32,483 nucleotides of DNA from Henriciella sp. (GTDB lineage: Bacteria; Pseudomonadota; Alphaproteobacteria; Caulobacterales; Hyphomonadaceae), in contig JAQWGO010000055.1 in assembly GCA_029238175.1 (NCBI GenBank), forward strand, positions 1-32,483, given 5' to 3'. Of this stretch, positions 1 through 32,483 are shown piece after piece. Both the position numbers and the translations under genes were made by a program. The notes beneath the pieces are model-generated. The model did not search any database. It saw only the letters and a program-made list of their open reading frames with translations, and was not told where the DNA came from. Every line of letters starts with the position of its first letter. The first letter of the stretch is position 1.

Positions 1-687
1 CCAGACATCCAGTACCATTTTTTGCCCGCAGCGATGCGCTATGACGGAACGCCGTCAATCAAGGGACACGGCTTTCAGGTGCATGTTGGGCCCAACAAAC
101 CCAAAAGCAGAGGCCGAGTTGAGATTACATCGACGGATCCAAATGCTGATCCAAGCATCCTCTTCAACTACCTTCAGCACGAAGACGATGTCGCATCATG
201 GCGCCAGTGCATCCGACTAACGCGTGAAATCATCGCTCAACCTGCGATGGATGCATTCCGGGGCGGCGAAATTCAGCCCGGTCTTGAGGTTGCCTCTGAC
301 GACGCCATCGACACATGGGTACGCGAGAATATTGAGAGCGCCTACCACCCATGCGGCACTGCGCGGATGGGACAAGTCGATGACCCGAACGCCGTGGTCG
401 ATACGCAATGCCGTGTAATCGGCCTTGAGGGCTTGCGGGTTGTTGATGCCTCTGTTTTTCCAACTGTTCCCTATGGCAACATCAATGCACCAACGATCAT
501 GGTTGCAGAGAAAGCGGCTGATCTAATTCTCGGCAAAACACCGCTCGCCCCAATTGAAGCGCCCGTATGGATCGATGAGAACTGGCAGACGCAGCAGCGA
601 CTAAAAGCGCCCAAATTGGCAACCAACCAATTTTGGTCGACGGTCTGTCCAGAAGGCTTCAAGGTTCAGGCTGCCCCTAAACCCTAG
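1..687 (+). CDS. betA: GMC-family oxidoreductase, choline dehydrogenase-like (C-terminal part; 5' end outside the window)
   Basis: The reading frame is open from base 1, so the gene starts upstream; 228 C-terminal residues are visible of about 550 usual for BetA. BetA is a membrane-associated FAD enzyme that oxidises choline to betaine aldehyde and on to the osmoprotectant glycine betaine. Seen here are the [10 protein letters not shown] segment, the GMC active-site motif [10 protein letters not shown] with its catalytic His, and the conserved end [20 protein letters not shown], with the Asn next to the active site and the FAD-domain return. These fit BetA better than other GMC enzymes, but alcohol dehydrogenases of the family share them. 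The N-terminal FAD-binding GxGxxG is missing from view, so substrate is inferred. No terminator hairpin follows; a convergent tRNA gene lies 16 bp downstream. Confidence 0.85.
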
Positions 688-703
688 AAAATGTGTGAAA
701 GAA

Positions 704-778
704 TGGTGGTCGATACAAGGTTCGAACTTGTGACCCCTGCAATGTCAATGCAGTGCTCTACCGCTGAGCTAATCGACC
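704..778 (-). tRNA. tRNA-Val (anticodon GAC)
   Basis: Read on the minus strand this is a full cloverleaf. The acceptor stem pairs GGTCGAT with ATCGACC, the D-stem pairs GCTC with GAGC, and the anticodon stem pairs CTGCA with TGCAG around loop TTGACAT. That gives anticodon GAC, which reads GUC and GUU valine codons. The T-arm pairs ACAAG with CTTGT around TTCGAAC. The 3' CCA is encoded (704-706). It lies 66 bp downstream of cpdR on the same strand and could be co-transcribed with it. Confidence 0.97.
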
Positions 779-844
779 GTCCATTTGAAGTTGCGTGTAT
801 TCCAACTTTGGTGCACTCAAGTCAAGCCTGAACTGCAATAGATA

Positions 845-1204
845 TCAGGCCGCCATAACCCGTTCGACTTCGTCGACCAATTCACGCAGATGAAACGGCT
901 TAGAAAGCACTTTAGCGCCAGCAGGTGTGGGTGCGCCGCCGGATAGGGCGACAGCTGCGAAGCCGGTAATAAATACGATCTTCATCGCTGGATCGAGCTC
1001 AGCGCCGCGACGAGCAAGTTCAATACCGTCAATGCCTGGCATAACGATATCGGTCAGCAAAAGATCAAAGACTTCACGCTCAAGCGCCTCAAGTGCGCCC
1101 TCACCATCTTCGAAATCCAAAACATCGTGGCCTGCCCGGCGCAGGGATGCACTCAGGAAGCTGCGCATGGCGCTGTCATCTTCTGCCAGCAAAATCTTGC
1201 TCAT
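845..1204 (-). CDS. cpdR: CpdR-type single-domain response regulator
   Basis: A stand-alone receiver domain of 119 residues with no output domain, matching CpdR in length. In Caulobacter, unphosphorylated CpdR localises the ClpXP protease to the cell pole for degradation of CtrA and other substrates, and the CckA-ChpT phosphorelay inactivates it. Visible are the acidic pocket AEDD (7-10), phospho-acceptor Asp52 in LLLTDIVMPGIDGIELARR, the Thr80 switch in VFITGFAAVAL, and Lys102 in VLSKPFHLRELV. The FITGFAAVAL and SKPFHLR stretches are diagnostic of CpdR rather than general CheY-like proteins. The start chosen is the ATG at 1204 with GAGGA upstream, rather than the adjacent TTG. The protein ends in Ala-Ala. 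Confidence 0.93.
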   Translation of the reverse strand: MSKILLAEDDSAMRSFLSASLRRAGHDVLDFEDGEGALEALEREVFDLLLTDIVMPGIDGIELARRGAELDPAMKIVFITGFAAVALSGGAPTPAGAKVLSKPFHLRELVDEVERVMAA

Positions 1205-1291
1205 CAAGGCCGTGTCCTCGTTAATTCAATTGTGGTGCATATAGCGCGCCAATCGGTAAACCAGCCGTGAACGTCGCGCATGTTTATGTAC

Positions 1292-1858
1292 TTATTTGCA
1301 GGATTTTACCTCACTGGCGCTGGATGCTGTGAGACTGGTTTCCCAACATTGGTCGTGAATGGAGCAATAACAGGCAGTGATTTCAACACGGTTTGCCGCA
1401 CGCTGCAGAAACACGTTCGTTACGTCATTTATTGGGAATGAAAAGATGTTAACCGATTCTCTGGGCGAAATGACGCCGTTGCTTGGGTTGCTCGCCCGGT
1501 AGATATCATAAGAAAACGCATCCTCCTCACCTACAACTTCAGCGATCAACTTATCTAAATCTGGCGCTGGCTCGCCATCAAGCAGAATGGAAAAGTCTTT
1601 CACCAATGCAGGCCCAACGCCTTTGTTTTGTAGGCTGATGGCGAACGTGCCTTGGCTATAGCTTTGCGTAATCATGATGTAAGGCCAGACCGCTGCACGC
1701 TGCTGGGTTCGCATCGTCGTCACCTCAAGCAGCGAAATGCTGATCGCGACGATAGATAAGATAACCGCACCTATGGTTGCGATACTATTCAAATCCATGC
1801 GGTTTCGGGTAGCAGTTTCTGGTGCCGTGCTGTCTTCTGTCTCTTCGATATCACTCAT
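1292..1858 (-). CDS. Uncharacterised single-pass membrane protein
   Basis: I do not recognise this 188-residue protein. The first 20 residues are acidic and polar, followed by one hydrophobic helix at about residues 24-47 (IATIGAVILSIVAISISLLEV). A 140-residue domain follows, with the segment RAAVWPYIMITQSYSQGTFAISLQNKGVGPALVKDF, which looks like a beta-rich extracytoplasmic fold seen in small membrane-anchored hypotheticals. Near the end is a cysteine group (CYCS, then C-W, then final C). AAGGGG lies 6 bp before the ATG, so this start is well supported. It sits between cpdR and the divergent N-formylglutamate amidohydrolase gene. Function is unknown. Confidence 0.75.
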   Translation of the reverse strand: MSDIEETEDSTAPETATRNRMDLNSIATIGAVILSIVAISISLLEVTTMRTQQRAAVWPYIMITQSYSQGTFAISLQNKGVGPALVKDFSILLDGEPAPDLDKLIAEVVGEEDAFSYDIYRASNPSNGVISPRESVNIFSFPINDVTNVFLQRAANRVEITACYCSIHDQCWETSLTASSASEVKSCK

Positions 1859-1967
1859 GCTAACCCCTTCGTATCCTCAGCAAATTGCACACGTTATGCG
1901 AGCATGTCAAAGATCAGCACAACTAGCTTTACCGTCATTTCGACTTTAGCCTTGACGTTCCCTGCAG

Positions 1968-2867
1968 ATGACTGACCTAGAGCGCATGAAACCCGGAACG
2001 GATCTTGTAACCAAAGCTGGTTCCAGCTTGATGCCCGCTTTTGAACTGAAGCGTGGTGCGCCAATTGCTGCTCCGGTGGTTTTTGCATCCCCCCACAGCG
2101 GCTGCTTCTATCCTGAAGACTTTCAGAACGACCTTAGAGTACCGCTAATCGACCTGCGCCGTACAGAAGATGCGTTTATTGATGAACTCTTCGGCGGCGT
2201 CATTGATCAAGGCGCAATCCAACTCTCCGCCAAGTACGGACGCTCATATGTGGATTTGAACCGCGACGCCCGTGAACTTGATCCAGAAATGTTTGTTGAT
2301 GGAACGCCGCTCACCGTCGGCATGAAAGGTGCGCGCGTCAAAGCTGGCTTGGGGTGCTTGCCGCGCGTTGCCGCGAGCGGTCAAAATATAAGCGCGTCGA
2401 AAATCACGAAGGCAGAAGGTGTTTTTAGGCTGAGCCATGTCCATGAGGCCTATCATGGCGCGCTGTCTGGCGAATTGGAGCAGTTAAAGAATGACTGGTC
2501 TGATGTCGTCTTAATTGATTGCCACTCGATGCCATCGAAACAGCCCGGACGTACAGGGCTACCAGATATCGTGCTTGGGGATCGTTTTGGCTCGAGTTGT
2601 AGTCCGAGGCTGACCTCAATCGTTGAACGCGCGTTTAGACGTAGCGGGTTAACAGTGGGCCGAAATGCACCTTATGCAGGCGGCTACACCACACGCCGGT
2701 ACGGACGACCAAGGCGCGGGGTTCATGTCCTGCAGATTGAGATCAATCGCGGACTGTACCTTGACGAAGCAAATGTTGAGAAAACCCGCGGCTTTATCTC
2801 TCTTCAAAATCAGATCGCCGAAATCACCACCGAGATCCTAAATTACGCTCTTTACGAAAATACGTAA
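1968..2867 (+). CDS. N-formylglutamate amidohydrolase family protein
   Basis: The protein belongs to the HutG/FGase family, zinc-dependent hydrolases that release formate and glutamate from N-formylglutamate at the end of histidine degradation. Evidence is the SPHSG metal-site motif (FASPHSGCFYPEDF), RRTEDAFIDELF, YGRSYVDLNRDARELDPEMF, the LIDCHSMPS motif with its metal-binding Asp and His, and the late RPRRGVHVLQIEINRGLYLDE. Length (299) is normal. No other hut genes are nearby, so the true substrate is uncertain. The annotated ATG has no clear ribosome site; an in-frame ATG at 1986 or the one just before PAFELKRG could be the real start. The stop codon lies inside the A-run that is the T-tract of the minus-strand terminator at 2866-2896. 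Confidence 0.85.
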   Translation: MTDLERMKPGTDLVTKAGSSLMPAFELKRGAPIAAPVVFASPHSGCFYPEDFQNDLRVPLIDLRRTEDAFIDELFGGVIDQGAIQLSAKYGRSYVDLNRDARELDPEMFVDGTPLTVGMKGARVKAGLGCLPRVAASGQNISASKITKAEGVFRLSHVHEAYHGALSGELEQLKNDWSDVVLIDCHSMPSKQPGRTGLPDIVLGDRFGSSCSPRLTSIVERAFRRSGLTVGRNAPYAGGYTTRRYGRPRRGVHVLQIEINRGLYLDEANVEKTRGFISLQNQIAEITTEILNYALYENT

Positions 2868-2896
2868 AAAAAAGCCGCGCTGATAAAAGCGCGGCT
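2866..2896 (-). terminator. Intrinsic terminator, minus-strand orientation
   Basis: The arms AGCCGCGC (2873-2880) and GCGCGGCT (2889-2896) form a perfect 8-bp stem around an 8-base loop. On the minus strand eight T follow directly (plus-strand A at 2866-2873). On the plus strand the hairpin is followed by AAAAAGG, so it is not a canonical terminator for the amidohydrolase gene. There is no minus-strand protein gene ending here, which points to a small RNA. Confidence 0.88.
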
Positions 2897-2942
2897 AAAA
2901 AGGTAAGGGAGGAAACGCCAGAAGGCGCCGCACCGCAGTGCT
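2866..2942 (-). ncRNA. Candidate trans-acting small RNA with anti-Shine-Dalgarno tract
   Basis: No protein frame explains this interval, but on the minus strand it has the layout of a regulatory small RNA of about 77 nt. A first hairpin has arms GCAC and GTGC (2930-2941). A second has arms CGCC and GGCG with loop TTCT (2916-2927). An unpaired pyrimidine stretch UUUCCUCCCUUACC follows (about 2902-2915). The end is an 8-bp GC-rich terminator stem and eight U. A promoter is seen at 2950-2977. CCUCCC can pair with ribosome-binding sites, as in the CCUCC-type alphaproteobacterial small RNAs. I do not recognise a named family. Transcription start and targets are inferred. Confidence 0.7.
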
Positions 2943-2949
2943 AAGACGT

Positions 2950-2977
2950 TATTTATTGTGCAGCGCACAAATTACAA
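2950..2977 (-). promoter_or_regulatory. Sigma-70-like promoter with palindromic operator in the spacer
   Basis: On the minus strand TTGTAA (2977-2972) and TAAATA (2955-2950) are separated by 16 bp. The spacer contains a perfect inverted repeat, TTGTGC-AGC-GCACAA (2956-2970), so a bound regulator would block RNA polymerase. The expected start is near 2942. The core resembles the STGC-N3-GCA half-sites described for PhaR, the PHB-responsive repressor; that assignment is inference. Confidence 0.6.
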
Positions 2978-3120
2978 GTAAATTCGGTCGCAACAGCAGC
3001 ATATCATGTATGCAAATCCGTATACCATTTTAGAAAACCCATTCTCAATCCGCATAATTCGGGCGAAGTGTTAATTTCGGCACGCGTCTTGCTCTTACTA
3101 TTCCGACCATTCACAAATCG

Positions 3121-3138
3121 GGACTCCGTACGGGTTCC
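3121..3138. promoter_or_regulatory. Palindrome upstream of the XRE regulator, possible autoregulatory operator
   Basis: An 18-bp imperfect palindrome centred on CCGTACGG (3126-3133) with outer GGA and TCC (14 of 18 positions symmetric). It lies 20 bp before the XRE start codon, where dimeric XRE repressors often bind their own promoter. Binding is inferred from position only. Confidence 0.35.
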
Positions 3139-3157
3139 GATCAGCCGGGAGAGCGGT

Positions 3158-3556
3158 ATGACGGACGATACAGACCTACACGTTGGAAAGCGTTTACGCC
3201 GACGCCGCCGTTTACTCGGCATGACTCAGCAAGACTTGGCTGTCATGGTTGGTGTCCGCTTCCAACAAATTCAGAAGTATGAATGCGGTGCCAACCGCGT
3301 CACGTCTTCGCGCCTGTATGATCTTTCAAAAGCGCTGAACGTCTCTGTTCAATACTTTTTCGATGGTATTGAAACCGTAGAGATGACCGGGCTTGCTGCA
3401 AATGACGCTGAGCGCTTGGACGGCGATATCCTGAGCCAAAAAGAAACGCTTGAGCTGGTTCGCGCCTATTACCGTCTGGGCGAGCGTCCACGCCGCCGCC
3501 TGCTGGAGCTCGCCAAAGCCTTTGAAGCCGAAGCTTCTGAAAGCGGCGCTGCTTGA
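3158..3556 (+). CDS. XRE-family transcriptional regulator, PhrR/PraR-like
   Basis: A 132-residue DNA-binding protein. An N-terminal Cro/C1-type HTH spans about residues 8-66: HVGKRLRRRRRLLGMTQQDLA, then VGVRFQQIQKYECGANRVTSSRLYDLSKALNVSVQYFF. This pattern, especially FQQIQKYECGANRV and the YFF end, matches the PhrR/PraR group of rhizobia, which controls stress and surface or quorum-sensing genes. The C-terminal helix (ETLELVRAYYRLGERPRRRLLELAKAF) probably dimerises. The frame is open 30 codons further upstream, but the ATG at 3158 with GGGAGAG before it fits family starts. It is divergent from the small-RNA candidate, and its stop overlaps a possible TTG start of the next gene, suggesting a two-gene unit. 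Confidence 0.85.
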   Translation: MTDDTDLHVGKRLRRRRRLLGMTQQDLAVMVGVRFQQIQKYECGANRVTSSRLYDLSKALNVSVQYFFDGIETVEMTGLAANDAERLDGDILSQKETLELVRAYYRLGERPRRRLLELAKAFEAEASESGAA

Positions 3557-3588
3557 CGTCGCTGCCCTCGCGCGGCAAAGCGCAGGGC

Positions 3589-4392
3589 ATGACGACACAA
3601 CCCGATTTTGACGCCGTTTCTATTGCTTGCGCGCTGGCCGATGCCGCGCGCATAGCCATTATGCCCCATTTTAGGGCAGTTACTGATATTGAGAATAAGC
3701 TAAGTGGCGGTGATTTCGATCCGGTGACAGAAGCTGACAAAGCTGCCGAGCGGGCGATGCGGGCCGTTCTCGCTGATTTACGCCCCGATGATGCCATTCA
3801 CGGCGAAGAGTATGGCCTGAAAGATGGCACAAGCGGATGGACCTGGGTGTTAGACCCAATTGATGGAACACGCGCCTTTGTTGCTGGCTTACCCGTCTGG
3901 ACGACCCTAATCGGCTTGGTTGACGATAAGGGCGATGCAATTGTTGGGATCATCGATCAGCCTATACTCGATGAGCGCTACATCGGATATCCGGGCGGCG
4001 CTGAGCTCGAGACGGCATCTGGCCGACATCCAATCTCTGTGTCCAATTGCGACGACTTGCGTGAAGCCGTTATCGCAACAACTGATCCGTTCATCATGAC
4101 AATGCCAGAGCAAGGCGCGTGGAGCCATTTACGCGCCACCGCGCGCATCGTTCGATATGGTTTAGACGCTTATGCCTATGCACGGATTGCCGGGGGCACG
4201 ATTGACCTAGTCGCGGAGTCTGGCCTTGCGCCCTATGACGCCGCCGCTTTGATCCCAATTGTGCGCGGCGCGGGCGGTCTTGCCTGTGACTGGCGCGGAA
4301 ATCCAGCAAAGCCGGGCGGGCAGCTTGTTTGCGCCGCAAGTCAGGGCATTCTTGATCAGGCCCTAATCTCACTGCGCCGCTCTGCTGAATAG
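3589..4392 (+). CDS. hisN: Inositol-monophosphatase-family phosphatase, HisN-type histidinol-phosphatase
   Basis: A Mg-dependent phosphatase of 267 residues. The metal motifs of the family are present: DPVTEADKAAE, the HGEE glutamate pair, WVLDPIDGTRAF, and the C-terminal APYDAAALIPIVRGAGG with its metal-binding Asp. The GTRAFVAGLPVWTTLIGL segment is typical of HisN, which removes phosphate from L-histidinol phosphate in histidine biosynthesis, rather than of SuhB. I cannot exclude another sugar or nucleotide phosphate substrate. The frame can start at TTG 3553 overlapping the previous stop, but ATG 3589 fits the family N-terminus better. It follows the XRE gene by 32 bp. Confidence 0.82.
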   Translation: MTTQPDFDAVSIACALADAARIAIMPHFRAVTDIENKLSGGDFDPVTEADKAAERAMRAVLADLRPDDAIHGEEYGLKDGTSGWTWVLDPIDGTRAFVAGLPVWTTLIGLVDDKGDAIVGIIDQPILDERYIGYPGGAELETASGRHPISVSNCDDLREAVIATTDPFIMTMPEQGAWSHLRATARIVRYGLDAYAYARIAGGTIDLVAESGLAPYDAAALIPIVRGAGGLACDWRGNPAKPGGQLVCAASQGILDQALISLRRSAE

Positions 4393-4439
4393 GGTAAAGC
4401 GTGCTAGCCATTGCGCCCTAAATCACGCTAAGCAATCTC

Positions 4440-7265
4440 ATGGCTTCTGACATTGCTCTTGTTGATAAAAAAGTCCCTGCCCGGCGTAGGCCGGGAAAGT
4501 GGCACCTTAGCTCGATAATTGATGGGCACGCCTTACGCGTAAAGCTGACATCAGCAGCGCATCTTCACGAAGGTGATGAAAAAGCCGCCCGCAAAGCCGC
4601 GCTAGACTTGCTTCACGGCACGCTCTTCCGGGGCCGCCTGATCGCGCAGGAACGCCTGCAGCAAGGCGCAGACGGTTTGGATACCGCCCGCTTGCTATCA
4701 GCGGTTCAAGATGAAGTTCTTCACGCACTTTATGATTATACCACCACCCACGTATTCCGCGCCCGCAACCCAACCGAGGGCGAACGGCTCGCTGTCTTCG
4801 CGACAGGTGGCTATGGCCGCAGTGTGCTTGCACCATCATCTGATATCGATCTGCTCTTCATACGCCCCTACAAAGCCAGCGCGCATGCCGATAGCGTCAT
4901 AGAATATATGCTCTATGCACTTTGGGATATTGGCCTGAAGGTTGGTCACGCGTTCCGCACACCTCAAGAATGTGTGCGGCTTGCCAAAGAAGATGTGACC
5001 ATCAAGACAAGCTTGCTAGATGCCCGCTTCTTGTTCGGGGATAAAATACTCGCCGATGAAACGGCAGAGCTTTTCAACAAACAGGTCGTTCACGGTGAAG
5101 ACGCCCAATTCATCTCTGACAAGCTAGAGGAGCGCGACAATCGCAATGCGCGCCAGGGCAATACACGCTACGTCGTGGAACCAAATGTCAAAGAAGGCAA
5201 AGGCGGGCTGCGAGACTTGCAGACGCTCTACTGGATCGTAAAGCACATGTATCCAGAGGGTACGGCCTCGCTTGAAGATGTCATGAAGACGAAAGTTTTC
5301 ACCCAACATGAGTACCATGTCTTCATGCTCGCCGCGCAATTCCTTTGGACGGTGCGTTGCCACCTACACTACATCACCGGGCGCCCGGAAGAGCGGTTAA
5401 GCTTCGACCTTCAGCCAGAACTCGCGGCGCGGATGGGTTACCGTGATCGCGGCGAACAATTGGGTGTTGAGCGCTTCATGAAGCGCTATTTCCTTGCCGC
5501 CAAAGACGTTGGTGGCCTGACGCGGATTCTAGCCGCGAAACTAGAAGCGCAGCAAAAGGCCAAACCCGAAGGGTGGCGGCGCTTCCTGCCAGGCGGCGGT
5601 CCAAAATCACTTTCCGATCCACTGTTTGAACTCAATGGCAGCAGAGTGGACGTTAAATCACCTGAAGCGTTCTTGAACGATCCGTCCGCGATGCTCCGCA
5701 TCTTCCGTATTGGCGATGAGCAAGGTGTAGACATTCACCCCGACGCCCTGTCGCTAACGACGCGAAATGCTCGCCTTATCAATGCGAAAACGCGCACGAA
5801 GCCTGAAATGATTGAGTCGTTTCTGGATATCCTGCTTAACAGCAATGATCTTGGTCAAACGCTGAACCGGATGAACGAAGCGGACGTGTTAGGCCGCTTT
5901 CTTCCGGAATTTGGCGGTATCGTCGCGCAGACACAGTTTAACATGTATCACCACTACACGGTGGACGAGCATACGATCCGCGCCATGGATCATATCGCCA
6001 GCATGGATCAAGGCGAAGACGGTTATGAGCTTGCTAAAACTCTGTTTGAGAAGATCGAGAACCGCCGCGCGCTATATCTCGCAATGTTGCTGCACGACAC
6101 TGGCAAGGGCCTTGGCGACCAGCAAATTGAAGGCATGAAAACAGCGCGCAAAGCCTGCCGCAGGCTCGGACTACCAGAAACCGAAACTGAACTCGTGGCG
6201 TGGCTAGTCGGCAACCATCTTGAGATGAGCGAAACAGCCCAAAAACGCGATATCTCTGACCCGCGGACCATCGTGACATTTGCCGAAAAGGTCATGGACC
6301 TGGAGCATATGCGATTGCTCTATATTCTGACTGTTGCGGACATTCGCGCTGTTGGGCCGAACGTTTGGAACACGTGGAAAGGTCAGCTTCTCGCCGACCT
6401 TTATCACAATACTGAGGCAGCGCTTCGGGGCGGCCGCACAGATGAAGAAATGGTCGCTGCTGAACTGAAGGCACGCGCTGAAAACAACCGCGCCGCTGTC
6501 CTTGATGTAATTTGTACGCTTCCTGCGGTCATGCTGGAAATGGACGAAGCCTATTGGAATGGATTTGACGAAGACACGCTGGTCGATCACGCAAACCTTC
6601 TCAGCACGAGCGATGATATCGTGATCAAAGCGCAAACCCGAAAAGATGCTGGCGGGACAGAACTTTTCGTCTCCGCGCCCGACCGCGTAGGCCTTTTCGC
6701 ACGCATCGCGACAGCGATCGCCATTCAAGGTGCAAACATTATTTCGGCTCAAGTCTTCACCGGCGCGTCAGGCCGGATTGTTGATGTGTTCGTCTTGCAA
6801 GATGAAGTCGGTCAGCCTTTTGCTCTCGGTGACCAAGGCCGTCTCGAACGGCTAGAGAGAATGGTGGCGAATGCCGTCGATGCTAATGCTGACCTGCCAG
6901 AGGCAAAGGCACGACAGAATGATCGCGAAGCGGCTTTCATTGTTGAACCGAGCGTTGGAATATCTGAAGATGCCTCACTGGCCTACACGGTCATCGACGT
7001 CGCCGGGCGAGATCGTCCCGGCCTGCTTAGCCATGTTGGCGCCGTCCTCGCCGAGGCGGGCATATCTATCGTTTCTGCCCATGTTGGATCATATGGCGAG
7101 CGCATGTTCGACGCGTTCTACGTCATTCCGCCTGACAATTTTGATGATGCCGCGAAATCGTCGCTTCGTGAGCAACTCCTCGCCGCTTTGGGCCGCGAAG
7201 AACCAGACGCGCCAAGTACGCCGGCGCGTCAGTTAAAACGTGCCAGCGCCGCCGACAGCTTCTAG
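4440..7265 (+). CDS. glnD: Bifunctional [protein-PII] uridylyltransferase / uridylyl-removing enzyme
   Basis: The cytoplasmic nitrogen sensor that adds UMP to PII proteins when glutamine is low and removes it when glutamine is high. At 941 residues it has full family length. Domain order is as expected. A nucleotidyltransferase domain carries GGYGRSVLAPSSDIDLLF at about 123-140 (G-G...SDIDLL with the catalytic Asp pair). A GlnE/GlnD helical region (VEPNVKEGKGGLRDLQTLYWI) follows, then an HD hydrolase domain with LLHDTGKG at 550-557. Two C-terminal ACT domains lie at about 740 (FVSAPDRVGLFARIATAIA) and 847 (VIDVAGRDRPGLLSHVGAVLA) for glutamine sensing. No clear ribosome site precedes the ATG. 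It is the first gene of the conserved glnD-murJ-trpS order, with 12 bp to murJ. Confidence 0.97.
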   Translation: MASDIALVDKKVPARRRPGKWHLSSIIDGHALRVKLTSAAHLHEGDEKAARKAALDLLHGTLFRGRLIAQERLQQGADGLDTARLLSAVQDEVLHALYDYTTTHVFRARNPTEGERLAVFATGGYGRSVLAPSSDIDLLFIRPYKASAHADSVIEYMLYALWDIGLKVGHAFRTPQECVRLAKEDVTIKTSLLDARFLFGDKILADETAELFNKQVVHGEDAQFISDKLEERDNRNARQGNTRYVVEPNVKEGKGGLRDLQTLYWIVKHMYPEGTASLEDVMKTKVFTQHEYHVFMLAAQFLWTVRCHLHYITGRPEERLSFDLQPELAARMGYRDRGEQLGVERFMKRYFLAAKDVGGLTRILAAKLEAQQKAKPEGWRRFLPGGGPKSLSDPLFELNGSRVDVKSPEAFLNDPSAMLRIFRIGDEQGVDIHPDALSLTTRNARLINAKTRTKPEMIESFLDILLNSNDLGQTLNRMNEADVLGRFLPEFGGIVAQTQFNMYHHYTVDEHTIRAMDHIASMDQGEDGYELAKTLFEKIENRRALYLAMLLHDTGKGLGDQQIEGMKTARKACRRLGLPETETELVAWLVGNHLEMSETAQKRDISDPRTIVTFAEKVMDLEHMRLLYILTVADIRAVGPNVWNTWKGQLLADLYHNTEAALRGGRTDEEMVAAELKARAENNRAAVLDVICTLPAVMLEMDEAYWNGFDEDTLVDHANLLSTSDDIVIKAQTRKDAGGTELFVSAPDRVGLFARIATAIAIQGANIISAQVFTGASGRIVDVFVLQDEVGQPFALGDQGRLERLERMVANAVDANADLPEAKARQNDREAAFIVEPSVGISEDASLAYTVIDVAGRDRPGLLSHVGAVLAEAGISIVSAHVGSYGERMFDAFYVIPPDNFDDAAKSSLREQLLAALGREEPDAPSTPARQLKRASAADSF

Positions 7266-7277
7266 GACCGACCCAGA

Positions 7278-8840
7278 ATGAGCCTTCTTAGAAACACCCT
7301 AACGCAGTCTAGTCTCACAATGGCTAGTCGCGTTCTGGGGTTTTTGCGGGACATATTATTGGCGGCGAAAGTAGGCGCGGGACCTATTGGGGATGCGTTT
7401 GTCACTGCGCTTATTCTACCAAACCTATTCCGCCGCATCTTTGCGGAAGGCGCTTTCGCACAAGCTTTCGTGCCAGCCTACGCCCGAACGCTAGAGGCCG
7501 AAGGGCCTGAGGCAGCCGAAGAGATCGCACGCCAAACTATGCGTGCTCTATTCGCGGCTACAGCTGCATTGGTCATACTTGCGCAGATATTCATGCCTTA
7601 CCTCATCAAGGCATTCCATGGCGGCTACCCGCCTGAAAGTGAGAGCTTTCAGCTCGCCATTCTCCTCACCCGGATAACCATGCCTTATCTGGCGTGTATG
7701 GCCTTGGCGGCGCTCTTGTCCGGGGTTCTGAACTCTGCCGGGCGGTTTATCCTATCAGCGGGCGCGCCAACCCTGCTCAACATATTTCTAATCACCGCAG
7801 CCCTGCTCGGTGACAGCGCACCGCAAACCGCAACCTATGCCGCTTGGGCGGTCACGGCAGCAGGCATCGCGCAGGCTGGCGTCCTTTGGTATGGTGTCAC
7901 CCGCCAAAAAGTATCGCTATCGCTGGGATGGCCGAAACTGACCCCAGCGGTGAAAAAGGTCATCGCCCTCGCCATTCCGGGAACAATTGCCGCCAGCGGA
8001 ACACAGATTAATATCATGGTCAGCCAACTTCTGGCGAGCTTTGAGACGGGCGCAAAGTCATGGTTATTCTATGCTGACCGCCTGTATCAGTTACCACTTG
8101 GAATTGTTGGTGTGGCTGTTGGCGTCGCAATTCTACCCAAGCTCGCACGGGCCGCGCGAAGCGATAATGGCGTCCAATCTAACACGCTGATGGACGAAGG
8201 CATTGGCCTTGCAATGGCCCTTACCGTCCCTGCCGCAATCGCCTTGATGATTGCTCCGGCTTACCTGATTGAGGGGCTCTATACACGCGGTGCTTTCACA
8301 GCTTTAGACGCCAGCCAGACGGGACTTGCCTTAATCCATTATGGTTGGGGCGTTCCTGCTTTTGTTTTGATCAAAGTCCTCGCGCCCGGCTATTTTGCCC
8401 GTGAAGATACAAAGTCACCAATGCGGTTCGCGCTTGGAACAGTTGCGCTCAACACTGTCTTAGGCGCTGGACTGTTTATGTATTTCAGATCTCAGGGATG
8501 GGCCGGCTTCCCCGGCCTCGCCATCGCCACCAGCATTTCGGCATGGGTGAATGCTGCGCTCCTATTCGGGGGGCTTCAATCGCGCGGCTGGTACAAGGCG
8601 GGGCCACGTCTAATCAAACGTATCATCTCGGTAACTGCTGCCAGCCTAACCATGGGCGCAGGATTATTCTTGATCCTACAACGCCAAGACCTGCTGGCCG
8701 AAATGATCCCATATGGAAAATTCTTAGAGGTTGTCGTCTTCATCCTTGCGGGCATTACGATCTATGCTTGCGCAGCCTTATTATTTGGCGCGATACGCAT
8801 CAGCGATCTCAAAGGCATGCTGAAGCGCACGCCGTCATAG
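7278..8840 (+). CDS. murJ: Lipid II flippase MurJ (MviN)
   Basis: An integral membrane protein of the MOP superfamily (520 residues, about 14 membrane segments) that moves lipid II across the inner membrane for peptidoglycan synthesis. The N-terminal signature is complete, from SRVLGFLRDILLAAKVGAG to LPNLFRRIFAEGAFAQAFVP. Arg18, Arg24, Asp39, Arg52 and Glu57 fall at the positions I recall for functionally important residues of E. coli MurJ. The central helices include YADRLYQLPLGIVGVAVGVAILP, another family hallmark. It starts 12 bp after the glnD stop and is probably translated from the same message; trpS follows after 57 bp. Confidence 0.96.
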   Translation: MSLLRNTLTQSSLTMASRVLGFLRDILLAAKVGAGPIGDAFVTALILPNLFRRIFAEGAFAQAFVPAYARTLEAEGPEAAEEIARQTMRALFAATAALVILAQIFMPYLIKAFHGGYPPESESFQLAILLTRITMPYLACMALAALLSGVLNSAGRFILSAGAPTLLNIFLITAALLGDSAPQTATYAAWAVTAAGIAQAGVLWYGVTRQKVSLSLGWPKLTPAVKKVIALAIPGTIAASGTQINIMVSQLLASFETGAKSWLFYADRLYQLPLGIVGVAVGVAILPKLARAARSDNGVQSNTLMDEGIGLAMALTVPAAIALMIAPAYLIEGLYTRGAFTALDASQTGLALIHYGWGVPAFVLIKVLAPGYFAREDTKSPMRFALGTVALNTVLGAGLFMYFRSQGWAGFPGLAIATSISAWVNAALLFGGLQSRGWYKAGPRLIKRIISVTAASLTMGAGLFLILQRQDLLAEMIPYGKFLEVVVFILAGITIYACAALLFGAIRISDLKGMLKRTPS

Positions 8841-8897
8841 GCCCATGCTTGATTTAGACCCTGTTCAGCGCCGTAAAATCCGCTAAACCCCGGCTCC

Positions 8898-9932
8898 ATG
8901 ACTGATCAATCGACCTATAATGGCCCGCAGCGAGTTCTGTCTGGCATCCAGCCAACAGGAAACCTCCACCTTGGCAACTATCTTGGCGCGCTCAAGAAGT
9001 TCACCGATTTGGAAACCGCTGGTTGGGAAGGCTTATATTGCGTTGTCGACTTGCATGCGATCACCGTGCCGCAAGACCCGGCTTTACTGGCCGATCAGAC
9101 GCGCCAAATTGCGGCAGCAATGATGGCGTCCGGATTGGATCCAGACAAATCAACGATCTTCGTGCAATCCAGCGTTCGCGCACACACCGAGCTGGCGTGG
9201 ATTTTCAACTGTGTCGCCCGCATGGGATGGTTGGAAAAGATGACCCAGTTCAAGGACAAGTCTGGAAAGGACGCAGAGCGTTCTAGCGTCGGCTTGTTTG
9301 ACTATCCTGTTCTGCAAGCGGCTGATATCTTGGTCTATAAAGCGACCCACGTTCCTGTGGGGGAAGATCAAAAACAGCACCTAGAGCTCAGCCGAAACAT
9401 CGCATCGCGGTTTAATCAGCAGTTCAACGCGCCAAACTTCTTCCCTCAACCTGAGCCCCTAATCGAAGGGCCCGGCGCGCGGATCATGAGCCTGAAAGAT
9501 GGCACGAAGAAAATGTCGAAGTCTGATCCGGCAGAGAACTCCCGGATCAACTTGATTGATGACGCAGATACAATCGCGCGGAAGATCAAGAAATCAAAAA
9601 CCGACACCCAAGGCGATATGCCCGAAAGCGTCGAAGCAATGGAAGGCCGGCCTGAAGTGGCTAACCTCATTGGCATCTATGCGGCGCTTGCGGGTACGTC
9701 TGATGAAGCCGTCATCGGAGAGTTTGGCGGCAAGGGCTTCGGCACCTTCAAGCCAGCCTTGGCTGACTTGGCTGTAAACCATCTCGCCCCGATTACGGAC
9801 GAGATGCGCCGCCTGCTTGCTGATCCCGCAGAGATTGACCGTGCGCTTGTCAAAGGCGCCGAAAAGGCCAACGCACTTGCCGAACCGATTATTGAAGACG
9901 TCCGTAAAACAGTCGGCTTCTGGCAAGTGTAA
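8898..9932 (+). CDS. trpS: Tryptophanyl-tRNA synthetase
   Basis: A class Ic aminoacyl-tRNA synthetase that charges tRNA-Trp; 344 residues is the usual bacterial length. The HIGH-type signature is PTGNLHLGN at about 19-27 (after LSGIQ), the KMSKS loop is KKMSKSDP at about 204-211, and the segment [30 protein letters not shown] forms the tryptophan and dimer region. The start is the ATG at 8898 with only weak upstream purines. It closes the glnD-murJ-trpS unit and is followed by a GC-rich hairpin at 9936-9970. Confidence 0.97.
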
Positions 9933-9935
9933 GCA

Positions 9936-9970
9936 GTCACCCCTGCCCGCGGGCGTTGGGCAGAGGTGAC
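9936..9970 (+). terminator. Hairpin terminator after trpS
   Basis: Arms GTCACCCCTGCCC (9936-9948) and GGGCAGAGGTGAC (9958-9970) pair over 13 bp with one mismatch and a 9-base loop. A good T-run is missing, so termination strength is uncertain. It lies between convergent genes. Confidence 0.6.
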
Positions 9971-9979
9971 CATTAAAGA

Positions 9980-10002
9980 CGCTAAGAGCTTACTCTTTAG
10001 CG
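9980..10002 (-). terminator. Terminator hairpin over the stop codon of the minus-strand haem protein gene
   Basis: On the minus strand CGCTAAAGAG and CTCTTAGCG pair with one bulged base around the stop codon, followed by TCTTTAATGG. The short T-rich tail makes it a moderate terminator for the gene ending at 9990. Confidence 0.5.
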
Positions 10003-11747
10003 CCTCCAACTGTTCCCGGCTCAATACAGGCTGTTGCAGAGGCGCTGAGCTCTAGTGACAGCTCGGCACAGACAGTATCCAATGCATCTGCTGAATAGCC
10101 GCTAATCGTGGCCGGTTCATACAATCCCGTTTGGCTATCTTGCTGGATCGCGCCCGATAGCGTGAAGCTGAAATGCGTCTCTTGGGTATTGCCGTGACAG
10201 CCCATACAGCCGCCCATATCAATCGATGCGGTAGGCGTGGGGGCGCCATCTGGCAGTGACGCATGCGGGTCATTGTTGAGATATGAGATGATGTTCTTCT
10301 TGGCCGCCTCGCTAAAACCACCTTCGAAGAACTGGAACCGCTGACTGGTCTCTACAACCGGATTAGCAAGATAGTATTCTTGGTCCGGGTAATAGTTAGG
10401 CGCATATCCCTTCCCGGCAGGATCGGCGACCGTTGCAGGTGCACCGTCCGCAAAGTAATTCCCCGGCGTATCGCCCGGTTTGTCGATGGGCATATACTGA
10501 ACGCCGACCAATCGGTAATTTTCCCAAAATGTACCGGTTAGAAGCGACGCCGCTTCAGCATTCGCGGCAGAAATCGAGTCCGTTTCAGCGACGAGACGTG
10601 TCGCAGGATAGCCGGGCGATGTCTTATCAGTATGATTTGGCGCGGGGTCAGTTGGATTTTTGTAATCGACGCCAAACGGGTTGGGCAGCGTTGATGAATA
10701 TGGGCTAGCTTGCCCCGGGTTCGCCGCGCCATTTGTGTTTCCGTAGGTGAAAACGTTCGGATAGTTCTCTTTATGCTCAAATGTCGAGAAGAAGAAGTAT
10801 GGGAAACTCTTGGTCGAACGGATGATGTGCATCCCGATCAAACCGTACTCACCATAGTCATAACAGACGCCGCCATCGCCGGTATCATTGTAAAATATGG
10901 CGGTCTGAGCGTAATATTTACCCTCTGAAACCTCTTCCTCGTCAAGCTTCATCCAGCCTGTTTTGACAAGAATTGACCCCATCTGAGCCGTTTCATTATC
11001 GCCCTGAGGCAAGACAACACCAACGCCATTACCGCTACTAATCTCGCTATTGATCGCACCACTCAGGACCGACGGGTCCCAGAAACCATTGTCCCGAACA
11101 TAGCTATAATGGTTCTCATCGAACTTTACCTGATAGCGAATGATGGAATCTTCAGTCGGGTAAGTCGTATCATTCCGCCATAAGACCGCGAGACCAATCT
11201 CGTCAGTTTCATCAAGGTAATTCTCAACCTTATTGTTCTGCAACGTGGTGACAAATCCCTTCGCAGGATGCGTCACTTGCGGACAGGCCGCGATTTGTGG
11301 GTTTGGACCTGTTGTTTGCGGCGGAGAGCCATCATTAAATGCAGGTGGTTCGATCATATTGTAGACGCCGGGCGCCGTCTGCCGGATGGCGAACAGCTCA
11401 CGTTTCTCTCGCCATGTGTCCCATACAACAGGAGCGCCCGCTTTACCAAAGCTGGCATCCTTACTCGCTGCGCCGCGCTCATACGGGGGGAAGAATGGAT
11501 CATCGGCGGGCCAGTTCATGGCAATGAACGTGTTCCACGCAAACCGCGCAAGCTGAGTTCCATCTTTCGGGCCATACGTGCCGTCCCCCGCAAAATCACA
11601 CGGAATATCTGGGCTAAGCGTGATCTCATCAACAGATGCTGTCGCCGTACAATCCGCAGCTGGATCAATCTCTTCAGCTGTCGCAGTGAACACCAGAAAA
11701 CCTGCGCTCATTAAACAAGCTGCGATGACGTGAACTGGATATTTCAT
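9990..11747 (-). CDS. Large secreted protein with one c-type haem motif, function unknown
   Basis: A 585-residue exported protein. Residues 1-24 form a Sec signal peptide (MKYPVHVIAACLMSAGFLVFTATA, cleaved before EEIDP). A conserved-looking segment LARFAWNTFIAMNWPADDPFFPPYERG (from about residue 66) and many Trp, Tyr and Phe residues suggest a folded periplasmic enzyme or carrier. Near residues 512-516 is one CMGCH motif, which covalently binds haem c, within a context MGGCMGCHGNTQ. Other cysteines occur in pairs or near the end. I recall uncharacterised proteins with the WNTFIAMNWPA pattern but no assigned function. It is divergent from the PCuAC gene and lies near sco and regBA, so a respiratory or redox role is plausible. 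Confidence 0.8.
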   Translation of the reverse strand: MKYPVHVIAACLMSAGFLVFTATAEEIDPAADCTATASVDEITLSPDIPCDFAGDGTYGPKDGTQLARFAWNTFIAMNWPADDPFFPPYERGAASKDASFGKAGAPVVWDTWREKRELFAIRQTAPGVYNMIEPPAFNDGSPPQTTGPNPQIAACPQVTHPAKGFVTTLQNNKVENYLDETDEIGLAVLWRNDTTYPTEDSIIRYQVKFDENHYSYVRDNGFWDPSVLSGAINSEISSGNGVGVVLPQGDNETAQMGSILVKTGWMKLDEEEVSEGKYYAQTAIFYNDTGDGGVCYDYGEYGLIGMHIIRSTKSFPYFFFSTFEHKENYPNVFTYGNTNGAANPGQASPYSSTLPNPFGVDYKNPTDPAPNHTDKTSPGYPATRLVAETDSISAANAEAASLLTGTFWENYRLVGVQYMPIDKPGDTPGNYFADGAPATVADPAGKGYAPNYYPDQEYYLANPVVETSQRFQFFEGGFSEAAKKNIISYLNNDPHASLPDGAPTPTASIDMGGCMGCHGNTQETHFSFTLSGAIQQDSQTGLYEPATISGYSADALDTVCAELSLELSASATACIEPGTVGGAKE

Positions 11748-11808
11748 AGTTTCCCCGATCAGTTGAAAAATTACCCTTCTTTTCCCTTAGGCAGAGATTT
11801 CAATTTCG

Positions 11809-11828
11809 AGTGTGACGCTCGGCACACT
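11809..11828. promoter_or_regulatory. Inverted repeat in the divergent haem protein / PCuAC intergenic region
   Basis: AGTGTG (11809-11814) and CACACT (11823-11828) are perfect arms separated by 8 bp, a spacing typical of a dimeric regulator site. It lies 62 bp before the minus-strand gene start and 72 bp before the plus-strand one. The regulator is unknown. No convincing promoter boxes could be assigned. Confidence 0.35.
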
Positions 11829-11899
11829 TACATGGACATTTTGCCAACTTGTCGTCGGCTTGGTTCTGGTTAAGTAATTGCGCAGCTAAGGAGATTTCC

Positions 11900-12391
11900 A
11901 TGCGCCTATTGATCGCCGCCATCGCCCTCGCAACTGCTGCCGCCTGTTCGCCGGCTGGAACCGAAGTCGCAGAAACGAATGACCTCACGATTACACAAGA
12001 TGCGAGCATCAACCCTGTGATCGCTTACAAAGATGCATTCATAATGGAGCCCATTGGCGGGCGTGACATGACAATGGGCGGCGTAACCATCGATGTTTCA
12101 GCCGCAGATACCAAACTTGTTGCAGCGTCCTCTCCAAGCATTGGTGCAATCGAATTGCACACGATGGCGATGATCGACGGCAAAATGACCATGCGCCAAG
12201 TTGAAGGCTTCGAAGTTAAATCAGGCGAACAGCTAGAGCTGAAACGCGGCGGCAATCACTTTATGATGTTTGATGTGGGCACAGACGTCGTTGGCGGCGA
12301 AACCGTCGACATCACACTGGAGTTTGATACCGGCGCTGAAGAGACCCTTAAAATTGTCGTTCCCGCCGAAGTACGGGTTGTGGGCGAGTAG
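11900..12391 (+). CDS. PCuAC-type periplasmic copper chaperone
   Basis: A periplasmic Cu(I) chaperone that delivers copper to cytochrome oxidase assembly, often with SCO. The family motif H-X10-M-X21-H-X-M is met exactly: His87, Met98, His120 and Met122. Residues 1-16 are a signal peptide ending AAAC, which may be a relaxed lipobox (Cys16). The start is the ATG at 11900, with TAAGGAG 7 bp upstream; the frame is open further 5' but without support. Length (163) is normal. It abuts the DUF1244 gene with no gap, and a SCO gene lies about 2 kb away, so both oxidase copper chaperones are close together. Confidence 0.92.
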   Translation: MRLLIAAIALATAAACSPAGTEVAETNDLTITQDASINPVIAYKDAFIMEPIGGRDMTMGGVTIDVSAADTKLVAASSPSIGAIELHTMAMIDGKMTMRQVEGFEVKSGEQLELKRGGNHFMMFDVGTDVVGGETVDITLEFDTGAEETLKIVVPAEVRVVGE

Positions 12392-12700
12392 ATGACCAGC
12401 CTCACGCAAGACCAACAAGACAAGTTAGACGCAGCCGCATTTCGCCGCCTACTCTCGCACTTGGATGCCAACAAAGACGTTCAAAATATCGACTTGATGA
12501 TTCTGGCTGATTTTTGCCGCAACTGCCTTAGCGATTGGTATATGGAAGCAGCACACGCCGAAGGGCTGGAGATGTCCAAAGCCGACGCCAGAACCCGCGT
12601 CTACGGCATGCCGCAAGCCGAATGGAAAGAAAAATTCCAATTGCCAGCGTCGCCGGAACAGATCGCTGCGTTTGAAGCACGCACCAAAGGTGGTTGCTAA
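12392..12700 (+). CDS. DUF1244 family protein
   Basis: A 102-residue cytoplasmic protein of the DUF1244 family, common in alphaproteobacteria and of unknown function. The core ILADFCRNCLSDWYMEAAHAEG, with its two cysteines, and the YGMPQAEWKEKFQ segment are recognisable. Its ATG follows the PCuAC stop codon directly, so the two are almost certainly co-translated. Its stop overlaps the phaZ stop by 4 bp on the other strand. The C-terminus ends GGC. Confidence 0.85.
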   Translation: MTSLTQDQQDKLDAAAFRRLLSHLDANKDVQNIDLMILADFCRNCLSDWYMEAAHAEGLEMSKADARTRVYGMPQAEWKEKFQLPASPEQIAAFEARTKGGC

Positions 12701-13926
12701 GCCCGGGTTACTTGGGCTTGGAATGCATTGACGCGCGGGACGATCTCTTCAACGAAACGACGGCCATTGAACACGCCGTAATGCCCAACGCCCGGCTGGA
12801 TATAGTCCGTCTGCATGGACTCTGGGATGTTAATGCAGAGGTCATGCGCCGCCTGTGTCTGACCAATACCAGAGATATCGTCTTTCTCACCTTCGACTGT
12901 CATCAAAGCAACGCTTTCAATCGCGGCTGGATCAACAACGCGGTCGCCGCGATAGCGGAAGATGCCACGCGCAATATGATGCTCTCGGAAAACACGCGTA
13001 ATCGTTTGAAGATAGAATTCTTCCGGCAAGTCGAGCACAGAAAGATACTCATCATAGAACGCACGATGCTTTTCGGCGCTGTCATCATCGCCCTCGACCA
13101 AGTGATCAAAGAAGCGCGCCTGCGCATCCACATGCTTGTCCCAATTCATATGCATGAATGAGGTAAGCTGGACGAACCCGGGATAAACCCGGCGCATCAT
13201 GCCCGGCCAAGGCGCGGGTACAGTGTAAATCATCTTCTCTTTGAACCATTCAAAAGAACGTTCTTCGGCAAGCAGATTTGGCACCGTTGGCGACTTACGC
13301 GCATCGATTGGGCTGCCCATAAAAGTCATCGTGGCTGGCAGTGCCGGGTCGCGGTCTTCCGCCATCATCGAAATAGCTGCCAGCACTGGCGGTCCAGGCT
13401 GACAAACGGCCAAAACATGTGCATCAGGGCCAATATGCTGCAATGCCATGCGCACATGATCGACATAGTCATCCAGATCAAAGCGCCCGACCCAAACAGG
13501 TGCCATCTTCGCATCGGTCCAGTCAGTAATGTAGACTTCATGCGTTGGTAAAAAGGCTTCAACCGTACCGCGCAGCAATGTTGCGAAGTGTCCTGAGAGC
13601 GGTGCACAAATGAGCATACGCGGGCGGCCCGTTGGCGCGCCTTCAGTCTGAAAATGGACAAGTTTGCACCATGGCGATGACCAAGTCGCAATCGGCGTCA
13701 CATTGTGTGTTTTACCATGAATTTCAGTGGTTGGAATTTGCCACTCTGGCTTACCATAATAACGAGTTGCGCGCTCAAATACACTTGTCGCGGCCAGTGT
13801 AGATCGACCAAACTCGGTATCACGTAGAGGGTTGAGCGGATTATCGAGAAACGCCTTTGTCCCCTTCGCCATTAGACGCATTGGGGCCATCGCGGCGCGA
13901 TTCATCTCGACAAATGTGTATAGCAT
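12697..13926 (-). CDS. phaZ: Intracellular polyhydroxybutyrate depolymerase
   Basis: A 409-residue PhaZ1-type depolymerase that breaks down stored PHB granules in the cytoplasm to feed carbon metabolism. The nucleophile region is VCQPGPPVLAAI with Cys175, matching the Cys nucleophile of the PhaZ1 group. Other conserved stretches are LICAPLSGHFATLLRGTVEAFL, VYITDWTDAKMAPVWVGRFDLDDYVDHV, and the late PGVGHYGVFNGRRF, which carries the catalytic His. The N-terminus MLYTFVEMNRAAMAPMR fits known family starts. Its promoter at about 13954-13981 carries a TGCAGYGCA operator like that of the small-RNA candidate. It is divergent from the solo LuxR-type gene. Confidence 0.92.
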   Translation of the reverse strand: MLYTFVEMNRAAMAPMRLMAKGTKAFLDNPLNPLRDTEFGRSTLAATSVFERATRYYGKPEWQIPTTEIHGKTHNVTPIATWSSPWCKLVHFQTEGAPTGRPRMLICAPLSGHFATLLRGTVEAFLPTHEVYITDWTDAKMAPVWVGRFDLDDYVDHVRMALQHIGPDAHVLAVCQPGPPVLAAISMMAEDRDPALPATMTFMGSPIDARKSPTVPNLLAEERSFEWFKEKMIYTVPAPWPGMMRRVYPGFVQLTSFMHMNWDKHVDAQARFFDHLVEGDDDSAEKHRAFYDEYLSVLDLPEEFYLQTITRVFREHHIARGIFRYRGDRVVDPAAIESVALMTVEGEKDDISGIGQTQAAHDLCINIPESMQTDYIQPGVGHYGVFNGRRFVEEIVPRVNAFQAQVTRA

Positions 13927-13941
13927 GCAGCATTCCCGCTC

Positions 13942-13981
13942 TTGTTGCAGTGCAGCATATGGAAAACTAGACCGTTTGCAA
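13942..13981 (-). promoter_or_regulatory. Predicted phaZ promoter with PhaR-like operator
   Basis: On the minus strand TTGCAA (13981-13976) and TATGCT (13959-13954) are 16 bp apart. A site reading CTGC-ACT-GCAA on that strand (core TGCAGTGCA on plus, 13946-13954) overlaps the -10 end and the expected start site, 20-30 bp before the phaZ ATG. This resembles the CTGC-N3-GCAG sites described for PhaR. Promoter boxes are moderate matches. Confidence 0.5.
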
Positions 13982-14156
13982 TGGAATCGTTACACGAACC
14001 GCTTTTACGGATACTCGTTAGTTTGAGCATACTTCAAGTTTCTGTGGCGAGATCGCGCGACAAAAGCAGCGATTTCACGCAAATTTGTGCAAATTAGGTT
14101 TCCGTTTCTAGTTCTCAAACCATACGCAGCGCGGCTGGGTTAACGGACGCAAGACA

Positions 14157-14465
14157 ATGCAATTACCTCTGAACGAAGATACTTTTGAAGTTGGGCATTA
14201 CACAATTCGCGGTCACCGCAATTGTGATCAAGCGCGCAAAGCGCTCAATCTATCGAACCGCGAGTTCCAAATCCTGCAACTGATGGCCGTTGGCAAAACC
14301 GGCCGCCAAATCGCTGGCATGATGGGCGTTTCTGACTCTACCGCCGATACGTTCCGCCGCCGTGCCTATCAAAAACTCGGCGTAAACTCAGCAGCAGAAG
14401 CGGTTGCAATCGTCTCTGCCTATCTTTCCGGCTCCGTCCTTGAACGGGTCGACGTCGCCGCTTAG
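14157..14465 (+). CDS. Solo LuxR-type HTH transcriptional regulator
   Basis: A 102-residue protein consisting essentially of one LuxR/GerE-type helix-turn-helix (about residues 28-92): LNLSNREFQILQLMAVGKTGRQIAGMMGVSDSTADTFRRRAYQKLGVNSAAEAVAIV. The pattern LSxREFxIL...GK..xQIA..MGVS..TAxxFRRRAYxKLGV is clear. No receiver or ligand domain is fused, so it may respond through protein partners or expression level. It is divergent from phaZ across 230 bp, and could regulate it; that is inference from position. Its stop overlaps the sco stop by 3 bp. Confidence 0.85.
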   Translation: MQLPLNEDTFEVGHYTIRGHRNCDQARKALNLSNREFQILQLMAVGKTGRQIAGMMGVSDSTADTFRRRAYQKLGVNSAAEAVAIVSAYLSGSVLERVDVAA

Positions 14466-15079
14466 CCGATATGTTGGACCAGACATTCTGCAACGTATTT
14501 AGGGCTAGCATCCGCCTCAGCGAAAAACGTCTTTAGCTCCCAATTCTCGTCCATTAGGTAGAGCAAAGACGTATGGTCCATCGTATATTCAGCCAAACTA
14601 TCTGGCGTTTCGATACGCTCATACTGCACGATGAAGGCTTCGGCTGCTGCCGCGATCTCTTCTTCTGTTCCTGTCAGCCCAATTAAGCCCGCTGGAAATG
14701 CCGCTGTCTCAACATAGGCTTTCAGCGCCTCTGGCGTGTCACGTTCGGGATCAACCGAAATCAAAAGCGTCTGCGGCGGGGAAACCCCTTCCGGCAATGC
14801 ATCATAGGCATTTTTTAAAGCCACTAGGGTTCCGGGACAAATATCAGGGCAATAGGTGAACCCAAAATAGATCATTGTCGGGCTGCCTTTAAAAGTGTCT
14901 TCCGTGACGCGCTCGTTCAGATGCGAAACGAGGCTAATTGGCCCGCCAATGGAGTCATAAGCTCGGCTCATGCAATTGGCCTGTGCGCCGCCCGCGGTTG
15001 GAGCAGCGGAACCGGGTGCGCCGCAAGCAGCAAGCACAAATCCAGCAATTGAAAGCGTAAGGGACTGTAAGGTTTTCAT
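14462..15079 (-). CDS. senC: SCO1/SenC-family copper chaperone lipoprotein
   Basis: A thioredoxin-fold copper chaperone for CuA/CuB assembly of cytochrome oxidase, anchored as a lipoprotein in the periplasm. Residues 1-18 form the signal with lipobox LAAC (Cys19). Copper ligands are Cys77 and Cys81 in TYCPDICPGT and His169 in YTMDHTSLLYLMD. The ISVDPERDTPE segment is a family hallmark, and length (205) is normal. It is divergent from regB, the arrangement known for senC and regB in purple bacteria, with a RegA-type site between them. Confidence 0.94.
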   Translation of the reverse strand: MKTLQSLTLSIAGFVLAACGAPGSAAPTAGGAQANCMSRAYDSIGGPISLVSHLNERVTEDTFKGSPTMIYFGFTYCPDICPGTLVALKNAYDALPEGVSPPQTLLISVDPERDTPEALKAYVETAAFPAGLIGLTGTEEEIAAAAEAFIVQYERIETPDSLAEYTMDHTSLLYLMDENWELKTFFAEADASPKYVAECLVQHIG

Positions 15080-15116
15080 AGGCTCTGTTATGGCCTGTTA
15101 TTGCAACTGGCATCAG

Positions 15117-15131
15117 GCGGCGCAATGCCGC
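15117..15131. promoter_or_regulatory. Candidate RegA binding site between sco and regB
   Basis: GCGGC-GCAAT-GCCGC is a perfect inverted repeat fitting the GCGNC / GNCGC half-site pattern I recall for RegA/PrrA, here with 5-bp spacing. It is 16 bp before the regB GTG and 38 bp before the sco start, suitable for feedback control of both. Confidence 0.5.
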
Positions 15132-15146
15132 ATCAAGGAACCTCAA

Positions 15147-16535
15147 GTGGAAGATCTCAAAACCACCCGCGCGAGTATGGAAGAGTCGCTTTATAGCCTC
15201 CTACCTGAAGGCCTATCTACCGTTGGCGCGGCTTATGGGCGTACCCGGCTCGCGACTTTGATGACGCTGCGCTGGTTTGCTGTGGCGGGCCAGACGCTCG
15301 CCATATTGGTTGTAAACTTCGGCTTTGGGTTCAACCTTCCGCTGGCGCTTTGTCTATCGGTTATTGCTGCATCGGCTTGGCTGAATGTCTTTTTGGCATT
15401 TGCCGCGAGAGGGCAGCAAATATTGAAAGGGTGGGAAGCTGCTCTTCAAATTGGATTTGATGTCATACAATTGGCTATTCTCATCGGGCTGACAGGCGGC
15501 TTGTCCAACCCATTCCTACTATTCTTGATCGCCCCGGTGACGGTTGCTGCGTCCAGCCTGCGCGCCAATTACACGATCATGATTGCTATACTGGCGATCG
15601 CTCTAGCGGCCTTGATGCACATATTCGCGTTCGACCTGCCTTGGCGTGATGGCGAAGCTTTGGCGCTGCCCCTCTTGTTTGAAGGCGGACATTTCGCGGC
15701 CCTTTGCATTGGTATCGTCTTCTTCGCTCTCTCGGCCCAGCGCGTGAACGAAGACGAAGCCCGGATGGTACAGGCGCTCGATGCAGCCTCAGTCGTCATG
15801 TCGCGTGAACAAGGCCTGTCTGCCCTCGGCGCAATGGCCGCCATGACCGCCCATGAACTGGGAACCCCGCTCGCGACAATCCACCTTGTCTCGCAAGAAC
15901 TGCTCCACATCTTGCCAGAAGATAGCGAACATTATGAGGATGCGCGCCTGATTGCCGAGCAAGCTGAACGCTGCCGTGTTATCCTGCGCAAGCTTGGTGA
16001 GGCTCGTGAAGCAAGCGACATCGTACATGCCCAGATGCCGCTTAGCTCACTGGTCGAAGAGGCCGCTGCGCCCCACAAAGGGCTCGGCGTCGCAGTTTTC
16101 GTTACGTATGAAGCAGGCGAAGGCGGAGAAGAAAAAGTACCCGTCATTCGCCGCAGCCCCGAAGTGCTGCACGCGCTCGGCGCTTTCATAGAGAACGCTG
16201 TGAGCTTTGCGGAAACCGAGGTGCGCGCGCAGGCAACTTGGACCGATAAGCAGTTCATGGTGTCAATCCGCGATGATGGTCCCGGCTTCGCTGCGGAAGT
16301 TATGCCGAAGCTCGGAGAGCCATATGTTTCTCAGCGCGGTGAAGCCCAGCTTGGCGGCGGTGACATGGGACTTGGCTTCTTTATTGCGAAAACCCTGATC
16401 GAACGGACAGGCGGACGGATTGCGACACGCAACCGCGCGGCACCTCGTCACGGGGCTTTAGTTCAGGCAGTATGGCCTAGAGCTGAATTAGAACCGTTGG
16501 ACAATACGGAAAATACCCTAGGTATAGAGGACTAA
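15147..16535 (+). CDS. regB: Redox-sensing histidine kinase RegB/PrrB/ActS
   Basis: The membrane sensor of the RegBA global redox system, controlling respiration, carbon and nitrogen fixation and related genes. Several N-terminal helices are followed by the ubiquinone-linked heptad GGLSNPF (117-123). The H-box AMTAHELGTPLATIH has the phospho-accepting His236. A Cys at 276 in ERCRVILRKLG lies exactly 40 residues after the His, as for His225 and redox-active Cys265 of Rhodobacter RegB. The ATP lid is DDGPGF...GDMGLGFFIAKTLIERTGG. I chose the GTG at 15147, with AAGGA 7 bp upstream, over the longer frame from 14970 (which overlaps sco) and the ATG at 15177 (no ribosome site). That gives 462 residues. 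regA follows after 11 bp. Confidence 0.93.
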   Translation: MEDLKTTRASMEESLYSLLPEGLSTVGAAYGRTRLATLMTLRWFAVAGQTLAILVVNFGFGFNLPLALCLSVIAASAWLNVFLAFAARGQQILKGWEAALQIGFDVIQLAILIGLTGGLSNPFLLFLIAPVTVAASSLRANYTIMIAILAIALAALMHIFAFDLPWRDGEALALPLLFEGGHFAALCIGIVFFALSAQRVNEDEARMVQALDAASVVMSREQGLSALGAMAAMTAHELGTPLATIHLVSQELLHILPEDSEHYEDARLIAEQAERCRVILRKLGEAREASDIVHAQMPLSSLVEEAAAPHKGLGVAVFVTYEAGEGGEEKVPVIRRSPEVLHALGAFIENAVSFAETEVRAQATWTDKQFMVSIRDDGPGFAAEVMPKLGEPYVSQRGEAQLGGGDMGLGFFIAKTLIERTGGRIATRNRAAPRHGALVQAVWPRAELEPLDNTENTLGIED

Positions 16536-16546
16536 AGGAGTACACG

Positions 16547-17119
16547 ATGGAATCCCCGGTCACAGTAAAGCTGCATGAGAGCCTTAAAGATGTTGAGGAC
16601 AGAACCTGTCTCGTCCTCGATGATGATGGTCCATTTCTGCAACGTCTGGCTCGCGCGCTCACTCAGCGCGGTTTCCTTGTGTCTGCGACTTCTAAAGTTT
16701 CAGAAGCCCGTGACATTGCTCGTCTGAATCCACCGGCGTTCGGCGTGTTTGATCTACGCCTAGAAGATGGCTCAGGCCTTGATGTCGTGGAAGTCCTTCA
16801 CCGCTATCGTCCGGACGCCCGCGCAGTTATTCTTACAGGCTATGGCGCAATCGCTACAGCTGTTGCAGCGGTAAAAGCAGGTGCGGTCGACTATCTCGCC
16901 AAGCCCGCCGACGTAGAAGATATCGTTCGCGCCTTGGTCAATTCAGGTGACGGCTTGCCCGCCCCGCCAGAAAATCCAATGTCGGCTGACCGCGTCCGTT
17001 GGGAACATATCCAACGCGTTTATGAGCTTTGCGGACACAATGTCTCTGAAACGGCCCGCCGTCTCAACATGCACCGCAGAACTTTGCAGCGCATTCTAGC
17101 CAAACGCGCCCCGCGTTAG
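16547..17119 (+). CDS. regA: Response regulator RegA/PrrA/ActR
   Basis: The DNA-binding partner of RegB, 190 residues. The receiver has LVLDDDGPFLQRLARAL (acidic pocket Asp25-27), phospho-acceptor Asp69 in GVFDLRLEDGSGLDVV, and Lys119 in DYLAKPADV. A proline-rich linker (LPAPPENPMSADRVRWEHI) leads to a Fis-type HTH at about 146-187 (VYELCGHNVSETARRLNMHRRTLQRILAKRAPR), the nearly invariant RegA recognition region. AAAGGAG before the ATG is a strong ribosome site. It lies 11 bp after regB and is clearly co-transcribed. The inverted repeat at 17129-17162 may terminate this message. Confidence 0.96.
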   Translation: MESPVTVKLHESLKDVEDRTCLVLDDDGPFLQRLARALTQRGFLVSATSKVSEARDIARLNPPAFGVFDLRLEDGSGLDVVEVLHRYRPDARAVILTGYGAIATAVAAVKAGAVDYLAKPADVEDIVRALVNSGDGLPAPPENPMSADRVRWEHIQRVYELCGHNVSETARRLNMHRRTLQRILAKRAPR

Positions 17120-17128
17120 GCTTGCTAG

Positions 17129-17162
17129 GGGTCATAGGTAGGTTTATTTAAACCTATGACCC
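17129..17162 (+). promoter_or_regulatory. Perfect 11-bp inverted repeat across the start codon of the YfiH-family gene
   Basis: GGGTCATAGGT (17129-17139) and ACCTATGACCC (17152-17162) are exact complements separated by 12 bases. The right arm contains the ATG at 17156. An alternative stem pairs AGGTTTA with TAAACCT. In RNA the hairpin would bury the start codon, and no Shine-Dalgarno sequence is seen upstream. It could also attenuate or end the regA transcript, though no T-run follows. Confidence 0.6.
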
Positions 17163-17923
17163 AACCGCCTAACACTCTAGCCCATCACCTTTCGACCCTT
17201 TCAGGCATCACCCATGGCTTCTTCGGACGCAAAGGCGGCGTATCTACAGGCCTGTATGAGAGCCTGAATATCGGCGAAGGCAGCGGCGATGATGCCCAAG
17301 CGATACGCGATAATCGCGAGCTAATTCGTGACGCAATAGACGCTGAATATCTACTCTCATGCTTCCAAATCCACAGCGCCAAAGTCGTGACAGTGGCCGA
17401 GCCTTGGAAAACACGCCCCCAAGCCGATGCGATGGTGACAGACAAGCCCGGCATCGCGCTTTGCATCCTAACAGCTGACTGCGTTCCTATCCTATTTGCT
17501 GACCCAACAGCTAAAGTCATAGGCGCTGCCCACGCTGGCTGGAAAGGCGCCCTTGGCGGTGTGGCGGAAGCGACGATTGAAGCGATGGAGGAGATGGGTG
17601 CTGACCGTTCAAACATCACTGCAGCGATTGGCCCGGCCATCCAGCAAGCCAGCTATGAAGTTGGCCCTGAGTTTCGCGACACCTGGGTTGGCACGTATGA
17701 ATGGACTGATCGCCTCTTCAAGGCTGGCGAGAGTGATCACAGCTATTTCGACCTTACAGGATACATTCAAGCAATCCTGCTCCGCGAAGGCATCTCTGCC
17801 ATAGACAATCTTGGCCACGATACTTGCGCCATGGAAGACGACTATTTCTCAAACCGCCGCCGCAATCATCGCGGCGAACCCGACTATGGCCGCAATGGCT
17901 CAGTCATCATGCTAGAGGCTTAG
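17156..17923 (+). CDS. pgeF: YfiH/PgeF/LACC1-family purine nucleoside phosphorylase (polyphenol oxidase family)
   Basis: A 255-residue cytoplasmic protein of the family once called multicopper polyphenol oxidases. Members are now known as zinc-dependent purine nucleoside phosphorylases/adenosine deaminases, with a reported role in peptidoglycan editing in E. coli. The metal residues are His73 (FQIHSAKV), Cys109 (LTADCVPILFADP) and His126 (AAHAGWKG). The opening GITHGFFGRKGGVSTGLYESLNIG and the segment AIGPAIQQASYEVG are family hallmarks. It starts 36 bp after regA with the start codon inside an inverted repeat. The GST gene follows after 7 bp. Confidence 0.9.
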   Translation: MTQPPNTLAHHLSTLSGITHGFFGRKGGVSTGLYESLNIGEGSGDDAQAIRDNRELIRDAIDAEYLLSCFQIHSAKVVTVAEPWKTRPQADAMVTDKPGIALCILTADCVPILFADPTAKVIGAAHAGWKGALGGVAEATIEAMEEMGADRSNITAAIGPAIQQASYEVGPEFRDTWVGTYEWTDRLFKAGESDHSYFDLTGYIQAILLREGISAIDNLGHDTCAMEDDYFSNRRRNHRGEPDYGRNGSVIMLEA

Positions 17924-17930
17924 GCAAAAC

Positions 17931-18542
17931 ATGAAACTATATGATTACAAGGCCGGGCCTAACCCGCGCCGCGTCCGAATCTATCTGGCTGAAAAAGGTG
18001 TGGAGATACCGCTCGTCAATGTCGACATCATGAAGCGCGAGCAAAAGTCACCAGAATTTCTGAAAAAGAACCCTATTGGTTCAATTCCTGTGCTTGAGCT
18101 AGATGACGGGACCTGTATTTCCGAGTCCGTCGCAATATGCCGCTATATTGAAGAAACTCATCCTGAACCGCCGCTGTTTGGGCGCGCACCAAAAGAGAAG
18201 GCCATCGTGGAAATGTGGCTGCGCCGGGTGGAGCTGAACTTCATGATGCCCGTCGGTATGGTCTGGATTCATGGCCACCCTCTGACCGCAAAACTGATCA
18301 AGCAAATCCCTGAAGCCGCAGAACAAAATCGTAAACGTGTGCATATGGGTTACAAACTTTTGGACGATCAACTTTCTCAAACGACGTTCATTGCCGGAGA
18401 CGCGTATAGCGTCGTCGATGCTGTCGCTCTGGGCAGCTTAGACTTCGCCAACAGCCTTGTCGGTGTGCCATATGGCGATGATCTTCCAAACCTCAAACGA
18501 TGGCATGATGCCGTATCGGCTCGCCCAAGTGCTCAGGCTTAA
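17931..18542 (+). CDS. Glutathione S-transferase family protein
   Basis: A 203-residue cytosolic GST. The N-terminal thioredoxin-like domain has KLYDYKAGPNPRRVRIYLAEKGVEI, the cis-Pro region NPIGSIPVLELDDG, and the glutathione-contact ISESVAICRYIEE. The C-terminal helical domain ends with FIAGDAYSVVDAVALGSLDFA, a family-typical N-capping box region. Substrate cannot be told from sequence; detoxification is the general role. It starts 7 bp after the pgeF stop and is probably co-transcribed with it. A bidirectional hairpin follows directly. Confidence 0.9.
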   Translation: MKLYDYKAGPNPRRVRIYLAEKGVEIPLVNVDIMKREQKSPEFLKKNPIGSIPVLELDDGTCISESVAICRYIEETHPEPPLFGRAPKEKAIVEMWLRRVELNFMMPVGMVWIHGHPLTAKLIKQIPEAAEQNRKRVHMGYKLLDDQLSQTTFIAGDAYSVVDAVALGSLDFANSLVGVPYGDDLPNLKRWHDAVSARPSAQA

Positions 18543-18572
18543 AAAAAGCCCCTCGGCATAAACCGGGGGGCT
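18541..18572 (-). terminator. Bidirectional intrinsic terminator between GST and pckA genes
   Basis: A GC-rich stem (AGCCCC and CGG pairing with CCG and GGGGCT, 18547-18572) is flanked on the plus-strand left by seven A. On the minus strand this is a strong terminator with a 7-T tail for pckA. On the plus strand the tail CTCTTATTT is weaker but usable for the GST gene. Confidence 0.85.
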
Positions 18573-18597
18573 CTTATTTCAGCTTAAGTGTAGGGAC

Positions 18598-20190
18598 TTA
18601 AGCATGAACTTTTGTCTTCGGCCCAGCAGCGATGACATCAGCGCCAACGTGAGCTTCGTAAATCTTGAAATTATCCGCGAACATGTTGGCAAGCTTCTCA
18701 GCCTGCGCGTCGTAGGCGGCGCCGTCATCCCACGTGCTGCGCGGGTCAAGGATACCTGCATCCATACCCGCAAGCGCTGTTGGGACCATAAACCCAAACG
18801 TTTCGTCTTCACGGAATTTGGCATTGTTCAGACTGCCATCCAGCGCCGCATTCAGAAGCGCGCGGGTCGCTTTAATCGGCATACGCTGTCCGGTGCCATA
18901 AGGGCCACCTGTCCAGCCTGTTGAAACCAGCCAGCAATTGACATTGTACTTGGCGATTAGCTCACCGAGCAGCTTGCCATATTCACTTGGGTGGCGCGGC
19001 ATGAACGGTCCACCAAAGCACGTTGAGAATGTAGCGGTTGGCTCTGTGACGCCCTTTTCTGTGCCCGCGACTTTCGCCGTATACCCGGACAAGAAGTGAT
19101 ACATCGCTTGGGCCGGTGTTAGTTTCGCAATTGGCGGTAGAACACCAAACGCATCCGCTGTCAGCATGATCAAGTTCTTCGGCTGGCCGCAACGACCGCC
19201 TAAAGACGCGTTCTCAATCGCTGAGATTGGGTAAGCGCCGCGTGAATTTTCAGCCAACGTATTGTCGAAGAAATCAAGCTCGCGCGTATCGTCATCCATG
19301 ACGACATTTTCCAAAACCGTGCCCCACATTTTCGTGGTCGCATAAATCTCCGGCTCATTCTCTGGCGAAAGATTGATCATCTTCGCGTAGCAGCCACCCT
19401 CGAAGTTGAAGAGGCCATTTTCAGACCAGCCATGCTCGTCATCCCCGATTAGGGTACGGCCCGCATCAGCAGACAGCGTCGTCTTACCTGTTCCAGACAG
19501 GCCAAAGAATATCGCCGCATCATTATCGCCGCCATCATTCACCGAACAATGCATCGGCATGACGCCTTTTGTCGGCAAAATATAGTTCAGGATTGTGAAG
19601 ACAGATTTCTTCGTTTCGCCTGCATAGCTCGTCCCGCCAATCAGAACGATTTTTTTGGGAAAGTTGACCGCAATCACGGTCTCAGAAACCGTGCCATGTT
19701 TCGCAGGATCAGCGCGGAAGCTTGGCGCATTAATGATCGTGAACTCATGCGCAAACGTCTCGTACTCAGCGGCAGTTGGAATGCGCAGCAAGTGACGGAT
19801 GAACAGGCTATGCCAAGCATATTCAGTGACGACACGCACTGGGGCACGGTGATCTAAATCAGCGCCGCCAAACAATTCCTGCATGTATAGGTCTTTGCCT
19901 TTCAGGTGCGCGCGGAAGTCTTCCCACAGCGCATCAAACTGATCAGGCGTGATAGAGGCGTTATTGTCCCACCAAACAGTGTTCTCTGTCGTCTCATCGC
20001 GAACAGTAAATTTATCTTTGGCGGACCGCCCTGTGTGCTGGCCCGTCTTCACGACAAGCGCACCGCCCTGCGCAATTTGGGCATCCTCGTTCCGAACGGC
20101 TTGTTGGTACAAGCGCGGTTCAATCCAGTTCTTACGAACAGATGCCGCTTCGATGCCCAGATCGGCTAACTCTACATTTTGATGAGACAC
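18598..20190 (-). CDS. pckA: Phosphoenolpyruvate carboxykinase (ATP)
   Basis: Converts oxaloacetate and ATP to phosphoenolpyruvate, the entry step of gluconeogenesis; cytoplasmic. The kinase P-loop [13 protein letters not shown] lies at about 230-242. [39 protein letters not shown] and [15 protein letters not shown] are family signatures. The frame is open from 20283, but the extra 31 residues are arginine-rich and unlike the family. The GTG at 20190 with AAGGGG 7 bp upstream gives 530 residues, the usual size. Upstream lies a 246-bp gap containing a nested inverted repeat. The gene ends at the terminator at 18541-18572 and appears monocistronic. Confidence 0.95.
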
Positions 20191-20284
20191 GATGGTTCCC
20201 CTTGGCTTGGCCAAACTAAGATAACAGCAACCGCCGTGCCGACGATCACCCAGTAATGATCGACGCATAGAACCAAAGCGCACT

Positions 20285-20347
20285 CGCGTTTCTACCCCCT
20301 AATCAAAGGTAAACGCTGTCAATTGGACGAACCTTTATAGAAACGCG
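20285..20347 (-). promoter_or_regulatory. Nested inverted repeat in the pckA upstream region
   Basis: Outer arms CGCGTTTCTA (20285-20294) and TAGAAACGCG (20338-20347) match perfectly over 10 bp. Inside are AAAGGT (20305-20310) and ACCTTT (20331-20336). A TATAAA on the minus strand (20339-20334) overlaps one arm and could be a -10 box. The two outer arms would then be paired operators around the start site, or part of a structured leader. The regulator is not identifiable from sequence. The rest of the 246-bp gap (20191-20436) holds a CGATCA/TGATCG repeat at 20243-20262 and nothing else I can name. Confidence 0.45.
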
Positions 20348-20411
20348 TAAAAAAATGCAGTTGGAAGTAATCATCAGACATCGGACGATCAAATTGACCT
20401 CTAGATTCCTG

Positions 20412-20438
20412 AAAAAATGAAGCCTCGAACCTCGGGCT
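20412..20438 (-). terminator. Intrinsic terminator of mnmC
   Basis: On the minus strand a hairpin overlapping the mnmC stop pairs AGCC with GGCT and CGA with TCG (20421-20438). It is followed by TCATTTTTTC. The stem is short, but the T-rich tail supports termination. Confidence 0.6.
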
Positions 20439-22281
20439 AAATCACGCCGCGCTTCAAATCGCGCAGAATCTGCCGAATCGGAGCAACCGCCTCAAGCGCT
20501 TCAACGCGCGCAGGCATCGGATCGCCGGTCAGTTCAGCTGCCAAAACAGAAGCCGCCCAAGGCGCCCAAGTAAAACCGCGGGAACCATAACCTCCAGCGG
20601 CGTAGATACCTTCGCGGTCGCATTGTACCGCAAGAGGCTTCCATTGCCGGCGCTCTAGCACTGACCGCTTCTCTATCAAAGCCGCCACATCTGGCACCGC
20701 ACCAATCAGAGGCAAGCGGTCTGCCGTGGTCGCCCTTACCCCGGAACGCGAATAGACTTCAGCGCGCCTCAATTCTTGAAACCAGTAAGGGGCCAGTTCA
20801 TCCAAAGCCTCTGCGTTGGCTTGGCGGGCAATCTCTGACACTTCTGGCTGCTCGCCACCATGGCCTTCAAACGTCGCGCCCCACAAACGCTGCTGTCCAC
20901 TCGCCAGTGCGTAATGCCCCGCAGCCAAAGCACTTGGCGGGGCGTCCACGTCAGACTCGATCCAGTCCACCTGCCCCAAACGCCCCGTCAAACCGAATTC
21001 TGGCAACGTATTCTGCATATGCCAGCCATCCGCCAAAATGACCGCGTCAAAGCCTTCGCCATTTACAGACCGGGCTTCAATATCAACTTCAGCCAAACGC
21101 CCCCATTGAACGTTTATACCCTTGAGCAATGCAGGCAGAAGCAGTGAAGGCCGCACGATCATCGCGCCTTTGTGCAAGACGCCGCCATCACGAACTGCTT
21201 CAAGCTGATCCAACCCCAAGGGCGGGTCAGCCAACACTTTAGCAAACCGATCCGCCTCTTTCATATCTCTCGGGCGATGAAAAACCTCAGTTTGTTCAAC
21301 ACCGGGCAAACCGCGATAGAATTGCTGGGCGGCGAGATAAGCATCAATCAAAAGCCTTGCTTGAACCGTATCACCGGCATCTAGACGCGGCATGACAAGC
21401 GCTAAAGGGTTGCCGCTTGTCCCTCTCGCAGGGCCATCGGCGGTATCGAATAAAGTCACGTCCAATCCACGCCGTTGCAGCGTGTAGCCTAAGCATGCTC
21501 CCGATATTCCAGCACCAATAACCGCAACACGTTTGGCGCTTGTTTGCGCTCGTCCCAAGACGCCGCTGACCGCCGCTGCATCGCGCGCATACCGCGCCTC
21601 CAAGCGCTGGCGTTTACGCCCGAAGCCCGGAACCCGTTCGACTTCAAAGCCCGCACTAGCGAGACCGCGCCTAACTGCGCCAGCAACTGTAAATGTTCCA
21701 GCCCTCGCCCCCGAAGCTGACCGCTCTGCGATAAGTGGCCACAATCTCTCATCCCACATGGCTTCATTTTTTGCCGGACTAAACCCGTCAAGAAACCAAG
21801 CATCAGCCTTAAATCGCGATTGCGGGAGTGTATCCTCAATCAGTCCGACATGCAGCGTCAGCGTTAGCCGCTCTTCTGCCCAGACGATTTGGCGAACACC
21901 TTTCGCACGAACCGGCCAATTCTCGCATAGCTTTGCAGAAAGCTCCGACAGTTCGGGCCATGGCTTCAGCGCTTGTTCAACATCCTCTCGGTCAAGCGGA
22001 AAGCCTTCAAAACTGACGAAATGCAACCAACCGGCCTCGCCGCGCGTTTGCTGCCACAGCTGCCAAGCGGCGAGGAAGTTTAGCCCCGTGCCGAAGCCCA
22101 GCTCGCCGATCGTAAAGCTTGGACGCCCCTGCCAACCTTCAGGCAAACCGCAACCCGACAGAAATACTGCCCGCGCCTCTTCCAGCCCATCCTCAACCGA
22201 GTAATAGACGTCGCCCACTCGTTCATCGACGGGGGTTCCATCATCTTTCCATTGCAGATCAGGTCGGGGCGGTAATCTCAT
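20437..22281 (-). CDS. mnmC: Bifunctional tRNA mnm5s2U34 enzyme (methyltransferase / FAD oxidoreductase)
   Basis: Carries out the last two steps of 5-methylaminomethyl-2-thiouridine formation at the wobble base of tRNAs. The N-terminal methyltransferase domain has the SAM-binding motif IGELGFGTGLNFLAAW (about 58-73), with WFLDGFSPAKNEAMWDERLW at about 186. The C-terminal FAD domain begins near residue 253 with VAVIGAGISGACLGYTLQRRGLDVTLFD. The late segment AAGGYGSRGFTWAPWAASVLAAEL is conserved in MnmC. Both halves are intact and fused, 614 residues, as in E. coli. It is minus-strand and monocistronic, with its own terminator and an upstream divergent small gene. Confidence 0.95.
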   Translation of the reverse strand: MRLPPRPDLQWKDDGTPVDERVGDVYYSVEDGLEEARAVFLSGCGLPEGWQGRPSFTIGELGFGTGLNFLAAWQLWQQTRGEAGWLHFVSFEGFPLDREDVEQALKPWPELSELSAKLCENWPVRAKGVRQIVWAEERLTLTLHVGLIEDTLPQSRFKADAWFLDGFSPAKNEAMWDERLWPLIAERSASGARAGTFTVAGAVRRGLASAGFEVERVPGFGRKRQRLEARYARDAAAVSGVLGRAQTSAKRVAVIGAGISGACLGYTLQRRGLDVTLFDTADGPARGTSGNPLALVMPRLDAGDTVQARLLIDAYLAAQQFYRGLPGVEQTEVFHRPRDMKEADRFAKVLADPPLGLDQLEAVRDGGVLHKGAMIVRPSLLLPALLKGINVQWGRLAEVDIEARSVNGEGFDAVILADGWHMQNTLPEFGLTGRLGQVDWIESDVDAPPSALAAGHYALASGQQRLWGATFEGHGGEQPEVSEIARQANAEALDELAPYWFQELRRAEVYSRSGVRATTADRLPLIGAVPDVAALIEKRSVLERRQWKPLAVQCDREGIYAAGGYGSRGFTWAPWAASVLAAELTGDPMPARVEALEAVAPIRQILRDLKRGVI

Positions 22282-22480
22282 CCCTCGCCCTTAGCCCTAT
22301 AAAGGGTCGCTATCCAGCATCCAAAGCGCGTTGCTAATCAATCCACGCCCGATCGACTTTCCATTTTGAAATCATAACCGCAAATCATCACCGCCAGATC
22401 ATGCAAACAAAATCAGCCTATTGCCCGAACCCCGGATTACCTGTTTTACTCAAGCGCAAGAGATTTGCAGGGAGCGTTCC

Positions 22481-22735
22481 GTGGGTGCATTAATGAAGAT
22501 TGTTGGCGTGCTATTCATGCTGTTTGCTTTGCTCGCCGCGATTGGCGGGATAGCCAACTTAGCGACCGTCAACGCAGTAAATTCAAGCTATTCTGCTGGG
22601 TATGCAATCGGTACCATTATCGGGGGCTTGTTCTTCATTGGGCCACTTTTTGGGCTCGGGCTGATACTCTTCAATCTCCCAGGCTACATTCGAAAACAGG
22701 CCGAAAAAGGTCATCTAACAAGGGCTTTTGACTGA
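22481..22735 (+). CDS. Small two-helix membrane protein, unknown
   Basis: I do not recognise this 84-residue protein. It has two hydrophobic helices (about 5-24 VGVLFMLFALLAAIGGIANLA and about 41-66 GYAIGTIIGGLFFIGPLFGLGLILF) and a positively charged C-terminus (GYIRKQAEKGHLTRAFD). The GTG at 22481 is chosen because GGGAG lies 7 bp upstream; the ATG at 22493 is an alternative. The frame is open further upstream without support. The next gene starts one base after its stop, so the two are probably co-translated. The 200 bp before it, to mnmC, hold no further gene that I can see. Confidence 0.65.
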   Translation: MGALMKIVGVLFMLFALLAAIGGIANLATVNAVNSSYSAGYAIGTIIGGLFFIGPLFGLGLILFNLPGYIRKQAEKGHLTRAFD

Positions 22736-22736
22736 T

Positions 22737-23024
22737 ATGGCAGATATACAAATCACGAGAGACGATAGCGAAACTGGCGGCCGCTACTCAACAATGGTGA
22801 ACGGCGAAGAAGCCGAGATGACGTATTCACGGGCAGGGAAAAGCCGCATCATTATCGACCATACCGGCGTTCCCGACTCGATGCGCGGGCTCAAAGTTGG
22901 GCTGGCATTGGTTGAACAAGCCGTCAAAGATGCACGGGCTGAAAACTTCAAAATCATCCCACTTTGTCCGTTTGCCAAGGCAATGCTGGATAAGCATCCG
23001 GAATGGCAAGACGCAGTTCAATAG
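22737..23024 (+). CDS. YjdJ-type GNAT family N-acetyltransferase
   Basis: A small GNAT domain of 95 residues of the YjdJ/NATD1 type. The conserved second half is present: DHTGVPDSMRGLKVGLALVEQAVKDARAENFKIIPLCPFAKAMLDKHPEWQDAV. It includes the acetyl-CoA binding GLKVGLALV loop and the PLCPF segment. The substrate of the family is not established. The ATG at 22737 is preferred over TTG 22728, and is one base after the stop of the preceding membrane protein. Confidence 0.85.
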   Translation: MADIQITRDDSETGGRYSTMVNGEEAEMTYSRAGKSRIIIDHTGVPDSMRGLKVGLALVEQAVKDARAENFKIIPLCPFAKAMLDKHPEWQDAVQ

Positions 23025-23076
23025 TTCGTATTTAAGGTAGTTCGCGTTGGGCAACTAAGCTGAAGGAAAGATAATT

Positions 23077-23496
23077 ATGAGACATAAACTAATTGCCATT
23101 GCTGCGACAATTGCCATGACGGCCTGTGATGGCGCTCCACCGAATGAGAAAATCCTAACCGGCCTGTGCACAGATCTTTTCGATGGGGATGCTCAACTCA
23201 TCAAAGTTTTGGTTAGCGATATCAACCTAACGGTGCCCGAGTTCTGTGGCTGCTACGCTAAAACGATCCTCGCCGATCCTGAAAAAACGGCTCTACACAA
23301 GGATGCCGTGAACGCCATCGTTGAAGTTCGCAAGGCTGAAGGCCTCGGGGCAGAACAGGCCGCATCCAAAGTTGAAGACATGATAAAAAACGGCGAGATT
23401 GATACGTTTAACGCCGAACAGCTGGATAGCACCGGTGATGACTTCCAAGATATCGGCGAAGCGTTCGAAGACACAGGATCGTGCCCGGCAACATAG
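23077..23496 (+). CDS. Putative lipoprotein, unknown
   Basis: A 139-residue protein I do not recognise. Residues 1-16 are a signal with lipobox MTAC (Cys17), so it is probably a membrane-anchored periplasmic lipoprotein. Mature residues include LCTDLF, EFCGCYAKTIL and a final GSCPAT, giving cysteines that may form disulfides. The acidic C-terminal half is predicted helical. GAAGGAAAG before the ATG is a good ribosome site. It lies 52 bp after the GNAT gene, so it may belong to the same message. Only 3 bp separate its stop from that of the convergent thioesterase gene. Confidence 0.7.
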   Translation: MRHKLIAIAATIAMTACDGAPPNEKILTGLCTDLFDGDAQLIKVLVSDINLTVPEFCGCYAKTILADPEKTALHKDAVNAIVEVRKAEGLGAEQAASKVEDMIKNGEIDTFNAEQLDSTGDDFQDIGEAFEDTGSCPAT

Positions 23497-23499
23497 CGT

Positions 23500-23952
23500 T
23501 TAGCTCTCGTCTGGACTGAACTGAAAGTGCTTCATTTTCGCGACAACGTCCTTAAGAGGACGCATCGCGCGGCCATCAGAATGGATCATAACGGCGGTTA
23601 TACGCCCTTCGGCAATCACTTCATCGCCCCTCAGACATGTCTGCTCAAACCGCATCCGCGCGCCTTTCACACCAATGCTGCGCGTCCGAATTTTCAGTAG
23701 ATCATCAACCCGCGCCGCGCGCTTATAATCCACCTCAACATTTGTCAGCGTAAATGCAGCAGGCTCATCGCGCGACAGCAAATCCTGATGGCTAACACCC
23801 GCATCGCGTAAAAAGTCTGAGCGACCACGCTCAAAAAAACGCAGATAATTGGCATGATAGACCATGCCCGTAAAATCGGTGTCCTCGTAATAAACGCGGA
23901 TATCGATCCAGTGCTGGGCTTGGGTATCAAATGGTGGTGGCAAGTGGGTCAT
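23500..23952 (-). CDS. ybgC: YbgC-family acyl-CoA thioesterase
   Basis: A hotdog-fold thioesterase of 150 residues related to 4-hydroxybenzoyl-CoA thioesterase and to YbgC of the tol-pal region. The signature RVYYEDTDFTGMVYHANYLRFFERGRSDFLR holds the catalytic Asp (Asp24 or Asp26) and the FERGR segment. It hydrolyses short- or medium-chain acyl-CoAs, and YbgC has been linked to phospholipid synthesis. No tol-pal genes are in this window. It starts 9 bp after the stop of the DUF418 gene on the same strand, so it is likely co-transcribed. Confidence 0.9.
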   Translation of the reverse strand: MTHLPPPFDTQAQHWIDIRVYYEDTDFTGMVYHANYLRFFERGRSDFLRDAGVSHQDLLSRDEPAAFTLTNVEVDYKRAARVDDLLKIRTRSIGVKGARMRFEQTCLRGDEVIAEGRITAVMIHSDGRAMRPLKDVVAKMKHFQFSPDES

Positions 23953-23961
23953 ATCGCAAGC

Positions 23962-25164
23962 CTAGCCGATTTCGGATTGCTTTGTCCTGCGAAGAAACGG
24001 CACATTTAGATTTAATTGGGTCGCTGCCCGCCACACCCATTCCAGCGGACCATACTGGAAGAAGCGCATCCAGATGGCAGCCAAGACCAACTGAAAAGCA
24101 AAGCCTCCCAAACCGATCCAGAACAAATGAACTGACGTCAAATCATCATGCAGCCCGAATCCAAACCCATACAAAATTGGCACCATGACGAGAGATTGCC
24201 CGACATAAAGACTCAAGGTCATTCTACCCCCAGCCGCGAAGGCTTTCAGGACATAATGCCCCCCAAACTGCCATATTAAAACAAATGCCGCCACTTGCGC
24301 CGCCATGAACGTGCTATCGGACCAGCTTTTCAAAAGATGATCGACATAAATATCTGTTGAGCCAGCTTCACTTGCCTGAAACAGCGATACAAGCTGAGAA
24401 TGCCAGTTCAGCAGGATGAACGTTATTATTGTGGTGAGAAGAAATATACCGATTGTTTCGCGTCTAAATCTCTGCGGATTTCGAAAGAACCCTATCCGAC
24501 CAAGCACCTGACCGAAGATGAAAAGTCCAAGAATTTGGGATACGCGGCCACTTTCAATATAGAACGACCATTTCTTGAGATTACCGGTGATCGCATTCGC
24601 ATTTATCGTCTCAGCAAAAGTTCCGGAGAGATAAGTCGAGAGTTTGTAATCATTATAATAATGCGGCATCGACATCGCCCACTCAGCCCCGTTCAAGCCG
24701 GCCAGAATGCGCCATAGAAGCGGTAAGTTGAGCATGAATAAAGCCGCTATGAGCAACAAAATCCAATTCTTGGATATCCGATTAAGTGGCACAAGAATGA
24801 CACCTAAAACTGCTAATGGTACCAATATATCACCGCGATAGATCAGCGAGTGCCCATATCCAATCACCGCTAACAGCGCCAACCGCCATAGAAAGCGCCC
24901 ACCATACGCTTCACCGCGTTTCGACGCACTATCCATGATAATCGCAAAACTAAGCCCAAAGCACAGCGCGAACAGAGCAAACGATTTGCCCGCAAAAATC
25001 GAAAGCGTTTGATCACGCAATTCGCTTGGAACTGGATTGGCCCAGTAAAGCTCAAAAACTTCGACGCAGTGCACCATGAACAAGCCAAAGAGCGCAAACC
25101 CACGCACAGCATCTATAAGTACAACTCTAGATGATGCATTATTCTGTTTTAAATAGTTCGTCAT
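23962..25164 (-). CDS. DUF418-family multi-pass membrane protein
   Basis: A 400-residue membrane protein with about ten hydrophobic segments. It opens with IDAVRGFALFGLFMVHCVEVF, the RGFALFGI-type start shared by DUF418 and related membrane acyltransferase-like families, which may acylate extracytoplasmic molecules. The end VLAAIWMRFFQYGPLEWVWRAATQL is the DUF418 domain hallmark. The precise function is unknown. The ATG at 25164 with AAAGG 8 bp upstream is preferred over TTG 25194. A promoter lies upstream at 25185-25213. ybgC follows after 9 bp. Base composition appears more AT-rich than in neighbours, by eye. Confidence 0.85.
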   Translation of the reverse strand: MTNYLKQNNASSRVVLIDAVRGFALFGLFMVHCVEVFELYWANPVPSELRDQTLSIFAGKSFALFALCFGLSFAIIMDSASKRGEAYGGRFLWRLALLAVIGYGHSLIYRGDILVPLAVLGVILVPLNRISKNWILLLIAALFMLNLPLLWRILAGLNGAEWAMSMPHYYNDYKLSTYLSGTFAETINANAITGNLKKWSFYIESGRVSQILGLFIFGQVLGRIGFFRNPQRFRRETIGIFLLTTIITFILLNWHSQLVSLFQASEAGSTDIYVDHLLKSWSDSTFMAAQVAAFVLIWQFGGHYVLKAFAAGGRMTLSLYVGQSLVMVPILYGFGFGLHDDLTSVHLFWIGLGGFAFQLVLAAIWMRFFQYGPLEWVWRAATQLNLNVPFLRRTKQSEIG

Positions 25165-25184
25165 ATTAGCAGCCTTTGACAGAG

Positions 25185-25213
25185 GAATAATCAATCCTGT
25201 CTTACGCTGTCAA
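25185..25213 (-). promoter_or_regulatory. Sigma-70-like promoter for the DUF418-ybgC unit
   Basis: On the minus strand TTGACA (25213-25208) and TTATTC (25190-25185) are separated by 17 bp, just after the purH stop. The expected start is near 25178, giving a short leader before the ATG at 25164. Confidence 0.55.
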
Positions 25214-25223
25214 CGCCTTAACT

Positions 25224-26810
25224 TTAGTGCCTGAAGTGACGCATACCGGTCAACACCATTGCAAGGCCAGCTTCATCGGCCGCCGCAATGACTTCATCGT
25301 CGCGGATTGAGCCGCCCGGTTGAATAATGGCGCTCGCACCTGCCGCTGCCGCTGCCAACATGCCATCAGCGAACGGGAAAAACGCATCTGACGCGGCTAC
25401 ACAGCCTTGCGTGCGAAGCATATCAAAGCCTTCTTTTTCCTTAGCATCTTCGGCTTTGCGTGCCGCAATCCGGGCACTATCAATCCGGCTCATCTGCCCT
25501 GCACCAATGCCAACAGTTGCACCATTTTTTGCATAGACAATCGTGTTGGACTTTACGTGTTTCGCGACACGCCATGCAAACAGGAGATCATCGAGTTGCT
25601 GCGCTGTCGGCGCTATCTTCGTGACGACTTTCAAATCATCTTTACTGATCCTGCCAAAGTCTCTGTCTTGGACTAGAAGTCCGCCAGCCACGGTCTTCAC
25701 AAACGTACCTGACGATGACGGGTCCGGCAGGCCATCGGTCAAAAGCAGGCGCAGGTTTTTCTTCTTGGCAAAAATTTCTAACGCTGCGTCATCAGCGCCC
25801 GGTGCGATAACAACTTCCGTGAAGATCTGGCTGATCTCCAAGGCCGTCATCCCATCAAGTGGCCGGTTAAGCGCAACAATGCCCCCAAACGCCGACGTGC
25901 TGTCACATGCCAGCGCCTCACGGTAGGCCTCGATCACGCTGCCCGCTTGCGCCACACCGCAAGGGTTGGCGTGCTTAATAATCGCTACAGCTGGCACGTC
26001 ATTGCCGAGCTCACCGATCAGCTCATAAGCGGCATCGGTGTCATTGATATTATTGTAGGATAGCGCCTTGCCCTGCACTTGCTTTGCCGTTGCAACGCCG
26101 GGGCGGTTTTCGCCCGTGACGTAGAATGCAGCTTTCTGGTGAGGATTTTCGCCATACCGAAGCGCCTCATTCAACTTCCCGCCAAATCCGACCCAGTCCG
26201 GCGCGCTGTCGTCCAGCTGTTTGGCATACCAATTCGAAATCGCCGCATCATAAGCCGCTGTGCGGGCGTAAGTTTTCGCCGCCAACTTACGACTAGTATC
26301 GCGGCCAACACGCCCGCCAGCACTCGCCATTTCAGCCAGCACGGCGTCCAGATCACCGCCATCGGTACAAACTGAAACCGAGTCGCCATTCTTCGCGGCG
26401 GCACGCAGCATGGCTGGGCCACCTATATCGATATTCTCAATACAATCCTCAAAGTCCGCGCCAGAAGCGACGGTCGCCTCAAACGGGTAGAGATTGATAT
26501 AAACCAGATCGATCGCTTCAATGCCGTGCTTGTCCGCGTCGGCTTTGTGGCTCTCATTATCGCGCAAATAAAGCAGACCGCCATGCACTGCTGGGTGCAG
26601 GGTCTTAACACGGCCATCCATCATCTCTGGATACCCTGTTAGGTCAGCGACATCTTTAACAGCAAGGCCAGCGGCTTTAAGCGCCTTTGACGTGCCGCCT
26701 GTGGAGACAAGCTCAACTCCCATATCCACAAGGGCTTGCGCCCGCTCAACCAGCCCTCCCTTATCTGAAACAGAAATAAGAGCGCGGCGAACTTTAGTAG
26801 CTTGGGTCAT
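25224..26810 (-). CDS. purH: Bifunctional AICAR formyltransferase / IMP cyclohydrolase
   Basis: Catalyses the last two steps of IMP synthesis in the cytoplasm. The N-terminal cyclohydrolase domain has [30 protein letters not shown] and [15 protein letters not shown]. The C-terminal transformylase has [14 protein letters not shown] and the catalytic [11 protein letters not shown] with its Lys-His pair. The end [54 protein letters not shown] is also typical. Length (528) is normal. It lies 81 bp downstream of the FlaA1-type gene on the same strand. That gap shows no clear terminator or promoter. Confidence 0.97.
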
Positions 26811-26891
26811 TTAAGAGCGGCCTTCAGGGGCAAGAGCTGAACACGCCGTTCGCCTATCATGAGTCCGCCCATCGTCAACAGATGGCGCTGC

Positions 26892-28757
26892 CTAATCGTT
26901 ATATTCAGGCGGCGTGTATCCCGGCACGAGCAGAGCTTCGTCGCGTTTCCGCGCTCCGGCAAGCGTCAGAAGAGACGCAAGCGTCTTATCAAATCCAGGC
27001 GGTTTCTTTAGACGACTCTCTGGAGCAACTTTATTAAGTCCAGCAATTCCGGTTTCAATCAAGCGCTCGTCGGCGTAAGTCAGCTCTTCGTGCAGCTTTT
27101 CACCAGGCCGCAACCCGGTCGTACGGATTTCAATATCCTGATCTGGCACCATGCCCTTCATGCGGATCATAGCCTCTGCAAGCGCGCGAATGCGGATCGG
27201 CTCTCCCATGTCCAAAACATAAAGCGACGCCTCACCTGGCGCGCCATTATGGGCCGTGCCCTGCAGCACCAAAGAGGATGCCTCCTCAACCGTCATAAAA
27301 TAGCGAGAGACCTCATCATCGGTCAGGGTCACGGGTCCACCGGCCTTAATCTGACGCTCAAACAGCGGAACAACGGAACCAGACGACCCAAGGACGTTTC
27401 CAAATCGAACCATGGAAACCGCCAAACTCGTATTCCGCGCGCGATACGCGACAGATAACTCTGCAAGTCGCTTCGTCGCCCCCATCACATTATCTGGATC
27501 AACAGCCTTATCTGTGGAGATAAAGACAAAACGCTCCAACCCAGCTTCGATCGCCACATCGACCGCATTGATTGCGCCGCCAACATTGGTCAAAATCGCT
27601 TCACACGCATTCAGTTCCATAAGCGGAACGTGCTTAAGTGCCGCCGCATGGATCATGATATCAGGATTGGCAATTTCAACGATCTGCCGAAGGCGCACAG
27701 GATCACGCACGTCTCCGATCTGAGTGTATAAATCGAGCTCTGGAAACTTCTCACGAAGGGTTAGATCAATCGCATAGAGATTATATTCTGAAGCATCATA
27801 GAGGGTTAGCTGGGTTACACCCATCGCAGCGCACTGCTGAGCAAGCTCAGATCCAATCGTGCCACCTGCGCCGGTGACGAATACGCGTTTGCCCGCAAAC
27901 AATGCGCGAACCGGCTCATCTTCCAGATATCGTATCGGGCGTGCCAACAAATCTTGTGGTTTTACAGGCTGCAAGTGTAGGCCATCGCTGCCAGTCCCAA
28001 GTGCCATGACCTCCGTGCCGTGGCTCGCAGCTTCTTTAAGCAGCGCGCTCATAAGACCGCGTTCACGTACATCGCCAGCCACAGCGATCCAAGGCGTCCG
28101 GCCATAGCGCACCTTCAGAACTTCCAAAACAGTTCCAAGCTTCTCCAGCCCGCCCATCACAGGGACCCCGCGAATGGCCCGTCCAGGTTCAGCGCCTTCA
28201 ACTTCTAAAAGCCCCAGAATGCGAACAGGCGCACCGCCTTTTACTGCGCGCATTTCACGCAAAATGTCTGCTGCCTTAGATGCGCTCGCCACAAGAATGG
28301 CAGGCGGCGCGTCTGCTCTGGCAGCCTCGAATATCTGGAAGGGCTGCCGTGTAGACCGCGACAAGGCGAACATGCGCCCCGCAAATATCAATGTCACCCA
28401 AATGATTAGGGCCAGCAGCAAAGCCGTTCGCGGAAACCCGATCAAGCGGTTCCAGATAAACAGGATTGGTAGAAATAAGAGAGCGGCCAAAACAACCGCT
28501 TGAATAATCCGCAATGCATCCGGCCAACCAGAATGCCGCCACACCTGCTTGTGAACATCTAGCGTATAGAAAGACGTGAGGGCGGCGAGACCAAAAACAC
28601 CGGATGCAATTGCACCATTCAACAGCGCGCTATCTGGTGCACCTTCCGTCGTTGCCCATCTAATCGCGACAGCAACCGCCATCGCCACCACTGCAGAAAT
28701 GACGTCAAACCCGAGTGTAAGGGCCATTGCCCGACGTGCTTCGCCTTGTGGTGTCAT
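26892..28757 (-). CDS. FlaA1/CapD/WbpM-type nucleotide-sugar 4,6-dehydratase membrane protein
   Basis: A 621-residue polysaccharide-biosynthesis protein. The N-terminus has about four membrane helices and a CoA-binding-like domain (ILVASASKAADILREM). Near residue 300 a Rossmann SDR domain starts with VFVTGAGGTIGSELAQQCAAMG. The motif ISTDKAVDPDNVMGATKRLAEL has Met and Lys in place of the usual YxxxK, as in WbpM/PglF dehydratases that convert UDP-GlcNAc-type sugars to 4-keto-6-deoxy forms. The ATG at 28757 overlaps the heparinase-family stop as ATGA, so translation is coupled. No glycosyltransferases or flippase are in view, so the polymer made is unknown. Confidence 0.9.
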   Translation of the reverse strand: MTPQGEARRAMALTLGFDVISAVVAMAVAVAIRWATTEGAPDSALLNGAIASGVFGLAALTSFYTLDVHKQVWRHSGWPDALRIIQAVVLAALLFLPILFIWNRLIGFPRTALLLALIIWVTLIFAGRMFALSRSTRQPFQIFEAARADAPPAILVASASKAADILREMRAVKGGAPVRILGLLEVEGAEPGRAIRGVPVMGGLEKLGTVLEVLKVRYGRTPWIAVAGDVRERGLMSALLKEAASHGTEVMALGTGSDGLHLQPVKPQDLLARPIRYLEDEPVRALFAGKRVFVTGAGGTIGSELAQQCAAMGVTQLTLYDASEYNLYAIDLTLREKFPELDLYTQIGDVRDPVRLRQIVEIANPDIMIHAAALKHVPLMELNACEAILTNVGGAINAVDVAIEAGLERFVFISTDKAVDPDNVMGATKRLAELSVAYRARNTSLAVSMVRFGNVLGSSGSVVPLFERQIKAGGPVTLTDDEVSRYFMTVEEASSLVLQGTAHNGAPGEASLYVLDMGEPIRIRALAEAMIRMKGMVPDQDIEIRTTGLRPGEKLHEELTYADERLIETGIAGLNKVAPESRLKKPPGFDKTLASLLTLAGARKRDEALLVPGYTPPEYND

Positions 28758-30481
28758 GCGCCCGGTACTTTCAGAAAAGCCCACCGAATACAATTTGGCG
28801 GTCCAGATCCATCACTATTGGGTTGCGCCTTCCCGCTTAGAACGATCTGTTCACTGCGTTCAACGATGCCGCGCCCAAGATAAATCGTTTCTTCAAGACG
28901 GGCGCGGGCATGACTGGTCTTAAACCGCCATTTTACGCCCAGATCACTGGTCAGAATAATCGCATTGCCTGCCGTCATAGCAGAAATCGTCGGATGCAAA
29001 TGGAACCTTATCGCATAAGGGATCGGCGTTTCATCCTCTGCAATTCCAGCCGATACAGGCCGTGCTAACGAGTCTTCACCCGTCAGCCGTTTCCCATCGC
29101 CCGACATGAACAGGCGGCGGCGGTGGAGCAGTCCAAAATCGCGTTTGTAACCGCCATGCTGCGCATCCAGCCAAATTTCGTCTGCTTCTTCCAGACGCTT
29201 GGCCGAAATTCCATCTGGACCTTCTGGATAGAGTAAGCGTGTGTCGTCGTTTGCCACAAAGGATGACGAATCTTTGTCCTGAAGCACGAGCGTAGAATGA
29301 GCACTGGTGCGGCGCACCGCAGCGCGGAACGTAATGTCGATTTCAGGGCTACATCCGCACGACGTAATTATACGCGCCTCACCATCATGCAGCTCAAACC
29401 CAAGCGCGCCAGCATGGGCTTTGTCACCAAACGGGCGTTCGGGGGCAGCGCCAGCATCTAACACCAGCAACGTTTTGCCTTTTTCCAATTTGTGGAAGCC
29501 AGATTTCGGCGCGACGCTAAACTTACGCGGCGGCTCGATCATATGATTAAGCACAGCATCAACCGCTTCTGGCCAGCGCTCATCGCCATCATGGAATGGT
29601 AAAACACCGCCATCCGCCGCTTTGAAGAACGAAACCATCCCGCCAATCCGGGCAACCCAGCGTTCAATAAACTCTGGCACGTCCCGGTCACTGCGTAACA
29701 ACACGTCTTGGACCGTAATCAAATCCGCCAAGCAACGCAGCGCTCGCGCAGGTGAGCGGCTCACATGCCCACCATCCGGCAAGAACTGCGCCGTACACTC
29801 GCTATCGAGGCGCATCAATGCCCCGTCCAGGCCTTTGCCCCGGCCGAGGCAAACCGCATGGACAACACCCAGCGTACTGCCGCGCCATCGCGCATTAGGC
29901 TCGACTTCGCCATCAACCAAGGCAAGAACATGCCGAACCTGACGGCCAAGCGTTTCAAGTCTTAGCTCGCACGCAACAGGATCGCCCTGTTCAAACAAAG
30001 CAGCGCCGCACCGCATCCAGTTCCAAACCCGATCACCCGCACAGCCCGTGCGCCATGAGAACCCGTCAAATCGGCCAAAATTCTCAATCCAATCGTCAAC
30101 AATAAGATGAGCGCGATCGATGCCAGCTTGGCCTTGCGTGAACAGGTCAGCGAGCCAATCAAAACGGTGCAAGCGATTGGCATAGTGGCGGCTAGGCATC
30201 GCCACACCCCATGGCGCCACGCCATCTTCGATTGTCACACGGTCAGTCCCAATCCGCCAAATACCGCGCATCAGTGTTTCGCCGCGCAGTGTGTCAGGCG
30301 GGATAATCTGGCGCATATGCAAACCAAATCCGTCCGGCGCAGACCCAGCAATCTTCAATCTATGGACGGCAGAAACTTTTGCATCTTCACCCGGCTTGCC
30401 TGCAAAACGGTCCCAAAGCGCAGCATCGTCCGCATCACTGCGGCGAGGTCTCTGCCCGTCTGATCGTTTGGCATCCGCCAT
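28754..30481 (-). CDS. Heparinase II/III-family protein
   Basis: A 575-residue protein of the heparinase II/III family, polysaccharide lyases with a helical N-terminal toroid and a C-terminal beta-sandwich. Family-like segments are DWIENFGRFDGFSWRTGCAGDRVWNWMRCG in the toroid, SNGGHVSRSP-type text seen here as LPDGGHVSRSPARALRCLADL, and AHAGALGFELHDGEARIITSCGCSP (active-site region). The HAGALGFEL string is typical of alphaproteobacterial members found next to purH. There is no obvious signal peptide, so the place of action and substrate are unknown. It starts 22 bp after the rpe stop and overlaps the next gene. Confidence 0.87.
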   Translation of the reverse strand: MADAKRSDGQRPRRSDADDAALWDRFAGKPGEDAKVSAVHRLKIAGSAPDGFGLHMRQIIPPDTLRGETLMRGIWRIGTDRVTIEDGVAPWGVAMPSRHYANRLHRFDWLADLFTQGQAGIDRAHLIVDDWIENFGRFDGFSWRTGCAGDRVWNWMRCGAALFEQGDPVACELRLETLGRQVRHVLALVDGEVEPNARWRGSTLGVVHAVCLGRGKGLDGALMRLDSECTAQFLPDGGHVSRSPARALRCLADLITVQDVLLRSDRDVPEFIERWVARIGGMVSFFKAADGGVLPFHDGDERWPEAVDAVLNHMIEPPRKFSVAPKSGFHKLEKGKTLLVLDAGAAPERPFGDKAHAGALGFELHDGEARIITSCGCSPEIDITFRAAVRRTSAHSTLVLQDKDSSSFVANDDTRLLYPEGPDGISAKRLEEADEIWLDAQHGGYKRDFGLLHRRRLFMSGDGKRLTGEDSLARPVSAGIAEDETPIPYAIRFHLHPTISAMTAGNAIILTSDLGVKWRFKTSHARARLEETIYLGRGIVERSEQIVLSGKAQPNSDGSGPPNCIRWAFLKVPGA

Positions 30482-30503
30482 TAATGTGTCTCACAAACTC
30501 TAC

Positions 30504-31160
30504 TTAGGATCGCAGTGATGCAATATTCGCAGCATACTGGCTTGGACCACCCTTGAATACTGCTGACCCTGCAACGAGAGCATTTGCCCCCGCAGAAATA
30601 ATACGTTGAGCGTTATCTGGTTTCACACCGCCATCAACCTCAAGAAAGATCGCACGTCCAGTTTGTTCAACTTTTGACCGCAATTGTTCAATTTTGCGCA
30701 ATTGGCTTTCAATAAAGCTCTGACCACCAAAGCCCGGGTTCACAGACATCACAAGGATCATGTCGATGTCGTCAATCACGGGATCAATTATGTCAGCAGG
30801 CGTTCCCGGGTTTAATGCCACGCCCGGCTTCATGCCCGCTGCCCGAATAGCTTGCAGTGTTCGGTGCAAATGCGGACCAGCTTCTGGATGCACGGTCAAT
30901 ATGTCCGCGCCAGCATCGGCAAAAGCTTCGATATAGGGGTCGACAGGCGCGATCATCAGGTGAACGTCAAACGGCTTATTTGAATGCGGACGTAGCTTCT
31001 TGATGATTGGCGGGCCAAATGTCAGGTTCGGCACAAAATGGCCATCCATAACATCGACATGGATCATATCCGCGCCTGCTTCATCGATACGCCGAATTTC
31101 AGCACCGAGTTCAGCAAAATCAGCGGACAGAATGGACGGGGAAATCAGGACATCACTCAT
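30504..31160 (-). CDS. rpe: Ribulose-phosphate 3-epimerase
   Basis: A TIM-barrel enzyme that interconverts ribulose 5-phosphate and xylulose 5-phosphate in the pentose phosphate pathway. Motifs are [34 protein letters not shown] with catalytic Asp and metal ligands, [14 protein letters not shown] with metal-binding His, [13 protein letters not shown], and [13 protein letters not shown] with the second catalytic Asp. Length (218) is normal. The 86 bp upstream hold the terminator of the preceding lipoprotein gene, so rpe probably begins a new transcript that runs into the heparinase-family and FlaA1-type genes. Confidence 0.97.
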
Positions 31161-31180
31161 TTCTGACGCCTAAAACGGAA

Positions 31181-31207
31181 CCGCCGCCAGCACAAGGCTG
31201 ACGGCGG
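31181..31207 (-). terminator. Terminator hairpin of the glycine-zipper lipoprotein gene
   Basis: On the minus strand CCGCCGTCAGC (31207-31197) pairs with GCTGGCGGCGG (31191-31181) over 11 positions, one a G-U wobble, with a 5-base loop. The tail TTCCGTTTTA gives a moderate T-tract. Confidence 0.7.
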
Positions 31208-31246
31208 CAATCTATTTGTAAAGGTCAGACCAATTTCAATAAGAAA

Positions 31247-31741
31247 TTAGTACTGAACTGGAACCACGTAAGCACCATCTTCACGGAACTCTACGTTCAC
31301 GCGCTGGCCCGGACGAATGTCCATATCAGCTGGCTGGATGAACGCTTTGACGTTGCCGTCATTGAACTCAACCGTGACGGCTGTACCTTGCTTGGTCCCG
31401 ACACCGACACCGATCATATTACCAACGATGCCGCCAAGAACCGCGCCGCCTATAGCGCCCGCAGTTTGTGCTTTATCACCGCCGCCGATTTCAGAGCCAC
31501 CGATGCCGCCAAGGACAGCACCTGTTGCGGTACCGATAATCGAACGGTCAGGTTTGATCGTTACGGCGCGAACATTGGTCACCGTGCCGGGCTTAACAGT
31601 CATGGCATAGCCGACTGCACCGGCGCTTACCGTATTTGCGCTGTTCGATGTTGCACAGCCTGTAACCGCAAGAGTCATCGCAGCAAACGCGCCAGCCATA
31701 AGTTTACTAGGTGCCATTTTGGCAGAAACTTGATTAGTCAT
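31247..31741 (-). CDS. Glycine-zipper outer-membrane lipoprotein (17-kDa antigen / SlyB-like)
   Basis: A 164-residue envelope lipoprotein. The signal ends in lipobox VTGC (Cys29). A glycine-zipper 2TM domain spans about residues 68-115 (GTATGAVLGGIGGSEIGGG and AGAIGGAVLGGIVGNMIGVGVG). A small beta domain follows (AVTVEFNDGNVKAFIQPADMDIRPGQRVNVEFREDGAYVVPV), as in Rickettsia 17-kDa antigen and SlyB/PcP-type proteins. Such proteins sit in the outer membrane and help maintain envelope integrity. AAAGGAG before the ATG is a strong ribosome site, and a terminator follows, so it appears monocistronic and well expressed. The 122 bp between it and rsmB hold no gene; I could not assign a promoter with confidence. 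Confidence 0.9.
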   Translation of the reverse strand: MTNQVSAKMAPSKLMAGAFAAMTLAVTGCATSNSANTVSAGAVGYAMTVKPGTVTNVRAVTIKPDRSIIGTATGAVLGGIGGSEIGGGDKAQTAGAIGGAVLGGIVGNMIGVGVGTKQGTAVTVEFNDGNVKAFIQPADMDIRPGQRVNVEFREDGAYVVPVQY

Positions 31742-31863
31742 AGTATTGTGCTCCTTTGCACGAGTTGACGTCGCCTATTCTGACGAGATCGCGTGAACTC
31801 TGTATGAACCCGATAAGGCATAATAGAGGCAATATCGCCCAAGTTCATGACAATTTTGACAGA

Positions 31864-32483
31864 TTACACGGTAATACGCGAAATATAGAAGGCGTCATGG
31901 CCGAACACTTTGCCCGGCAGTGTTAATAGATCACCGTATGCCGTCACCGCGCTCTCAAAGCCCGGAACCTCATCACTCTGAATTGCTGAGCGCTTTCCTA
32001 GTCCTTCGTTTAGAACCCGCTCGACAAGCTCTACACCTTCGTGTGGCAGAGGCGAGCAGACGCAATACACAAGCGACCCGCCCGGTTTCAGCATTTTCAA
32101 AGCGGATCGAAGCAAGCGTTCTTGAATATTTGGAAAACGCAAAGCGTCCTCTTCAGACTTGATCCACGCCCCTTCAGGGTGTCGGCGCATGGTTCCAAGC
32201 GCTGAGCATGGTGCATCCAAAAGGATACGGTCAACTGGCTCAGCAGGCGTCCAAGAAGTTGCATCCGTAAGCACACTTTCGACCTGACCGTGAAATCCAG
32301 TGCGCCAAAGGTTCTGCTTCAAACGTTTCAGCCGAGGCTTAGATCGATCAATCGCTGTGACGCGCGCGCCTGTCGCTGCAAGCTGCATTGTTTTACCGCC
32401 CGGGGCCGCGCAAATATCGAGGACTGTTTCACCCTCTTTCGCGCCCAGCAATCTGGCCGGCAGGGCCGCTGCAACATCTTGAA
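31864..32483 (-). CDS. rsmB: 16S rRNA (cytosine-967-C5)-methyltransferase, C-terminal part (5' end outside the window)
   Basis: The reading frame runs off the window end. It reads QDVAAALPARLLGAKEG from 32481 down, the typical entry to the catalytic domain, so the N-terminal NusB-like domain is missing from view. The SAM-binding motif is LDICAAPGGKTMQLA. The two catalytic-region cysteines are in LLDAPCSALGTMRRHPE and LVYCVCSPLPHEG, the latter holding the nucleophile that attacks C967. A position next to rpe and purH is seen in other alphaproteobacteria. Other RsmB/RsmF-type paralogues share these motifs, so the exact target base is slightly uncertain. Confidence 0.9.
   Translation of the reverse strand, partial: QDVAAALPARLLGAKEGETVLDICAAPGGKTMQLAATGARVTAIDRSKPRLKRLKQNLWRTGFHGQVESVLTDATSWTPAEPVDRILLDAPCSALGTMRRHPEGAWIKSEEDALRFPNIQERLLRSALKMLKPGGSLVYCVCSPLPHEGVELVERVLNEGLGKRSAIQSDEVPGFESAVTAYGDLLTLPGKVFGHDAFYISRITV

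Follow-up and report, generated by a model that had tools for sequence, protein, structure and literature searches.

The minus strand just downstream of a Henriciella N-formylglutamate amidohydrolase (FGase) gene carries a gene for a small RNA of the alpha-r8 family (Rfam RF00519). In our judgment this is very probably the chromosomal orthologue of MmgR of Sinorhizobium meliloti and SisA of Caulobacter crescentus, acting as an Hfq-dependent, trans-acting repressor that is switched by PhaR and has TonB-receptor messages as its best-supported targets. We assign it to SisA/MmgR because it matches RF00519, contains the published decamer of the family and adjoins the FGase gene, both in the window (the whole 32,483-nt stretch of DNA analyzed) and at 73 of 80 loci compared. 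The alpha-r8 family, its core, its synteny, its anti-Shine-Dalgarno action and the PhaR control of MmgR are already published; what our analysis adds is to place this described regulator in the Hyphomonadaceae group of Hyphomonas and Henriciella, and no work on this RNA in these genera was found in the open-licence literature. The original MmgR papers are reportedly those of Lagares (2016, 2017) and Ceizel Borella (2018), and Lagares 2016 is said to cover the distribution of the MmgR family.

Table 1. Features of the small RNA gene and related loci, in window positions
Feature	Position	Strand	Basis
Small RNA gene, MmgR/SisA (alpha-r8, RF00519), ~77 nt	2866..2942	-	RF00519 match, fold
5' hairpin 1, 4 pairs	2930..2941	-	predicted fold and alignment
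Hairpin 2, counted with 5 pairs (single-sequence fold: 6)	2915..2928	-	predicted fold and alignment
Seed UUUCCUCCCU, anti-Shine-Dalgarno 10-mer of the alpha-r8 family	2906..2915	-	invariant columns, published 10-mer
Unpaired tract UUUCCUCCCUUACC	2915-2902	-	sequence
Intrinsic terminator with T tract; stem of 9 pairs, loop of 6 nt	2866..2896	-	fold, covariation
-35 box TTGTAA	2972..2977	-	sequence; TTG kept in relatives
-10 box TAAATA	2950..2955	-	sequence; TA kept in relatives
Palindrome AATTTGTGCGCTGCACAATAA resembling the PhaR/AniA operator; lies between the boxes and touches them	2953..2973	-	21/21 consensus match
Second PhaR-operator match, ~14 bp before the phaZ start	13940..13960	-	21/21 consensus
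phaZ, PHB depolymerase	12697-13926	-	TIGR01849, 586.9 bits
FGase gene, convergent neighbor	1968..2867	+	PF05013, E 4.2e-66
Inositol monophosphatase-family gene (HisN-like), beyond a helix-turn-helix gene; context only	3553..4392	+	PF00459

A preliminary description of this DNA had proposed an independent small RNA gene whose anti-Shine-Dalgarno tract is exposed, and conservation and terminator covariation agree with that reading. The promoter boxes that it named are all present on the minus strand (TTGTAA at 2977-2972, a 16-nt spacer and TAAATA at 2955-2950), as is its first hairpin at 2941-2930. Its second hairpin shifts slightly, to 2928-2915 in place of 2927-2916, and the terminator, described as a perfect 8-bp stem with eight U, keeps the eight T (2873-2866) but has a stem of nine pairs, with the first T of the run paired in the hairpin at 2896-2873. 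For the 77-nt RNA the predicted fold reaches -32.2 kcal/mol (z = -4.08), and none of 200 shuffled sequences did equally well; in this fold, the first U of the seed UUUCCUCCCU is paired, at the base of hairpin 2. Within the window, the minus strand has a single copy of the decamer TTTCCTCCCT and the plus strand has none. Transcription would begin at 2940-2942, as judged from the -10 box and from S. meliloti mmgR, where the PhaR site is listed 13 nt from the start (PMC12542648, Table 3); the same distance applied here gives a start at 2940.

Searched against the whole window, RF00519 (suhB, alias mmgR) matched 2935-2858 of the minus strand at 44.3 bits (E 3.7e-6), only 3.3 bits above its gathering score of 41 bits. 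Among the 61 genomes compared (our own and 60 relatives), matches reached E <= 0.001 in 54 and exceeded the cut-off in 47, while the DNA of 2700-3050 used as query found matches in 38. Two of the 14 control genomes matched, Caulobacter vibrioides and, less expected, Thermus composti, with one of them over the cut-off. Nine further low-threshold Rfam matches of the window fell below their own gathering scores and were set aside. The features of the family found here comprise the score, the 10-mer behind a weak hairpin, the Rho-independent terminator, the FGase neighbor and, by sequence, the PhaR/AniA site.

Comparison with described RNAs supports this placement. SisA (CCNA_R0014) has the same 10-mer below a hairpin and a Rho-independent terminator, likewise lies downstream of an FGase gene and likewise has TonB receptors as likely targets (PMC12559287), although the 5' part of the Caulobacter copies is unlike that of the window RNA. 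According to the same source, the decamer is the core of the alpha-r8 family and is shared by SisA-D, and most species have one copy, adjoining the N-formylglutamate amidohydrolase gene. MmgR (SmelC689) resembles our RNA in its length of ~77 nt, its anti-Shine-Dalgarno core and the PhaR/AniA site in its promoter (PMC12542648); it is the sole copy in S. meliloti, whereas here a second copy, linked to amtB, is present. The preliminary description had also likened the RNA to the CCUCC-loop RNAs of alphaproteobacteria. SmelA075 and SmelA099 of the Rhizobiales, those that we checked, do share an anti-Shine-Dalgarno tract (theirs is CCUCCUCCC), but they form a separate group with three to four hairpins and the motif in the loops (PMC3927594), whereas the tract of the window RNA lies unpaired between hairpins and outside the loops of the predicted fold.

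The alignment comprised 47 distinct sequences, the window and 46 related loci chosen for having the motif, and the ten invariant seed columns UUUCCUCCCU are to be read with that choice in mind, as the motif itself gathered the sequences. Standard pairs fill 98.8% of the 846 pair cells, as against 27-49% paired in control structures slid along the alignment. Seven of the 18 pairs change on both sides, and the covariation score was equalled by none of 500 shuffles; one of five covariation measures, that of further pair types, did not rise above them, with 307 of the 500 as high. Most of this change lies in the terminator, where five of nine pairs changed on both sides. In hairpin 1, 98.4% of cells are paired and two pairs changed on both sides, in one sequence each; hairpin 2 (98.3% paired) lacks covariation because it is almost invariant. 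The covariation support is therefore that of the terminator, with little from the scarcely varying 5' hairpins. Both kinds of evidence that the preliminary description had named as supportive, conservation in relatives and covariation of the terminator, were thus found.

Synteny extends the comparison beyond the alignment. An FGase protein search gave 80 loci, kept out of 250 and belonging chiefly to Hyphomonas, Henriciella, Caulobacter and Phenylobacterium, and at 73 of these 80 the decamer with a T-run lies downstream of the FGase gene on the opposite strand. The element is within 200 nt of the gene at 63 loci and within 1000 nt at 71. For two of the seven others, the contig stops within 300 nt of the FGase gene; the remaining five show no element.

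Two readings would deny this gene its place in the family or its own transcript. The preliminary description had called the RNA undescribed, and we rejected a new family on the RF00519 match, which exceeds the curated cut-off; the 10-mer, the neighbor gene and the anti-Shine-Dalgarno action were moreover published in PMC12559287. The idea of an unrelated, undescribed family that acquired its anti-Shine-Dalgarno tract by convergence could find encouragement in how barely the window copy exceeds that cut-off, but RF00519 scores reach 67.4 and 65.8 bits in relatives of the same family and order, and the 10-mer, the hairpin-terminator layout, the FGase synteny and the promoter palindrome all fit the known family, which makes convergence very improbable. 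Equally hard to credit is that the element only ends transcription of the convergent FGase gene and encodes no RNA itself. It does stand directly behind the FGase stop codon; the T-run, however, follows the hairpin on the minus strand only, and conservation extends to the upstream hairpins, the seed and the promoter, further than a terminator would require.

The promoter itself points to the signal that this MmgR/SisA orthologue may answer. Its boxes are weak, with 7 of 12 consensus bases, and a simple sigma-70 scan did not return them; between them lies the palindrome TTGTGC-GCT-GCACAA. With the PhaR/AniA operator consensus WNWDDNYGCRNYGCRNHHWNW taken from PMC12542648, the window holds two full 21/21 matches, at 2953-2973 and 13940-13960, and no others. 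First-order random sequences of the window's length held 0.495 full operators on average, and a single match alone would therefore be unsurprising, but of the two, one is in the RNA promoter and one before phaZ. The operator core TGCNNNGCA is present at 44 of the 46 related loci (shuffled mean 0.48), the full 21-mer at only 17 (shuffled mean 0.01). At 27 loci of Caulobacter and others, the core was found in 16 and the full 21-mer in 5 (shuffled 0.39 and 0.00).

Comparison of related loci also supports the placement of the boxes. All 44 loci with the core have TTG at 9 (24 loci) or 10 (20 loci) bases before the GTGC of the palindrome, and in all 44 the -10 hexamer starts with TA while its other four bases vary; measured against TATAAT, 27 of these hexamers share two to three bases, 16 share four and one shares five. 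In S. meliloti, PhaR (AniA) binds such sites in the mmgR and phaZ promoters by gel shift (PMC12542648), and our genome has a phaR homologue (PF07879, E 3.8e-31). The gene is thus probably switched by PhaR (AniA), the PHB-sensing repressor, through a predicted operator inside its promoter. The conserved palindrome links the family to carbon storage beyond rhizobia, and the predicted target class and operator, found in another family of the order, make useful tests.

To consider which messages such an RNA may bind, we compared seed-complementary ribosome sites across the genome. The pattern GGGAGGA-N3-10-ATG has 40 sites versus 9 for the reversed pattern, and six of the 40 stand directly before, and in frame with (6/6), one of the 22 Plug-domain (TonB-receptor) hits; the other 16 hits lack the GGGAGGA 7-mer. 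This overlap has an expectation of 0.31 and a hypergeometric P of ~4e-7 at an assumed gene number of 2,800, and assuming 2,300 to 3,200 genes shifts P from 1e-6 to 2e-7. For the matched control AGGAGGA we counted 20 sites versus 5 for its reverse, and no Plug-domain gene follows any of them, a six-to-zero comparison that, drawn from 40 and 20 sites, is weak on its own. The pattern GGGAGGAA-N2-9-ATG has 18 sites versus 2 for its reverse. Behind these lie three TonB-receptor genes (L175, with a Plug domain by profile, and L176 and L177, the Plug hits on contigs C89 and C98), phaB (acetoacetyl-CoA reductase; TIGR01829, over cut-off) and, by names read from the sequences, a GPH-type sugar transporter and a TRAP-type binding protein. 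Some of the 18 sites are due to chance, since four open frames of fewer than 25 codons.

TonB-receptor genes are the best-supported candidate targets, in agreement with Caulobacter, where SisA uses the 10-mer to repress the message of a TonB receptor, as compensatory mutations showed (PMC12559287); by the account of that report, direct base-pairing targets of the alpha-r8 family were unknown before it appeared in 2025. A related question is whether a true family member might here serve mainly in MmgR-like tuning of PHB, through phasins and phaB, and not in SisA-like control of TonB receptors. PhaR operators in the RNA promoter and before phaZ speak for such a role, as does phaB itself, whose ribosome site GGGAGGAA complements the RNA seed and which is divergent from phaR (contig C111, 19145-19160 in L180 and 19357-19539 in L189). 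In S. meliloti, MmgR limits PHB and affects phasins, an effect that PMC7143759 and PMC8401924 word differently. The phaB site is not conserved, however. In a comparison of 30 of 61 matched loci, one of whose starts could not be located, GGGAGG stands at 13 of 29 phaB starts with our own included, that is, in 12 of 28 relatives, and it is absent from the four most similar (L192-L195). We dropped phaB from conserved target to candidate for this reason, and with seed sites enriched at TonB-receptor starts, a main role in PHB tuning seems unlikely.

Taking the RNA as a SisA-like repressor of TonB-receptor messages, its action can be sketched from steps established elsewhere, the pairing having been demonstrated in Caulobacter and the PhaR control in S. 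meliloti; here we infer both from the conserved parts. PHB build-up would draw PhaR off the promoter palindrome, allowing the RNA to be made. Hfq, of which the genome encodes a homologue (PF17209, E 8.1e-29), would then bring the single-stranded UUUCCUCCCU of the predicted 77-nt RNA to certain messages, at ribosome sites resembling GGGAGGAAA. With the 30S subunit kept off, translation would stop and the message would decay. Such an RNA would tie nutrient uptake at the surface to carbon storage.

Caulobacter also has a sponge RNA, CrfA, and a counterpart was sought here among the four other perfect AGGGAGGAAA sites of the genome, with a nearby T-run as the sole criterion; by that criterion none was recognized. 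Three of these sites overlap a long open frame on either strand, and one is intergenic. The latter, a perfect AGGGAGGAAA seed complement at C40:9973-9982 (L142, minus strand, position 490), lies behind an inverted repeat. It has no T-run within 250 nt and is neither a gene start nor a recognized sponge.

A second decamer RNA in the genome broadens the picture. It lies at C155:48549-48632 (L169:1750-1833), scores 29.4 bits, below the RF00519 cut-off, has the seed UUUCCUCCCA and stands behind the ammonium transporter gene amtB (PF00909), with ftsK behind the RNA. We examined 21 stretches, one holding our own copy and 20 where relatives have a secondary RF00519-like hit. In 16 of them, each from a different genome of this genus, the sibling is on the same strand as Amt, with its seed 32-76 nt past the end of the Amt match and ftsK behind it. 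Amt was identified by Pfam in three stretches and by tblastn in all 16. The siblings of relatives (L221-L228, L230-L236) show the seed UUUCCUCCCA or UUUCCUCCCG, a hairpin and a terminator; the seed columns TTTCCTCCC are invariant in the 16 copies, which were gathered by that motif, and two copies have fold z values of -3.7 and -6.8. The other five stretches have neither Amt nor FtsK, and two of these come from genomes with the sibling elsewhere. In other genera of the order, 16 further stretches around RF00519-like hits, from 12 genomes, gave no Amt match. Siblings below Rfam's cut-off thus exist behind amtB, and no paper on them was found among the open-licence literature.

In many sibling copies the hairpin begins very near the amtB stop codon, and any promoter of its own would then have to be within amtB, unless the RNA is released by cleavage of the amtB message. 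The amtB-linked RNA is possibly a 3'-UTR-derived, nitrogen-linked sibling. A tentative extension, which we think somewhat doubtful, is a circuit of the genus in which PHB, by drawing PhaR off the promoter, would release the FGase-linked copy, while the sibling, whose seed is nearly the same, would be cut from the 3' end of the amtB message; carbon storage and nitrogen hunger would then both repress one set of messages. If such a two-input circuit is true, the shared targets would be TonB-receptor and PHB messages.

A third RF00519-like hit, C59:9763-9833 (29.7 bits), was rejected, as it has no decamer and is a terminator-like hairpin directly behind an open frame. Elsewhere in the window, the HisN-like gene scores 272.1 bits with TIGR02067, just below the cut-off of 275.15, and a tRNA gene at 707-778 on the minus strand (RF00005, 70 bits) adjoins a choline-dehydrogenase-like gene at the left end.
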